A stretch of 64,000 nucleotides of DNA from Curtobacterium poinsettiae (GTDB lineage Bacteria > Actinomycetota > Actinomycetes > Actinomycetales > Microbacteriaceae), in assembly GCF_025677645.1 (NCBI RefSeq), contig NZ_CP106879.1, positions 2,232,001 through 2,296,000 on the forward strand, read 5' to 3'. Numbering within the stretch: the stretch's first letter is position 1; each line of letters starts with the position of its first letter. Positions 1-64,000 of the stretch are shown piece by piece. The translations under genes and the position numbers were made by a program. The notes beneath the pieces are model-generated. The model was not told the origin of the DNA. It saw nothing but the letters and a program-made list of their open reading frames with translations, and did not search any database.

Positions 1-1
1 G

Positions 2-835
2 GGCGACGACACGATGACGTTCCGATCCACTCGGTTCGACGGACGGATGCAGGGCGAGGTCGAGGTCCCCGACGAGTACGTCGTGATGTGGACCTCGGAC
101 GGCGGCGGACGCGTGGACGTCGGTCGGCAGGAGGTCGACCTCGCGCCCGGCACGCCCCGGGTGTTCCCGACGCGTCGCCCCTTCGTGTTCGATCTCCAGG
201 AGGTCCGACAGAGCCTGGTCCAGTTCGACCGCACGTACCTGGAGCGCGTCGCCGCCGAGGTGCACGGCACCCGGACCGGGCCCCTCGTGTTCGACCACAC
301 CGCAGCACCCCGACCGGAGGACCTGCGCGCCTGGAACGCGCAGGTGCAGCGTGCGGCAGCGATCGTGCTCGGTCCGGCGCCGCTCACCGAGCTGGCCCTC
401 GCCGAGACGGTGCGCGAGACCGCCCTGGCGTTCCTCGACACGTTCCCGCACGAGACGATCGCCCCCGACGTCGCACTGCCCCAGGGAGCCACGGGGCGCG
501 TCCGCGAGGCCGTGGAGTTCATGCACGCGTTCGCCCACACGCCGATCACGACCACGGACGTCGCGGCGCACGTCGGCCTGAGCGTGCGGGGCCTCCAGCA
601 GGCTTTCCAGCGGCAGGTCGGCACGGCGCCGAACGCCCTGCTGCGGGGGATCCGACTGGACCGCGTGCACGAGGAGCTCCGGCGCGCGTCGGCGGGAGAC
701 CTGACGGTGGCGAGCGTGGCGCTGCGCTGGGGCTTCGCGCACCTCGGTCGGTTCTCGGCGGCGTACGCATCCCGCTTCGGGCAGTACCCGCGCGACACAC
801 TGCAGCAGCCCCGAGGCGCGGTCCCGCAGCCCTGA
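2..835 (+). CDS. AraC-family transcriptional regulator, 5'-truncated by window edge
   Basis: The C-terminal third (about residues 170-265 counted from the ATG at 14) reads as a double helix-turn-helix AraC/XylS domain, with ITTTDVAAHVGLSVRGLQQAF for the first HTH and VASVALRWGFAHLGRFSAAY for the second. The N-terminal part is a variable ligand-sensing region in which no effector family can be recognised. The frame stays open to the window edge upstream of the ATG at 14, and 273 residues is shorter than the roughly 310-330 usual for this architecture, so the real start probably lies outside. It acts as a cytoplasmic DNA-binding regulator; the target is unknown. It ends 61 bp before the next gene, which has its own promoter, so the two are probably not co-transcribed. 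Confidence 0.85.
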   Translation, partial: GDDTMTFRSTRFDGRMQGEVEVPDEYVVMWTSDGGGRVDVGRQEVDLAPGTPRVFPTRRPFVFDLQEVRQSLVQFDRTYLERVAAEVHGTRTGPLVFDHTAAPRPEDLRAWNAQVQRAAAIVLGPAPLTELALAETVRETALAFLDTFPHETIAPDVALPQGATGRVREAVEFMHAFAHTPITTTDVAAHVGLSVRGLQQAFQRQVGTAPNALLRGIRLDRVHEELRRASAGDLTVASVALRWGFAHLGRFSAAYASRFGQYPRDTLQQPRGAVPQP

Positions 836-884
836 CCGGGCGGGAGGTCGGCGTCACACCCGGGATCGGTGCGACGCGGTTCGC

Positions 885-890
885 TACGCT
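885..890 (+). promoter_or_regulatory. -10 hexamer of a leaderless promoter (hydrolase gene)
   Basis: TACGCT lies 6 nt before the GTG start at 897, the spacing expected if transcription starts at the G of the start codon. No Shine-Dalgarno is present. Confidence 0.55.
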
Positions 891-896
891 GCCCCG

Positions 897-1508
897 GTGA
901 GCAGACCGCGACCGTGGGTGATCGTCCCGGGCATCTGGAACTCGGGCCCGGACCACTGGCAGTCCGTCTGGGAGCGGGAGCAGCAGGACGAGCACGACGA
1001 GCGCGATCGGCGCGACCACCGGCAGCACGCCGCCGTCCGCATCGCCCCCACCTCGTGGAGCGACCCGGATCCCGACGACTGGCGCGCCGCGATCTCGACG
1101 GCCGTGGCCTCGTGCGCGGAGCCCCCGGTCCTCGTCGCCCACAGCCTCGGCGTCCTGGCCGTCGCCGACTGGCTCGCCACCACGGCGCATGCTCCCGCGC
1201 TCGTCGCCGGTGCCTTCCTCGTCGCCCCGCCCGACCCGCTCGGTGACTCGTTCCCGGACGAGGCACTGGGCTTCGTGACACCGCGCCAGGCGCCCCCGGC
1301 CCAGCGGGTCCCGACGCGCCTCGTCGTGAGCGACGACGACCCGTACTGCAGCGCGGACCGGGCCCTCCTGTTCGCCGAAGCGATGGGCGCAGAGGTCGTC
1401 CGTGTCGGTGCCCTCGGGCACGTGAACGTCGCCAGTGGTGTCGGTGCCTGGCCCGCGGGACGGGAACTGCTGCGGGTGTTCGAGGACGGCCTCCGCCCAC
1501 GTCGGTGA
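897..1508 (+). CDS. RBBP9/YdeN-type alpha/beta serine hydrolase
   Basis: This 203-aa protein matches the small RBBP9/YdeN hydrolase family. It opens with VIVPGIWNSGPDHWQSVW, carries the nucleophile elbow AHSLG (Ser at about residue 82), and has an acid in VVSDDDPY and a likely catalytic His in GALGHVNVASG. It is soluble, with no signal peptide. Members hydrolyse small esters in vitro but rarely have a known substrate, so none is assigned here. The GTG start is chosen because a -10 box ends 6 nt upstream. A short charged, His/Asp/Arg-rich insertion (about residues 27-42) between the first strand and the next is unusual for the family. The downstream gene starts independently. Confidence 0.85.
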   Translation: MSRPRPWVIVPGIWNSGPDHWQSVWEREQQDEHDERDRRDHRQHAAVRIAPTSWSDPDPDDWRAAISTAVASCAEPPVLVAHSLGVLAVADWLATTAHAPALVAGAFLVAPPDPLGDSFPDEALGFVTPRQAPPAQRVPTRLVVSDDDPYCSADRALLFAEAMGAEVVRVGALGHVNVASGVGAWPAGRELLRVFEDGLRPRR

Positions 1509-1603
1509 TCACGGGGCGCGACACGCCGCTCAATTCCGCTCCGATATGGCAGGCGGTGCAGCGACACTCCGGCGATGTCCCGCGTTCCTGCCCGCGCGAT
1601 ATT

Positions 1604-1609
1604 TATGCT
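1604..1609 (+). promoter_or_regulatory. -10 hexamer of a leaderless promoter
   Basis: TATGCT ends 6 nt before the ATG at 1616. This hexamer decides that start over an in-frame ATG at 1505. Confidence 0.55.
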
Positions 1610-1615
1610 TCGGAC

Positions 1616-2707
1616 ATGGAGACCCAGTCCGGCGCACGCACCCCGCTCGTGGACCCGTTCGGCCGCGAGCTCGAGGAGTGGCTCCGCGACGCACCAGCGA
1701 CCCGTGCCCCGTACGTGCCGGACCTCGTCGTCCCGCCCGTCACCGGTCCGATGCAGCGTCCCGGCCATGCCGCGATCACCGCCGACGACGCGCCCGCGAC
1801 TGCCGCCGTCTCCGCCGACGTGACCGCCGCCGCGACGACCGCTCCCGCGCACGTCGCCAGCCCGGCACCGGCCGACGAGACGACCCGGTCGGCACCCGTC
1901 GCGGCTCCGGCGTTCCGCCGCGACCGCGCCCGCCACGCCGCCGTCTGCGCCCCGTCGTTCCCGGAGCCGCCGGAGCGTCTGGCCCTGCGCATCGAGGACC
2001 TCGCCGTCGAGGTGTCGTCGTCCACGGGCCGCAGCACCATCGAGCGCATCGTCCTGCTCGAGGCCGAGGTCCGCCGCCGTGACGAGGACCTGGCGCGGCT
2101 CGCCGCGTGGGAGGCCACCGTCGCCGATTCCGACGACCCCGAGGTGACCGCCGCCCGCGCCTTCGCCCACACCGTCTTCGCCGACCTGCTCACCGACGCC
2201 GCCGCCGAGGCGGACCGACGTGACCGCGCCGCAGCCCGCCGCGCAGCGACCGCGCCCGTGGCGCCCGTCACCCGGCCGGCGCCCGTGCCGAGCCGCGCAG
2301 CACGGCACGTCCCCGCAGCGGCGCAGGCACCCGCACCGGAAGCCGCGGCGGTGGTGGAACTCGTCACCCCGGAACGCGACGAACCGGTCCGACCGGTGCT
2401 GGGCCTCCCGGCCGTGTCCCCGGTGTCGGCGGCCACGCGACCGACCCCGCTCGTCCTGCCCGCCACCGGGCCGACGGTCATCGACCGTGCGGCCTTCGCC
2501 GCCGCGCTCACCGCGCACCAGGGCGTCATCGCCAGCACGCCGGTCGTCCTGCCGGACGCCGTCGCCGCACCGGTCGTCCCCGCCCCCGTCGCGGACGCGG
2601 CAGAAGCCGACACCGACACCGACACCGACACGGCGGCGGAGCCGGCCCCGGCCGGCTGGTGGTCGCGACTCGTCGACCGGCTGCTCGGCCTGCTCGGTCG
2701 TCGCTGA
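1616..2707 (+). CDS. Hypothetical Ala/Pro/Thr-rich protein with amphipathic C-terminal tail
   Basis: I do not recognise this 363-aa protein. It opens with an ordered segment (VDPFGRELEEWLRDAPAT), followed by a long Ala/Pro/Thr/Val-rich region. A predicted helical, charged stretch at about residues 120-205 (LALRIEDLAVEVSSSTG, then IVLLEAEVRRRDEDLARL) could form a short coiled coil. The protein ends with an Asp-Thr repeat encoded by tandem CGACAC units near 2608-2632 and then the cationic amphipathic tail WWSRLVDRLLGLLGRR, which might bind membrane. There is no signal peptide or transmembrane helix. Codon use matches the neighbours, so there is no sign of recent transfer. An upstream in-frame ATG at 1505 would add 37 residues but has no promoter or ribosome site. 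Function is unknown. Confidence 0.7.
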   Translation: METQSGARTPLVDPFGRELEEWLRDAPATRAPYVPDLVVPPVTGPMQRPGHAAITADDAPATAAVSADVTAAATTAPAHVASPAPADETTRSAPVAAPAFRRDRARHAAVCAPSFPEPPERLALRIEDLAVEVSSSTGRSTIERIVLLEAEVRRRDEDLARLAAWEATVADSDDPEVTAARAFAHTVFADLLTDAAAEADRRDRAAARRAATAPVAPVTRPAPVPSRAARHVPAAAQAPAPEAAAVVELVTPERDEPVRPVLGLPAVSPVSAATRPTPLVLPATGPTVIDRAAFAAALTAHQGVIASTPVVLPDAVAAPVVPAPVADAAEADTDTDTDTAAEPAPAGWWSRLVDRLLGLLGRR

Positions 2708-2744
2708 CGGCTCGCGGGTGCCCCGTGCGGGGCGGTCGCCTCGG

Positions 2745-2750
2745 TACACT
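2745..2750 (+). promoter_or_regulatory. -10 hexamer of a leaderless promoter (Nif3 gene)
   Basis: TACACT ends 6 nt before the ATG at 2757. Confidence 0.55.
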
Positions 2751-2756
2751 GACGGG

Positions 2757-3602
2757 ATGCCGACGCTCCGCGAACTCCAGGCCGTGATCGAGGACCTGTG
2801 GCCCGCCGCCGGTGCCGAGTCGTGGGACTCCGTCGGGCTCGTCGCGGGCGACCCGGACGCCACCGTCGAGCACGTGCACCTCGCCGTCGACGCGGTCCCG
2901 GCCACCGCCCGTGAAGCCGTCGAACTCGGCGCCGGGCTCCTGCTCACGCACCATCCGCTGCTGCTCCGCGGGGTGACGACGATCGCGGAATCGACCTACA
3001 AGGGCAGCGTCCTCGCGACCCTCGTGCGTGGCAGCAGCGCCCTGCTCGCGGCGCACACCAACGCCGACGTCGTGACGACCGGCACCTCGGCCGTCCTCGC
3101 CGATCGCCTCGGGCTCACCGAGCAGCGACCGCTCGACGCCGCAGCCGACCCCGACACGGGTATCGGCCGGGTCGGGGTGCTGCCCGAGGGGACGACCCTC
3201 GGCGCCCTCGCCCGGAAGCTCGTCGACCTGTTGCCGCCCACCGCGACCGGCGTCCGCGTCTCCGGTGACTTCGACCAGCACGTCCGCACCGTGGCGCTCT
3301 GCGCGGGTGCGGGCGACTCGCTGCTCGGCCATCCCGCCGTGCTCGACGCCGACGTGTACATCACGAGCGACCTGCGGCACCACCCGGCCTCGGAGTTCCG
3401 CGAGCAGGCGCTGCTCGGCGGCGGGCCGGCGCTCATCGACACCTCGCACTGGGCCACCGAGTGGCTCTGGCTCGACGTCGCCGCAGCGCAGCTGCGCACC
3501 CGGGCCGGGGTCCGCGTCAGCGTGAGCGACCTCCGCACCGACCCGTGGGACTTCGCCGTCCTGCCGGCCGCCGAACCCACCACCCCCACAGAAGGAGCTT
3601 GA
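2757..3602 (+). CDS. Nif3-like dinuclear metal-centre protein (DUF34/YbgI)
   Basis: This 281-aa protein belongs to the Nif3/DUF34 family, hexameric proteins with two metal ions per subunit that are often annotated as GTP cyclohydrolase I type 2. The family signatures are visible: GLVAGDPDATV near the N-terminus, the metal-binding LLTHHPLLL at about residue 65, AAHTNADVV at about 100, and C-terminal DVYITSDLRHHPASEF and IDTSHWATEW. The true physiological role of the family is unsettled. The next gene starts 2 nt downstream and is its usual actinobacterial partner, a coiled-coil/zinc-ribbon protein, so the two form an operon. The start is fixed by the leaderless promoter; longer in-frame extensions upstream overlap the previous gene. 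Confidence 0.9.
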   Translation: MPTLRELQAVIEDLWPAAGAESWDSVGLVAGDPDATVEHVHLAVDAVPATAREAVELGAGLLLTHHPLLLRGVTTIAESTYKGSVLATLVRGSSALLAAHTNADVVTTGTSAVLADRLGLTEQRPLDAAADPDTGIGRVGVLPEGTTLGALARKLVDLLPPTATGVRVSGDFDQHVRTVALCAGAGDSLLGHPAVLDADVYITSDLRHHPASEFREQALLGGGPALIDTSHWATEWLWLDVAAAQLRTRAGVRVSVSDLRTDPWDFAVLPAAEPTTPTEGA

Positions 3603-3604
3603 CC

Positions 3605-4339
3605 ATGAAGGCAGCACCCGAGGACCAGGTCATCCTCCTCGACGTCCAGCGTCTCGACAACGACGTCACCCGCATCGCGCACCGCATCACGTCGTTGCAG
3701 AAGGGCGACCAGCTGACCGAGCTGAGCAAGCAGGCCGCGGCGCTCCGGAGCGAACTCGTCGCCGCCACCGGCGAGGTCGAGGACGCCGAGCGCGACCTCG
3801 CACGCCTGGAGTCCGACACCGCTGTGGCGCAGGCGCGCGTCGAACGCGACACCACGATGCTGCAGAACGTCGCCAACGCGAAGGACGCGGCCGGACTGCA
3901 GAGTGAGCTCGACTCGCTGCAGCGGCGCATCGGCGGCCTCGAGACCGCCGAACTCGAGATCATGGAGAACCTCGACGGACTCCGCGCCCGGGTCGGTGAC
4001 ATCGAGGCGAAGCTCGCCGACGTCGAGGCCGCTCGCGGTGGTCTGGTCGCCGAGCGCGACGCCGAGATCGCCCGACTCACCGCCGACCGCGAGTCCGCCG
4101 AGCAGGCCCGCGCCGACGTCGCCGCCAAGGTGCCGGCCGAGCTGCTCGCCCTGTACGACCGGCAGCGTGCGCGGTACGGCTTCGGTGCCTCGCTGCTGCA
4201 GGGCGGCGTGTCGACGGCGTCCGGCGTGGCGCTCAACAACTCCGACCTGCAGACCATCCGGCGGGCTGCGCCCGACGACGTGGTGCTGTGCCCCGACAGC
4301 GACGCGATCCTGGTGCGGACGGCCGAGTCCGGGCTGTAG
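3605..4339 (+). CDS. CT398-like coiled-coil protein with degenerate C-terminal zinc ribbon
   Basis: Residues 1-165 form a long heptad-rich coiled coil (repeated LxxEL and Ala/Glu/Arg registers). The C-terminal domain (about 185-244) aligns by eye with the C4 zinc ribbon of this actinobacterial family: the conserved YDRQRARYGFGASLL is followed by the ribbon framework NNSDLQTIRRAAPDDVVLC and ILVRT. The usual CxxC...CPxC ligands are largely lost: the first pair reads STAS and the second reads CPDS, leaving a single Cys. Zinc binding is therefore unlikely. It starts 2 nt after the Nif3 gene, preceded by AGAAGGAGC as a strong ribosome site, and is translationally coupled to it. A hairpin terminator follows at 4357. 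Function is unknown; tethering or nucleic-acid roles have been suggested for relatives. Confidence 0.85.
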   Translation: MKAAPEDQVILLDVQRLDNDVTRIAHRITSLQKGDQLTELSKQAAALRSELVAATGEVEDAERDLARLESDTAVAQARVERDTTMLQNVANAKDAAGLQSELDSLQRRIGGLETAELEIMENLDGLRARVGDIEAKLADVEAARGGLVAERDAEIARLTADRESAEQARADVAAKVPAELLALYDRQRARYGFGASLLQGGVSTASGVALNNSDLQTIRRAAPDDVVLCPDSDAILVRTAESGL

Positions 4340-4356
4340 ACGCGAGCGACGTCCGG

Positions 4357-4394
4357 ACAGGAGGCGCGGTGCCCGACGGCACCGCGCCTTCTGT
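4357..4394. terminator. Hairpin terminator after the Nif3 operon
   Basis: A 17-bp stem (left arm starts ACAGGAGGCGCGG) with a CGAC loop begins 17 nt after the stop codon. There is no long U tract, as is normal for high-GC actinobacteria. It belongs to the GGAGGCGCGG/CCGCGCCTCC palindrome family seen elsewhere in the window. Confidence 0.7.
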
Positions 4395-4431
4395 TCGTTC
4401 GTGGGCTGGTCGCAACGCGTCGCGCGCGTGG

Positions 4432-4494
4432 CGCCGAGCGGTCACGAACTGTCGGCTGCCGACGTGCTGGCCGACAGTTGGCGACCACTCGGCG
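4432..4494. repeat. Imperfect 25-bp inverted repeat
   Basis: Arms 4432-4456 and 4470-4494 match at 22 of 25 positions around a 13-nt loop; the inner arms AACTGTCGGC/GCCGACAGTT are perfect. It lies between the Nif3 operon terminator and the 3' end of rnpB. Confidence 0.6.
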
Positions 4495-4564
4495 AACCTG
4501 AGCGGGGAGTCGTGACCGCGCGCGCCGAGCGCCCCGGTGCGAGCCAACGTGGCGAGGAGAAGGG

Positions 4565-4931
4565 GCGAATGGGCCGGCCGTACGCCGGGTTCTGTCCCGC
4601 CGCTTGCACGGCGGTGACGGCCATCTCTCTCGGACCGACGTTGCCGTCGGCCTCCAGCGGTCTACCCGAGGACTCGGCGAGCAGCCTCAACGTCCTCTGT
4701 CTGACCTTGCTCCGGGCGAGGTTTACCGAGCGGATCCGGTCACCCGGACCCCTGGTGGTCTCTTACACCACCGTTTCACCCTTACCGACGTTGCCGCCGG
4801 CGGTCTGCTTTCTGTGGCACTGTCTCGCGGATTGCTCCGGGTGGGTGTTACCCACCGCCCTGCTCTGTGGAGCCCGGACGTTCCTCGGCGCTCCCGGGGG
4901 AGCGACGCGACCGTCTCACCGACCCATTCGC
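4565..4931 (-). ncRNA. rnpB: RNase P RNA, bacterial type A
   Basis: The minus strand contains the universally conserved RNase P RNA blocks in order: GAGGAACGUCCGGGCUCC (CR I) near the 5' end, GGUAAGGGUGAAACGGUGG in the middle, AGCAAGGUCAGACAGAGG, and the 3' block ACAGAACCCGGCGUACGGCC (CR V). The ends are set by the P1 helix: 5' GCGAAUGGGUCGG pairs with 3' CCGGCCCAUUCGC, a 13-bp stem with one G-U pair. This gives a transcript of about 367 nt, within the normal range. It is the catalytic subunit of RNase P, which trims tRNA 5' leaders. The 5' end is supported by a TAGACT promoter box 7 nt upstream. Short ORFs overlapping it are spurious. Confidence 0.96.
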
Positions 4932-4938
4932 TGGAGCG

Positions 4939-4944
4939 AGTCTA
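4939..4944 (-). promoter_or_regulatory. -10 hexamer of rnpB
   Basis: On the minus strand TAGACT ends 7 nt before the predicted first base of the P1 helix of RNase P RNA. RNA 5' end and promoter were placed independently and agree. Confidence 0.6.
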
Positions 4945-5003
4945 CCCGGCTCCGCGGTGCCCGCTGCGAGGGGAGCCCCTCGCCAGGCGTACCTGATGAG
5001 AAC

Positions 5004-5040
5004 GGGCGTCCCTGGTCAGAAGTTCCGACCAGGGACGCCC
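5004..5040. terminator. Perfect 14-bp hairpin, probable terminator for ppgK
   Basis: The arms GGGCGTCCCTGGTC and GACCAGGGACGCCC enclose a 9-nt loop, 27 nt beyond the ppgK stop on the minus strand. An outer 9-bp inverted pair (4987-4995 and 5049-5057) nests it. A near-copy occurs at 16921-16967. Confidence 0.7.
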
Positions 5041-5067
5041 GATTCGACCAGGTACGCCCGACCAGCG

Positions 5068-5816
5068 CTAGACGCTGCGCGCTGCCAGGGTCGCGGCGCC
5101 GATGATGCCGGCGTTGTTGCGGAGCGTCGCGGGGATGATGTCGGCCTGCAGGTCGAGCAGCGGGAGGAACTCCTCGTACTGCTTCGAGACCCCGCCGCCG
5201 ACGACGAAGAGCTCGGGGAGAGCAGCGCCTCGAGCGTCGAGTAGTACTTCTGCAGGCGCTTCGCCCAGTGCTTCCAGGACAGGTCGTCGCGCTCCTTGGC
5301 GGCGAACGAGGCGCGCGACTCGGCGTCGTGCCCCTCGATCTCCAGGTGCCCGAGCTCCGAGTTGACGATGAGCACACCGTCGTTGATGAGCGCGGTGCCG
5401 ATGCCGGTGCCGAGCGTCGTCACGATGACCAGGCCGTCCTTGCCCTTGGCCGCACCGAACTGCTGCTCGGCGAACCCGGCGGCGTCGGCGTCGTTGACGA
5501 AGTGGATGGAGCGGCCGAGTTCCTTCTCGAACAGCGCCTCGGCCTCGAAGCCGATCCACTTCTTCGACACGTTCGCGGCGGACATCGTCTTGCCGTCCCG
5601 CACGATCGCCGGGAAACAGACCCCGACGGGGACGTCGTCACCGGGCGCGAGCTCACCGATGATCTCCTTGACCACCGCCGTGATGTCCTGGGGCTTCCCG
5701 CCCTCGGGCGTGGCCTTCTTGATGCGGTCCGTGGTGAGGGCGCCGGACGCGACGTCGACGATCGCGCCCTTGATGCCCGTACCACCGATGTCGACGCCGA
5801 CTGCGAGGGAGGTCAT
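5068..5816 (-). pseudogene. ppgK: Polyphosphate glucokinase with a single-base frameshift
   Basis: PpgK phosphorylates glucose using polyphosphate (or ATP). The first frame, from the ATG at 5816, shows the ROK-kinase phosphate site GVDIGGTGIKGA, the SxNVSKKWIG segment, VNDADAAGFAEQ, TLGTGIGTAL and the family motif NSELGHLEI, and runs through [10 protein letters not shown]. The expected continuation [17 protein letters not shown] lies in another frame and ends at the TAG at 5068. Restoring one C in the minus-strand CCCC run at 5215-5218 joins the halves into a normal protein of about 249 aa. As written the gene is broken: the first frame runs on through low-complexity sequence for about 65 residues. 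Because nothing else is damaged and the lesion is in a homopolymer, a sequencing error is at least as likely as a recent mutation. It is monocistronic with a hairpin downstream. Confidence 0.9.
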
Positions 5817-5857
5817 GAGGTTGTCGTGCCTTTCGGTTGCCTGCCGGAGGTGTCCGG

Positions 5858-6721
5858 TCAGGAGACGGTGAGGAGCTCCGCGCCGCGTTCGGTGACGACG
5901 AGGGTGTGCTCGAACTGCGCGGTCCACGACTTGTCACGGGTCGAGACCGTCCAGTCGTCAGACCAGATGTCGGCGTCGATGCCGCCGAGCGTGAGCATGG
6001 GTTCGATGGTGAACACCATGCCGGGTTCGATCACCGTGTCGTACTGCGGTGCGTCGTAGTGGGGGATGATCAGGCCGGAGTGGAACGCCCGACCGACGCC
6101 GTGTCCGGTGTAGTCGCGGACGACGCCGTAGCCGAAGCGCTTCGCGTACGCCTCGATGGCGCGACCGATCACGTTGACCTGCCGCCCCGGTGCGACGGCC
6201 TTGATGCCGCGGCGCAGTGCCTCTTCGGTGCGGGTGACCAGGTCCGACACCTCGGGCGCGGCGTGTCCGACGACGAAGGTGCGGTTCGTGTCGCCGTGCA
6301 TGCCGTCCTTGTAGGCGGTGATGTCGATGTTGACGAGGTCGCCCTCCTGCAGGACGGTGTCGTCGGGGATGCCGTGGCAGATGACCTCGTTCAGGCTCGA
6401 GCACAGCGACTTCGGGTAGCCGCGGTAGCCGAGGGTGGAGGGGTAGGCGCCGTGCGCGACGACGAACTCGTGCCCGATCCGGTCCAGTTCGTCGGTGGTC
6501 ACACCCGGGCGGATGGCCTCGCCGACGGCGTCGATGGCCTGCGACGCGATGCGTCCGGCGACCCGGATGCGCTCGACCTCGTCCGGTGTGTAGGTGTCAC
6601 CGAGACCGTGCTCGTGGGGCTCGACCTTCCCGACGTACTCCGGACGCTCGATGTCCTTCGGGACGGCGCGGTGCGGGGAGATGCGGCCGGCGGTCAGGTG
6701 TCCGTGTTCGTCCCGGGGCAT
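5858..6721 (-). CDS. map: Methionine aminopeptidase, type I
   Basis: Removes the initiator Met from nascent proteins. The 287-aa length includes an N-terminal extension of about 35 residues, as in mycobacterial MapB, with SPHRAVP and RPEYVGK segments. The five metal ligands are in place: the Asp of [14 protein letters not shown] (two Asp), His of [10 protein letters not shown], Glu of FTIEPML and Glu of AQFEHTLVV. The substrate-binding [13 protein letters not shown] segment is also present. The ATG at 6721 is chosen because a -10 hexamer ends 7 nt upstream and no ribosome site precedes it; frame-open sequence further upstream is non-coding. The downstream gene ppgK starts 41 nt after the stop. 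Confidence 0.96.
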
Positions 6722-6728
6722 GCGGACC

Positions 6729-6734
6729 ACTCTA
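6729..6734 (-). promoter_or_regulatory. -10 hexamer of a leaderless promoter (map)
   Basis: On the minus strand TAGAGT ends 7 nt before the ATG of map. Confidence 0.55.
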
Positions 6735-6800
6735 GCCGCGGCGCGACGCGCCGAACGCAACCGCCCCAGGGGGGCGAGCCGACGGGGTGGGCGTGACTGT

Positions 6801-6845
6801 CTGGAGGCCCGGTGCCGGTCCGCCGGACCGGCACCGGGCCTCCAG
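6801..6845. repeat. 45-bp near-perfect palindrome (GGAGGC family)
   Basis: Arms of about 21 bp, starting CTGGAGGCCCGGTGCC and ending with its complement, sit in the 256-bp gap between divergent map and the SPOR-type gene. Since both genes point away, it is not placed as a terminator here. Confidence 0.65.
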
Positions 6846-6964
6846 GCGCGCCGAGCCTCGGACCGGCGGACAGAATCCGGTAGGCGCGACATGGAAGCCG
6901 TCCGGGGAGCCGAGGCTCGGCGCGGAGCCGCCCGGTTGCCGGTCCGTCGGGTCCGCGACGTGGG

Positions 6965-6970
6965 TACGGT
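6965..6970 (+). promoter_or_regulatory. -10 hexamer of a leaderless promoter (SPOR-type gene)
   Basis: TACGGT ends 7 nt before the ATG at 6978. Confidence 0.5.
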
Positions 6971-6977
6971 GGGCGGC

Positions 6978-7157
6978 ATGAGCGAAGAACGCATCGAGTC
7001 CCAGTGGTGGTTCAACGACAAGACCGGCCAGGTCGAGCAGGGCCCGCAGTCGCCGCAGCGCGACCGGATCGGCCCGTTCGCGACGCGCGAGGAGGCGCAG
7101 CACGCGCTCGACCGCATCGCCGCGAACAACGAGAAGTGGGACGCCGAGGACCGCTGA
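6978..7157 (+). CDS. Small SPOR-type domain protein
   Basis: A 59-aa protein with the pattern [36 protein letters not shown] and an acidic end. It resembles the small proteins annotated as SPOR-domain containing that sit next to glutamine synthetase genes in Microbacteriaceae; the GPFATREEA segment is the SPOR-like part. There is no signal peptide or membrane segment, so periplasmic peptidoglycan binding (the usual SPOR role) is doubtful, and the fold may simply be similar. Its own leaderless promoter and its position 114 nt before glnA2 suggest independent expression. Function unknown. Confidence 0.8.
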
Positions 7158-7219
7158 ACACCGTGGCCGGCGCCCCGGTGACGGCGCGTCGCACGGCCCC
7201 GCGCACACCGCCGGACCAC

Positions 7220-7225
7220 TAGCCT
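7220..7225 (+). promoter_or_regulatory. Candidate -10 hexamer of glnA2
   Basis: TAGCCT lies 46 nt before the glnA2 ATG, which would give a leader of about 40 nt containing the GAAAGG ribosome site. No clear -35 element is seen. Confidence 0.4.
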
Positions 7226-7271
7226 GGGACGAGGCCCGCCAGCGGCCACCCGATACACGGAAAGGTCGTGC

Positions 7272-8609
7272 ATGGACAAGCAGACGGACTTCGTGCTCCG
7301 CACCATCGAGGAGCGCGGCATCAAGTTCATCCGACTCTGGTTCACGGACGTCATCGGGACGCTGAAGTCGGTGGCGATCGCCCCGGCCGAGGTCGAGGGC
7401 GCGTTCGCCGAGGGCATCGGGTTCGACGGCTCCGCGATCGAGGGCCTCACCCGTTCGTACGAGGCCGACGTCCTGGCGCACCCGGACCCCTCGACGTTCC
7501 AGATCCTGCCGTGGCGCGGCGAGATCGACCCCACCGCGCGGATGTTCTGCGACATCACGACACCGGACGGGCAACCCGCCGTGGCGGACCCCCGCAACGT
7601 GCTGAAGCGCACCCTGGCGCGGGCGAGCGACCGTGGGTTCACGTTCTACACGCACCCCGAGATCGAGTTCTACCTGCTGAAGAGCCGCGAGTGGAAGGAC
7701 GGCGGCCCGCAGCCCGTCGACCAGGCCGGCTACTTCGACAACGTCCCCGGCGGCAGCGCGCACGACTTCCGCCGCCGGTCGGTCCGGATGCTCGAGGACC
7801 TCGGCATCTCGGTCGAGTTCTCGCACCACGAGGCCGGCCCCGGGCAGAACGAGATCGACCTCCGCTACGCCGACGCGTTGACGATGGCGGACAACATCAT
7901 GACCTTCCGCACCGTCGTGAAGGAGGTGGCGATCGAGCAGGGCGTCTACGCGACCTTCATGCCGAAGCCGATCTCGGGCCAGCCCGGTTCCGGCATGCAC
8001 ACCCACGTCTCGCTGTTCGAGGGCGACCAGAACGCCTTCTACGAGGCCGGTGGCCAGTACCAGCTGTCGCAGACGGCCAAGCACTTCATCGCCGGCGTAC
8101 TCAAGCACGCGCCGGAGATCACCGCGGTGACGAACCAGTTCGTCAACTCGTACAAGCGGCTCTGGGGCGGCGACGAGGCCCCGTCCTTCGTCACCTGGGG
8201 CCACAACAACCGCTCGGCACTGGTGCGCGTGCCGCTCTACAAGCCGAACAAGGGCCAGTCCTCACGGATCGAGTACCGCGGGATCGACTCGGCAGCGAAC
8301 CCCTACCTGGCGTACTCGCTGCTGCTCGCCGCCGGCCTCAAGGGCATCGAGGAAGAGTACGAACTCCCCGCCGAGGCCGAGGACAACGTGTGGAGCCTCA
8401 GCGACTCGGAGCGCCGCGCCCTGGGCTACAGCCAGCTGCCCGCGAGCCTCGACCACGCCCTGAGCCTCATGGAGGACTCGGAGCTGGTGGCCGAGACCCT
8501 CGGCGAGCAGGTGTTCAACTTCGTGCTGCTCAACAAGCGGCAGGAGTGGAAGCGCTACCGCGACCAGGTCACCCCGTTCGAGCTCGACACCAACCTCGGC
8601 GCGCTCTAG
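7272..8609 (+). CDS. glnA2: Glutamine synthetase, GlnA2-type (GSI-alpha-like)
   Basis: ATP-dependent glutamine synthetase of 445 aa. Active-site elements are present: GFDGSAIEG, the metal-binding [48 protein letters not shown] and the substrate loop [10 protein letters not shown] with [10 protein letters not shown]. The C-terminal region lacks the LYELPPEE adenylylation segment found in the second copy at 17.3 kb and reads instead [16 protein letters not shown], so it is closest to mycobacterial GlnA2, which is not the main adenylylated enzyme and whose members may have other amine substrates. It lies 36 nt upstream of glnE in the same direction, a likely operon. The ATG at 7272 has a GAAAGG ribosome site. 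Confidence 0.93.
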
Positions 8610-8645
8610 AACCGAGCGCCCTGACCCCTCGGGAGCACGTTCCAC

Positions 8646-11597
8646 ATGACCGGTCGGACGACGACGTCACGTTCGGAGCTGGCCCGTCTGGGGTTCGCGG
8701 AGCTGTCGGAGAGCCTCGAGCGGGCTGCCGACCTGGAGGCCCGGTTCGGCCCCGACCTGCCGCTGCCGTTCGCCGGGTCTGCCGCGCTCTGGGGCGGCAC
8801 CGCTGATCCGGACGGTGCCCTGCGGATGCTCGAGCGGCTGCTCGAGCGCGCGCCGGACGAGCTCCGCCCCGTCCTGACGGACGACGCAGCGACCGAGCGT
8901 CTGATCCGCCTGCTCGGTGCCTCGATCGGCCTCGGGGAGTTCCTGCACCGTCGTCCGGCCGAGCTGGCACTGCTGCTCGAGCCGGTCGGTGAACCGTGGT
9001 CGCAGGAGCGGTACACGGCGTCGCTGACCGAGGCGGTCGACGGTGCCACGGGTGAGGACGCCCGGATGCGCCTGCGTGTGCGCTACCGCCGGCACCTGGC
9101 CCAGATCGCCCTGTTCGACGTGCTGCACCCCGTGCCGACGGACGCGTTCCCGGCGGTCGCGGCCGGCCTCGCCGACCTTGCCGGAGCCACCCTCGACGCC
9201 GCGGTCGACATCGCCCGGCGCGAGGTCCCGTTCCCCGCGGCCGACGTCGCGGCGACCCCTCTCGCGGTGATCGCCATGGGCAAGGCCGGCGCACGCGAAC
9301 TCAACTACGTCAGCGACGTCGACGTCATCTTCGTCACCGAGCCCACCGACGACGTCCCCACCGACCGGGCGGTGCTCGTCTCCACTCGCATCGCGATCGC
9401 CGCGATGCACGCGATCACCGACCTCGCCGCCGAACCGGCGCTGTGGGAGGTCGACGCGAACCTCCGGCCCGAGGGCAAGGACGGCGCACTCGTCCGCACG
9501 CTCGACTCGCACGTGGCGTACTACGAGCGCTGGGCGAAGGGGTGGGAGTTCCAGGCGCTGCTCAAGGCCCGCCCGATCGCGGGGTCCGCCGACCTCGGCG
9601 CCCGGTACGCCGAGGCCGTCGCGTCGTTCGTGTGGAACTCCGCCACCCGGCCGGGGTTCGTCGAGTCGGTGCAGCGCATGCGCGAGCGGGTGACCGAGCA
9701 CATCCCCGACGCCGACGTCGACCGGCAGCTCAAGCTCGGCCCCGGTGGCCTGCGGGACGTCGAGTTCACCGTGCAGCTCCTGCAGCTCGTGCACGGCCGT
9801 GACGACCCGTCCGTCCGGGTGCGGTCGACGCTCGAAGCCATGGACGCCCTGACCGACGCCGGGTACGTCGGGCGCGCCGAGGCCGCTCGGTTCGGGCCGG
9901 ACTACGCCCTGCTCCGGGTGCTCGAGCACCGCATCCAGCTCCGGCGCATGCAGCGGACGCACCTCATGCCCTCCGACGAAGAGGAGTTGCGGGTGCTCGC
10001 CCGGTCGAGCGGTGTCGCGGCGTCCGCCCCGGCGCTCGAGGCCCGTTGGCGTGCCGTGAAGCTCGAGGTCCGCGGGCTGCACGAGCGCCTGTTCTACCGG
10101 CCGCTGCTGTCGGCCGTAGCCTCCACCGAGGACGAGATCGTCCTGACCAACGACCAGGTCGTCGACCGGCTCGCCGGTGTCGGGTTCGTCGACCCCGCCG
10201 GTGCCGTCGGCCACATCCGCGCCCTGACGCAGGGCACGAGCCGGCGCGCGGCGATCCAGCGGAACCTGCTCCCCGTGCTCCTGCGCTGGATGGCCGAGGG
10301 GCCGGCACCCGACCGTGCGCTGCTGGCCTTCCGCCGGCTGAGCGACAGGCTGGGGGAGTCGAGCTGGTTCCTCCGCATGCTGCGCGACTCGTCCGGCGCC
10401 GCGCACTCGCTCACCACGGTGCTGTCCGAGTCGGCGTTCCTGTCCGGGCTGCTCGAGCGGTTCCCCGAGGCGGTGGCCTGGCTCGACGAACCCGAGGCGC
10501 TCCTGCGTCCGCGGCCGATCAACGCCCTGCTCGCCGAGATGACCGCGACCACCGCCCGGCACGGCGACGACGTCGACGGCTCCGCGGCGCTGCTCCGGTC
10601 GGCTCGACGTCGGGAGACGCTGCGGCTCGGCATGGCCGCCGTGCTGGGCTCGCTCGACGTCGACGGTCTGGGCCCGGCCCTGAGCGATGTCACCGAGGCC
10701 ACCCTCGCCGGCGCCCTCGCGCTCGCCCGCCGTGACGCCCCCGAGGGCTTCGAGTTCGGGATCATCGCGATGGGCCGGTACGGCGGGCGGGAGCTCGGCT
10801 TCGGCTCGGACGCCGACGTGCTGTACGTCTACCGCGCATCCGAACTGGCCCCCGAGGTCGCGTCCCGGACCGCCCAGACCATCGTGCGTGAGCTCAACCG
10901 CCTGACCGAGGACACCATCCACCCGCTCGACCTCGACATCGACCTGCGCCCCGAGGGCAAGAACGGTCCCGTCGTGCGGACGCTCGAGTCCTACGGCGCC
11001 TACTACGCCCGCTGGTCGCTCACGTGGGAGGCGCAGGCGCTCCTCCGCGCCCGCGGGGCCGTCGGCGACGCGCAGCTCCTCCGTGACTTCGAGCACCTCG
11101 CCGACCGCACCCGGTACCCGGAGCGGATCGACGACCACCAGGTGCGCGAGGTCCGTCGCATCAAGGCCCGCGTGGAGTCGGAGCGGCTGCCCCGCGGTGC
11201 CGATCCGGCACGACACCTCAAGCTCGGCCGGGGATCGCTCAGCGACGTCGAGTGGTTCGTCCAGCTCCTGCAGCTGCAGCACGCGCTCGAGATCCCGTCG
11301 CTCCGGACCACCTCGACGCTCGAGGCGCTCGACGCCGCGGTCGACGCCGGACTCGTCGGCGCCGAGGACGGCGAGCGGCTCGGGGCCGCCTGGCGCTTCG
11401 CGTCGCGCACCCGCAGCGCCCTCGTGCTGTGGTCCGGGAAGACCACCGACGTCCTGCCCGTCGACCGCGTCCAGCTCGAGGGCGTCGCCCGTCTGATGGA
11501 GTACCCGCCGGGTTCTGCGAGCCACCTCGAGGACGACTACCTCGGCGTCACGCGGCGCGCCCGACAGGTGTTCGAGCGCGAGTTCTACGGCGCCTGA
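8646..11597 (+). CDS. glnE: Bifunctional glutamine synthetase adenylyltransferase/adenylyl-removing enzyme
   Basis: GlnE switches glutamine synthetase off by adenylylating a Tyr and on by removing the AMP. The 983-aa protein has the expected duplicated nucleotidyltransferase architecture. The N-terminal (deadenylylation) domain carries GKAGARELNYVSDVDVIFV at about residue 211, and the C-terminal (adenylylation) domain carries GRYGGRELGFGSDADVLYVY at about residue 709. Each is followed by a regulatory helical domain (KLGPGGLRDVEF and KLGRGSLSDVEW). The target Tyr is present in GlnA1 (17.3-18.7 kb) but not in the adjacent GlnA2, so the functional partner is the distal gene. The ATG at 8646 follows GGGAGC. 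Length matches actinobacterial GlnE. Confidence 0.96.
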   Translation: MTGRTTTSRSELARLGFAELSESLERAADLEARFGPDLPLPFAGSAALWGGTADPDGALRMLERLLERAPDELRPVLTDDAATERLIRLLGASIGLGEFLHRRPAELALLLEPVGEPWSQERYTASLTEAVDGATGEDARMRLRVRYRRHLAQIALFDVLHPVPTDAFPAVAAGLADLAGATLDAAVDIARREVPFPAADVAATPLAVIAMGKAGARELNYVSDVDVIFVTEPTDDVPTDRAVLVSTRIAIAAMHAITDLAAEPALWEVDANLRPEGKDGALVRTLDSHVAYYERWAKGWEFQALLKARPIAGSADLGARYAEAVASFVWNSATRPGFVESVQRMRERVTEHIPDADVDRQLKLGPGGLRDVEFTVQLLQLVHGRDDPSVRVRSTLEAMDALTDAGYVGRAEAARFGPDYALLRVLEHRIQLRRMQRTHLMPSDEEELRVLARSSGVAASAPALEARWRAVKLEVRGLHERLFYRPLLSAVASTEDEIVLTNDQVVDRLAGVGFVDPAGAVGHIRALTQGTSRRAAIQRNLLPVLLRWMAEGPAPDRALLAFRRLSDRLGESSWFLRMLRDSSGAAHSLTTVLSESAFLSGLLERFPEAVAWLDEPEALLRPRPINALLAEMTATTARHGDDVDGSAALLRSARRRETLRLGMAAVLGSLDVDGLGPALSDVTEATLAGALALARRDAPEGFEFGIIAMGRYGGRELGFGSDADVLYVYRASELAPEVASRTAQTIVRELNRLTEDTIHPLDLDIDLRPEGKNGPVVRTLESYGAYYARWSLTWEAQALLRARGAVGDAQLLRDFEHLADRTRYPERIDDHQVREVRRIKARVESERLPRGADPARHLKLGRGSLSDVEWFVQLLQLQHALEIPSLRTTSTLEALDAAVDAGLVGAEDGERLGAAWRFASRTRSALVLWSGKTTDVLPVDRVQLEGVARLMEYPPGSASHLEDDYLGVTRRARQVFEREFYGA

Positions 11598-11688
11598 CCC
11601 GCCCGCGACGCCGCGTCCGACCCGCCGGCGACGCCGCGTCCGACCCGCCGCGGACGCAGCGCCCGACCGCCGCCGACGCAGCGCCGAG
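11596..11688 (+). repeat. Four imperfect tandem copies of a 23-bp GC-rich unit
   Basis: Units start at 11596, 11619, 11642 and 11665 with consensus GACCCGCC-GCGACGC-GCG. The first two differ at one position; the others drift. The array begins inside the glnE stop codon. Confidence 0.6.
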
Positions 11689-12190
11689 CGTCCCGCGACA
11701 CGCCCGAGCGTCCGCGGACGGACCCGACCTGAGCAGCCGTCGAAGGTTAATTCTCCGTGTCGCACGACGTCCCCCGACGACACCCTCTTCGTACCCCTGT
11801 TTGAAACGGAGCCCGGCTCGTTACCGTGCCGTGACCGAACTCCCACCGGACCGCCAGGGGGCCGTTTCCGACGTCGCCCGACACGCCGTGCGACCCGGCG
11901 CTGACCGGGGATTTCTGTCGGAGCCGACCCGTGCCTCCGGGCCGCACCTGTCGCCCATCCGACGGAGCAGGCGTCGAGGTGTGGTCCGCAGGAGTGCTGT
12001 CAGCACCACGGGGGACCGCTCCGACCGGTCGAGCGGGGGACCGGTGTGTACCCCGTAACGCGCCCGTAACGCCCCCGGACGGGGGCCGCGTTGCGCGCGC
12101 GTTCAGGTTCTGCATCAATTGCATCACCCGAACCGGCCCTGATTCCCCGATGAAGCGGAATCTCCACCTCGAACGTTGAAGCAGGGATCA
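11689..12190 (+). other. 502-bp non-coding region upstream of the polysaccharide operon
   Basis: No supportable gene on either strand. It has lower GC than the surrounding genes in places and contains TTAATTCTCC near 11747, a CCCGTAACG motif twice (about 12055-12072), a short GCCCCCGGACGGGGGC hairpin at about 12071-12086, and a direct repeat TGCATCA/TGCATCA at 12111-12126 just before the GT2 gene. This is the only space for the promoter and any regulator sites of the three-gene operon. No match to a known operator was recognised. Confidence 0.5.
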
Positions 12191-13831
12191 GTGTTCACCT
12201 TCATTCTGCAGATCAGGCAGATGGTCGAAGGGCACCCCGAGTTCTACCTGTTCGCCGTGTACTCCGCGGTGATCTGGTTGCTCTGGTTGCTCAAGGTCGT
12301 CATCTCCGCCCGCTACCGCCCCTTCACCGGCACCTTCGTCGGTACCACCAGCGTCGTCGTCCCCGTCGTGGACGAACCGCTCGACCTCTTCCGCGACGTC
12401 ATCGGACGCATGGTCGAGCAGCAGCCCGGCGAGATCATCGTCGTCATCAACGGTGCTCGCAACGAGGCGCTCGAGGAGGTCTGCGACGAGTTCGCCCCGC
12501 TCGTCCGCTGGACCCACACGCCCATCCCGGGCAAGCGCAACGCCGTCAAGGTCGGCACCGAGATGTCCAACGGTGACATCACCGTGCTGGTCGACTCGGA
12601 CACCGTCTGGACCCCCGGCGCGCTCGAGGAACTCCTCAAGCCGTTCGCCGACGAGTCCGTCGGTGGCGTCACGACCCGGCAGCGCATCCTCGAACCGGAG
12701 CGCAGCTGGATCACCCGCTGGGCCGACTGGCTCGAGAACTCGCGAGCGCTCTACTCGATGCCGGCACAGAGTGTCCTCGGGCAGATCGGCTGCCTGCCCG
12801 GGCGAACCATCGCGTTCCGCCGGAGCATCCTCATGCGGGTGATGGACCGGTTCATGCACGAGAAGTTCATGGGCGTGTTCCTCGAGGTCTCGGACGACCG
12901 GACGTTGACGAACCTCACGCTCAAGGAGGGGTACCGGACGGTCTACCAGTACACGTCGCTGGTCTACACGGATGCCCCGCTGCAGGTGAAGAAGCTGTTC
13001 AAGCAGCAGCTCCGCTGGGCCCGCGGCTCGCAGTACAACACGCTGCGGATGCTGCCGTGGATGCTCGGCCACGCCCCGGTCCTGGCGGCGTTCTTCATCA
13101 CCGACATCATCCTGCCGTTCATGCTCTTCGGCGTGATCGCAGGCTGGATCTACCGTGCCTTCACCGGCCAGGGCGAGAACCTGTACCAGGGCATCTTGTC
13201 GCAGTACGGCTTCTCGACCGGGTTCGTCTACGTCGCGGCGCTCATGGTGATCTCGAGCGTGCTGAGCATGGCGATCCGCCAGATGCGGCACCTGTCCGAG
13301 AAGCCGAGCGACTTCTTCCGCCTGCCGATGTTCATCATCGTGTCGACGTTCTTCCTGATGCCGATCCGGCTCATCGGCTTCTTCCGCCTGGCGCACGCGT
13401 CCGGCTGGGGGACCCGAGCCGGCGCCTACGCCGGTGGTCCGATGCAGGAGGACCCGGCGGACGCCGTCCAGCCGCTGTCCGCCACGGCGCAGATCCCGGT
13501 CAGCCCGATCGACGCCGAACGCGCCCGCACGAACGGTGCGGACGCAGGTTCGGCGGGCTCGGGGTCAGGTCTGCCCGCTCCGCTCGAGACCGTCGACCAG
13601 GTGGCCGTCGACCGTGCGTTCGACGAGCTCTTCGGCGCCGACGCGGCGACCAACTCCACCACCACCGTGCTCGCCACCCGCCGCGAGGCCGCTGCCGCGG
13701 TTGCGCAGCAGGAGGCCCAGCGAGCAGCCGCGCCGGCCTCCGCCCGAGCCCGCCGGTACAACCCGTACGCAGCGATCCCGTACGTGATCGGCATCGCGAT
13801 CTTCGCCCTGGAGGCGTTCCTCATTGTCTGA
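12191..13831 (+). CDS. Processive family-2 glycosyltransferase, hyaluronan/cellulose-synthase type
   Basis: A membrane synthase that polymerises a beta-linked polysaccharide from nucleotide sugars. An N-terminal transmembrane helix (about residues 12-32) is followed by a cytoplasmic GT-A domain with VDSDT (DxD metal/nucleotide site, about residue 135), a TxRQR acceptor region, LEVSDDRTLTNL (catalytic base ED/DD) and QQLRW (QxxRW, about residue 272), the hallmark of processive synthases. Then come about four helices (FFITDIILPFMLFGVIAGWIY onwards) and an Ala-rich tail ending in one more helix (IPYVIGIAIFALEAFLIV). That extra C-terminal helix is unusual. The GTG at 12191 is preferred over a TTG at 12176 because AGGGA lies just upstream. 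It overlaps the next gene by 8 nt. With UDP-glucose dehydrogenase in the operon, a glucuronate-containing polymer is plausible but unproven. Confidence 0.88.
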   Translation: MFTFILQIRQMVEGHPEFYLFAVYSAVIWLLWLLKVVISARYRPFTGTFVGTTSVVVPVVDEPLDLFRDVIGRMVEQQPGEIIVVINGARNEALEEVCDEFAPLVRWTHTPIPGKRNAVKVGTEMSNGDITVLVDSDTVWTPGALEELLKPFADESVGGVTTRQRILEPERSWITRWADWLENSRALYSMPAQSVLGQIGCLPGRTIAFRRSILMRVMDRFMHEKFMGVFLEVSDDRTLTNLTLKEGYRTVYQYTSLVYTDAPLQVKKLFKQQLRWARGSQYNTLRMLPWMLGHAPVLAAFFITDIILPFMLFGVIAGWIYRAFTGQGENLYQGILSQYGFSTGFVYVAALMVISSVLSMAIRQMRHLSEKPSDFFRLPMFIIVSTFFLMPIRLIGFFRLAHASGWGTRAGAYAGGPMQEDPADAVQPLSATAQIPVSPIDAERARTNGADAGSAGSGSGLPAPLETVDQVAVDRAFDELFGADAATNSTTTVLATRREAAAAVAQQEAQRAAAPASARARRYNPYAAIPYVIGIAIFALEAFLIV

Positions 13832-15404
13832 CATCATCCGTTCCTCGAGTGCTTGGTGGGCGCAGTCCAGCAAGCACGCCCGCCGGACGGCCATCGGCAC
13901 GACGGCCATCGTGCTGGCGCTCGGCCTCATCACCTGGTCGGTGTGGATCTCGCCCACCGGCCCCGTCTCGACCGCCGTGCACCAGGCACTCGGCGTCGAG
14001 GCGCCGAAGGCCAAGAAGGTGTCCGCCGCCGAGCTGCAGACGCAGCTCGACGCCGCCCAGGAGCGCATCTGGTCGCTCGAGGGCAAGCTCGACTCCCGCA
14101 CCGCCCAGGCCGGGTCGCGCGGCGACCAGATCTCGGAACTCAAGGCGCAGATCGCGTCGCTGCAGTCCCAGCTCGGTGCCGCGAAGGGCTCGGGAGGCTC
14201 GTCCGACGTCAACGCCGCGGGTTCCGGCAGCGGTGGCTCGGGTTCCGGCGGGCCCGGTGCCGCGTCGGCAGGTGGGTCCGGTTCGGGCTCGGGCTCGTCC
14301 GACAACGGGTCCGGCAGCGGCTCGGGTTCCGGCAACGGATCCGGGTCTGGTTCGGGCAACGGTGGCGGCTCGAAGCCGAACCCCGGTCCCTCGACCGACC
14401 CGGGTACCACCCCGGTCGTCACGCCGACCAAGGCCGAGATCCTCGGTCAGCAGTCTCGCTGGTACGGCCTGTACACCGCGCAGTCCCCGTTCAACTGGGC
14501 CGAGTACGACGAGGTCTCCCGTCAGGTCGGCACCGCGTCGAACATGACCGGCTTCTTCCAGGGCTTCGACCAGGAGTTCAACGCCAGCGCGGTGCAGCGC
14601 TCCTGGGCCAACGGTCGCGTCCCGCTCATGACGTGGGAGACGGTGCCGGCGCAGACCGGCAACGACCAGAAGTACGTCCCCGGGTACACCAACGAGGACA
14701 TCTCCGGCGGGTCGTTCGACGCCTACCTGACCAAGTACGCGAAGGCGCTGGCGGCCAACGGGCAGCCGATGGTCATCCGTCTCGACCACGAGATGAACGG
14801 CTCCTGGTACAACTGGTCCGAGGGCGACGCCCAGAAGAACCCGGCCGGCTCCTACAAGAAGATGTGGCAGCACGTGCACGACGTCTTCCAGGCGAACGGT
14901 GCGAACAAGTACGTCATCTGGGACTGGTCCCCGAGCCGCATCGACAAGCTCGGCAACCCGAAGTACCAGACGCTCGACTACATGCAGCAGTACTACCCGG
15001 GTGCGGACTACGTGGACTGGGTCGGCATGAGCGGCTACTACCGCGACGCCACCGAGCAGCCGACGTTCGCCACGACCTTCGGAGCGACGCTCGCGCAGCT
15101 CCGGCAGATCGCGCCGGGCAAGGGCATCATGCTCAACGAGATCGGGGCGACCGAGACCGGCACGAGTGTCGCGAACCCGCAGAAGACGCAGTGGATCAAC
15201 TCGCTCTTCGATGCCCTGGCGGACCCCGCCAACAAGGACATCGTCGGCTTCGCGTACTTCAGCGAGACGGCCACCACCATCATCGACGGCAAGCGCACCA
15301 CGAACGACTGGCGTCTCAACTCCCGCGCCGATTCCCTGAAGGCCTTCGCCGAGGGCATCAAGCGCAACGACATCGACTACGACCTGCAGGAGGTCACGCA
15401 ATGA
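13824..15404 (+). CDS. Membrane-anchored GH26-family glycoside hydrolase
   Basis: A 526-aa protein: short cytoplasmic N-terminus, one transmembrane helix (AIGTTAIVLALGLITWSVWI, about residues 23-42), a coiled-coil segment (about 65-115, AAELQTQLDAAQERIWSLEG), a Gly/Ser-rich linker (about 125-190), then a GH26-like catalytic barrel. The two catalytic glutamates are visible: acid/base in RLDHEMNGSWYNW (about residue 324) and nucleophile in MLNEIGATE (about 439); YVIWDWSPSR is also typical. Family members cut beta-mannans or mixed beta-glucans. Here the enzyme would face the cell exterior tethered to the membrane, suiting trimming or release of the polymer made by the adjacent synthase. The TTG start at 13824 has GGAGG at good spacing and overlaps the GT2 stop, so it is translationally coupled. 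Confidence 0.85.
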   Translation: MSDIIRSSSAWWAQSSKHARRTAIGTTAIVLALGLITWSVWISPTGPVSTAVHQALGVEAPKAKKVSAAELQTQLDAAQERIWSLEGKLDSRTAQAGSRGDQISELKAQIASLQSQLGAAKGSGGSSDVNAAGSGSGGSGSGGPGAASAGGSGSGSGSSDNGSGSGSGSGNGSGSGSGNGGGSKPNPGPSTDPGTTPVVTPTKAEILGQQSRWYGLYTAQSPFNWAEYDEVSRQVGTASNMTGFFQGFDQEFNASAVQRSWANGRVPLMTWETVPAQTGNDQKYVPGYTNEDISGGSFDAYLTKYAKALAANGQPMVIRLDHEMNGSWYNWSEGDAQKNPAGSYKKMWQHVHDVFQANGANKYVIWDWSPSRIDKLGNPKYQTLDYMQQYYPGADYVDWVGMSGYYRDATEQPTFATTFGATLAQLRQIAPGKGIMLNEIGATETGTSVANPQKTQWINSLFDALADPANKDIVGFAYFSETATTIIDGKRTTNDWRLNSRADSLKAFAEGIKRNDIDYDLQEVTQ

Positions 15405-16828
15405 GCGAGTCCAAGAAGTCGACCGCATCGGCCGACACCCGCCCCGCACCCGTCATCAGCGTCATCGGCACCGGCTACCTCGGCGCCACCCACGCGGCCG
15501 CCATGGCCGAGATGGGCTTCGAGACCATCGGTGTCGACATCGACCCGTCGAAGCTCGCCGCGCTGTCCGCCGGTGAGGTCCCGTTCTTCGAGCCCGGGCT
15601 GCCGGAGCTCATCACGAAGCACGTCGCCAGCGGCAAGCTCCGCTTCACCGCCGACATCGCCTCGGCCGTCGCCGCTGCGGACGTCCACTTCGTCTGCGTC
15701 GGCACCCCGCAGAAGGCCGGGTCGCACGCCGCGAACCTGGCCTACGTCGAGAGCGCCACGCGCGGCGTCGCCGAGAACCTCACCCACCCGGGCCTCATCG
15801 TCGGCAAGTCGACGGTCCCGGTCGGGACGGCATCGCGACTCCGCGGCATCGTCCGCGAGTTCACCCCCGCCGGCATCGACGCGGAACTCATCTGGAACCC
15901 CGAGTTCCTGCGTGAGGGCAAGGCCGTCGAGGACACCCTGCACCCCGACCGTCTGGTCTGGGGCGGAGCCTCCGAAGCCGCCGACGCCGTGATCCGCGAG
16001 GTCTACGCCGCGCCCATCGGCGAGGGCACCCCGGTCATCACCACCGACCTCGCCACCGCGGAGCTCGTCAAGGTGAGCGCCAACGCGTTCCTCGCCACGA
16101 AGATCTCGTTCATCAACGCGATCTCCGAGATGTGCGCGATCACGGGAGCGGACGTGTCCACGCTCGCCGACGCCCTCGGCCACGACGCCCGTATCGGCCG
16201 GAAGTTCCTGAACGCCGGCCTCGGCTTCGGTGGTGGCTGCCTGCCGAAGGACATCCGGGCCCTCATGTACCGCGCGAACGAGATCGGTGCGGGCCAGGTC
16301 GTCGGCCTCATGCAGCAGGTCGACGAGATCAACATGGGGCAGCGCCAGCGGGTCATCGACATGGCGATCGACTCGGCCGGGGGATCGGTGCTCAACCGTC
16401 GCGTGGCCGTCATCGGCGCCGCGTTCAAGCCCCTGACCGACGACGTCCGGGACTCCCCGGCGCTCAACGTCGCCGCGGCGCTGCACCTCCGCGGCGCCCA
16501 GGTGACGCTCTGGGACCCCGAGGCGATGGAGCCCGCGAAGCGCTCGTTCCCGACGCTGAGCTACGCCGCCTCGATGACGGACGCGATCGAGGGCGCCGAC
16601 GTCGTCCTCGTGCTCACCGAGTGGGACGACATCATCACCGCCGACCCGGTCGCCCTCGGTGACCTCGTCGGGCGCCGCGTCGTCATCGACGCGCGCAACT
16701 GCCTCCCGGTCTCCGACTGGGTGAAAGCGGGGTGGACCGTCCGTTCCCTGGGACGTCCCACGCCGGTCACGGGTGCACCCGTGAGCGTCGCAGCGGGGAC
16801 GAACGACGCGTTGGCCACGAGCCGCTAG
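15401..16828 (+). CDS. UDP-glucose 6-dehydrogenase family protein
   Basis: Oxidises a UDP-hexose (most likely UDP-glucose) to the uronic acid with two NAD+. The 475-aa protein has the Rossmann motif VIGTGYLGATHAA, the FEPGLPELI and VGTPQKAGSHAANL segments, STVPVGTASRL, WNPEFLREGKAVED, the catalytic Cys in GFGGGCLPKD (about residue 279), and the C-terminal UDP-binding domain starting VAVIGAAFKPLTDDVRDSP. The ATG overlaps the stop of the GH26 gene (ATGA), making it the third gene of a tightly coupled operon. It would supply the activated uronic acid for the GT2 synthase. A mannose- or ManNAc-specific dehydrogenase is possible but the motifs fit UDP-glucose best. Confidence 0.9.
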   Translation: MSESKKSTASADTRPAPVISVIGTGYLGATHAAAMAEMGFETIGVDIDPSKLAALSAGEVPFFEPGLPELITKHVASGKLRFTADIASAVAAADVHFVCVGTPQKAGSHAANLAYVESATRGVAENLTHPGLIVGKSTVPVGTASRLRGIVREFTPAGIDAELIWNPEFLREGKAVEDTLHPDRLVWGGASEAADAVIREVYAAPIGEGTPVITTDLATAELVKVSANAFLATKISFINAISEMCAITGADVSTLADALGHDARIGRKFLNAGLGFGGGCLPKDIRALMYRANEIGAGQVVGLMQQVDEINMGQRQRVIDMAIDSAGGSVLNRRVAVIGAAFKPLTDDVRDSPALNVAAALHLRGAQVTLWDPEAMEPAKRSFPTLSYAASMTDAIEGADVVLVLTEWDDIITADPVALGDLVGRRVVIDARNCLPVSDWVKAGWTVRSLGRPTPVTGAPVSVAAGTNDALATSR

Positions 16829-16920
16829 TCACCGTTCGCGAGACGGGGTCCGTGCCGGGCGGCGCGGGCCCCGTTCCCGTGCACCCGGGGAGTGCCTTGT
16901 CGATCCGGGCGCACCTGGTC

Positions 16921-16967
16921 GGATCGGGCGTACCTGGTCGGAAGTTCTGACCAGGTACGCCCGATCC
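16921..16967. repeat. Perfect 19-bp-arm palindrome (GGGCGTACCTGGTC family)
   Basis: Arms GGATCGGGCGTACCTGGTC and its complement enclose the 9-nt loop GGAAGTTCT. Loop and arms closely match the hairpin at 5004-5040, 12 kb away. It could terminate the UDP-glucose dehydrogenase transcript. Confidence 0.7.
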
Positions 16968-17005
16968 CGCTTTCCAGTCCAGCTGCGATGGGAAGGAACG
17001 CGCGT

Positions 17006-17068
17006 CGCGACCGCCTGGAGGCCCGACGCCCGCCCGCCGGACCGGCACCGGGCCTCCAGGCGGTCGCG
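17006..17068. repeat. Palindrome with 20-bp arms (GGAGGC family)
   Basis: Outer arms CGCGACCGCCTGGAGGCCCG and its complement are perfect; the 23-nt middle is imperfect. Same core as the elements at 6801 and 26962. Confidence 0.65.
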
Positions 17069-17201
17069 TCCGCACCCCGCGCGCACGGTGGCAGCGTCCC
17101 CTCGCGAACGCGACAGGATCCCGCGGAACGTTCGCGACGTTCTGTCGCTCTCGCGAGTGCGAGCGCCGAGGCCGTCAGCGCGCTGTCGCTCTGGCCACAC
17201 G

Positions 17202-17241
17202 CACGAAGGGCCCCGCACCTGACGGTGCGGGGCCCTTCGTG
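17202..17241. terminator. Hairpin terminator of glnA1
   Basis: A perfect 18-bp stem (CACGAAGGGCCCCGCACC and complement) with loop TGAC lies 17 nt beyond the glnA1 stop on the minus strand. Confidence 0.8.
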
Positions 17242-17257
17242 TGGTTGTCAGCGAGAC

Positions 17258-18682
17258 TCAGACGCCGAAGTACAGCTCGTACTCGAACGGGTGCGGGCGC
17301 TGGGCCAGCGGGAGGATCTCGTTCTCGCGCTTGTAGTCGATCCAGGTCTGGATGAGGTCCTCGGTGAAGACGTTGCCCTTCGTGAGGAACTCGTGGTCCG
17401 CCTCGAGCGCGTCGAGCGCCTCGTCGAGCGAGCCGGGGACCTGGGGGATGCCCTTGGCCTCCTCCGGGGGGAGCTCGTAGAGGTCCTTGTCGACCGGCTC
17501 GTGCGGCTCGATGCGGTTCTGGATGCCGTCGAGGCCCGCCATCAGCTGCGCGGCGAAGGCGAGGTACGGGTTTCCGGAGGCGTCGGGCGCGCGGAACTCG
17601 ATGCGCTTGGCCTTCGGGTTGGTGCCCGTGATCGGGATGCGGATCGCCGCCGAGCGGTTGCCGGCCGAGTAGACCAGGTTGACCGGGGCCTCGAAACCCT
17701 TGACCAGACGGTGGTACGAGTTGATCGACGGGTTGGTGAAGGCGAGCAGCGCCGGGGCGTGCTTCAGGATGCCGCCGATGTACCAGCGGGCGAGGTCCGA
17801 CAGACCGCCGTAGCCGTTCTCGTCGTAGAAGAGCGGCTTGCCGTCGGACCAGAGCGACTGGTGGGTGTGCATGCCCGAGCCGTTGTCGCCGAAGAGCGGC
17901 TTCGGCATGAACGTGGCGACCTTGCCCCACTGGTCGGCCGTGTTCTTGACGATGTACTTGAACTTCAGGATGTCGTCCGCGGCGTGGACCATCGTGTCGA
18001 ACTTGTAGTTGATCTCCTGCTGGCCGCCGGTGCCCACCTCGTGGTGCGAGCGCTCGAGCTCGAAGCCGGCGTCGATCAGCTTGAGGGTGATGTCGTCGCG
18101 CAGGTCGGCGGTCTTGTCGACCGGCGACACGGGGAAGTAGCCGCCCTTGTACGGGGTCTTGTTGGCGAGGTTGCCGCCCTCTTCGTCACGACCGGTGTTC
18201 CAGGCGCCCTCTTCGGAGTCGACGGCGTAGAAGGACTCGTTCTGCGTGACCGAGTAGCGGACGTCGTCGAAGATGTAGAACTCGGCCTCGGGGGCGAAGA
18301 ACGCGGTGTCCGCGATGCCCGTCGACGCGAGGTACTTCTCGGCCTTCTTCGCGACCTGGCGCGGGTCGCGGCCGTAGATCTCACCGTTCCGCGGGTTGTA
18401 GATGTCGAAGATCATGATGAGCGTGCGCTCGGCGCGGAACTGGTCGACGTACGCCGTGGTGACATCGGGGATCAGCTGCATGTCGGACTCGTGGATCGAC
18501 GCGAACCCACGGATCGAGGAGCCGTCGAACAGCTGGCCGACCGAGAAGAAGTCCTCGTCGACGGTGGATGCCGGGATGTTGAAGTGCTGCTGCACACCGG
18601 GCAGGTCCGTGAAGCGGATGTCGAGGAACTTGACGTCGGTGTCCTTGATGAAGGCCAGGACCTCGGAGGAATCGCTGAACAT
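17258..18682 (-). CDS. glnA1: Glutamine synthetase type I (adenylylation-regulated)
   Basis: The principal ammonium-assimilating enzyme. The 474-aa protein shows [15 protein letters not shown], the metal motif [60 protein letters not shown] and the adenylylation segment [10 protein letters not shown] with the target Tyr at about residue 402, so it is the substrate of GlnE. The ATG at 18682 (MFSDSSEVL) is chosen because GGAGA lies 8 nt upstream; an in-frame extension further upstream looks non-coding. It converges on the polysaccharide operon and ends at a strong hairpin. Mycobacterium tuberculosis keeps glnA1, glnE and glnA2 contiguous; here 5.7 kb separates glnE from glnA1. Confidence 0.96.
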
Positions 18683-18810
18683 GGGGCCGATCTCCAATGG
18701 GTTGGGTGATGTCGGAGGCACCGGTCAAGGCACCTCCGACGAGGCTATTGACACGGGGTTTCCCGGACATGACTGGTTTGTTTCGGGCGTGTTACGCCCG
18801 GACCGTCGCC

Positions 18811-18816
18811 TACGCT
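18811..18816 (+). promoter_or_regulatory. -10 hexamer of a leaderless promoter (RDD gene)
   Basis: TACGCT ends 7 nt before the ATG at 18824. Confidence 0.55.
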
Positions 18817-18823
18817 GGGGACC

Positions 18824-19279
18824 ATGGCCCGCAGCACTCCCAGTCCGTCCGCGCCCTCCGAGCACCCGGACGGATGGCCGGGGAAGGACCTCGGGCTGCC
18901 CGAGTCCGGGCCCCGGAGTGTCGGGCGGATCGGCCGGCGGGTCGTCGCGCTGCTGATCGACGGTGCGCTGGCCGACCTGGTCGCCTACGTCACCGGTGTG
19001 TGGTCGCCGGTGAACGGTTCGGGCGACATCGCGCACTCCTGGGTGCAGATCGCCATCTTCGCCGTGCTGCAGATCGTCTTCATCTGCCTGCTGTCCGGGT
19101 CGTTCGGCCACATCTGCGTCGGACTCCGGGTCGTGCCCATGCGCGGGGGCTACGTGGGGGTGTGGCGGCCGATCCTCCGGACGGTGCTGCTCTGCCTGGT
19201 GGTCCCGGCGCTCATCATCGACCGCGACAGCCGGGGCGCGCACGACCGCATCGCCGGGACGGTGCTCGTCCGGCGCTGA
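18824..19279 (+). CDS. RDD-family membrane protein
   Basis: A 151-aa protein with a proline-rich cytoplasmic N-terminus followed by the RDD signature RRVVALLIDGALADLVAYV, in which the Arg and Asp residues start the first transmembrane helix. A second helix (WVQIAIFAVLQIVFICLLSG) and a third (TVLLCLVVPALII) follow, and the C-terminal DRDSRGAHDRIAGT loop is typical. Function is unknown for the family; transport has been proposed. It sits between glnA1 and DUF4191, its conserved neighbours in Actinobacteria (Rv2219A/Rv2219 next to glnA1 in M. tuberculosis), and is divergent from glnA1 with 141 bp between starts. Confidence 0.92.
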   Translation: MARSTPSPSAPSEHPDGWPGKDLGLPESGPRSVGRIGRRVVALLIDGALADLVAYVTGVWSPVNGSGDIAHSWVQIAIFAVLQIVFICLLSGSFGHICVGLRVVPMRGGYVGVWRPILRTVLLCLVVPALIIDRDSRGAHDRIAGTVLVRR

Positions 19280-19333
19280 TCGTGGCTGGCCGGGGTGCGG
19301 CGAGCGGGCCGTGCCTGTCGTCCGCGCCGTCGC

Positions 19334-19418
19334 ACCGTGCGAGGTTGCTCATCCGGTGCGAGCATGCCCGCCCGGTGCGCCGTCGGAGTCCCGCACCGAG
19401 CCGACAACCTCGCACGGT
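19334..19418. repeat. 14-bp-arm inverted repeat in an RDD-DUF4191 intergenic gap
   Basis: ACCGTGCGAGGTTG at 19334-19347 is the exact complement of 19405-19418, 57 bp apart. The same gap also contains further GGTGCG/CGCACC elements, suggesting layered foldback structure. Confidence 0.5.
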
Positions 19419-19502
19419 TCTCCGAAGGTCGCACGGTGCAGGCCTCGCGAACACCGACGCCCCGCGGTCACTCCACGCTCAGACACTCCACGCTCAGACG
19501 AC

Positions 19503-19534
19503 GACGCCCCCGACCGGATCTGGTCGGGGGCGTC
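19503..19534. terminator. Hairpin terminator after DUF4191 gene
   Basis: A perfect 13-bp stem (GACGCCCCCGACC and complement) with a 6-nt loop, 21 nt beyond the DUF4191 stop on the minus strand. Confidence 0.75.
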
Positions 19535-19555
19535 CTGGTGTACGGAGGGCTCGGG

Positions 19556-20272
19556 TCAGCGCGGCCGTCCGGCGCGGGCCCGCATCGGGTCCATGCCCTT
19601 CGGGATCGAGGCCGCAGGGCTCTGGGTCAGCGAGTCGAGACGGTTCGCGACCGCCAGGACCTCGTTGCGGTTGAGCGACTTCTTGAGCTTGTTCATGGCA
19701 CGGGGCAGCTTGTGCAGCGTCAGGCTCTCACCGGTGCCGTCTCCCACGTGCAGCACGTGCACGGCGACGTTCGGGACGATGCGCTGGACCTTGCGGCGCT
19801 CCTCGTCGACCTGGCGGTTGAGGTTGCCGCGCTGGCCCTCGGTGATCAGGACCACTCCGGGGCGACCCACGGCGCGGTAGACCGCTGCCTGCGAGCGACC
19901 GTGCACCGCGACGGGCATCTCGCTCGAGCGCCACTGGCGACGGAGCGAGTTCGACAGCACGGCACCGACCGCGCCGGGCTGGCCTTCGATCTGGGAGTAC
20001 GCGGCACGCTCTGCCAGGCGGCCGAGCACGATGAGGAAGAGCAGCACACCGAGCAGCACACCGGCGACGATCCACAGGACGATCGCGAGCCAGTTCTGCC
20101 CCGGCAGGAGCAGCGCCAGCAGGACACCGAGGACGACCGGACCGACGAAGGCGAGGGCGAACCACCAGACCGACGACGGATCGGCCTTCCGGGTCATCTG
20201 GAAGACCTGGAACATCTGCTTGAGACGCCCCGGCTCCTTCGCCTTCTTGTCTGTGGAAGAGCTGCGTGCCAT
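19556..20272 (-). CDS. DUF4191 membrane protein
   Basis: A 238-aa protein with a Lys-rich start (SSSTDKKAKEPGRLKQM), a short amphipathic segment, and two adjacent transmembrane helices (WFALAFVGPVVLGVLLALLL and LAIVLWIVAGVLLGVLLFLIVL). A conserved cytoplasmic domain follows (SQIEGQPGAVGAVL, GRPGVVLITEG, RVxRIVPNVAVHVLHVGDG-type text, LPRAMNKLKKSLNRNEVLAV). It matches DUF4191 (Rv2219 in M. tuberculosis), normally next to lipA; function unknown. The ATG at 20272 is chosen because a -10 box ends 6 nt upstream. The usual neighbour lipA is not present on the other side here. Confidence 0.9.
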   Translation of the reverse strand: MARSSSTDKKAKEPGRLKQMFQVFQMTRKADPSSVWWFALAFVGPVVLGVLLALLLPGQNWLAIVLWIVAGVLLGVLLFLIVLGRLAERAAYSQIEGQPGAVGAVLSNSLRRQWRSSEMPVAVHGRSQAAVYRAVGRPGVVLITEGQRGNLNRQVDEERRKVQRIVPNVAVHVLHVGDGTGESLTLHKLPRAMNKLKKSLNRNEVLAVANRLDSLTQSPAASIPKGMDPMRARAGRPR

Positions 20273-20278
20273 GCGAAC

Positions 20279-20284
20279 AGGATA
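20279..20284 (-). promoter_or_regulatory. -10 hexamer of a leaderless promoter (DUF4191 gene)
   Basis: On the minus strand TATCCT ends 6 nt before the ATG of the DUF4191 gene. Confidence 0.55.
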
Positions 20285-20400
20285 CGGCCTCCGTGCGCCA
20301 GGGGAGACCGTCGCGTGTCCGGCTGTGCGCGAACACGTCTTGTCCACAGGTGGTGCAGGAGAGCCTGGAGGCCCACCGCGCCACGGCCACGCTGGTCACC

Positions 20401-21219
20401 ATGGAGACGAGCACCGACCACCACCCGGATCGCTGGATCGCGACCGGCAACGAGCACGACGAGCACGAGGTGCTCACCTGGGTCGCCGACCGCTCCGCGG
20501 CCGCCGAGCGGCACCTCGTCCCGGTGGCCGCGGTCGGTCGGACCGCGACGGGGCGTCTCGTCGTCGACCTCGACCGGCCGACCGGTACGTCGCTCGTGCC
20601 GGCGCTCGACCGGCTCGGCACCCCGACCACCGGGGCCGCGGTGACCCTGACGGTCCCGCTCCTCGAGCTCCTGGTGGCGGTGCACGACGGCGCGGTCCTG
20701 CTCGGTCCCGCCGGCATCGACGACGTGCTGGTGGACGACTCCGGTGCCGTCGTGCTCTGCGACCGCCCGACGAGCGCGACGAACCCGACCGACGAAACCG
20801 ACGCGACGACCCCGCCGCGCCCCGCGCACCCGGCGGATGCGACCCGGACCCTCGTGCTCGCGGCTCGGACCGTGTGGGACCGTGTCGACCCGGCCGACCC
20901 TGCCCAGGCCCCGGTGCTCGGAGCGTTGCAGGACGCCCTCGACGGTGACGGGCCGAGCGCACGAGCAGCGCTCGACGTCGTCCGTGCCGCCGCCGCGCCC
21001 CGGCCGTTCCGCTGGACCCCTGTGCCGAGCGACCTCGTGTTCGCCGAACCGCCGACACCGGACGGGCAGGACGGACTGCTCGAGCGTCTCCGCGACGTGG
21101 TCGAGCACGGGGTCCCGCTCGGAGCCGATCGACGACTCCCGCTCCGCCGTGTGCTCGTGGGGCTCGTCGTCGCCGTCGGGTCGGTGGTCGCCGCCCTGAC
21201 CCTGCTCGGCGGGGGGTGA
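20401..21219 (+). CDS. Unknown membrane-tethered protein with kinase-C-lobe-like segment
   Basis: I recognise no named family. The 272-aa protein has an unstructured acidic/His start, a domain of about 200 residues, and one C-terminal transmembrane helix (VLVGLVVAVGSVVAALTLLGGG), so it would be tail-anchored facing the cytoplasm. Within the domain, LLVAVHDGAVLLGPAGIDDVLVDDSGAVVLCD has the spacing of a Hanks-kinase catalytic loop (H.xGxxHGxxxxxNVLVxxxGxxxLxD) but lacks the catalytic HRD/HGD Asp and the metal-binding residues. A degenerate pseudokinase is my inference, not a demonstrated homology. It is divergent from DUF4191 (128 bp) and convergent with sucB, at the site where many Actinobacteria carry lipB-lipA. 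The ATG at 20401 is chosen as the first start after which composition becomes protein-like; longer in-frame starts overlap the DUF4191 promoter. Confidence 0.65.
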   Translation: METSTDHHPDRWIATGNEHDEHEVLTWVADRSAAAERHLVPVAAVGRTATGRLVVDLDRPTGTSLVPALDRLGTPTTGAAVTLTVPLLELLVAVHDGAVLLGPAGIDDVLVDDSGAVVLCDRPTSATNPTDETDATTPPRPAHPADATRTLVLAARTVWDRVDPADPAQAPVLGALQDALDGDGPSARAALDVVRAAAAPRPFRWTPVPSDLVFAEPPTPDGQDGLLERLRDVVEHGVPLGADRRLPLRRVLVGLVVAVGSVVAALTLLGGG

Positions 21220-21274
21220 CGCGATGGGTGACGCGGCGGGTGACGCGGTAGATGACGTCGCCCCCGGAACGGGA

Positions 21275-21309
21275 ACGGCCCCGGCTCCCACGAGGGGAAC
21301 CGGGGCCGT
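21275..21309. terminator. Hairpin terminator of the sucB operon
   Basis: ACGGCCCCGG pairs with CCGGGGCCGT and an inner TCCC/GGGG pair around ACGA, 18 nt beyond the sucB stop (minus strand) and 56 nt after the convergent gene; it could serve both. Confidence 0.7.
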
Positions 21310-21326
21310 CGGCCGTGCTGCTGGGA

Positions 21327-22838
21327 TCAGTACCCGAGGTTCGGGGCGAAGTTGCCCTCTTCGAGACGGTTCTTCACCGCGACGAGGTACCGCGAGGCGT
21401 CCGCGCCGTCGATGATCCGGTGGTCGTACGACAGTGCCAGGTAGACGAACGAGCGGATGGCGATGGCCTCCTGGCCGTCGACCTTCACGACCGCCGGGCG
21501 CTTCGTGACGATGCCGGTGCCGAGGATCGCCGACTGCGGCAGGAACACCACGGGGGTGTCGAACAGCGCGCCACGCGAACCGGTGTTGGTCAGCGTGAAC
21601 GTGCCGCCGGCCAGCTCGTCGGGCTTCAGCTGGTTGTTCCGGGTGCGCTCGGCGAGGTCCGCGATGGACTTCGAGAACTGCGCCAGGTCCAGCGAGGCCG
21701 CGTCCTTGATGACCGGGGTCAGCAGGCCGCGCTCGGTGTCCACCGCGATGGAGACGTTCTCGGTCTCCGGGTAGACGATCTCGTCGCCCTCGACCGTGGA
21801 GTTGATCTTCGGGTGGGCCTTCAGCGCCTCGGACGCCGCGAGGGCGAAGAACGGCATGAAGGAGAGCTTCGAGCCGGTCTTCTCGAGGAACTCCGCCTTG
21901 TGCGCGTCGCGGAACTGCGCCACCTTCGTGACGTCGACCTCGACGACGCTCGTGAGCTGCGCGGTCGAGGTCATCGACTGCACGGCACGCTCGGCCACCA
22001 CCTTGCGCAGGCGGGTCATCTTCTCGCGGGTTCCGCGCAGCGGCGAGACCTCGGCGACGAACGGGCCGGACGCGGTGGCGGGTGCTGCTGCAGCCGGGGC
22101 GGCCGGGGCCTTCGCAGCGGCGGCGAGGACGTCCTCCTTGCGGATGCGCCCCCCGACACCGGAACCCGTGACCGTGGACAGGTCGACTCCCTGCTCGTTG
22201 GCGAGCTTGCGCACCAGCGGGGTGACGTAGCCGGAGGCCGCGCCGTCCTGCGTGGGGTTCGGCACCGCGGCGGCGGTGGCGCTCGGCGCGGAAGCCGGAG
22301 CCGGCGCGGCTGCCGGAGCGGCCTGGGCCGGCACGGCCGCCGGCGGAGCGGCTGCGGGCGGCGGGACCGGCGCGGCGGCCGGGACCGGCGCTGCCGCGGG
22401 CGGGGCGGACGGTGCCTGCGGGGCGGCGGGCTGCGTCTGACCGGCGGGAGCGGGCTCGGGCTCCGTGGGCTCGGGCGCGGGGGTCTCGGCCTCCTGCTCC
22501 GTGCTCGGAGCGGCCTCGGGCTCCTCGGCGTCGGCAGCGGCGGCGTTCGTGTCGTCGGCGCCGGAGTCGGACGAGTCCGAACCGCCGTCCGACGAGCCGG
22601 AGCCGTCACCGATCTTCACGAGGGCGGTGCCGACCTCGACGGTCTCGTCCTCCGGCACGAGGATCTCCTCGACGACGCCGGCGATCGGCGACGGGATCTC
22701 GGTGTCGACCTTGTCGGTCGAGACCTCGAGCAGCGGCTCGTCGACCTCGACCCGGTCACCGACGTTCTTCAGCCATCGGGTCACCGTGCCCTCGGTGACG
22801 CTCTCGCCGAGCGCCGGGAGGTTGACGGATTCGCTCAT
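21327..22838 (-). CDS. sucB: 2-oxoglutarate dehydrogenase E2 (dihydrolipoamide succinyltransferase)
   Basis: E2 core of a 2-oxo-acid dehydrogenase complex. The 503-aa protein has one lipoyl domain (residues 1-78, lipoyl Lys in STDKVDTE), an extended acidic and then Ala/Pro-rich linker (about 80-200), a peripheral subunit-binding domain ([19 protein letters not shown] to [11 protein letters not shown]), a second Ala/Pro linker, and the acyltransferase domain with the catalytic His/Asp in [11 protein letters not shown]. Many actinobacterial SucB have two or three lipoyl domains; this one has a single domain and compensates with a long flexible arm. The E3 gene lies 73 nt upstream on the same strand. 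Succinyl versus acetyl specificity is inferred from actinobacterial synteny. Confidence 0.92.
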
Positions 22839-22911
22839 CGGGTGGACTCCTCTTCGCGGGGGATTGCAGTGGTTGTTGGTGTGGTTGTCACAGCGCGCTG
22901 ACCGGTGCCGG

Positions 22912-24285
22912 TCACAGCGCGTGCAGCGGCTTGCCCGCGAGGTGCAGGAACGCCTCGCCGAGGGCTTCGTTCTGGGTCGGGTGACCGTGCACCAGGGGAG
23001 CGATGTCCTCGGGGTAGGCCTCCCAGTTCACGGCGAGCTGGGCTTCGCCGATGAGCTCGCCGACGCGGGCACCGATCATGCTGACGCCGACGACGGGGCC
23101 GTCCACGACGCGCACGACCTTGACGGAACCGGAGGTCCCGATGATGTGGCTCTTGCCGTTGCCGGCCAGGTTGTACTCGTACGAGTCGACCTTGTCGGCG
23201 CCGTACTGCTCTTCGGCCTTGGCCTGCGAGAGCCCGACCGACGCGACCTCGGGGTCGGAGTAGGTGATCTTCGGGATGTTCTTGTCCTCGATGACCACCG
23301 GGTTGAGGCCGGCGATCTCCTCGGCGACGAAGATGCCCTGCTGGAAGCCGCGGTGCGCGAGCTGCAGGCCGGGGACGATGTCGCCGACGGCGTAGACGTT
23401 CGGGATGTTCGTGGCGAGACGCTCGTTCGTGGTGACGAACCCGCGGTCCATCGCCACACCGACCTCGTCGTAGCCGACGTTCTGCGTGACCGGGCCACGG
23501 CCGACGGCGACGAGCAGGACGTCCCCGTCGAAGGTCTTGCCGTCCTCCAGTGTGACGACGACGCCGTTCTCGTGCTGCTCGACACCCTGGAACCGGACAC
23601 CGAGCGAGAACTCGATGCCGCGCTTGCGGAACGCGCGCTCCAGCTGCTTCGACATCGACTCGTCCTCGGCGGGGACCAGGTGCGGCAGGCCCTCGACGAT
23701 GGTGACCTCGGCCCCGAAGGACTTCCAGACGCTGGCGAACTCGACGCCGATGACGCCGCCGCCCAGGATGACGACCTTGTTCGGGACGTAGTCCATGCGG
23801 AGCGCGGTCTCGCTGGTGATCACGCGGCCGCCGATCTCGAGCCCGGGCAGGGACTTCGAGTAGGAGCCGGTCGCGAGCACGATGTTCTTGCCGGTGACGG
23901 TCTGGTCGCCGACCTGCACGGTGTTCTGGGAGGTCAGACGACCCCAGCCCTCGACCACGGTGATGCCGCGGGCCTTGATCAGGCCCTGCAGGCCCTTGTA
24001 CTTGGAGTTGATGACGCCCTGCTGGTAGTCGATCACCTTGGGCACGTCGACCCCGGCGAACTCAGCGATCACACCGTACTTCTCGGCGTCCCGCGTGCCG
24101 TCGGCGATCTCCGCGGCGTGCAGCAGCGCCTTGGTCGGGATGCAGCCGCGGTGCAGACACGTCCCTCCGAGCTTGTCGCCCTCGATGAGCGCGACGCTCA
24201 TGCCGAGTTCGGCGGCCCGGAGCGCAGCGGCGTACCCACCACTCCCGCCACCGAGGACAACGACGTCGTAAGTCTGTTCCGTCAC
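22912..24285 (-). CDS. lpdA: Dihydrolipoyl dehydrogenase (E3)
   Basis: FAD-dependent E3 that reoxidises dihydrolipoamide on E2. It has the FAD-binding [21 protein letters not shown], the redox-active disulfide [13 protein letters not shown], the NAD-binding [21 protein letters not shown] and the C-terminal dimer-interface [12 protein letters not shown] (catalytic His-Glu). The 457-aa length is normal. The GTG at 24285 has GAGGGAG 9 nt upstream, whereas a TTG three codons earlier overlaps that ribosome site, so the GTG is preferred. It precedes sucB and follows pepA on the same strand, with a strong hairpin between pepA and lpdA, so lpdA and sucB probably form one transcript. Confidence 0.96.
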
Positions 24286-24391
24286 CTGGTGCAACTCCCT
24301 CGTGCGTGTCGGGCCGATCGGGCCCTACGTGGACACCGCGGAGGGCGGCGTCCGACGGTCGGACCGCGTGGTTCCGGTCCCGTCCCGTGCA

Positions 24392-24433
24392 GTACCGGTG
24401 GGAGGCGCGTCGGTGCGCCGATCCCACCGGTAC
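24392..24433. terminator. Hairpin terminator of pepA
   Basis: Perfect 12-bp arms GTACCGGTGGGA/TCCCACCGGTAC around an 18-nt loop, starting 8 nt beyond the pepA stop on the minus strand. Confidence 0.65.
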
Positions 24434-24441
24434 CAAACCTA

Positions 24442-25932
24442 CTACTCGGACTGGAGGTCTTCTGCGAGAGCGATGAGCGTCCGGACCATCGCGCCCGTCG
24501 CACCCTTGCCCAACCAGGCGTACCCGCCGCCCTTGTTCTCCGACGGACCCGCGATGTCGAGGTGCGCCCAGGGGACACCCTCGCCGGCGAAGCGCTCGAG
24601 GAACTTGCCCGCGAGCAGCATGCCGCCGGCCGGGTTGCCCACCGTGGCGTTGACGATGTCGGCGACGTCGCTGGACAGCCGGGCCTCGAGTTCCTCGGGC
24701 AGCGGCATCGGCCAGATCGGCTCCGCGACGCCGTCGGCGACGGCGCGGACCTTCGCGACGAGGTCGTCGCTGCCCATCAGGCCGGTGGTGCGGTCGCCGA
24801 GCGCGACGACCTGGGCACCGGTCAGCGTGGCGACGTCGACGAGCGCGTCGGGCTGCTCGAGCGACGCGGCGGCCATCCCGTCACCGAGCACCAGGCGGCC
24901 CTCGGCATCGGTGTTCGTGACCTCGACCGTGGTGCCGTTCTTCAGCGTCAGGACGTCGCCCGGGCGGGTCGCGGTGCCGGAGGGCATGTTCTCGGCGAGG
25001 GCGAGCCACGCGGTCACGCGCACGTCGAGGCCCAGGCGGGCGGCGGCGACGGTCGCGGCGAGCACCGTGGCGGCACCGGTCATGTCGGTCTTCATGCCGA
25101 GCATCGACGCCGCCGGCTTGAGCGAGAGGCCGCCCGAGTCGAAGGTGATGCCCTTGCCCACGAGGGCGAGGTGCTTCGTGGCGGACTCCGGCGAGTACCG
25201 GACGACGACCAGGCGCGGGGGACGCGCCGAACCACGGCCGACGCCGAGGATGCCGCCGAAGCCCTGCTCCTCGAGCGCCTGCTCGTCGAGGACCTCGACG
25301 GTGAGCGGCAGGTCGGAGGCGAACCCGGTCGCGACGTCGGCGACGTCCTGCGGCCCGAGGTCGCCCGCGGCGGTGTTCACGAGGTCGCGCACGAGCGACG
25401 CGGCGTCGGCGACGATGGCGGGGCGCACGGCGGCGTCGGCGGCGACGTCCGCGGGGGCGACGACCTCGATGCGCTGGTCGCCGCGGGCCGGGGCCTTGGT
25501 GCCGGCGCCCTTGTGCCGGGTGAAGGCGTACGCACCGAGCGCCGCGCCCTCGAGGGCGGCGTCGACGAGCTCGGCCGAGTCGGTGGGCAGGGCGAGCGTG
25601 ATCGAGTCGACCCGGGGGAGCTGGCGGACGGCGCTGCCGGCCGCAGCACGGATCGCCGCGGCACCCGTGGCGGACCCGAGCCCGATCAGCGCGACCGACT
25701 TCGCACCGACGCCGGTGGCGGGCAGGCGGACGAGCTGGTCCTTCGCGCCGGTGACCCCGATCGCGGCGAGGTCGAGGCCGGCGAGGGCGTCGAGCGCGCC
25801 CAGGGCGGTGGGAGCGAGCACGGCGGTGCTGTCGGCCTCGCCGGACGAGCCCGGACGGACCCCGACGACGAGCACGTCGGCGGTGGTGGCCTCGGGGGGT
25901 GAACTGGTGGTGGAGAGCGTCGGTCGGACCAT
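24442..25932 (-). CDS. pepA: Leucyl aminopeptidase (M17)
   Basis: A cytosolic dizinc aminopeptidase that trims N-terminal residues from peptides. The C-terminal catalytic domain carries LVGKGITFDSGGLSLK (metal-ligand Lys and Asp), MKTDMTGAATV and the family signature NTDAEGRLVLGD with Asp and Glu ligands. A variable N-terminal domain occupies about residues 1-170. At 496 aa the length is normal. The ATG at 25932 is preceded 6 nt upstream by a TAGGGT box on the minus strand and by no clear Shine-Dalgarno. It is divergent from the PAC2 gene with 85 bp between them. Confidence 0.95.
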   Translation of the reverse strand: MVRPTLSTTSSPPEATTADVLVVGVRPGSSGEADSTAVLAPTALGALDALAGLDLAAIGVTGAKDQLVRLPATGVGAKSVALIGLGSATGAAAIRAAAGSAVRQLPRVDSITLALPTDSAELVDAALEGAALGAYAFTRHKGAGTKAPARGDQRIEVVAPADVAADAAVRPAIVADAASLVRDLVNTAAGDLGPQDVADVATGFASDLPLTVEVLDEQALEEQGFGGILGVGRGSARPPRLVVVRYSPESATKHLALVGKGITFDSGGLSLKPAASMLGMKTDMTGAATVLAATVAAARLGLDVRVTAWLALAENMPSGTATRPGDVLTLKNGTTVEVTNTDAEGRLVLGDGMAAASLEQPDALVDVATLTGAQVVALGDRTTGLMGSDDLVAKVRAVADGVAEPIWPMPLPEELEARLSSDVADIVNATVGNPAGGMLLAGKFLERFAGEGVPWAHLDIAGPSENKGGGYAWLGKGATGAMVRTLIALAEDLQSE

Positions 25933-25938
25933 GCTCCA

Positions 25939-25944
25939 ACCCTA
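25939..25944 (-). promoter_or_regulatory. -10 hexamer of a leaderless promoter (pepA)
   Basis: On the minus strand TAGGGT ends 6 nt before the ATG of pepA. Confidence 0.5.
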
Positions 25945-26004
25945 CCGACGGCCTGTTCGCTGTCGGCGTGGTCGTCGCGCACCGGTGACGTCGGAGGCCC
26001 CGCC

Positions 26005-26010
26005 TAGCAT
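26005..26010 (+). promoter_or_regulatory. -10 hexamer of a leaderless promoter (PAC2 gene)
   Basis: TAGCAT ends 7 nt before the GTG at 26018. It overlaps an in-frame ATG at 26009, which is therefore not the start. Confidence 0.55.
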
Positions 26011-26017
26011 GGGGACG

Positions 26018-26938
26018 GTGAACCACCCCGAGGAGCTCTACACGTTCGACGCGGACGCCCCGACCGTGCCAGCAGGGTTGCACCTGGTCGCCGGGCTGAC
26101 CGGCTTCGCCGATGCCGGATCGGCGGTCGCGCAGGTGACGAACTCCGTCCTCGAGGACCTCGACACCGAGCTCGTCGCCGAGTTCGACCCCGACGTGCTG
26201 CTCGACTGGCGGGCCCGTCGCCCGGTCATCACCTTCGAGCACGACCACATCAGCGCCGTCGAGCCGCCACGGTTGGCGCTGCACCTGGTGCGCGACGAGA
26301 TCGGCCAGCCGTTCCTGTTCCTGTCGGGCTACGAGCCGGACTTCCAGTGGAACCGCTTCGTCCGCGCCGTCACCGGGCTCGCCGCCGACCTGCAGGTGGC
26401 CGACACCACGTGGGTGCAGTCCATCCCGATGCCGGTCCCGCACACCCGTCCGATCGGCCTCACCGTCTCCGGCACCCGGGCCGACCTCGTCGAGCAGATG
26501 AGCGTCTGGAAGCCCGAGACCCAGGCGCCGGCGAACGTCCTGCACCTGGTCGAGCACCGCCTCGCCGAGACGGGCGCGCAGGTCACCGGGCTCGTGCTGC
26601 TCGTGCCGCACTACCTGTCCGACACCGAGTTCCCCGACGCCGCCGTCGCGGCGCTCTCCGGCATCGCCGCCGCGACCGGGCTCATCTTCCCGACGGACGC
26701 CCTGCGCGAGTCGGGTCGCGAGTTCCTCGCCCGCGTCGAGGAGCAGGTGGCCGGGAACCCCGAGCTGCAGCGCCTGGTGTCCGTGCTCGAGGAGCGGCAC
26801 GACACGTACATGGAGGGCAACCCCGTCGCGTCGCCGCTCACGGGCGTGGACGGCGAGGTGCCGACCGCCGACTCGATCGCGGCCGAGCTCGAGCGCTTCC
26901 TCGCCGACCGACGCACCCAGGGCGACGCGACCGACTGA
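26018..26938 (+). CDS. PAC2-family protein
   Basis: A 306-aa protein of the PAC2 (proteasome-assembly-chaperone-like) family, with LVAGLTGFADAGSAVAQVT near the start, the WRARRPVITFEHDHI segment, FLFLSGYEPDFQWNRF, GLTVSGTR, a domain reading VTGLVLLVPHYLSDTEFPDAAVAAL and LEERHDTYMEGNP at the C-terminus. Actinobacterial members occur in proteasome-bearing species and in lineages without a proteasome, and the function is unknown. The start is set by the -10 box; ATG 26009 would lie inside that box. An Arg/Asp-rich tail follows the last helix. A GGAGGC palindrome lies downstream. Confidence 0.9.
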   Translation: MNHPEELYTFDADAPTVPAGLHLVAGLTGFADAGSAVAQVTNSVLEDLDTELVAEFDPDVLLDWRARRPVITFEHDHISAVEPPRLALHLVRDEIGQPFLFLSGYEPDFQWNRFVRAVTGLAADLQVADTTWVQSIPMPVPHTRPIGLTVSGTRADLVEQMSVWKPETQAPANVLHLVEHRLAETGAQVTGLVLLVPHYLSDTEFPDAAVAALSGIAAATGLIFPTDALRESGREFLARVEEQVAGNPELQRLVSVLEERHDTYMEGNPVASPLTGVDGEVPTADSIAAELERFLADRRTQGDATD

Positions 26939-26961
26939 CCGTCGCGGGATCCGGACGTCCC

Positions 26962-27019
26962 CCAGGGCGGCCTGGAGGCCCGTGGCGGCCCCGCACCGCG
27001 CCTCCAGGCCGTCCCCTGG
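26962..27019. repeat. GGAGGC-family palindrome
   Basis: CCAGGGCGGCCTGGAGGC at the left is complemented, with one extra base, by GCCTCCAGGCCGTCCCCTGG at the right. It starts 23 nt after the PAC2 stop and may terminate that transcript. Confidence 0.6.
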
Positions 27020-27082
27020 TCGCCCGCACGACGTGACGCGCGTCGACGACGCTCGTCGCGCATCGACGCGGGGAGGCGTCGG

Positions 27083-27088
27083 TAGCCT
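27083..27088 (+). promoter_or_regulatory. -10 hexamer of a leaderless promoter (MFS gene)
   Basis: TAGCCT ends 6 nt before the GTG at 27095. Confidence 0.55.
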
Positions 27089-27094
27089 GGTCCG

Positions 27095-28414
27095 GTGAAC
27101 TCCCGTCGTGCCTTCCTGATCTGGGGCGTCGCGGTCCTCGCGTACGTCCTCGCCGTGGTGCAGCGGTCCTCCCTCGGGGTCTCCGGAGTCGACGCGCAGG
27201 ACCGGTTCGCCGTCTCCGCCGCGGTCCTGTCCACCCTGGCCGTGGTGCAGATCGCCGTCTACGCGGGGCTCCAGATCCCGGTGGGGATCGCCCTCGACCG
27301 CGTGGGCCCGCGCCGGCTGGTGCTCCTCGGCGCCGCGCTGCTGGTCGTCGGACAGGCGATCGTCGCGGTGTCCCCGTCCATCGGGCCGGCCATCGTGGGG
27401 CGGGTGCTTGTCGGTGCCGGTGACGCGATGACCTTCATCTCGGTCATCCGTCTGGTGCCGATGTGGTTCAGCGGCCGGATCCTCCCGCAGATCTCGCAGT
27501 GGACGGGCAACCTCGGGCAGATCGGCCAGATCCTGTCGGCGTTCCCGTTCGCGGTGCTCCTGCACACGGTGGGCTGGACACCGGCGTTCGGCGTCGCGGC
27601 CGCTGCCAGCGCCGTGGGCCTGGTGCTCGCAGCGGTCTTCGTGCGGAACGGTCCCGTGCCGGTGCGGACGGACACGATCCCGCTGCCGCACTCGTGGGGC
27701 GCCGCGTTCCGCACCTTCGGGCACGCGCTCCGGCGCCCGGGCACGCAGCTCGGGTTCTGGTCGCACTACGTCACGCAGTCGTCGGGCACGGTGTTCTCGC
27801 TGCTGTGGGGTGTCCCTATGCTCCGGGGGCTCGGGTACTCCCCGGGTGAGGCGGCGGGCTTCCTCACGATCATCGTGGTCGTCGGGTTCGTCGCCGGTCC
27901 GGTGCTCGGCGTGCTCTGCGCGCGGTTCCCGATGCGCCGGTCGAACCTGGTGCTCGGCGTCGTCGTCCTGCTCGCGGTGCTCTGGACGGCGATCCTGCTC
28001 TGGCCCGGGCACCCGCCGACGTGGCTGCTCGTGCTGCTCGTCGTCGCGATGGGGATCGGCGGGCCCGGTTCCCTGATCGGCTTCGACTTCGCCCGGTCCT
28101 TCAACCCGGTCGGATCGCTCGGCTCGGCGAACGGCGTCGTGAACGTCGGCGGGTTCCTGGCGGCCTTCGTGATGATGTACCTGATCGGCGTCCTCCTCGA
28201 CGTTGCTGCGCGGGCGTCGGGCACCGAGGTGTTCGCCTGGGAGAACTTCCGGATCGCCCTCAGCGTGCAGTACGTCGTGGTCGGTCTGGGCGTCGGGATG
28301 CTGCTGCACGCGCGCCGTCGGACCCGCCGGGTGCTGCACTCGGAAGAGGGAATACGCGTCGGGCCGCTCTGGGTTGCACTCGTTGCACGCCTGCGGAAGC
28401 GGCACGTGCAATAA
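27095..28414 (+). CDS. MFS transporter
   Basis: A 439-aa inner-membrane protein with about twelve hydrophobic helices and the MFS loop motif between helices 2 and 3 as [16 protein letters not shown]. Early segments include [20 protein letters not shown] and the central cytoplasmic loop contains [20 protein letters not shown]. The overall pattern resembles nitrate/nitrite-porter or hexuronate-type MFS permeases of unknown substrate. The C-terminal tail is strongly basic ([15 protein letters not shown]). A leaderless promoter sets the GTG start. The gene precedes sigA by 193 bp in the same direction, but that gap contains TTGACA at 28482-28487 and enough space for a separate sigA promoter. Confidence 0.88.
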
Positions 28415-28607
28415 TGATCACGGACCCGTTCGGGCCCCCTGTCTGTCGGAACACTTCGGTGCGCCGGTGAACTCGGGGGACTTGACATGGGTCCTAGTGC
28501 TGCCCGGAACGGTAGGACTCGTACGACGCGGGGGACTGCGGCGCGGGACCTGGGCGGCGAGGGAGGCCACGACCCCACGAACGTGGCACGACGAGAGAGG
28601 TGATCGC

Positions 28608-29867
<1,260 letters not shown>

Positions 29868-29873
29868 GCCGGC

Positions 29874-31133
29874 ATGCGCTTCTTCATCCCGATCCTGATC
29901 GGGCGGATCCTCCGTGCCCTCGCCCGCGCGAGGGGCGGCGGGTCCGCCTACCCCGGGTACATCGTCCTGAAGCTCGTGCCGGACTTCCTGCAGCACGTGA
30001 CGAAGCAGTTCCCGAACGGCGTCGTCTTCGTGCTCGGGTCGAACGGCAAGTCGACGACGACGCACATGATCTCCGACATCGTCCGGGCGCACGGGCTGCG
30101 GGTCTTCACGAACCCGTCCGGCGCGAACCTGCCGCAGGGCATCGCGTCGGCCCTGCTGTCCGAGGTGTCGCTGACCGGGCGGCTCAAGGCCGACATCGGC
30201 ATCCTCGAGGTGGACGAGGCCTTCGCGGTCGAGCTCGCCGGCATCCTGTCGCCCTCGACGGTGACGATGCTCAACGTGCAGGTCGACCAGCTGTACCGGT
30301 TCTTCGAGACCGAGCGCGTGGCGACGATGATGCTCGACACCGCCGCACTGTCGACGGCGAACGTCATCACGAACCACGACGACCAGTTCCTCGATGGCTA
30401 CTCCGGCACCCCCGGGCAGCGCGTCCTGCGGTTCGGTGCGAGCGACGAGGTCATCGCCGCGGCACCGAACGGCCTGCAGAACGCCGACTCGTTCGACGCC
30501 GGTGACCGTGCCCAGCACACCGCCGACGCCGAGGTCGTGGCCCACACTGGTGACGGCGCGACGATCCGCTTCGACGGCGCCGAGATCCCGGTCCGGCTGC
30601 CCGCCCGCGGCCTGCACTACGCGGTCGACGCCGCTGCGGCCACCGCGACGGCCAGTGCGGCCCTCGGCGCGCAGTTCCGTGCCGACGCCGTGACCAAGGC
30701 CTTCGGCACGATGAAGCCCGCCTACGGCCGCGGAGAGCGTCTGCCGATCGCGGGTGAGTCCGCCGAGTTCACGATGTTCAAGAACGCCGCGAGCCTGCAG
30801 CTCAACCTCGACGCCCTGCCGGACCAGCCCGAACAGGTCCTCATGGCGATCGACGAGGGCACGCCCGACATCTCCTGGATCTACGACATCGACTTCTCGA
30901 AGCTCGACCACGTGGACGTCGTCTCCGGGGACAAGGCGTGGCAGATCGCGATCGCGCTCGAGCACGCCGGTGTCCGCATCGGCCGGGTCGAGCCCGACGT
31001 CGAGGCAGCCATCAAGCACATGGAGCAGCTCGGCTCGACGACCCGCGGGACGAAGAACTTCATCGTCAACTACGAGATCATGATGATCGCCCGCAAGGCC
31101 CTGGGCCACCCGGACATGGAGAAGACCGCATGA
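29874..31133 (+). CDS. MurT-like Mur ligase (DUF1727), lacking the zinc ribbon
   Basis: MurT is the ATP-using subunit of lipid II isoglutaminyl synthase, which amidates the D-Glu of lipid II with ammonia from GatD. This 419-aa protein has a hydrophobic N-terminus, the ATP loop VLGSNGKSTTTHM (about residue 55), the TNPSGANLPQGIAS segment, EVDEA, NVQVDQLYRF and the C-terminal DUF1727 domain with MKPAYGRGER, LNLDALPDQPEQVLMAI and the catalytic-Asp motif DISWIYDIDF. The CxxC...CxxC zinc ribbon inserted in the central domain of characterised MurT is absent; the protein has no Cys at all. It overlaps the GatD-like gene by 4 nt. Amidation of peptidoglycan is therefore expected from family but not assured. 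Confidence 0.85.
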   Translation: MRFFIPILIGRILRALARARGGGSAYPGYIVLKLVPDFLQHVTKQFPNGVVFVLGSNGKSTTTHMISDIVRAHGLRVFTNPSGANLPQGIASALLSEVSLTGRLKADIGILEVDEAFAVELAGILSPSTVTMLNVQVDQLYRFFETERVATMMLDTAALSTANVITNHDDQFLDGYSGTPGQRVLRFGASDEVIAAAPNGLQNADSFDAGDRAQHTADAEVVAHTGDGATIRFDGAEIPVRLPARGLHYAVDAAAATATASAALGAQFRADAVTKAFGTMKPAYGRGERLPIAGESAEFTMFKNAASLQLNLDALPDQPEQVLMAIDEGTPDISWIYDIDFSKLDHVDVVSGDKAWQIAIALEHAGVRIGRVEPDVEAAIKHMEQLGSTTRGTKNFIVNYEIMMIARKALGHPDMEKTA

Positions 31134-31903
31134 CGGCCGACCGGCTGACCATCCTGCACGTCTACCCCCGGCAGATGGGCGTCTCGGGTGACCGTGGCAA
31201 CGTCGCGGCCCTGGCCCGCCGTGCGGCCGCCGCGGACATCGAGACCCAGGTCCTCGAGTACGCGCCCGGTGACGAGCTTCCGACCATGGCGGACGTCGTC
31301 GTGATCGGCAACGGACCGCTCAGCGCGATGCGTTCCCTGGGTGACGACGTCACCCGCATCGGCGGCGCGCTCCGTGCGTTCGCGACCGATGGTGTGCCGG
31401 TGCTCGCCGTCGGCGGTGGGTTCGACCTCGCGACGAACGAGGTCGTGCCGACCGAGGGCGGGCCGGTCGCGGGCTTCGGCGTGTTCGACGCCCGAGCCGT
31501 CCGTGGTGCCGAGCGCCGCGTGAACTACTTCGTCCTCGAGACCCGGTACCCGCTGCTCCCCGGCGCACCGAAGCGTCTCGCCGGCTTCGAGGACCACGCC
31601 ACCACGATCGAGCTCGCGGCCGGGGTCAGCCCGTTCGCCGACGTCGTGTCCGGTGGCGGCAACCAGGCGGGAGCCCCGGTCGAGGGTGCGATCGTCGGCA
31701 CGTCGTTCGGCACACACACGCAGGGTCCGATCCTGCCGCTCAACCCGCAGCTGACCGACGGTGTCCTCGCCGCGGCCACCGCACGGCTGGGCCGCGAGTA
31801 CGCGCCGGACCCGGAGCAGACGGCGACCATCGACCGCTACGCACGCGAAGCGCGCGCGACGGTCGACCGCTACGTCGACAAGGCGTTCAAGCGCATCGCC
31901 TGA
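31130..31903 (+). CDS. GatD-like class I amidotransferase with the nucleophilic Cys replaced
   Basis: GatD normally hydrolyses glutamine and hands ammonia to MurT. The 257-aa protein keeps the fold markers: HVYPRQMGVSGDRGNVAAL at the N-terminus, VVVIGNGPLSAM, the glutamine-site region VLAVGGGFDLATNE, FGVFDAR, GFEDHATTI and the catalytic-His region GTHTQGPILPLNPQLTD. In GatD the nucleophile elbow reads like AxCGGYQ; here it reads AVGGGFD, with Gly95 where Cys is required. No Cys exists anywhere in the protein. Glutaminase activity is therefore predicted to be lost. The ATG overlaps the MurT-like stop (ATGA), so the pair is co-translated, and both partners have lost their Cys. A perfect hairpin terminator follows. 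Confidence 0.85.
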   Translation: MTADRLTILHVYPRQMGVSGDRGNVAALARRAAAADIETQVLEYAPGDELPTMADVVVIGNGPLSAMRSLGDDVTRIGGALRAFATDGVPVLAVGGGFDLATNEVVPTEGGPVAGFGVFDARAVRGAERRVNYFVLETRYPLLPGAPKRLAGFEDHATTIELAAGVSPFADVVSGGGNQAGAPVEGAIVGTSFGTHTQGPILPLNPQLTDGVLAAATARLGREYAPDPEQTATIDRYAREARATVDRYVDKAFKRIA

Positions 31904-31941
31904 CGGCGGTTCGCCGTGGACGTCGAGCGCGTCCACGCAGA

Positions 31942-31981
31942 GACGGGAGGCGCGGTGCCAGCTGGCACCGCGCCTCCCGTC
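31942..31981. terminator. Perfect 40-bp palindrome, bidirectional terminator
   Basis: GACGGGAGGCGCGGTGCCAG is followed directly by its complement. It lies 38 nt after the GatD-like gene and 16 nt after the convergent DUF7455 gene. Nearly identical elements occur at 54582 and 55437. Confidence 0.8.
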
Positions 31982-31997
31982 TTCGTGTCGGTCGCGA

Positions 31998-32222
31998 CTA
32001 CTTCGACTCGTAGAGTCGGCTGCTCTCGTCGTGCCACTCGATGGCGGTCGCCGCGAGCTTGTCCTTGAACTCGGCGCCGTGGTGGGCGCAGAAGTAGAGC
32101 TCGCCGCTCGACATGGTGGCTCGGATGTAGGCCTGCGCCCCGCAGCTGTCGCAACGGTCGGCGGCGGTCAGCTGGTGGTTGCTGACTTCGTCGATGGAGG
32201 GGTCCTGCACGGTCTGGGTCAT
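31998..32222 (-). CDS. DUF7455 small zinc-binding protein
   Basis: A 74-aa protein with LTAADRCDSCGAQAYIRATM and GELYFCAHHGAEF, giving one CxxC and a CxxH pair that can bind a zinc ion. It matches the small actinobacterial DUF7455 family found between sigA and the topoisomerase IV or gyrase genes. Function unknown. The ATG at 32222 begins MTQTVQDP; an in-frame ATG five codons upstream lacks a better ribosome site, and GAGGAGC precedes the chosen start. It is divergent from parE with 167 bp between starts. Confidence 0.88.
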   Translation of the reverse strand: MTQTVQDPSIDEVSNHQLTAADRCDSCGAQAYIRATMSSGELYFCAHHGAEFKDKLAATAIEWHDESSRLYESK

Positions 32223-32377
32223 TGCTGTGCTCCTCACGGATCGCAGGTGGTGCCGGGTGGTTGCACCATTTCAACACGTGATGCCTGAGAGCGACGCATT
32301 GTCGGGGCCTGTTTCGCTCAGCGCGGATCGCTTGGCCCCAGTGCGAGTGTCCACACGGTGCTGTCGGTGCCGCTCGG

Positions 32378-32383
32378 TAAACT
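32378..32383 (+). promoter_or_regulatory. -10 hexamer of a leaderless promoter (parE)
   Basis: TAAACT ends 6 nt before the GTG at 32390. Confidence 0.6.
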
Positions 32384-32389
32384 CCGACG

Positions 32390-34516
<2,127 letters not shown>

Positions 34517-34568
34517 CGCGCGGCGGAAGCGACACCGCTCGGCCGACGCACGCGGTCCATCCCGCAAG

Positions 34569-34609
34569 AGCGACAGAACCCCGCCGACCGTTGGCGGGGT
34601 TCTGTCGCT
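34569..34609. terminator. Bidirectional hairpin between parE and parC
   Basis: Arms AGCGACAGAACCCCGCC and its complement (17 bp, perfect) enclose a 7-nt loop, 52 nt after parE. Confidence 0.8.
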
Positions 34610-34613
34610 TCTG

Positions 34614-34668
34614 GGACGGCGGACCGGAGGCCCGTGGCGGTGCCGTCCCGCGCCTCCTGGCCGCTGTC
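34614..34668. repeat. Imperfect GGAGGC-family palindrome
   Basis: GGACGGCGGACCGGAGGC at the left is partly complemented by CGCGCCTCCTGGCCGCTGTC at the right. The remaining 90 bp up to parC hold nothing recognisable. Confidence 0.45.
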
Positions 34669-34760
34669 GTCTGCGTTCTCAGGCGCGGGGCGACGCGCCA
34701 CGGGGTGCCGAGCGCGTGAGGTGGCGCCAGACGCTGAACGTGGCGGACGCCAGCGCGCGC

Positions 34761-37247
<2,487 letters not shown>

Positions 37248-37290
37248 GGCACCTTTCTGGAGAACCGGAGTCGTCTGGGAGACTCGTGGG

Positions 37291-38457
37291 ATGGGAACAA
37301 GCGTACCGACGGCCCCCGACGCCGTCGCGAACCTCGCCGACGTCTTCCCGAGTTGCCTCGTGGCGCTCGGCGCTGCGGACGACGCGTGGTTGCGGAACGA
37401 CGGCCTGGAGGCCCGGATCACCCTCCGCCCCGCCCGCTCGGCGATCGTCGTGCTGGTCGACGGCCTCGGTTCCGCCGCGCTGGCGGCCCGCGCCGGGCAT
37501 GCCCGCTGGCTGACCGGCGCGAAGGGCACCGGCACCGCGAAGAAGCTGCGGAGCGGGTTCCCGACCACGACCGCGGCCGCGCTGAGCACCCTGACCACCG
37601 GCCGGTCGCCCGGCACGCACGGCGTCATCGGCTACAGCGGCTGGAACCCGGACACCGGTGCCGTGATGAACCTGCTCGGCGGCTGGGACACCGAGGTCCC
37701 CGCGGACTGGTTCCTGACCCGGACCCTGTTCACCCGGGCCGCGGAGCTCGGGCTCGACCCCGTCGTCGTCGGGCCGGACCGGTACCGCTCGTCCGGGATG
37801 ACCGCGAACGTGCTCGGCGGCGCACGGTACGTGTCGGCGGACACGATCCCACAGCGCATCGACGCGGCACTGGCCGAGACCGCCACCGGCCGCTCGCTCG
37901 TCTACCTGTACGTGCCGGAGCTCGACTCCATCGGACACAAGCACGGCTGGCAGTCCGACCGGTGGACGGCTGCCCTCGAGCTGCTCGACGGGGAACTCGT
38001 CCGCCTCGATGCCCGGACCGCCGCCGACGTGGGGGTCCTGGTGACGGCGGACCACGGTGTGCTCGACGTGCCGGACCACGCGAACATCGCCATCGACCCG
38101 CTACTGCTCACCGACGTGGTCGGCGTCGCGGGCGACCCTCGCTGCCGCCAGCTCACCGTCGCACCCGGCACGGACGTCCGCGCCCTCGTCGGCGCGTTCC
38201 GGGCCCGCTACGGCAAGAAGGCGTACGTCGCCAGCCGTGCCGAGGCGATCGAGGCCGGGTGGTTCGGGCAGGTGTCCGACCAGGTGCTGCCGCGGATCGG
38301 CGACGTGCTCGTCGTGGCGCGTGGCTCGTGGGCGTTCAACGACGACCGTGCCCTGCGCGAGGACGAGACGCCGAAGCGCATGGTCGGCCAGCACGGGGCG
38401 ATGACCGACGAGGAGACGATCGTCCCGCTCCGGCTCGCCGGCGCGTTCTCCCACTAG
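37291..38457 (+). CDS. Alkaline-phosphatase-superfamily phosphodiesterase
   Basis: A 388-aa type I phosphodiesterase/nucleotide pyrophosphatase-like protein. Metal-site motifs are visible: VLVDGLGS (first Asp), [16 protein letters not shown] with the Thr nucleophile region, [13 protein letters not shown] (Asp, His), [11 protein letters not shown] (Asp-His) and a C-terminal [11 protein letters not shown]is. It has no signal peptide, unlike secreted relatives, so action in the cytoplasm is inferred. The substrate is unknown. The ATG at 37291 follows GAGACTCGTGGG, in which GAGACT sits at the leaderless -10 spacing but deviates from TANNNT. It is divergent from parC and convergent with sepH. Confidence 0.88.
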
Positions 38458-38510
38458 CGTCGCCAGCGCCCGCGCGAGGCGTCAGCGCCGACGGTCGGTG
38501 GGCGTGCCGG

Positions 38511-39548
38511 TCAGGCCGGGTCGTCGTCCGGACGGGTGCCGAAGACGATCTCGTCCCAGCTCGGCATCGAGCGGCGGTTGCGCTTCTTGCGTTCGCCGCG
38601 GCTCTCGGGCTCCGGCGCCGAGGCCGGGCGGGCGTCGGACGACTGCGGTGCGGTGTCGTGGGCGCCGCCGTCCTCGAAGCCCTGCAGCGGGATGTCGACG
38701 ACGCTGATGGAGGTGCCGCGGGCTGGCTCGTCGCGCTGTTCGCCGAAGGACGCTGCTTCGCGCTCACCCCGGCGACGGCGGAGCGCCTCGAGCAGGTCGG
38801 CGGTCTCGTTGCCGGGAGCGCGCTCTTCCACAGCGGCCTGGCCGATGCGGGGCAGCGGTGCACGGAGCGGCGCGTGCTGGGACGGCTCGGGCTCGGCGGC
38901 CGGCTGCTCCGGCTCGTCGACGCGGAAGGCGCCGGAGTCGAACCGGGTGCCGTCGTCGTCCTGCTGCTCGAACTCGACCGCACGCAGCCGCGGGGCGATG
39001 CCCTCGTCGTCGGTGTGCGACAGCCGGTGTGCGTCGCCGTTGTCCGGCGCCAGGGTCGAGGTCTTCGGGTCGAAGTGCCACTGGGCGTCGTGCTCGACCT
39101 CGCCAGCGGTGTAGCGGACGCGGACCTGCCAGCCGCTCTCCGGGTGCTTCCAGGAACCCCAGGTGATCGCGGTGGCCTCGCCGGCCTCGAGCTTCGCGGT
39201 GATCGCGGGGCCGAAGGTGTCGGGGGCCTCGTCGTCGACCGGAGTGACCGGCACGCGGTGCGAGGCGTCGAGGATGAAGGCACGCTCGGCGAGGACCGGG
39301 CCCTCGAAGCGGCGGACGTACTCGACGTCGACGTCGAGCGCGGCGGCCACGTCGGCGGCGTCGGCGCCACCACGGATGCGCGCCTGGACGTCCTTGGGGG
39401 AGACCCGCTTCTGCGGACCGGCGTCGGGGTTCGCCTGGCGCACCTGGCCTGCCAGCGACGACGTGACGGGCAACCGGAACTCGGTGCCGCCGTCGGTCGC
39501 CAGGAGGAGTGCGCCGGACTCGACTCCGATGACTCTCACGTCTTGCAT
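38511..39548 (-). CDS. sepH: Septation protein SepH (DUF3071)
   Basis: SepH binds FtsZ and promotes Z-ring assembly in Streptomyces and relatives. The 345-aa protein has the conserved N-terminal DUF3071 domain (VRVIGVESGALLLATDGGTEFRL, then a helix-turn-helix-like RVSPKDVQARIRGGADAADVA and VDVEYVRRFEGPVLAERAFI), a WGSWKHPESGWQV segment, a long disordered acidic region, and the conserved C-terminal tail RRSMPSWDEIVFG. The ATG at 39548 is preceded by GGCGGAACC. The position next to DUF4193/DUF3093/dut is the usual actinobacterial one. Monocistronic and convergent with the phosphodiesterase gene. Confidence 0.92.
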   Translation of the reverse strand: MQDVRVIGVESGALLLATDGGTEFRLPVTSSLAGQVRQANPDAGPQKRVSPKDVQARIRGGADAADVAAALDVDVEYVRRFEGPVLAERAFILDASHRVPVTPVDDEAPDTFGPAITAKLEAGEATAITWGSWKHPESGWQVRVRYTAGEVEHDAQWHFDPKTSTLAPDNGDAHRLSHTDDEGIAPRLRAVEFEQQDDDGTRFDSGAFRVDEPEQPAAEPEPSQHAPLRAPLPRIGQAAVEERAPGNETADLLEALRRRRGEREAASFGEQRDEPARGTSISVVDIPLQGFEDGGAHDTAPQSSDARPASAPEPESRGERKKRNRRSMPSWDEIVFGTRPDDDPA

Positions 39549-39837
39549 GGTTCCGCCTTCCCAGCGTCGCGTACGGTCCTGCTGTCGTACCCCGTGAGTA
39601 TGCAGGGACGATAGGCGGTTTCCGGGGAGGCGCACGGGCGTGCCGCGGACATCCGCACGGCTGATCCCGGGCACACGGCGCTCCGGCAACGGGTGTCGGG
39701 AATGTCCGGTTCCGGCCCTGGGTTGCACAGCCAGCACGACCCGCTGCAGCACTCGGTTTGCGCTCTGGCGGGGCGTGGTGCAAACTGTCGCCGCCGATCA
39801 CCCGGCGACGACCTCTCGATACGAGAAATGGATGGGC

Positions 39838-40137
39838 ATGGCCACCGATTACGACGCCCCCCGGAAGACCGACGACAACTCTGACTCAGAGTCGATCGAG
39901 GCCCTCAAGGAGCGCGTTCCCGACAAGATGTCGGGGGTCGTCGACGATGATTCCGACAACCCCGGCAGCTTCGAACTCGCCGGGCAGGACCTCAGCGACG
40001 TCGACCTCGACGTCGTGGTGCTGCCCCCGCAGGTCGATGAGTTCACCTGCGTCGAGTGCTTCCTCGTGAAGCACCGCTCCCAGCTCGACCACGAGTCGAA
40101 GCTCGGACCGGTCTGCGCGGAGTGCGCTTCGCTCTAG
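39838..40137 (+). CDS. DUF4193 protein
   Basis: A 99-aa acidic protein starting MATDYDAPRKTDDNSDSESI, the hallmark of DUF4193, with ELAGQDLSDVDLDV in the middle and a C-terminal CVECFLVKHRSQL...CAECASL pair of CxxC motifs able to bind zinc. Function is unknown; the family is nearly universal in Actinobacteria next to DUF3093 and dut. I chose the ATG at 39838 for its family-typical MATDYDAP start; an in-frame ATG two codons earlier is an alternative. A strong hairpin follows at 40193. The upstream 289-bp gap to sepH holds no gene; it contains a weak inverted pair GGTTTGCGC/GTGCAAACT. Confidence 0.92.
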   Translation: MATDYDAPRKTDDNSDSESIEALKERVPDKMSGVVDDDSDNPGSFELAGQDLSDVDLDVVVLPPQVDEFTCVECFLVKHRSQLDHESKLGPVCAECASL

Positions 40138-40192
40138 CGAGCACAGCCGCTTCGATCGAGCGCAGCCGCGTCGCTCTCGACGCAACGATCAG

Positions 40193-40229
40193 CGAAGGCC
40201 CCGCATCCTCCAGGGATGCGGGGCCTTCG
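40193..40229. terminator. Hairpin terminator between DUF4193 and DUF3093 genes
   Basis: Perfect 16-bp arms CGAAGGCCCCGCATCC and complement, 5-nt loop, 55 nt after the DUF4193 stop; convergent DUF3093 ends 56 nt away, so it may serve both. Confidence 0.8.
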
Positions 40230-40284
40230 TCGTGTGCTGCGAGGCGGGGCCGAGCCGCGCCTCCAGGCCGTGGGCCGTGGTCCG

Positions 40285-40716
40285 TCAGGACCGCAGCGCC
40301 TCGACGACCTTGCCCGGGTGTCGGACGCTGACCAACCAGTAGGGGGTCGGGTCCGCGTCATCGCGCACCTCGACCTTGACGACCCCGCGCACGTAGCCGC
40401 GGAAGAGGGTCCAGGCGCGGGCGTCGAGTGCCGGCCCGCGCTGCTCGGTGGCCGCTGCACCCTCGAACGCCTCGGTCGTGCCGACCAGCGTGCGGGGGAG
40501 GTGTGCCCTGCCCGCCCTGAACTCGGTGTCGGTGACCTCGATGGTGGGTGCGAGTGCCCACAGGAGGACCAGGACCCCGAGCTCCATCCCGATCGCCACG
40601 AGGACGCCGGCCAGGACGCTGATGGGGAGGAAGACGAGCAGGGTGGCGGGGATGACGAGCGCCGTCGCCAGGTAGAGGGCGGGCGGGGCCCAGAGTCGTT
40701 CGCGGTACAGGGTCAC
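40285..40716 (-). CDS. DUF3093 membrane protein
   Basis: A 143-aa protein beginning MTLYRERLWAPPALY, with two close transmembrane helices (LATALVIPATLLVFLPISVL and VLVAIGMELGVLVLLWAL), then a cytoplasmic domain with IEVTDTEFRAGRAHLP and GYVRGVVKVEVRDDADPTPYWLVSVRHP, the DUF3093 core. Function unknown. The GTG start at 40716 has CACGGGT-type sequence but no strong ribosome site. It is divergent from dut, 63 bp apart, as in other Actinobacteria. Confidence 0.9.
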   Translation of the reverse strand: MTLYRERLWAPPALYLATALVIPATLLVFLPISVLAGVLVAIGMELGVLVLLWALAPTIEVTDTEFRAGRAHLPRTLVGTTEAFEGAAATEQRGPALDARAWTLFRGYVRGVVKVEVRDDADPTPYWLVSVRHPGKVVEALRS

Positions 40717-40767
40717 GGGTCCATTCGATCACGAGCGAGCGAGGTCACGGAACGGTCACGGCTGCAC

Positions 40768-40773
40768 TACCCT
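40768..40773 (+). promoter_or_regulatory. -10 hexamer of a leaderless promoter (dut)
   Basis: TACCCT ends 6 nt before the GTG at 40780. Confidence 0.55.
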
Positions 40774-40779
40774 CGTCAC

Positions 40780-41271
40780 GTGACCGAACCAGTCGACGTC
40801 CTCTGGACCGGGGAGCACGCTCCCGGCCACGCCCACCCCGGCGACGCGGGTGCCGATCTCGTCTCCACCGAGGCCTTCGTGCTGCAGCCGGGCGAGCGAC
40901 ACCTGGCCGCCACGGGGCTGCGCATCGCGCTGCCCGAGGGGTACGCCGCGTTCGTGGTCCCGCGGAGCGGCCTGGCGGCGAAGCACGGCATCACGATCGT
41001 GAACAGCCCCGGCACGGTCGACTCCGGCTACCGCGGGGAGATCAAGGTCGCCCTGCTCAACACCGACCAGACGGAACCGTACGAGGTGCACGTCGGCGAC
41101 CGCATCGCCCAGTTGATCGTGATGCCGGTGCCGCAGGTGACCTACACCCGGGTCGACGACCTGCCGGACAGCGTCCGCGGACAGGGCGGGTTCGGCTCGT
41201 CGGGCTACGGTGACCGGAGCGACGCCGTGACCGGTGCCGCCGCAGACGCTCAGGAAGGAACGCGCGCATGA
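40780..41271 (+). CDS. dut: dUTP diphosphatase
   Basis: Hydrolyses dUTP to dUMP, preventing uracil in DNA. The five conserved trimeric-dUTPase motifs are present in 163 aa: HPGDAGADLVS (I), VPRSGLAAKHG (II), GTVDSGYRGEIKVALLN (III), GDRIAQLIVMP (IV) and the C-terminal RGQGGFGSSG (V). The GTG start is fixed by the leaderless promoter; upstream in-frame sequence runs antisense to DUF3093. Its stop overlaps the next ATG by 4 nt, so it is coupled to DUF3710. Confidence 0.96.
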   Translation: MTEPVDVLWTGEHAPGHAHPGDAGADLVSTEAFVLQPGERHLAATGLRIALPEGYAAFVVPRSGLAAKHGITIVNSPGTVDSGYRGEIKVALLNTDQTEPYEVHVGDRIAQLIVMPVPQVTYTRVDDLPDSVRGQGGFGSSGYGDRSDAVTGAAADAQEGTRA

Positions 41272-41990
41272 AGTTCGGCCGACGCAAGCGGGACGAGGTC
41301 GAGGTGGCGGACGCCGTCGCCGACGACATCGAGGTCGCGGACACGTCCCCCGAGGTCGACATCGCGACGGATGCCGACGCGGACCTCGACGAGGTCGACG
41401 CGGTCGCCCCGACGGACAAGTCTGCCCCGGAGGACCGCGCCGAGAACGGCCCCCTCGACGAGACCGAGGCGAACCTGGTCCGCCCCTACGTCGACCTGGG
41501 CGGGGTGAAGGTGCTCCCGCGCGAGGGCCTGCACCTGCGCCTCGAGGTCGAGGAGGGCTCGCAGCGCGTCGTCGCGGTCGGGCTCGACTACGACGAGTCC
41601 ACGCTGCAGGTCCAGCCGTTCGCGGCGCCCCGGTCCACCGGCCTGTGGCACGAGATCCGCGCGCAGATCGCCGAGCAGATCGAGCGCCAGGGCGGTGTCG
41701 TGACCGAGGTCGACGGGCCGTTCGGCCCCGAGCTCCGCGCGTCCGTCCCGGTCGCGGTGGACGGCGACGGCGGCACGGCCGGCTCCCGTCCGGCCCGCTT
41801 CGTCGGCGTCGACGGCCCGCGCTGGTTCCTGCGCGGCGTGATCGCCGGCAAGGCCGCCGAGCAGCCCGACGACGCGAGCGAGATCGAGGAGCTGTTCCGC
41901 AGCGTCGTCGTCGTGCGCGGCACGACGCCGATGCCGCCGCGCGACCTCATCCCGCTGCACATGCCCAAGTCGACGCAGACCGCGATCTGA
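41268..41990 (+). CDS. DUF3710 protein
   Basis: A 240-aa soluble protein with a basic start (MKFGRRKRDEVEV), an acidic low-complexity stretch to about residue 60, and the DUF3710 core: YVDLGGVKVLPREGLHLRLEV, GLDYDESTLQVQPFAAPRSTGLW, IRAQIAEQIERQGG, VDGPFGPELRA, RFVGVDGPRWFLRGVI and VVRGTTPMPPRDLIPLHMP. Function unknown; it nearly always follows dut. The ATGA overlap with dut and the preceding AGGAAGGA give coupled translation. Confidence 0.92.
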   Translation: MKFGRRKRDEVEVADAVADDIEVADTSPEVDIATDADADLDEVDAVAPTDKSAPEDRAENGPLDETEANLVRPYVDLGGVKVLPREGLHLRLEVEEGSQRVVAVGLDYDESTLQVQPFAAPRSTGLWHEIRAQIAEQIERQGGVVTEVDGPFGPELRASVPVAVDGDGGTAGSRPARFVGVDGPRWFLRGVIAGKAAEQPDDASEIEELFRSVVVVRGTTPMPPRDLIPLHMPKSTQTAI

Positions 41991-42022
41991 CGGACTGACG
42001 ACCAACCCCGCCTGGAGGCACG

Positions 42023-42799
42023 GTGCCGGACCACGACGACACCCCACGACCCGAGACGGCCGGCTCCGACCCCGCTGCACCGGCGACGCCGTCGGCCGCG
42101 CCGTCCTTCTCCGCGCAGTTCCGCGACGCCGTGCAGAACGCGGGCATCGCCCGCGTCGCGCCCGGTGAGGCACCGTCCGGCCGCGCGCTGCTCGGCGCGG
42201 TCGGCGGGGTGCGCGGGCTCGCCGAGTCGGTGCTGCCCGGGTTCGCGTTCCTGGTCGTCTACGCGATCACGAAGGAGCTCGTGCCGAGCGTCGTGATCCC
42301 GGTGGCCGTCGGCCTGGTGTTCGTGGTGCTGCGGCTGCTGCAGCGGCAGTCGGTGACGATGTCGTTCGCGGGCATCCTCGGCGTTGCGGTGTCGGCCGGT
42401 CTCGCACTGATCACCGGCCGAGCGGAGAGCAACTTCATCCCCGGGATCGTCATCAACGCGGTCTGGCTCGTCGGGCTGCTGATCACGCTGGCGATCCGCT
42501 GGCCGCTCATCGGGCTCGTCGTCGGGTTCCTGCTGCCGGCGAACGAGGACGGATCGCACGTCGACTGGCGCGCGGATCCCGTCAAGCGTCGCGTGCTGAC
42601 GATCGCCACCTGGATCTGGGTCGGGCTGTTCGCGGTCCGGCTCGCGGTGGAGGTCCCGCTGTACCTGACGGCGCAGGTCGAACTGCTCGCCGGGCTGAAG
42701 CTCATCCTCGGCGTACCGCTGTACGCGGCGGTGCTCTGGGTGACGTGGCTGCTGGTCCGCACCGTGTTCGTCCGACGCGACGACGTCGCCCCGGTGTAG
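42023..42799 (+). CDS. DUF3159 membrane protein
   Basis: A 258-aa protein with a disordered Ala/Pro N-terminus, then about five to six transmembrane helices (VLPGFAFLVVYAITKEL, VVIPVAVGLVFVVLRLL, MSFAGILGVAVSAGLALITG, IVINAVWLVGLLITLAI, ATWIWVGLFAVRLAVEV, LKLILGVPLYAAVLWVTWLL). SFSAQFRDAVQN and the conserved SNFIPGIVIN loop match DUF3159, common in the dut-DUF3710 neighbourhood. Function unknown. The GTG at 42023 has GGAGG 6 nt upstream. It follows DUF3710 by 32 nt in the same operon; in M. tuberculosis an OB-fold gene lies between, and none is seen here. Confidence 0.9.
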   Translation: MPDHDDTPRPETAGSDPAAPATPSAAPSFSAQFRDAVQNAGIARVAPGEAPSGRALLGAVGGVRGLAESVLPGFAFLVVYAITKELVPSVVIPVAVGLVFVVLRLLQRQSVTMSFAGILGVAVSAGLALITGRAESNFIPGIVINAVWLVGLLITLAIRWPLIGLVVGFLLPANEDGSHVDWRADPVKRRVLTIATWIWVGLFAVRLAVEVPLYLTAQVELLAGLKLILGVPLYAAVLWVTWLLVRTVFVRRDDVAPV

Positions 42800-42804
42800 A
42801 GTTC

Positions 42805-42820
42805 TCTCGACATCAAGATA
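42805..42820 (+). promoter_or_regulatory. Candidate palindromic operator upstream of acnA
   Basis: TCTCGACATCAAGATA has dyad symmetry (TCTyGAy/rTCrAGA) and lies 107 nt before the acnA start. The cognate regulator is not identified. Confidence 0.35.
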
Positions 42821-42851
42821 GTTCTCGCAGGGCGCGCACGCGTCCTCGGGA

Positions 42852-42870
42852 TTAGGTTTGCCTTGCTGGT
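42852..42870 (+). promoter_or_regulatory. Candidate iron-box (DtxR/IdeR-like) upstream of acnA
   Basis: TTAGGTTTGCCTTGCTGGT matches the left two-thirds of the DtxR/IdeR consensus TTAGGTTAGSCTAACCTAA (about 12 of 19 positions, 11 of the first 12). Aconitase is an iron-sulfur enzyme controlled by iron in several Actinobacteria, so control is plausible; the right half is poor. Confidence 0.3.
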
Positions 42871-42927
42871 GGGACGGTCCACGGCCCGCGAGGATGAGGG
42901 CAAACCGATCAGTAGGGAGGCGGCACG

Positions 42928-45762
<2,835 letters not shown>

Positions 45763-45798
45763 CCGACGGGCGCACGGGCCGCTGACGCGACCACACAC

Positions 45799-45842
45799 CG
45801 GACGGGAGGCCCGTGGCGACACCGCCACGGGCCTCCCGTCCG
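45799..45842. terminator. Hairpin terminator of acnA (GGAGGC family)
   Basis: Perfect 20-bp arms CGGACGGGAGGCCCGTGGCG and complement around ACAC, 36 nt after the stop codon. Confidence 0.8.
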
Positions 45843-45859
45843 TTGTCGGTCCCCGAGAA

Positions 45860-45865
45860 TAGAGT
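45860..45865 (+). promoter_or_regulatory. Candidate -10 hexamer of dxs
   Basis: TAGAGT lies 29 nt before the dxs GTG, leaving a leader of about 23 nt that contains AAAGGAG. Confidence 0.45.
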
Positions 45866-45894
45866 GGGCCGACAGCCCCACGAAAGGAGCGCTC

Positions 45895-47832
45895 GTGAGC
45901 CTGCTCAGCAGCATCACGTTGCCGCGCGACCTGAAGCGTCTGTCCGACGCGCAGATGACCGACCTCGCCGCCGAGATCCGGCGGTTCCTGGTCGCCGAGG
46001 TCGCGAAGACCGGTGGGCACCTCGGGCCGAACCTGGGCGTCGTGGAACTGACGCTCGCGATGCACCGCGTGTTCGACTCGCCGAACGACCCGTTCGTCTT
46101 CGACACCGGGCACCAGTCGTACGTGCACAAGCTCGTCACCGGGCGCCAGGACTTCTCGAAGCTGCGCGAACGCGGCGGCATCGCCGGCTACCCGCAGCGG
46201 AGCGAGTCCGAGCACGACATCGTCGAGTCATCGCACGCGTCGTCGTCCCTGTCGTGGGCCGACGGCATCTCCCGCGCGTTCGGGCAGACCGGGCAGACCG
46301 ACCGCACGGTCGTCGCGGTGGTCGGTGACGGCGCCCTCACCGGCGGCATGACGTGGGAGGCGCTCAACAACATCTCCGACGACAACGACCGCCGCCTGGT
46401 CATCGTCGTCAACGACAACGGCCGCTCGTACGCCCCGACGATCGGGGGTATGGCACGGTTCCTGAGCTCCGTGCGCACCCGGCGCGAGTACCGGGCCCTG
46501 TACGAGGGCACGCAGGCCGTGGCGGCGCGGTTCGGCGCTCCGGGTCGTGCGGTGTACCGCGGCATGCGCGGCGGCCTGCACGGCTTCCTGTCACGGCTGA
46601 CGAACAACGAGGCGCTGTACTCGAACCTCGACATCAAGTACATCGGCCCGGTGAACGGGCACGACCAGCAGGCGATGGAGGCAGCACTCCGGCAGGCCAA
46701 GGAGTACGGCGCGCCCGTGATCGTGCACGCGATCACCGAGAAGGGCCACGGCTTCGAGCCCGCCCTGCGCGACCAGGCCGACCAGTTCCACGCCGTCGGG
46801 CACATCGACCCGGAGACGGGGGAGTCGCTCGACGCGGCGTCGGGTCCGTCGTGGACGTCGGTGTTCGCATCGTCCCTGGCCGAGGCCGGTGATGCGGACC
46901 CGCGGATCGTCGCCATCACGGCGGCGATGCTCCGGCCCACGGGACTGCACCTGTTCCAGGAGCAGCACCCCGACCGGGTCTACGACGTCGGGATCGCCGA
47001 GCAGCACGCCGTGACGACCGCCGCGGGCCTGGCCTACGGGGGACTGCATCCGGTCGTGGCGCTCTACGCGACGTTCCTGAACCGTGCGTTCGACCAGGTG
47101 CTGATGGACGTCGCCCTGCACCGGGCCGGCGTGACGTTCGTGCTCGACCGGGCCGGGATCACCGGTCCGGACGGCCCCTCGCACCACGGCATGTGGGACC
47201 TCGCACTGCTGCAGGTCGTGCCGGGGATCCAGATCGCGGCGCCTCGTGATGCCGCGACCCTGCGCGAGGAGTTCCGCGAGGCGATCGCCGTCGACGACGC
47301 CCCCACCGTGCTGCGGTGGTCGAAGGGCCAGGTCGGGCCGGACATCCCCGCGGTGCGCCGACTGTCCGACGGAGTGGACGTCCTGCACGAAGCCGCCGAC
47401 GCCGTCGAGGACGTGTTGCTGGTGGCCGTCGGGTCGATGGTGCCGACCGCGCTCGAGGCCGCTGCGCTGCTCGAGGCGCAGGGCATCGGCGTCACCGTCG
47501 TGGACCCGCGCTGGGTGGTGCCGATCCCGACGTCGCTGATCGAGCTGTCGCGGACGCACCGACTCGTGATCACCATCGAGGACGGCGTGCGGGTCGGCGG
47601 CGTCGGGACCCGCCTGCGGCAGGACCTCCGTGCCGCGGGGGTCGACACGGGGGTGAACGAGCTCGGGTTGCCCGACGCGTTCATCGACCACGCGACCCGG
47701 TCGCAGATCCTCGCCGACGCGGGACTGACGGCGCAGGCCATCGCCCGCGACGTCATCGACCAGGTCGTCGGGACGAAGCTGCCCCAGGCGAAGCCCGCGC
47801 GCTCCCGCGAGTCGGCGGCGTCCGACCGCTGA
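45895..47832 (+). CDS. dxs: 1-deoxy-D-xylulose-5-phosphate synthase
   Basis: First enzyme of the MEP isoprenoid pathway, thiamine-diphosphate dependent, joining pyruvate and glyceraldehyde-3-phosphate. The 645-aa protein shows GGHLGPNLGVVELT, DTGHQSYVHKL, SHASSSLSWADGIS, the ThDP/Mg motif GDGALTGGMTWEALNN, and the transketolase-type second half with GIAEQHAVTTAAGLA, DRAGITGPDGPSHHGMWDL and a C-terminal transketolase-C domain (VDPRWVVPI). The GTG has AAAGGAG 6 nt upstream. It converges on fadB with a nested inverted repeat between them. Confidence 0.97.
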   Translation: MSLLSSITLPRDLKRLSDAQMTDLAAEIRRFLVAEVAKTGGHLGPNLGVVELTLAMHRVFDSPNDPFVFDTGHQSYVHKLVTGRQDFSKLRERGGIAGYPQRSESEHDIVESSHASSSLSWADGISRAFGQTGQTDRTVVAVVGDGALTGGMTWEALNNISDDNDRRLVIVVNDNGRSYAPTIGGMARFLSSVRTRREYRALYEGTQAVAARFGAPGRAVYRGMRGGLHGFLSRLTNNEALYSNLDIKYIGPVNGHDQQAMEAALRQAKEYGAPVIVHAITEKGHGFEPALRDQADQFHAVGHIDPETGESLDAASGPSWTSVFASSLAEAGDADPRIVAITAAMLRPTGLHLFQEQHPDRVYDVGIAEQHAVTTAAGLAYGGLHPVVALYATFLNRAFDQVLMDVALHRAGVTFVLDRAGITGPDGPSHHGMWDLALLQVVPGIQIAAPRDAATLREEFREAIAVDDAPTVLRWSKGQVGPDIPAVRRLSDGVDVLHEAADAVEDVLLVAVGSMVPTALEAAALLEAQGIGVTVVDPRWVVPIPTSLIELSRTHRLVITIEDGVRVGGVGTRLRQDLRAAGVDTGVNELGLPDAFIDHATRSQILADAGLTAQAIARDVIDQVVGTKLPQAKPARSRESAASDR

Positions 47833-47864
47833 CCGCGCGGCCCGGGCCGGCCCGGGCCCGGACA

Positions 47865-47934
47865 GCAAAACACCGGTGTTCGCGCTCCACTCCGCGGTTT
47901 GCGGGTGTTCGGTGCGCGAACACCGGTGTTCTGC
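47865..47934. repeat. Nested inverted repeat, each arm itself palindromic
   Basis: Arms 47865-47885 and 47914-47934 match at 20 of 21 positions, and each contains the 12-bp palindrome AACACCGGTGTT. It fills the gap between convergent dxs and fadB. Confidence 0.65.
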
Positions 47935-47944
47935 GTACTGGGCT

Positions 47945-50083
47945 CTAGCGGGAAGCCGGCCCCACGATCCGCGGGTCGTGGAACGTGCCGCCGAAGACAC
48001 GCTCGGAGGCCCCGGAGCGGTCGAGGTACGGGCTGATCCCACCGGCCTGGAACGGGTAGCCGGCACCGAGGATGAGCCCGAGGTCGATCTCCTCGACGTG
48101 CTCGACGACCTGGTCCTCGAGCATGCGGTGCAGCTCGTCGGCCAGGGCATCCTCGAACCGGCGCTGCATCTCCGCGGCGTCCACCGGCTTCGCGTCCTTC
48201 TTGGACGGCGCGACGAGCTTCACGGCGGCGGGGTCGTACCCGGTCGCGTTGCCCTTCTTGTCGCGGGTCAGGATCGTCCCGTGCTCGGCGATCTTCTTCA
48301 GGCCGTCGCCCGGGTAGAAGCGCTCGGGCCAGGCCGCGTGGTGCGAGTCGAGCACGTGCGCGCCGACGGGCAGGCCGACGAGTTCGAGCAGCTCGAACGG
48401 CGACATCGGCAGGCCGAGGGGCGCGGCACCCTGGGCGACGGTATCGAACGAGGTGCCCTCTTCGACGCCGCGCATCGCCTCGCCGAGCACCCGGGCGAGC
48501 ACCCGGTTGACGACGAAGCCCGGCTGGTCTGCGGTGATGATCGCGGTCTTCTTGAGGGTCTTCGCGACGGCGAGGGCGGTGACGAGGGCCTCGTCCGAGG
48601 TCTTCGCCGCGCGCACCACCTCGAGCAGCGGCATGACCGCGACCGGGTTGAAGAAGTGGAAGCCGACGAGCCGCTCCGGGTTCGTCAGGACCGACGCCAT
48701 CTCGTCGACGGAGAGGGACGACGTGTTCGTGGCGAGGATGGCGTCCGGTGCGATGACCTGTTCGATCTTCCGGAGGACCTCCTGCTTGACGGTCATCTCC
48801 TCGAAGACGGCCTCGATGACCCAGTCGGCGTCCGCGAAGGCGTCGTAGGACACCGACCCGCTGACGAGCGCGGTGATGCGGTTCGCGTCGTCGGGGGAGA
48901 CCCGGCCCTTGTCGAGCAGCTTCGCGACCTCGCCGCGGATCCGCTCGACGCCGGCGTCGACTCGGGACTGGTCGACGTCGGTGATGACGACGGGGACACC
49001 GAGGCGACGGGCGAACAGCAGCGCGAACTGCGACGCCATCAGCCCGGCACCGAGGACGCCGACCTTCGTGATCTTCTTCGGTTCGACACCCTCGGGAGCG
49101 CCGACGGGCTTCTTCGCACGCTTCTGCACGAGATCGAAGGCGTACATCGAGGCCGCGAACTGGTCGCCCGAGATGAGGTCGGCGAGGGCCTCGTCCTCGT
49201 CGGCGAAGCGCTCGTCGAGCGAACCCGACTTGGCGGCGGCGACGAGGTCGAGCGCCCGGAACGGCGACTTCGGCACGGTGCCGATCTTCGAGGCGACCTG
49301 CCCGCGGGCGACCTTGACGACGGTGCCCCAGGCGGCCTTCTCGAGCATGCCCGGTTCGTTCTTGCGCACCACCTTGGTCGTTCCGCTGATCACGCGGTCC
49401 GCCCACGCCACGGACGAGGGCAGGAACGTGACGGACGGGACGAGCACGTCACCGATGCCGATCTCGACCGCGGCCGGACCGTCCATCAGGCGGTTGTTCT
49501 TGAGCGGGTTCTCGACGATGACGCGGAGCGCGCGCTCCGGGCCGATCAGGCGGGGGAGCAGCGTCGCGCCGCCCCAGCCGGGGATGATGCCGAGGAACAC
49601 CTCGGGCAGGCCGATGCCCTGCGCCGCGGACGAGAACGCCCGGTACGTGCAGTGCAGCGCGATCTCGAGCCCACCGCCGAGCGCCAGGGTGTTCACGAAC
49701 GCGAACGAGGGCACTCCCAGGTCCGAGAACTTGCGGAGCGTGGCGTGCCCGAGGGCGGCCAGGTCGTGGGCGGCCTCGCGCGACGGGACCGCCGCTGCCT
49801 GGGACAGGTCGGCCCCGGCGGCGAAGCAGTACTCCTTGCCGGTGATCGCGACGCCCTGGATCGTGCCGGCGGCGGCCTCGGTCTTCAGGGTGTCGAGCAC
49901 GCCGGACAGCTCACGGAGCGTGCGCGGCCCGAGGGTATTCGGCCGCTTGTAGTCCTTGCCGTTGTCGAGCGTGATGAGCGCCAGCGTGCCGCCCGAGGGC
50001 ATCGTGACGTGCTTGACGAACGAGTGCGTGACGACCTCGTCCTCGCTGAGTTCGGCCAGTCGGTCGTTGTCGACGATGGTCAT
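47945..50083 (-). CDS. fadB: Fatty-acid oxidation multifunctional protein (enoyl-CoA hydratase/3-hydroxyacyl-CoA dehydrogenase)
   Basis: Catalyses hydration of enoyl-CoA and oxidation of 3-hydroxyacyl-CoA. The 712-aa protein has an N-terminal crotonase domain (NTLALGGGLEIALHCTYR and GLPEVFLGIIPGWGGATLLPR with the catalytic Glu), then the NAD-binding VGVLGAGLMASQFALLFARR, LATNTSSLSVDEMA, the dehydrogenase His in LVGFHFFNPVAVMPLLEVV, and the C-terminal domain FEDALADELHRMLEDQVVE. The ATG at 50083 is preferred over a GTG two codons upstream because GGAAGGGGG is then correctly spaced. It starts just after the fadA stop, so fadA-fadB is one operon in thiolase-first order. Confidence 0.94.
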   Translation of the reverse strand: MTIVDNDRLAELSEDEVVTHSFVKHVTMPSGGTLALITLDNGKDYKRPNTLGPRTLRELSGVLDTLKTEAAAGTIQGVAITGKEYCFAAGADLSQAAAVPSREAAHDLAALGHATLRKFSDLGVPSFAFVNTLALGGGLEIALHCTYRAFSSAAQGIGLPEVFLGIIPGWGGATLLPRLIGPERALRVIVENPLKNNRLMDGPAAVEIGIGDVLVPSVTFLPSSVAWADRVISGTTKVVRKNEPGMLEKAAWGTVVKVARGQVASKIGTVPKSPFRALDLVAAAKSGSLDERFADEDEALADLISGDQFAASMYAFDLVQKRAKKPVGAPEGVEPKKITKVGVLGAGLMASQFALLFARRLGVPVVITDVDQSRVDAGVERIRGEVAKLLDKGRVSPDDANRITALVSGSVSYDAFADADWVIEAVFEEMTVKQEVLRKIEQVIAPDAILATNTSSLSVDEMASVLTNPERLVGFHFFNPVAVMPLLEVVRAAKTSDEALVTALAVAKTLKKTAIITADQPGFVVNRVLARVLGEAMRGVEEGTSFDTVAQGAAPLGLPMSPFELLELVGLPVGAHVLDSHHAAWPERFYPGDGLKKIAEHGTILTRDKKGNATGYDPAAVKLVAPSKKDAKPVDAAEMQRRFEDALADELHRMLEDQVVEHVEEIDLGLILGAGYPFQAGGISPYLDRSGASERVFGGTFHDPRIVGPASR

Positions 50084-50085
50084 GG

Positions 50086-51303
50086 TCACGCCCCCTTCCG
50101 AGCCGAACGCTCGGCCGACTTGCTGTGGTTCGGGTTCTCCCAGATGACGGTGCCGCCCTGGCCGAGCCCGATGCACATCGTGGTGATGCCGTACTTGACG
50201 TCCGGTCGCTCGGCGAACTGTGCGGCGAGCTGGTTCATCAGCCGGACACCACTCGACGCGAGCGGGTGGCCGACGGCGATCGCGCCGCCCCACGCGTTCA
50301 CGTCCGGGGAGTCCTGGGCGATGCCGTAGTTGTCGAGGAACGCGAGCACCTGGACGGCGAACGCCTCGTTGATCTCGAACAGGCCGATGTCGTCGATCGA
50401 CAGGCCGGCCTTCGCCAGGGCCTTGTCGGTCGCGGGGACCGGCCCGACGCCCATGACCTCGGGCTCGACGCCGGCGAAGGCGAACGAGACCATGCGCATC
50501 TTCGTCGACAGTCCGTGCTGCTTCGCACCGTCCTCGGACGCGAGCAGACTCATGGTGGCGCCGTCGTTCAGGCCCGCGGCGTTGCCGGCGGTGACCCGTC
50601 CGTGGGGCCGGAAGGGCGTCTTCAACGCGGCCAGGGCCTCCAGTGTGGTGCCCGGACGCGGCGGCTCGTCCGCCGAAACGATGTCCCAGCCGTCGCCCTT
50701 GTTGACCTCGACCGGGATAACGTCCGGCTGCAGCTTGCCGTTCGCCCAAGCGGCGGCGTAGCGCTGCTGGGACTGGACGGCGTAGGCGTCCGTGCGGTCC
50801 TTCGTGATCGCGGGGAAGCGGTCGTGCAGGCGTTCGGCGGTGGCGCCCATGACGAGGGCGTCGCTCGAGACCATGCGCTCCGCGACGAAACGCGGGTTCG
50901 GGTCGGCGTTGAAGCCCATCGGGTGCCGACCCATGTGCTCGACACCACCGGCGATCGCGATGTCCGCGGCGCCGAAGGCGATGGCGCCGGCGAGCGTCGT
51001 GACGCTCGTCATGGCACCGGCACACATCCGGTCGATCGCGTAGCCGGGCACCGACTTCGGCAGACCCGCGAGCATGCCGACCGTGCGCCCGAGCGTCAGC
51101 CCCTGGTCACCCTGCTGCGTGGTCGCCGCGACGGCGACGTCGTCCACCGCTGCTGTGTCGAAGGTGTTCCGGTCGAGCAGGCCGCGCATCGCGTGCACCG
51201 CGAGGTCGTCGGACCGGGTCTTCCAGAACACCCCCTTCTCGCCGGCTCGTCCGAACGGTGTGCGAACGCCGTCCACGAACACGACGTCTGATGCCTTTGG
51301 CAA
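50086..51303 (-). CDS. fadA: Acetyl-CoA C-acyltransferase (3-ketoacyl-CoA thiolase)
   Basis: Last step of beta-oxidation, releasing acetyl-CoA. The 405-aa protein carries the acyl-accepting Cys in YAIDRMCAGAMTSV, GGVEHMGRHPMG, the FEINEAFAVQ segment, the His in GGAIAVGHPLASSGVR and the second Cys in ITTMCIGLGQGG. A TTG start at 51303 (MPKASDVVFVDG) is used because GGGAGG lies 6 nt upstream and no ATG or GTG gives the full N-terminal strand. It is the first gene of the fadAB operon. Confidence 0.94.
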   Translation of the reverse strand: MPKASDVVFVDGVRTPFGRAGEKGVFWKTRSDDLAVHAMRGLLDRNTFDTAAVDDVAVAATTQQGDQGLTLGRTVGMLAGLPKSVPGYAIDRMCAGAMTSVTTLAGAIAFGAADIAIAGGVEHMGRHPMGFNADPNPRFVAERMVSSDALVMGATAERLHDRFPAITKDRTDAYAVQSQQRYAAAWANGKLQPDVIPVEVNKGDGWDIVSADEPPRPGTTLEALAALKTPFRPHGRVTAGNAAGLNDGATMSLLASEDGAKQHGLSTKMRMVSFAFAGVEPEVMGVGPVPATDKALAKAGLSIDDIGLFEINEAFAVQVLAFLDNYGIAQDSPDVNAWGGAIAVGHPLASSGVRLMNQLAAQFAERPDVKYGITTMCIGLGQGGTVIWENPNHSKSAERSARKGA

Positions 51304-51431
51304 TCCGGGCCTCCCAGATCCTCATCGATCGGGCCGGAACGCAGGTCGCTCCGGCCTGGCCGGGCTTCGCCCGGCGACCCTCCCGACGCTATGCCCCCAG
51401 CCTGGGCGGCCGCATGCCGGTTGGGTGGTTC

Positions 51432-52742
51432 CTACGACTCGTCGTCGTTCGTCGCTGCGGGCCGCTGTGCGGCAGCGACAAAGGCCGACGCGATGATCGA
51501 CGCGAGTTCCTCGACCTGCCACGGACGGGCGTCGTGCTCGGCGAGGGCGGCTCCGACCAGCTCGGTCGACGGCGGCGACGGCGGGGCCCACGACACGAGC
51601 CGGAGCGTCTCCGGTGTGAGCAGGTTCTCGAGCGGGATGTCGAGCTCCTCGGCACGCTTCGTCACCGCGGCACGTGCGGCCTTGTACCGGCGGTCGGCCG
51701 CCGGGTTGCGGTCCGCCCAGGCGCGGGGCGGGGGCAGCGTCGCCTCGCCGGCACCGCGCAGACGGGGGAGGTCCTCGGTGGTGCGACCTTCCTCGACGGC
51801 GGCCCACCAGCGGTCGAGCTCGGAACGGCTGGCGCGACCCGTGAAGGCCTTCAGCGCACCGAGTTCGGCGCGGGACTCGGGTGCGGCGGCCGCCGCGGCG
51901 ACGATGGCGGCGTCGGGGATGGTGCGCCCGGGGGCGATGTCCGCCTGTCGGGCGTACTCGTCACGAGCGAGCCAGAGCGACCGGGCGATCGCCAGGGCTC
52001 GCGCCCCACGGAGCGCGTGCATGCCGGACAGTCGACGCCAGGGCTCGGCTCGGGCGGGCTTCGGCGCGCGGTGCAGGACCGCGTCGAACTCCTCCTGGGC
52101 GATCCGGGTCTTGCCGGCCTCGTCGAGCCTCTCGGCAAGGGCGTCGCGGAGGTCGGGCAGCAGCTCGACGTCGAGCGAGGCGTAGATGAGCCACGACTGC
52201 GGCAGGGGACGGGTCGACCAGTCGGCGGCCGAGTGCGCCTTCGCCAGGGTGATGCCGAGCAGTTGCTCGACGACGGCGCCGAGGCCGACGCGCGGGAACC
52301 CGGCGATCCGGGCGCCGAGTTCGGTGTCGAAGATGCGCGTGGGGACGAGGCCGACCTCCTGCAGGCACGGCAGGTCCTGCGAGGCGGCGTGGAACAGCCA
52401 CTCCTCGTCGACGATGGCGGCCTGCAGCTCCGAGAAGTCGCCGATCGGGATCGGGTCGAACAGGAAGGCACCGGCACCGCGGCGGAACACCTGGATCAGG
52501 TACGCGCGCTGCGAGTAGCGGTAGCCGCTGGCTCGTTCGGCGTCGACTGCGACGGGGCCGTGGCCGGCGGCGATGGCGGCGACTGCCTCGAGGTAGTCCT
52601 CACGCGTGTCGATGACCTTGACGGCATCGTGCGAGGCCTCGAAGGCGGGGCCGGCAGCGGCGGCCGGAGCGGCCGAGCCGGCAGCTGGAGCGGCCGAGCC
52701 GGCAGCGGGGCCGGCGGCGTCCTGGGGAGCGGGGTCGGTCAC
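51432..52742 (-). CDS. rnd: Ribonuclease D-like 3'-5' exonuclease with HRDC domain
   Basis: A DEDD-superfamily exoribonuclease involved in 3' RNA trimming. The 436-aa protein has an Ala/Pro-rich start, Exo I (PVAVDAERASGYRYSQRAYL), Exo II (EEWLFHAASQDLPCL and IFDTELGARIAG), Exo III (QSWLIYASLDVELLPDL), then one HRDC domain (about 215-295) and a C-terminal region resembling a second degenerate HRDC. The GTG at 52742 overlaps the upstream stop (GTGA), coupling it to DUF3000. Longer in-frame starts inside DUF3000 are rejected. The DUF3000-rnd pair near dxs is conserved in Actinobacteria. Confidence 0.92.
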   Translation of the reverse strand: MTDPAPQDAAGPAAGSAAPAAGSAAPAAAAGPAFEASHDAVKVIDTREDYLEAVAAIAAGHGPVAVDAERASGYRYSQRAYLIQVFRRGAGAFLFDPIPIGDFSELQAAIVDEEWLFHAASQDLPCLQEVGLVPTRIFDTELGARIAGFPRVGLGAVVEQLLGITLAKAHSAADWSTRPLPQSWLIYASLDVELLPDLRDALAERLDEAGKTRIAQEEFDAVLHRAPKPARAEPWRRLSGMHALRGARALAIARSLWLARDEYARQADIAPGRTIPDAAIVAAAAAAPESRAELGALKAFTGRASRSELDRWWAAVEEGRTTEDLPRLRGAGEATLPPPRAWADRNPAADRRYKAARAAVTKRAEELDIPLENLLTPETLRLVSWAPPSPPSTELVGAALAEHDARPWQVEELASIIASAFVAAAQRPAATNDDES

Positions 52743-53320
52743 TTGGCGAGCCTCCTCGGGGCCAGCAGGGTCACGCCGTCCGATGCGGGAGGCAGACCGG
52801 CGAGCATGGCGACGATGTCCTGCCAGGCCCGGACGTGTGCGGTGAGGTCGTCGCCGCGTGGTGTCCACGACGCGCGGAGTTCCAGCTGGGCGCCGTCGCC
52901 CTGTGCGGCGAGGTCGCCGTAGCCGCGCGAGATGATCTTGGTGGCCGTGCCCGAGGCGTGGTCGTACGTCGCACCGTGTGACTCGAGCGCGTCGACGAGC
53001 CAGCTCCAGGTGACGTCGGCGACGAACTCGTCGACGCCGATCTCAGGCTCGAGCGGCGCCTGCGCGAAGGAGACGACACGGAACGCGCCGCCCCAGCCCT
53101 CGGGCTCTTCCGGGTCGTACAGGGCGATGAACCGGCCGGTGCCCAGGTCCGACTCGACGCCGTGCGCGGTGCCGGACACGTCCGCCGCCAGGGCGATCGA
53201 GAACGGTGCGATCCGGGTCGGCGAGGGGATCTCGGTGACGGTGGTCTCGGCGCGGCCGCTGCCGCCGGACACGAACGCGCGGAGCCGCGCGAAGGCGTCG
53301 GGCTCTCGGGATTCGGACAC
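52739..53320 (-). CDS. DUF3000 protein
   Basis: A 193-aa protein with EIPSPTRIAPFSIALAADV, GTGRFIALYDPEEPEGWGGAFRVV, ADVTWSWLVDAL and ELRASWTPRGDDLTAHVRAWQDIVAML-type segments typical of DUF3000. No signal peptide or membrane helix. Function unknown. The GTG at 53320 is fixed by a -10 hexamer 6 nt upstream. That hexamer overlaps the promoter of the divergent hydrolase gene. It is coupled to rnd by a 4-nt overlap. Confidence 0.92.
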   Translation of the reverse strand: MSESREPDAFARLRAFVSGGSGRAETTVTEIPSPTRIAPFSIALAADVSGTAHGVESDLGTGRFIALYDPEEPEGWGGAFRVVSFAQAPLEPEIGVDEFVADVTWSWLVDALESHGATYDHASGTATKIISRGYGDLAAQGDGAQLELRASWTPRGDDLTAHVRAWQDIVAMLAGLPPASDGVTLLAPRRLAK

Positions 53321-53326
53321 ACATGC

Positions 53327-53332
53327 AGACTA
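53327..53332 (-). promoter_or_regulatory. -10 hexamer of a leaderless promoter (DUF3000-rnd)
   Basis: Minus-strand TAGTCT ends 6 nt before the GTG at 53320 and shares bases 53331-53332 with the -10 box of the divergent gene. Confidence 0.6.
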
Positions 53333-53336
53333 GGCT
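53331..53336 (+). promoter_or_regulatory. -10 hexamer of a leaderless promoter (hydrolase)
   Basis: TAGGCT ends 7 nt before the ATG at 53344 and overlaps the opposing -10 box by two bases. Confidence 0.6.
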
Positions 53337-53343
53337 CCGGGCC

Positions 53344-54567
53344 ATGTCCCGATCCGCGCGACCCGCCGAGGACGTCGTCCAGGAGACCGCTCGATCGGCC
53401 GGGTTCATCGCACTCGGCGCCGGCCTGGCAGCTGCCGCGGTGGGGACGGCCGTCATCGGTGGCTTCGTCGCCGCCGTCGCCCGTGCCGTCGTCACCCCCG
53501 ACCGCAAGCGCAACGAACGCGTCCCGATCCACGCCGTCGACCCCGTCCGGAAGACCGTCACGATCGAACGCACCGCGGACACCGAGCTGCAGGGCCGCTA
53601 CTCGCTCTGGTTCGGCGGCGGCACCGGCCACATGCGCGTCGGCGAGGTGCTCGGCACGACCGAGACCACCGTCACGCGCCGCATCATCGCGATCGACGCC
53701 GGCGACGCGACGGCCGCCCGCCGCGGTCGCTGGGGCGGCTGGTTCTACCTGACGCCCGGCGAGCTCGACGTGCCCGTGGAGGACGTCGACATCCCCACCC
53801 CGAACGGTCCCGCCCCCGCCTGGGTCGTCCGCGCCGACGACCCGGCAGCGCCGTGGGCCGTCCTGGTGCACGGCCGTGGCGTCACGCGCGCCGAGACCAT
53901 CCGCGCCGTCCCGGTCTTCCGCGCCGCCGGCTACTCGGTCGTCCTCGCTTCGTGGCGGAACGACGGCGTCGCCCCGCCGAGCGTCGACGGCCGCTACGGC
54001 CTCGGCAGTACCGAGTGGGAGGACGTCGACTCCGTGCTCCGCTGGCTCACCGCGCAGGACGCCCAGAGCGTCGTGCTGATGGGCTGGTCGATGGGCGGCG
54101 CCGTCGTGCTGCAGACCCTGCTCCGCTCGCGCTTCGCCGGCCTGGTCGACGGCGTCGTGCTCGAGTCACCCGTCGTCGACTGGCACGCCGTCCTGAAGTC
54201 GCAGAGCCAGCTCCTGCGCCTGCCGCGTCCGGTCCGCAAGGTCGCCCAGCGGCTGCTCCGCACCCCGGTGCTGCACCGCCTCGCCGGCCTGCAGCAGCCG
54301 GTGGACCTGCGGGAGCTCGACATGGTCACCCGGTCCGCCGAGCTGACGGTGCCGATCCTGCTGCTGCACAGCGACGACGACGGGTTCGTGCCGTCCTCCG
54401 CGTCGCACGACCTGGCCCGCGCCCGACCCGACCTGGTCCGGCTCGAGGTGCAGACCACGGCCCGACACACCAAGCTCTGGAACCACGACGCCGACTGGTT
54501 CGACGCCCGCATCCTCGCGTGGCTCACCGAGGTGGTCCAGCGGCGCGGGGCGGCCAGCGCGCGGTAG
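53344..54567 (+). CDS. Membrane-tethered alpha/beta hydrolase
   Basis: A 407-aa protein with an N-terminal hydrophobic helix (FIALGAGLAAAAVGTAVIGG, about residues 20-43), a beta-rich linker region (about 55-160) and a C-terminal alpha/beta hydrolase domain. That domain has AVLVHGRGVTRAETIR (oxyanion region), the nucleophile elbow LMGWSMGGAVVL, the acid LLLHSDDDGFVPSSAS and the His in TTARHTKLWNHD. The substrate is unknown; it may be an esterase or peptidase acting at the membrane. The ATG at 53344 is chosen over 53323 because the -10 box at 53331 would lie inside the longer version. The last about 65 nt of the gene plus the following terminator are duplicated at 55360. Confidence 0.9.
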   Translation: MSRSARPAEDVVQETARSAGFIALGAGLAAAAVGTAVIGGFVAAVARAVVTPDRKRNERVPIHAVDPVRKTVTIERTADTELQGRYSLWFGGGTGHMRVGEVLGTTETTVTRRIIAIDAGDATAARRGRWGGWFYLTPGELDVPVEDVDIPTPNGPAPAWVVRADDPAAPWAVLVHGRGVTRAETIRAVPVFRAAGYSVVLASWRNDGVAPPSVDGRYGLGSTEWEDVDSVLRWLTAQDAQSVVLMGWSMGGAVVLQTLLRSRFAGLVDGVVLESPVVDWHAVLKSQSQLLRLPRPVRKVAQRLLRTPVLHRLAGLQQPVDLRELDMVTRSAELTVPILLLHSDDDGFVPSSASHDLARARPDLVRLEVQTTARHTKLWNHDADWFDARILAWLTEVVQRRGAASAR

Positions 54568-54627
54568 ACGCGACCGAAGGGCGGACGGGAGGCGCGGTGC
54601 CAGCTGGCACCGCGCCTCCCGTCCGTC
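54501..54627 (+). repeat. Direct repeat copy A: hydrolase 3' end plus terminator
   Basis: This 127-bp stretch and copy B at 55360-55484 share the hydrolase C-terminal codons (starting CGACGCCCG) and the palindrome that follows, with only scattered mismatches and one 1-bp gap. The 732 bp between hold a small minus-strand gene. Confidence 0.8.
54582..54625. terminator. Palindromic terminator after hydrolase (GGAGGC family)
   Basis: A perfect 44-bp palindrome centred on CAGCTG, 15 nt after the stop; nearly identical to 31942-31981. Confidence 0.8.
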
Positions 54628-54648
54628 GTTGCGTCCGTTCGGTCGCAT

Positions 54649-54701
54649 CGTGAGCAGAAATGGTCGGGTCGCGATCACGCGCTCGACCATTCCTGCTCAC
54701 G
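54649..54701. repeat. 18-bp-arm inverted repeat
   Basis: CGTGAGCAGAAATGGTCG and the complement of 54684-54701 match at 17 of 18 positions around a 17-nt loop. It could terminate the minus-strand gene ending at 54759 or act as a structured spacer. Confidence 0.55.
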
Positions 54702-54758
54702 AAGGGGGTGGTCCGGCCGGAACGTCACGGTCTTCATCCGCTCGCTCTCACGGATCGA

Positions 54759-55130
54759 TCACTTCGTCGAAGAGCGCGGACGAGCGCTCATCTCGTGGGC
54801 GTACGCATCTGCTTCGGTCTTGTAGATCTCGCCCCATGCAATGCTCGGAGGCATGGCACGGACAGGCGGATCGACGTCAGGGAGACAGATCTGCACGAAG
54901 TGCGGGAATGTGGGGAAGGTCCAGAGGTCTTCGTCCTCGAAGCGACTCCAGAGCAACAGCTCCCCGACACCCAGCGGGTGGCCGAGCTCCTGACCGTTCA
55001 GCGGCGGATCGCAGCTGACCATCAGCGCATGGTGACCGTTCGTGAGCTCGATCGGTCGTTCCACTTCGCACCGGAAGACGGACGAGAACCGCTTGCTGTC
55101 CATGGACGAGAGGAAGAAGACTTCTTGCAT
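54759..55130 (-). CDS. Hypothetical small protein, immunity-like by context
   Basis: I do not recognise this 123-aa protein. It starts MQEVFFLSSMDSKRFSSVF, continues CEVERPIELTNGHHALMVSC and is rich in aromatic residues (LWSRFEDEDLWTFPTFPHFV), ending AWGEIYKTEADAYAHEMSA. It looks like a compact, single-domain cytoplasmic protein. GC is lower than in the housekeeping genes. It lies inside the direct repeat of the hydrolase tail and on the same strand as the RHS toxin and its downstream genes, which suggests an orphan immunity gene; this is inference from context only. The ATG at 55130 follows a stop codon at 55132 of a frame that looks like a protein tail, as expected for a toxin-immunity junction. 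Confidence 0.55.
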   Translation of the reverse strand: MQEVFFLSSMDSKRFSSVFRCEVERPIELTNGHHALMVSCDPPLNGQELGHPLGVGELLLWSRFEDEDLWTFPTFPHFVQICLPDVDPPVRAMPPSIAWGEIYKTEADAYAHEMSARPRSSTK

Positions 55131-55131
55131 G

Positions 55132-55230
55132 TCAGAACTCCGGGTTGACGCCGCTGACGCGACCGAGCTGGGTCGCTCCCTTCTCGATGCCGTTCGGGAG
55201 GGGCCGCGCGACGTTCCTTCGAGCAGGAAC
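55132..55230 (-). pseudogene. Possible remnant of a toxin C-terminal tail
   Basis: The minus-strand frame ending at 55132 reads LPNGIEKGATQLGRVSGVNPEF before its stop, plausible protein sequence with 1 nt to the next ATG. Upstream of it the frame becomes non-protein-like Arg/Pro text. A decayed toxin tip in front of its immunity gene is possible, but the evidence is only the short tail and the junction geometry. Confidence 0.25.
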
Positions 55231-55359
55231 TGCCCCGATCCCACGCGGTGATCGGGCGCGGTCTTCGCTGACGGTAGTCCTGCGACGTCGCGGTGGTTTG
55301 CAACAGGGTAGGACGGCGACCACGAGGCACCGGTCGCCTGGGCATCTCCGCCGGAGACA

Positions 55360-55484
55360 CGACGCCCGGATCCTCGCGTGGCTCACCGAGGTGGTCCAGC
55401 GTCGCGGGCGGCCAGGCTGCGGTAGACGCAAGAGCAGACGGACGGGAGGCGCGGTGCCAGCTGTCACCGCGCCTCCCGTCCGTC
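55360..55484 (+). pseudogene. Direct repeat copy B: hydrolase tail remnant plus terminator
   Basis: The frame from 55361 reads DARILAWLTEVVQRRG, the C-terminus of the upstream hydrolase, then diverges. No coding sequence of that hydrolase precedes it. The palindrome at 55437-55484 repeats the terminator with one arm mismatch. The 229 bp before it (55131-55359) hold no recognisable intact gene. Confidence 0.7.
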
Positions 55485-55511
55485 CATGATGCCGTCTGCG
55501 AGACTCGAACC

Positions 55512-55853
55512 ATGTGGCCGTTCCGCAACCGCCCCGAGCCGGTGCCCTCGTTGCCGACGAACCCCGTGCTGCAGCAGATCGTGCTGCGGGGCGGCGACCT
55601 GTCGGAGCCGCGTGACTGGGTGCACTTCGTGTACTTCCCGGACGAAGGCACCGCCAGGGCAGCCTCCGATCAGATCGCCGCCGCCGGGTGGAACGTCGCA
55701 GTCAAGCCGTCGGGTGCGGAGTGGTACGTCGCCGCCGATCAGCAGAACGTGCTCGTCGACGACGCCCGACTGGGTGAGGCGGTGCAGTTCTTCGCGAGCA
55801 TCACCGCCGAGACGCCCGGCGCGCAGTGGGACGGCTACGAAGCGAGCATCTAG
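55512..55853 (+). CDS. RraB-family (RNase E inhibitor-like) protein
   Basis: A 113-aa protein beginning MWPFRNRPEPVPSLPTN, then DWVHFVYFPDEGTARAASDQIAAAGW, EWYVAADQQNVLV and a closing helix with QFFASITAETPGAQWDGYEAS, the usual RraB fold pattern of small acidic proteins. In E. coli RraB inhibits RNase E, but in Actinobacteria such genes often appear as singletons of unknown role and sometimes near toxin loci. GAGACT sits 6 nt before the ATG, close to but not matching the TANNNT leaderless box. It converges with the minus-strand gene ending at 55939. Confidence 0.75.
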   Translation: MWPFRNRPEPVPSLPTNPVLQQIVLRGGDLSEPRDWVHFVYFPDEGTARAASDQIAAAGWNVAVKPSGAEWYVAADQQNVLVDDARLGEAVQFFASITAETPGAQWDGYEASI

Positions 55854-55938
55854 AGCGTCGGCTGCTGTCGCGGCCCGAACTCCTCGAGACGAGTCGCCGG
55901 TCGGCGCGGCTGCGCTGGGCCGTGCGTCAGGTCGGAGG

Positions 55939-56664
55939 TCATCCGGTCTCCTGTGTCGGGCGTGGACCCGGCGAGAGCCCGCCGACGCTCATGGCAGCGA
56001 GGACGTCAGTCCTGCCGGGCGCGAACGCCGTGATTCCGACCGAGGTGTCAGCCTGCACGATGCAGAGCCCCAGCTGCTCGTCGCCGAGCGGCACGAGCGC
56101 ACGGGCGAACCCGTCGAGTCCGCGCACGTCGAAGCCCTTTTCGGCGGCCATCGTGTACTTCGTCAGGAAGGTCCGTGCTGTCGACAGCGCGCCCTGTTCG
56201 AAGATGCGGACCCGTTCGTCGGCCGGACACTGCGATACCACCTCGAGCGCCAGTCCCGCCCCCGGAGCGTCCGATGCGCGGAGCCGCGAGCACAGTTCCT
56301 GGACGGTGATGTGGACGAGACCCACGGATCGGTCGATCGCCGTGGCCGCCACGAGCGTTCGGTCCCTCGCACGCAACACGACCGTCACGAGTTCATCGCC
56401 GTGCTCGACCTGGCAGATCAGGACGAGTTCGTCCCCGAGGGCTTCGAGCGGGTCGATGAACGGTACGAGGTTCGCTTGCTTCTTCGAGTAGGTCCGCCGG
56501 ATGACCGCTGCGAACGACCGTGCGGACACGTCGTAGACGAGCACATTGGTGTCCGGACCGACAGCGGCGAGGATGTCGACGACACGGTCCGGGAGCTCCA
56601 CGGTCGGATCGTTGGTGACCGCTCGGAGATGACCGATCGAGATGTGCGGGGGAGCGCTTGTCAC
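55939..56664 (-). CDS. Hypothetical protein, third gene of a coupled trio
   Basis: I do not recognise this 241-aa protein. It opens with HISIGHLRAVTNDPTVELPD and contains LVYDVSARSFAAVIRRTYSKKQANLV, VEHGDELVTVVLRARDRTLVAATAIDRSV, KGFDVRGLDGFARALVPLGDEQLGLC-type strands and a Gly/Pro tail. It looks soluble, alternating strand and helix, without signal or membrane segments. Its GTG overlaps the stop of the upstream gene (GTGA), so it is co-translated with the two DUF6188-like genes. Immunity or accessory role is inferred from position only. Confidence 0.65.
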   Translation of the reverse strand: MTSAPPHISIGHLRAVTNDPTVELPDRVVDILAAVGPDTNVLVYDVSARSFAAVIRRTYSKKQANLVPFIDPLEALGDELVLICQVEHGDELVTVVLRARDRTLVAATAIDRSVGLVHITVQELCSRLRASDAPGAGLALEVVSQCPADERVRIFEQGALSTARTFLTKYTMAAEKGFDVRGLDGFARALVPLGDEQLGLCIVQADTSVGITAFAPGRTDVLAAMSVGGLSPGPRPTQETG

Positions 56665-57077
56665 CGTCGGACCTCCGCGGACGACGGGCTGTGTCGGTAC
56701 TGCACGTCGCCGTCGGGCAGGGCGTCGATGTCGACCCGTGCGCGCCCCGGTTCGCTGTAGTGCCAGGACGGACCTCGGCGGTTCGGCCAGCCCTCGAGCA
56801 ACGCACCCGAGGCGAACCGAATGGCGATCCGCCCGCCCGTCACTGCACCGTCCGACACGACCTCGGTGTGCAGCGCGAGGAGGCCGAGCAGGGACGGTTT
56901 GTCACCGGGATCGAGGAACTCGTGCTCCCCGTCAGAGCCGGTCAGCGCGAAGTCGGTCTCGAACCGGAGCGACGCACCGTTCGAGAAGCGGATCGTCACG
57001 TCGGATTCGAGGCCGATGAAGTCGACGGTGTCGCCGGTGATGTCCAGCGCGAAGGGTTGGCGCGGAACGCCGCTCAT
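56661..57077 (-). CDS. DUF6188-like protein (immunity-associated), copy 2
   Basis: A 138-aa beta-rich protein: ITGDTVDFIGLESDVTIRF, SLRFETDFALTGSDGEHEFLD, PSLLGLLALHTEVVSDGAV, GRIAIRFASGALLEGWP and SWHYSEPGRARVDIDALPDG. The pattern of a paired strand core followed by a WxxSEPG-type closing strand resembles DUF6188, often found near polymorphic toxins. It is clearly a paralog of the preceding gene (DTVDFIGLESDVTIRF against DTLDFIGVDFRLELRF). Its ATG overlaps the upstream stop and its stop overlaps the next GTG. Function is likely immunity but unproven. Confidence 0.7.
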   Translation of the reverse strand: MSGVPRQPFALDITGDTVDFIGLESDVTIRFSNGASLRFETDFALTGSDGEHEFLDPGDKPSLLGLLALHTEVVSDGAVTGGRIAIRFASGALLEGWPNRRGPSWHYSEPGRARVDIDALPDGDVQYRHSPSSAEVRR

Positions 57078-57472
57078 CCTCGATCTCCTTCCGTACCTGT
57101 GCTCGTCCTTCCGGTCGGCGGATCGACACGAACCGGGCGACCCTTCGGCTCCGAGACGTGCCAGGACTCGAACTCGGCGTCCGGACCAGCGACGAGGGTC
57201 GCTCCTTCAGCGAAGACCAGCGTGAGCGTGTCGCCCTCGACGGATCGCCGAACGAGTTCTGTGCCGAACAGCCGCAGGATGGGGAGCAGCGAGTCCTTCC
57301 GCTCCGGATCGACGACCACGCTGCCCCCGGATCGGTCCGTGACGGTGAACGCAGATTCGAGCTGCACGCCGGAACCGTCGGTGAAGCGCAGCTCGAGCCG
57401 GAAGTCGACGCCGATGAAGTCGAGCGTGTCTGCAGGGATGACCGCCGGGATCGCCTCTTCGGAATTCCTCAT
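57074..57472 (-). CDS. DUF6188-like protein (immunity-associated), copy 1
   Basis: A 132-aa paralog of the next gene: IPADTLDFIGVDFRLELRF, VQLESAFTVTDRSGGSVVVD, SLLPILRLFGTELVRRSVEGD, TLTLVFAEGATLVAGPD and ESWHVSEPKGRPVRVDPP. It heads a three-gene set with 4-nt overlaps at both junctions. The ATG at 57472 is chosen by homology to copy 2. The frame is open upstream to 57982, but that part belongs to a different, frameshifted gene and the joining segment is not protein-like. GC is below the window norm. Confidence 0.68.
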   Translation of the reverse strand: MRNSEEAIPAVIPADTLDFIGVDFRLELRFTDGSGVQLESAFTVTDRSGGSVVVDPERKDSLLPILRLFGTELVRRSVEGDTLTLVFAEGATLVAGPDAEFESWHVSEPKGRPVRVDPPTGRTSTGTEGDRG

Positions 57473-57629
57473 GCCCTCGCCCCCCTGCGCGTCATTCCCC
57501 CCTGGTAATGACGGAGCCCTTCTTGCACGGACTCCGACCGGCATCTGGGGACCGGCACGCAGTCGCTGACAAGGATGTTGGGATCCACAGGCCGAACAAT
57601 TCTGCGCCAGGAGATTGCGAAGCAATCGA

Positions 57630-57982
57630 TCATTCCTCGAATGCAACTTGGTTGGTCCGGGGGATTTCCCGCGGCATTGCGTGGCTGAACCAGGGAGTTC
57701 GAGACTGTCAATCTTTCCATTTTTCGCCCATATGAGGATCTCCCCGCCGATTTCCGCCTGCCCATCCAGGTAACAGGATCTGCTGGGGAGGGGCCCGTCC
57801 GGCAGCTTGGCGATAGGGTGGTCGTCAAGGTCTATTTGCCAGATTCTCGGAGCAATTGTTCGAAATCCCCGAATCGTTTGTGCCTGATGCTGCAATGCCA
57901 TTGATTCGGGTGTTTTGAGATGACTCAGGCAGATGCGCACGAGATCGTGCAGCCGTGATTCATCTTCTGTCCACGTCAACAT
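57630..57982 (-). pseudogene. Immunity-like small protein with a single-base frameshift
   Basis: From the ATG at 57982 (MLTWTEDESRLHDLVRICL) the sequence reads LKTPESMALQHQAQTIRGF, KLPDGPLPSRSCYLDGQAE and GEILIWAKNGKIDSLE, resembling small actinobacterial proteins that end in a GEILxWxxDGxLSxLE...W motif. The expected WFSHAMPREIPRTNQVAFEE and a TGA at 57630 follow in another frame. Restoring one C in the minus-strand CCC run at 57693-57695 joins them into about 117 aa. Without it, the frame runs on into the next gene. GC is about 55-58 percent, well below the RHS core, indicating transfer. Sequencing error and true decay are both possible. Confidence 0.6.
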
Positions 57983-58149
57983 ATCGTCCTACATCCTGTA
58001 GCTGCCTCTTTGGGGATGTACACAGTGCCGACGCGAGAGATCCCCCCAGCAGTGCTTCCCCGCGCGGACCGATAGGGCCAAGAAAGTAAAGTTCGTCCTC
58101 GGTTGCCGTCCCGCTCTCCTCAGGCTCCCGGCTCGCGACCGTCAGGTGC
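57983..58149. other. Intergenic spacer between immunity-like genes
   Basis: A 167-bp stretch with relatively low GC. No ORF, repeat or promoter is supported. It may contain the remains of an older toxin tip, but nothing recognisable is left. Confidence 0.3.
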
Positions 58150-58614
58150 TTACGAGGGCATTTCGGTCGAAGGTCCTGGAGCGCGGGTGGTCATCGCCGG
58201 TACTTGCGTTCCCGACCCGAACACTCGAGAAAATGTGGCCCCTATCTTGACCTGATCTGTGTCGATGATGATCGTCCACAACGAGCCGTCACTCATGTCG
58301 AGGCGGATGACTGCTTTGTCGATTTTGCCGACATCGGATGGGTGGAATCCGACGAACTCGCCCTCGATGAACTGATGTGTGGCTTCGGCGAGTCGCGCGA
58401 ACGAGGCACTGTCGAGTACCGGATTTGGCAAGTGGGGCGCGCTAGACACTTGCTCCAGTTCCGCGACGTCCAGTCCGGGATCTGTCGACACGTTGACGAA
58501 TATGTCCTCAGCCGTCCATGAAAGCTCGGGCAGATGGAGGGAGGCCACAACGTCGGCGAGGTCGAACCATTCGGTATCGCCCTGCTCGGATTCATGAGAA
58601 AAAAGTCGCAGCAT
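58150..58614 (-). CDS. Probable cognate immunity protein of the RHS toxin
   Basis: A 154-aa acidic cytoplasmic protein starting 14 nt after the RHS toxin stop: MLRLFSHESEQGDTEWFDL, LPELSWTAEDIFVNVSTDPG, LARLAEATHQFIEGEFVGF-type helix, DKAVIRLDMSDGSLWTIIID and a closing VKIGATFSRVFGSGTQVP strand. I recognise no named family. Position directly behind the toxin, small size, acidity and low GC fit an immunity protein that binds and neutralises the C-terminal toxin domain. The pairing is inferred from gene order. Confidence 0.65.
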   Translation of the reverse strand: MLRLFSHESEQGDTEWFDLADVVASLHLPELSWTAEDIFVNVSTDPGLDVAELEQVSSAPHLPNPVLDSASFARLAEATHQFIEGEFVGFHPSDVGKIDKAVIRLDMSDGSLWTIIIDTDQVKIGATFSRVFGSGTQVPAMTTRAPGPSTEMPS

Positions 58615-58628
58615 TGGATCCGATTCAA

Positions 58629-61600
58629 CTAGAAGAGGGGTAGGGCGGTCTTGCTGCGCGTGCGGCTTCCGCCCGTCGCATTGGGCTCGTACGGGTGGAA
58701 ATGTGGGTTTGGATGGATTGCTGGTCGGTTGTGGTCAGTGAAATCAATGTCTCGAACGATCTCACCATCCCCGTCAAATTCTCGCGCCTGAGGATAGCTA
58801 GTCCCGCTCTTGCTCTCGCGCCAACCAAGTTCCGTGTGCGGGTACTCCGACTCCGGCAACCGAACTCCCTTCTGTGAGCTTGGTAGCGGTCGATGAGGGA
58901 ACCAACTCCCGTCAGGAGTCTTCGGAACGGGGAGTTCGTCCCCGAGCTTGTTCACGGCTGTCGGCAGGTGCACCTTCGACATCGTGCCGCCGGTGGCCGC
59001 CGACGTCGCGGCACCTTCGGCCGCGTTCCGGAGCAGACCACCGGGGGTCACGGGCTGGCCACTCACCGCGTAGTTGGCGACGTTCTCGGCCGCACCTTCT
59101 GCTGCGTTCTTGACCAGCTGCTTGCCGATCAGGGCACCGGCACCACCGCCGACAGCACCGAAGGCCCCGCTGACGGCGACCTGGCCCCAGTTCACCTCGC
59201 CGGTGGTGGCCTTCTGGATGATGGTGTCGGCACCGGCGCTGATGAGCATCATGCCGACCGGACCGCCGACGCCGGTGGCGACGAGCACACCGCCGGCGAC
59301 GACCATCGCGCCACCGGCGACGTACTCCCAGTTGTCCGCGAACCAGTCACCGGTCGCGGCTGCGGCACGTGCGAGCGGCCCCTGCTGCGCCGCCGCGTAG
59401 GCCTCGAGCTCCGCGTCGGTGATCGGCGCGAGGCCGAGCGGGTCGATCGCGTGCAGCGGGTCGTTGCCGGCGAACGAGTACGGGTTGCCGGCCCAGGCTG
59501 CTCCTGCTGGCGCGCTGACCGGGTCGACCGACAGGAAGCCGCGCGACGACGGGTCGTAGGCACGCGCCCCCATCCACTCGAGGCCGGCGACCTGCAGCGA
59601 ACCGTCGGCGCCGAGGGCGATCCCGCCGGGCAGGCCCGAGCCGCCGAGGTCGGCGAGCGTCTGCCACGGATCGGCGTCGTCGGCTGCTCTCGTGGTGCGT
59701 CGACCGCTGGCGATCCAGCGGTCGTCCACCCCGATCAGGCCGCCGGGAGCGCGGAGCACCGGCCCGTCACCGACGGCCAAGAGCGTCGGTGCGAACGCGG
59801 CGGTGTCCCAGTCGATCGGGACGCCGTCGACACCGGCGAGTTCACCGAGGGCGTCGACGTGCAGGTCGGTCGTGGTGCTGCTTGCCGCGGTGGTCTCCGC
59901 CACCCCGGTGAGGTGACCCTGCGGGGTCCAGCCGTACGTGGTCGTCACGCCGTCGGCTCGGAGCGCCTGCACCCGACGACCAGCGCCGTCGTAGGCGTAC
60001 TCGACTTCGGGCAGTCCGTCCGGAGCGCCGACCCTGCTCAGCTGTCCGGCGGCGTCGTGCGTGACCCGTCGGGCCCCGGAGTCCGTCCGTTCCTCGACCA
60101 GACGACCCGCCGCGTCGTAGACCCAGTCCGTGCGACCACCGTCGTGGACGGCGGCCACGAGCTGCGCGGCATCGTCGTGCTCGTAGGTGGTGCTCCCACC
60201 GGGTCCCTCGACGCGGGTGATGCGCCCGTCGGCGTCGCGTTCGATCGTGCTGGTGTCCGTGCCGTCCGCGTCGATGCGCGCGTGCCGGACCACGTGTCCG
60301 TTCGCGTACTCCCAGGTCTGCAGCTGATCGCCGGCGCGGGCCTGCAGGAGCCGCCCCGCCGCGTCGTGCTCGTACCGGACCTCGCCGAAGGCCGAGTGGT
60401 CGACGCGGACGACCCGTCCGGCCGCGTCGTGCTCGTACCGGGTCGTCGACCCGTCAGGGGACTGCACCGAGGTGCGGAGCCCGTCGGCATCGTGGGTCCA
60501 CCGCGTTTCGCGCGCGCCGGTTGCGCGGCGGACGAGCTGGCCCAGTCGGCTGAACTCGAGGACGTGGGTGGCGGGGGAATCGGGACGGGTCCTGTCGGTG
60601 ATCGTCACCGTGCGAGCACGCGCATCGCGGTCGATGCGGCCGATCAGCCGATCGCCGGCGTACTGCGCGGATTCCCGACCGGCCGCGTCGTACTCCCACC
60701 GCAGGACGCTCCCGTCCGGGTCGGTCTGGGTGAGCTGGCGCCCTGCCGCGTCGTAGGTCGCCGTCGTCGTGCGACCGAGCTGATCGGTGGACGAGGCCAC
60801 CTTGTCGAGCTGCGTGTACGTGCGGACGGTCACCCCACCCAGCGGGTCGACGGTGCGGACGAGTCGTCCACGCTGGTCGTACTCGTATCGGGTGGTACCC
60901 CCGAGACCGTTCACCGCGGCGACGAGCTGTCCGGCGGCGTCGTACCGGAAGCTCCGCTGGCCGAAGCGGGTGTCCCGCACCGAGACCACGCGACCGACCC
61001 GGTCGTACCGGTACCTCGCGGTGCCGACTCCGGGGACGTCGGCGTGGACGACCCGACCCTGGCGGTCGTACTCGGTCCGGGCGACCTCGCCGGTCGGCAG
61101 GGTGCGCGCGACGACCCGGGAATCGGCGTCGTAGGTCAACGTGGTGCGTGCGCCGGCGGGGTCGATCGCGCTGACCGGGCGACCGCACGCGTCGTACTCG
61201 TACCGGGTGGTTCGGCCCGCCGGGGTGGTGACGGCGACGACGCGTCCGGCGAGGTCACGTTCGATCCGGGTGAGGCCCCCGTCCGCGTCGACGAGCTCGA
61301 CCGCGCGACCGCAGGCGTCGTACGTCGTGAGTTCGGCGGACGTGTCCGCGTGCTCGAGCCGGGTCGGACGCCCGAACTCGTCGGTCGTCACGGAAACGGC
61401 GTCGAAGGCGTCGCGGACCGTGGAGACGCCGTCCGCGCGCGAGCGACGCACCTCGGTGCGGACACCGGTCGGGTCGACCGTGGCACCGAGGGCTCCGACC
61501 GCGTCGTACTCCCGCTTCCAGGTGCCGCCGGCCGGGTCGATCACGGCTTCGAGCCGGGAGAGCGCGTCGTGGACGAACGCCCACTCGGCGCCGTCGGGCA

Positions 61601-63965
61601 GGGTCATCGTCGACACGTTGCCGAACGCGTCGAAGTCCTTGGTGATGACGCGACCGAGCGGGTCCGTGGTGGACACGATCTCGCCGTGCTGGCCGTAGGT
61701 GACCTCGGTGCGGGCACCGGTCGGATCGATCGTCGCCGTGATCCGACCGCCGTCGCCGTGCTCGAACCGCCACAGCTCGCCGTCCGGGTCCTCACGTGCG
61801 GTGAGCAGTCCGGCGGCGTCGTAGCGGTACCGGGTCCGGTTGCCGAGCGGTGTGACCGCCTCGATGATCCGGCCTCCGGGGTCGCGGACCAACTGCGCGG
61901 TGTCGCCGACGGCGTTCTCGACCCCGATGAGCTCACCGGACGCATCGTGGTGGAAGGAGACGACGACGCCCATCGGATCGGTCGTTCCCACGAGCAGGCC
62001 GTCCCGCCACTCGAGCAGCGTGCGACCGCCGACAGGGTCGATGACGACGGAGGGGTTCCGGTCGTCGCCCGCGTACTCGTACTCGGCGACCCCGCCGTTC
62101 GCGGTGACCACCGTCGTCACGCGGTCCACAGCGTCGTACCCGAAGGTCAGGTCGGCGCCCTCCGGTGTCACGGTCCGGACGCGCCGTCCCCGCTCGTCGT
62201 ACCCGTGGACGGTCACCTGACCATCGCGCTCGGTCACCGAGACGAGGTTGCCGTGCGGGTCGTACGACATCGACTGGCGCTGCCCGTCGGTGTCGATGAT
62301 CCCGACGACGCGGCCCTTCCGGTCGGCGATCCAGGTGTTCGCGTGCTCCCCGTCGACGTCGGAGACCGAGGTGACCCGACCCGGCAGGTACGAGAACCGG
62401 ACCCGTCGACCGAACGGTGTGCGCTGCTCGACGACCCGGCCGCGGTCGTCGTAGGTGTTCTCGCACTCGACCACACCCGTGGCAGCGGTCACGCGGTCGA
62501 TCAGCCCGTCCGCGTTCCAGCGGTATCGACGACTGCCGACGGCATCGGTCGCCCGGACCAGCCGGCGGGCGTCGTCGTAGTGGTACTCCACGCGGCGTCC
62601 GTCCGAGGCGGTCGTCGACGCCACGCGGTCGCCCGCGTACTCGACGTCGACGAACCGCCCGAACACGTGCGACAGGCGCGTGATCCGGTCCTGCTCGTCG
62701 CGGCACACCGTCACGGCGGTGCCCGCTCCACGATCGCTGCTCAGCCACAGTCCGGACGGCGTGAACGCCCACCGACCGCCGGCGTTGTCCCGGACGACGA
62801 GCGAGTCCTGTTCGGCCCGGAGCCACAGGTCCTCGCCGACGCCGCGGCTCCACCCGTCACCCTGTCGCGGGAAGTCGACCTGCCGACCGTCGTCGAGCAC
62901 GACCGAGGCGGCTTCGTCGGTGATCTTCAGCCGGGTGTCGAGGATCGAGGACCACCCGAGCCCGAACACCCCGGAGCGGCCGTCGAGCGAGTTGTACATG
63001 CGCGTGAGCCGGAGCGACGCGGCCTGCCCAGCGAACGACAGGTCGGTCTCGGGCTCGAGGAAGTTGCCGGTGGCCGTGTTGACCGGGTCGTCGGCGAACC
63101 CGTTGGTCGGGGGCGTCCCCATCGCCGAGAACGGTCCGATGGTGAAGTCGTCACGTCCGGCGTCGATCCCCGCCGCGGACAGGGCCGCCGCGATCGCCGC
63201 GTCCGACAGCGTCGCAGGCCCGGCACCACCACCGGCGGCCTCGAACTGCGCGGCGACGGTGCCCGCCGAGTCGGCGTCCTGCCCGTTCGCGGTGAGCCAG
63301 TCGTTGACGGCGGTCAGCAGCGACTGGGCGTTCAGCGTGCCCCAGCAGGGGTTGCACTCGGCCTCGTAGTCGGCCAGGGCGTTGCGGAACGTGGAGACGG
63401 CACCCGACAGGTCGGCGTCGAGCGTGCGGGTGGTCGCCTCGAAGGAGCGGAGGTCTGCGGGGGCGGCCGACGACGTCCCACCGCTGGCTCCACCGCCTGC
63501 GGGGATCTCGCGGCCCTTCACGCTGACCTCGTCCGCCTGCAGTCGCGGCTCCGGCTCGGGCTCCGGCGGCTTCGGGTCGTCCCCGCCGCCGAACCACGTC
63601 GAGATCTCGTGCCCGGCGCCGACGAAGAAGTTCTCCTCGCGTTCACGCTTGCGGGCTTCCCACTCCTTCGCCTGCTTCCGCCGGTCGTCCTCGTCCTTCG
63701 CGGCATCGCAGAGCTGCTGCACGAACCCCGACAGGCTCTGCAGCGATTCGACGAGCTTCGTCGCACTCCGCGAGGCGATGTCGGCGTTGTCCGCGAAGAC
63801 CTCGGAGAAGTACCCCCGGAACTCCGCGCCCGCCGTCGTCACGGACGACGACCGTGAGCCGGACTGTCCCCCGATAGCCGACGCGAGCGCCGTCGACGCC
63901 GACTTGAGTGCATCCGCCGCGCTGTACGAGTAGCCGGTCGGATCGTTCCCGTGGATCTTCGCCAT
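58629..63965 (-). CDS. RHS-repeat polymorphic toxin with Ntox24-like C-terminal domain
   Basis: A 1778-aa secreted or contact-dependent toxin. Residues 1-115 are helical, WXG/LXG-like (ALKSASTALASAIGG, LVESLQSLSGFVQQLCDAA), with no classical signal peptide, suggesting type VII-type export. An acidic Pro linker follows, then a second helical domain (about 170-270). The DUF6531 motif NTATGNFLEPETDLSF comes at about 290, and about 1150 residues of RHS/YD repeats follow (many RYDAAGRL, TYDACGR, YEYDQRGRLV copies). The core-closing motif GFLSVDPVSAP and DPLGL lie at about 1470-1510, then a hydrophobic Gly/Ala pre-toxin segment, then the tip from about residue 1690 with RESKSGTSYPQAREFD, DFTDHNRP and HPNPHFHPY. 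The tip resembles bacterial toxin 24 (Ntox24). GC falls sharply at the tip. ATG 63965 is preferred because GGGGGGA is then 6-7 nt away; ATG 63971 is the alternative. Confidence 0.92.
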   Translation of the reverse strand: MAKIHGNDPTGYSYSAADALKSASTALASAIGGQSGSRSSSVTTAGAEFRGYFSEVFADNADIASRSATKLVESLQSLSGFVQQLCDAAKDEDDRRKQAKEWEARKREREENFFVGAGHEISTWFGGGDDPKPPEPEPEPRLQADEVSVKGREIPAGGGASGGTSSAAPADLRSFEATTRTLDADLSGAVSTFRNALADYEAECNPCWGTLNAQSLLTAVNDWLTANGQDADSAGTVAAQFEAAGGGAGPATLSDAAIAAALSAAGIDAGRDDFTIGPFSAMGTPPTNGFADDPVNTATGNFLEPETDLSFAGQAASLRLTRMYNSLDGRSGVFGLGWSSILDTRLKITDEAASVVLDDGRQVDFPRQGDGWSRGVGEDLWLRAEQDSLVVRDNAGGRWAFTPSGLWLSSDRGAGTAVTVCRDEQDRITRLSHVFGRFVDVEYAGDRVASTTASDGRRVEYHYDDARRLVRATDAVGSRRYRWNADGLIDRVTAATGVVECENTYDDRGRVVEQRTPFGRRVRFSYLPGRVTSVSDVDGEHANTWIADRKGRVVGIIDTDGQRQSMSYDPHGNLVSVTERDGQVTVHGYDERGRRVRTVTPEGADLTFGYDAVDRVTTVVTANGGVAEYEYAGDDRNPSVVIDPVGGRTLLEWRDGLLVGTTDPMGVVVSFHHDASGELIGVENAVGDTAQLVRDPGGRIIEAVTPLGNRTRYRYDAAGLLTAREDPDGELWRFEHGDGGRITATIDPTGARTEVTYGQHGEIVSTTDPLGRVITKDFDAFGNVSTMTLPDGAEWAFVHDALSRLEAVIDPAGGTWKREYDAVGALGATVDPTGVRTEVRRSRADGVSTVRDAFDAVSVTTDEFGRPTRLEHADTSAELTTYDACGRAVELVDADGGLTRIERDLAGRVVAVTTPAGRTTRYEYDACGRPVSAIDPAGARTTLTYDADSRVVARTLPTGEVARTEYDRQGRVVHADVPGVGTARYRYDRVGRVVSVRDTRFGQRSFRYDAAGQLVAAVNGLGGTTRYEYDQRGRLVRTVDPLGGVTVRTYTQLDKVASSTDQLGRTTTATYDAAGRQLTQTDPDGSVLRWEYDAAGRESAQYAGDRLIGRIDRDARARTVTITDRTRPDSPATHVLEFSRLGQLVRRATGARETRWTHDADGLRTSVQSPDGSTTRYEHDAAGRVVRVDHSAFGEVRYEHDAAGRLLQARAGDQLQTWEYANGHVVRHARIDADGTDTSTIERDADGRITRVEGPGGSTTYEHDDAAQLVAAVHDGGRTDWVYDAAGRLVEERTDSGARRVTHDAAGQLSRVGAPDGLPEVEYAYDGAGRRVQALRADGVTTTYGWTPQGHLTGVAETTAASSTTTDLHVDALGELAGVDGVPIDWDTAAFAPTLLAVGDGPVLRAPGGLIGVDDRWIASGRRTTRAADDADPWQTLADLGGSGLPGGIALGADGSLQVAGLEWMGARAYDPSSRGFLSVDPVSAPAGAAWAGNPYSFAGNDPLHAIDPLGLAPITDAELEAYAAAQQGPLARAAAATGDWFADNWEYVAGGAMVVAGGVLVATGVGGPVGMMLISAGADTIIQKATTGEVNWGQVAVSGAFGAVGGGAGALIGKQLVKNAAEGAAENVANYAVSGQPVTPGGLLRNAAEGAATSAATGGTMSKVHLPTAVNKLGDELPVPKTPDGSWFPHRPLPSSQKGVRLPESEYPHTELGWRESKSGTSYPQAREFDGDGEIVRDIDFTDHNRPAIHPNPHFHPYEPNATGGSRTRSKTALPLF

Positions 63966-63967
63966 CG

Positions 63968-64000
63968 TCATTCCCCCCAGATGTTGACGGCCTCATCCTG
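63968..64000 (-). CDS. 3' end of the gene upstream of the RHS toxin (partial)
   Basis: The last ten codons, QDEAVNIWGE, and a TGA stop are visible; the stop overlaps an ATG of the RHS gene. Position and tail would suit a small WXG100-type partner or chaperone, but too little is in the window to say. Confidence 0.4.
   Translation of the reverse strand, partial: QDEAVNIWGE

Follow-up and report, generated by a model that had tools for sequence, protein, structure and literature searches.

Results

Gene pair in the window

The window, a 64,000-nt stretch of the Curtobacterium poinsettiae genome, carries on its forward strand an ORF for a MurT-like Mur ligase (29874..31133, stop codon included; 419 aa, ATG start) and an ORF for a GatD-like protein without glutaminase residues (31130..31903; 257 aa), which overlap by ATGA. 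The slot that holds them is bordered on the left by sigA (28608..29867, forward strand, likely start) and on the right by a small reverse-strand gene (31998..32222), presumably of family DUF7455, and a gene for a parE-like topoisomerase subunit (32390..34516, forward strand). No racemase or Dab gene adjoined the pair in the window.

Pfam matches to Mur_ligase_M (PF08245; 41.2 bits, gathering score 24) and MurT_C (PF08353; 36.8 bits, gathering score 25) were found in the MurT-like protein, and GATase_3 was above its cut-off in the GatD-like protein. Both proteins fell below the NCBIfam equivalog cut-offs (MurT, 90.8 of 800 bits; GatD, 55.1 of 400 bits). The GatD cut-off does not discriminate here, because none of 248 genomes from the order passed it; this count covers the GatD model only, and the MurT model was applied to the window's MurT alone. 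The AF2 model of the MurT-like protein (pLDDT 87.4) matched MurT and then other Mur ligases as its top PDB entries by E-value, and that of the GatD-like protein (pLDDT 88.0) matched S. aureus GatD. A search of the C. poinsettiae genome for a second canonical MurT/GatD pair, a check suggested in the preliminary description, returned none: the genome has a single MurT_C match and a single strong MurT, so no canonical copy serves as a back-up.

Catalytic and gate residues

The elbow TICGGY of S. aureus GatD (6gs2) aligned with AVGGGF in the window, placing Gly95 (codon GGC, 31412..31414; this and all codons below are on the forward strand) at the nucleophile Cys94, as had been read from the sequence beforehand (AVGGGFD). 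All 71 canonical-class pairs have Cys at this position. Exchange of this residue in S. aureus GatD (C94G or C94S) abolishes amidation (PMC6085368, PMC6113224). A second catalytic loss, absent from the preliminary description, was seen where GTYLHGPILP of S. aureus GatD aligned with GTHTQGPILP, with Gln198 (31721..31723) at catalytic His189. The residues aligned with the ammonia gate of S. pneumoniae also differed: Ser19 of GatD (31184..31186) replaces the canonical Tyr (channel-plug Tyr30), and Val137 of MurT (30282..30284) replaces the canonical Arg (gate Arg135). The pair thus departs from the canonical state at the nucleophile Cys, the catalytic His and both gate residues, and its MurT agrees with it in the ATP loop (GSNGKSTTT, 30036..30062) and in the acceptor and Mg residues. 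The preliminary description had taken the Asp of DISWIYD as a sign of an intact MurT; in S. aureus this Asp is the putative third member of the glutaminase triad (PMC6113224).

As previously claimed, neither protein contains Cys. With a Cys frequency of 0.49% (62 called genes of the C. poinsettiae genome), 3.3 Cys are expected in the 676-residue pair and the probability of none is 0.037, which is near chance, and the Cys-free composition was rejected as evidence. The absence of the elbow Cys, unlike the total absence of Cys, is far beyond chance. The argument from joint loss, which had included the Zn ribbon of MurT, falls because, among 58 canonical relatives of this MurT in the order, 50 likewise have no Cys4 ribbon (crude CxxC test); the missing ribbon is not tied to the loss of the GatD Cys. 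A Zn ribbon is present in only a subset of MurT proteins (PMC6113224).

Conservation across Microbacteriaceae

A draw of loci across the order with the canonical GatD profile showed the elbow Cys to be absent in 12/12 Microbacteriaceae loci and retained in 58/58 pairs of other families. The draw gave matches in 75 non-family genomes, of which 59 were fetched and 16 were not (the 59 other-family loci read include L043, without MurT), and 9 drawn family genomes had no match. The Cys was also absent in all 46 named GatDs adjoining parE and in 87 of 100 Microbacteriaceae pairs overall, a proportion that is not an unbiased frequency because most of these pairs, about one per genus, came from a search with the Cys-less profile, which favours that form (the repeats L001 and L101 excluded, as was L043, which has no MurT; the window's copy, L072, counted once). 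In a quick tree the 102 Cys-less MurT rows formed one clade (SH-aLRT 100). Catalytic His was retained in about half of the Cys-less GatD rows (45/89, two of them repeats) and, among the matches listed, in 118/120 Agromyces-type GatDs. murT and gatD were adjacent and on the same strand in every examined locus with both genes. The Cys-less elbow, whose conservation the preliminary description had proposed to check, is a character of a clade and not the result of decay.

When 85 Cys-less pairs were compared with 71 canonical pairs (divergent pairs L119 and L138 excluded), GatD Tyr19 and MurT Arg137 went from 71/71 in canonical to 0/85 in Cys-less pairs, and Asn327 of the MurT DNAAD loop from 65/71 to 0/85; in the window this loop is shortened and carries Asp327 (30852..30854). 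MurT K59, T61-63, N85, E112 and R286 were kept in more than 90% of both groups. New near-invariant residues appeared in the Cys-less MurT: H248 (85/85), N311 (85/85; 30804..30806 in the window, mostly other residues in canonical MurT), D252 (84/85) and E/D401 (84/85; Glu401 at 31074..31076, Thr in 71/71 canonical). The placement of Glu401 relative to MurC, MurD and MurF of the same genome is uncertain, the profile alignment being weak at the C-terminus. By these alignments, the Cys-less pairs have a disabled glutaminase and a dismantled ammonia route but retain the ligase core.

The sigA-parE slot and alternative ligases

Among 72 named parE loci with sigA, the slot held MurT in 44 (GatD seen in 43), a CofE-like gene together with an ATP-grasp gene in 20, a CofE-like gene alone in 1, and divergent MurT/GatD with ATP-grasp in 2; it was empty in 5, all outgroups. 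Eight of the 80 named loci lacked sigA in the sequence read and were not scored, and the sample is not random because it was chosen by likeness to Microbacterium-like parE. In 199 genomes, a strong CofE-like gene was found in 28 and MurT in 151, with an overlap of 0, and both kinds occurred within 8 genera. MurT was missing from 26 of 57 selected genomes, which gave a first impression of counter-evidence; 19 of the 26 carry a CofE-like gene instead (13 read in the slot, 6 more by search), and the remaining 7 either lack the gene or lay outside the search. The one CofE-like protein with a match to the CofE equivalog scored 30.3 bits, below the CofE equivalog cut-off of 180.65.

Of 65 named loci with MurT or a CofE-like gene, 26 also had alanine-racemase-like genes in the slot. 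EctB (diaminobutyrate synthase) was above its equivalog cut-off in two of 28 longer loci (L195 and L202) and was found in 0 of the 80 named loci. Among genomes with both forms, G294, G304 and G419 have their Cys-less copy next to racemases or parE. In a further set of genomes, read without the slot of G308 (which has a canonical pair), the slot was empty in G264 and G291, which have neither MurT nor a CofE-like gene, and in G225 (genus g5) it held an unrelated ABC transporter.

Possible relation to the group-B wall

Microbacteriaceae have group-B peptidoglycan, an old taxonomic marker, whose cross-link begins at D-Glu, with the bridge amino acid borne by the D-Glu alpha-carboxyl. In Clavibacter, D-Dab bridges D-Glu to D-Ala (PMC9603630), and the Leucobacter cross-link is given as type B with Dab (PMC4804768). 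Leucobacter-type GatDs retained Cys and His in 120/120 cases among the matches listed, and the slot was empty in two Leucobacter-like genomes (G259 and G330). Group-B walls can therefore be built without the Cys-less pair, and a rule by which every group-B wall requires it was discarded. A rule equating motif class with diamino acid also failed, Subtercola (Dab) and Frondihabitans (Orn) falling in one class. Among the papers listed in literature searches, which lay mostly outside subscription journals, none was seen to name an enzyme for the first group-B bridge bond.

Discussion

We consider it fairly probable that the MurT/GatD pair is an amidotransferase turned amino-acid ligase, which adds a group-B bridge residue to D-Glu. 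Given the retained residues and the known MurT reaction, MurT would still activate the D-Glu alpha-carboxyl of the lipid-linked wall precursor with ATP. With the ammonia supply gone from a dead GatD, an amino acid may enter the MurT active site and become, by its linkage to D-Glu, the first residue of the interpeptide bridge; in Curtobacterium this amino acid would probably be D-ornithine, and in relatives D-diaminobutyrate, D-lysine or glycine. GatD could remain as a structural partner or bind the amino acid in its old glutamine pocket. On this reading the sigA-parE slot would serve bridge building, and CofE-like and ATP-grasp ligases could take the place of its ligase, near racemases and sometimes a diaminobutyrate synthase. 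The single clade of Cys-less MurT, the mutual exclusion of MurT and the CofE-like gene, the racemase-like neighbours and the D-Dab linkage of Clavibacter speak for it. Leucobacter speaks against it, as do the empty slots of G264 and G291, the poor fit of motif class to diamino acid, the His kept in about half of the Cys-less GatDs, the rarity of EctB and the window's lack of an adjacent racemase or Dab gene. The preliminary description had favoured a coherent functional change, and this fits the joint loss of Cys, channel Tyr and gate Arg beside a kept ligase core and new near-invariant residues; its suggestion of a different ligase reaction with GatD as partner gains from the other amide ligases at the same locus in relatives.

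That description had offered the use of free ammonia as well, with the pair still amidating D-Glu or another carboxyl and GatD a mere scaffold. The retained ligase core and the precedent of some amidotransferases that run on free ammonia with a dead glutaminase speak for this, yet we regard it as very unlikely, because the MurT gate residue and the DNAAD loop are altered along with the channel Tyr, and new near-invariant residues have appeared. Moreover, group-B bridges need the D-Glu alpha-carboxyl, the CofE-like and ATP-grasp ligases beside racemases would be left unexplained, and the S. aureus C94G and C94S variants are inactive in vitro, which counts here to the extent that ammonium was supplied in those assays. 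Decaying relics or a sequencing artefact would account for the missing catalytic residues and for nothing else found; conservation over dozens of genera with new near-invariants, open frames and adjacency on one strand refutes this reading, which we hold to be extremely improbable.

The pair might instead be a wall amino-acid ligase for another bond, either to the second bridge residue or to another stem carboxyl. Two ligases (CofE-like and ATP-grasp) replace it in 20 named loci, so the locus may make more than one bond, and the divergent MurT forms co-occur with ATP-grasp; the nearest known MurT reaction nevertheless takes place at the D-Glu alpha-carboxyl, and MurT retains its residues for ATP and the acceptor, which makes this alternative unlikely. 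A role outside the wall, as a small-molecule or protein ligase in a general insertion site behind sigA, is distinctly improbable. The ABC transporter of G225, the other substrates known for the CofE and ATPgrasp_ST families and the group-B wall that Leucobacter builds without a Cys-less pair would agree with such a role. Against it stand the homology to MurT, the racemase-like and Dab-synthase genes nearby, the mutual exclusion of MurT and the CofE-like gene, and the occurrence of the pair, in the genomes read, only within a family whose walls are of group B.

A bolder form of the preferred reading is tentative, and we judge it slightly less likely to be right than wrong: the sigA-parE slot would be the group-B bridge locus, at which the ligase has been swapped repeatedly among three unrelated families (dead-GatD MurT, CofE-like and ATP-grasp), near racemases for the D-diamino acid, and the dead GatD would have become a subunit that presents the amino acid within a novel type of Mur ligase. 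The analysis provides a candidate gene pair for the first group-B bridge bond, together with alternative ligases at the same locus; if the proposed reaction is correct, the pair is a natural example of an amidotransferase becoming an amino-acid ligase.

Compared with the lipid II isoglutaminyl synthase MurT/GatD of S. aureus and S. pneumoniae, the window's pair is alike in both folds, gene order, coupling, ATP loop, and acceptor and Mg residues. It differs in lacking the nucleophile Cys, the His, the channel Tyr, the gate Arg and the Zn ribbon, in its shorter, altered DNAAD loop, in the near-invariant H248, N311 and E401, and in its sigA-side slot. The middle and C-terminal domains are shared with MurC-F and the archaeal pMurC and pMurE (TM by query of the MurT model 0.66 to MurF and pMurE, against 0.50 to 0.65 to the MurT structures listed), and unlike these ligases the window's MurT has no N-terminal UDP-binding domain and has a GatD-like partner. 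Other Microbacteriaceae likewise have ligases in the same sigA-parE slot, of the CofE (F420-0:gamma-glutamyl ligase, PF01996) and ATPgrasp_ST (PF14397) kinds, but these belong to separate protein families.

Results

Between sigA, which ends at 29867, and a parE-like gene (32390..34516), the window carries a murT-like gene (29874..31133; Pfam Mur_ligase_M and MurT_C) and a gatD-like gene (31130..31903; GATase_3) that overlaps it in an ATGA, followed on the opposite strand by a small gene (31998..32222) that we take to be DUF7455-like. Among the homologs listed, the closest named ones were from Curtobacterium (best 91% identity, most 83 to 91%), which makes a member of this genus (Microbacteriaceae) the most likely host. 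A search of the genome (3.76 Mb, 100% complete) found one MurT. No racemase gene adjoined the pair in the window; a tandem pair of alanine-racemase genes was present elsewhere in the genome. Another genome of the genus (G384) held a second murT/gatD pair (L155) on a long branch, with canonical Cys and His, possibly acquired.

Alignment to S. aureus GatD showed that the loss of the nucleophile claimed in the preliminary description was real (Cys94 to Gly95) and was accompanied by a second loss that it had not reported, catalytic His189 to Gln198. According to the source excerpts, replacement of Cys94 of S. aureus GatD by Gly or Ser abolished amidation (PMC6085368, PMC6113224). The elbow Cys was missing in all 96 homologs listed, including Clavibacter and Microbacterium, and in 120/120 Agromyces-type GatDs among the matches listed, both lists having been found with a Cys-less query. 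The cysteine-elbow observation is real, widespread in Microbacteriaceae, and more extensive than first reported. The emphasis on a pair without any Cys held for the elbow, but absence of the remaining Cys was near chance (3.3 expected, P = 0.037); likewise, the MurT zinc ribbon was indeed missing, but this is common in the order, CxxC being absent from 50 of 58 canonical MurT relatives.

When 248 genomes of the order were searched with a canonical GatD model (86 matched, 40 stretches fetched to read the pairs), Cys was kept in 58/58 pairs of other families and missing in 12/12 Microbacteriaceae loci, window included, so the Cys-free elbow was clade-wide, as the check proposed earlier had asked. 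Within the family, a Cys-less GatD profile matched 161 of 199 genomes, covering 67 of 76 genera; one or more loci were fetched for most genera, and 100 nonrepeated pairs were read. The elbow Cys was missing in 87 of these, a proportion favored by the search profile (66 Gly, 12 Ala, 4 Ser, 2 Thr, 2 His, 1 Asn). The other 13 kept both Cys and His; 4 were in genomes that also hold a Cys-less pair (G294, G304, G384, and G419), and 9, including those of Leucobacter-like G259 and Lysinibacter G268, were the sole MurT found. In a quick tree built from 174 MurT sequences, 102 Cys-less rows formed one clade (SH-aLRT 100), and 4 divergent rows were placed outside it on a long branch. A third kind of MurT/GatD-like pair, very divergent, had the elbow FTHNA (L119, L138, L269, and L271), shared the sigA-parE interval (hereafter, the slot) with an ATP-grasp gene in Schumannella and two other loci (L269, L271, and L312), and adjoined a weak CofE-like gene in L314, where sigA was not on the stretch.

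Residues were compared between 71 canonical and 85 Cys-less pairs. GatD of the Cys-less group had lost Tyr19 (aligned with channel-plug Tyr30 of S. pneumoniae), Gln/Glu63, Cys95, and Tyr196, and retained Asp21, Asn24, and Arg129. MurT Arg137 (aligned with gate Arg135 of S. pneumoniae) was present in 71/71 canonical proteins and never in Cys-less ones, which mostly had Val, Ile, or Thr. Asn327, adjoining the DNAAD motif (65/71 canonical), was replaced by Asp or Gly, and in a 12-row alignment most Cys-less sequences had this loop shortened by three residues. Near-invariant gains in Cys-less MurT were His248 and Asn311 (85/85 each), Asp252 and Glu/Asp401 (84/85 each), Ser307 (83/85), and Gln88 and Gln309 (82/85 each). 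Both groups shared the ATP loop, Asn85, Glu112, Asp114, Glu115, Arg286, and Asp332. Cys-less pairs have lost the ammonia route and gained something else rather than eroded; the earlier claim of a coherent functional change instead of random decay is borne out by the missing ammonia-route residues, the new near-invariants, and the kept ligase residues. The Asp252 position (window 30627-30629) was Asn in 71/71 canonical proteins. In Mur ligases the surrounding region contacts the nucleotide base, so the nucleotide preference of Cys-less MurT may have changed.

MurT was missing from 26 of 57 selected family genomes. The slot, read in 13 of these 26, held an F420_ligase (CofE) family protein of roughly 230 aa in 13/13 and an ATPgrasp_ST protein of roughly 340 aa in most. 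In Microbacterium and relatives, these uncharacterized genes between sigA and parE (PF01996 and PF14397; L200-L212) look like further wall-ligase candidates. An alanine-racemase-like gene pair, one short and one long, adjoined these genes and also many Cys-less pairs. In such tandems (L033, L200, and others), the short gene was mainly the C-terminal domain and the long one had a weak C-terminal domain; together they may form a heteromeric diamino-acid racemase. A diaminobutyrate-2-oxoglutarate transaminase (EctB) occurred in L195 (with MurT/GatD) and L202 (with CofE-like/ATP-grasp), scoring 594.8 and 603 vs. the equivalog cut-off of 552.2 bits. The slot was empty in 9/9 canonical-pair-only genomes whose slot was fetched and in two genomes without MurT or CofE-like gene (G264 and G291); in G225 it held an ABC transporter.

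Across the 199 family genomes, CofE-like genes (375 bits or more) were found in 28, MurT (E below 1e-60) in 151, and both in none (Fisher P = 1.6e-21, a statistic that ignores shared ancestry). Both alternatives occurred within eight genera (g2, g3, g90, g92, g133, g148, g150, and g155); therefore, one kind replaced the other repeatedly. Weaker CofE matches (125 to 154 bits) occurred in three genomes and were treated separately, one in a MurT genome (G369) and two with a divergent MurT-like gene (G293 and G351); anything scoring under 30 bits was disregarded. ATP-grasp (E below 1e-30) was found in 34/199 genomes, including 25 of the 28 with CofE-like genes. It excludes MurT less strictly, because eight other ATP-grasp genomes hold MurT-like genes, most of them divergent (G263, G276, G338, G347, G354, G390, G395, and G429), and G259 a weak match.

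Named species were read from a scan with a Microbacterium-like parE, in which the best 80 of 586 relatives gave named loci, 72 with sigA on the stretch. These 72 slots contained MurT in 44 (GatD also seen in 43), CofE-like plus ATP-grasp in 20, CofE-like alone in 1, and divergent MurT/GatD plus ATP-grasp in 2; the 5 empty slots all lay outside the family (two Sinomonas, Arthrobacter, Tersicoccus, and a Micrococcaceae bacterium), in outgroups with type-A walls. Cys was missing in 46/46 named GatDs (39 Gly, 5 Ala, 2 His), namely 43 from MurT slots, the 2 divergent ones, and that of locus L298. Racemase-like genes were present in 26 of 65 named loci with MurT or CofE-like genes, and EctB in 0/80 of the best parE loci. 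Microbacterium itself was divided: M. resistens, M. aurantiacum, and M. aoyamense had MurT/GatD in the slot, and M. maritypicum, M. murale, M. testaceum, M. indicum, M. yannicii, M. jejuense, M. luticocti, and M. schleiferi had CofE-like/ATP-grasp.

Discussion

The suggestion that the pair had taken on a different ligase reaction is well supported by the loss of the ammonia route and the new near-invariants. The Curtobacterium wall is B2β with D-Orn, and group-B peptidoglycan carries an amino acid on the D-Glu α-carboxyl. Clavibacter, in which D-Dab connects D-Glu with D-Ala, is consistent with this (PMC9603630). In the excerpted account of the MurT reaction, the same carboxyl is activated and then amidated (PMC6113224). 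On the simplest interpretation, ammonia has given way to the bridge amino acid as the amine used. The best fit for the exact reaction, probably correct albeit unproven, is that the pair ligates this amino acid onto the α-carboxyl of D-Glu. We found no publication linking Cys-less MurT/GatD to such ligation in the literature searched, which mostly did not cover subscription journals.

Walls described in the source excerpts are B-type with Dab in Rhodoluna (PMC4156110), B2γ with Dab in Subtercola (PMC5945732), and, in Table 3 of PMC7033078, B2β with D-Lys in Frigoribacterium, B2γ with Dab in Cryobacterium, B2β with Orn in Frondihabitans, B1α with Dab in Lacisediminihabitans, and L-Lys with structure given as unknown in Lysinibacter; in Microbacterium (PMC10757982) the residue is D-Orn, L-Lys, or Dab. 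The classes of motif seen near Asp327 and Glu401 showed no clean match to the diamino acid. Against bridge ligation by the slot pair stands Leucobacter, with cross-link type B and Dab in the excerpt available (PMC4804768): Cys and His were kept in 120/120 Leucobacter-type GatDs among the matches listed, and Leucobacter-like G259 and G330 had a canonical pair elsewhere in the genome and an empty slot. Together with the other empty slots, this indicates that a slot ligase is not generally required for group B; empty-slot lineages must rely on something else.

AlphaFold models of the window proteins were confident (pLDDT 87.4 for MurT-like, 88.0 for GatD-like). The top match of the GatD-like model was S. 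aureus GatD, and the top matches of the MurT-like model by E-value were MurT. By TM score normalized to the query, MurF and pMurE structures reached up to 0.66, and the MurT structures listed ranged from 0.50 to 0.65.
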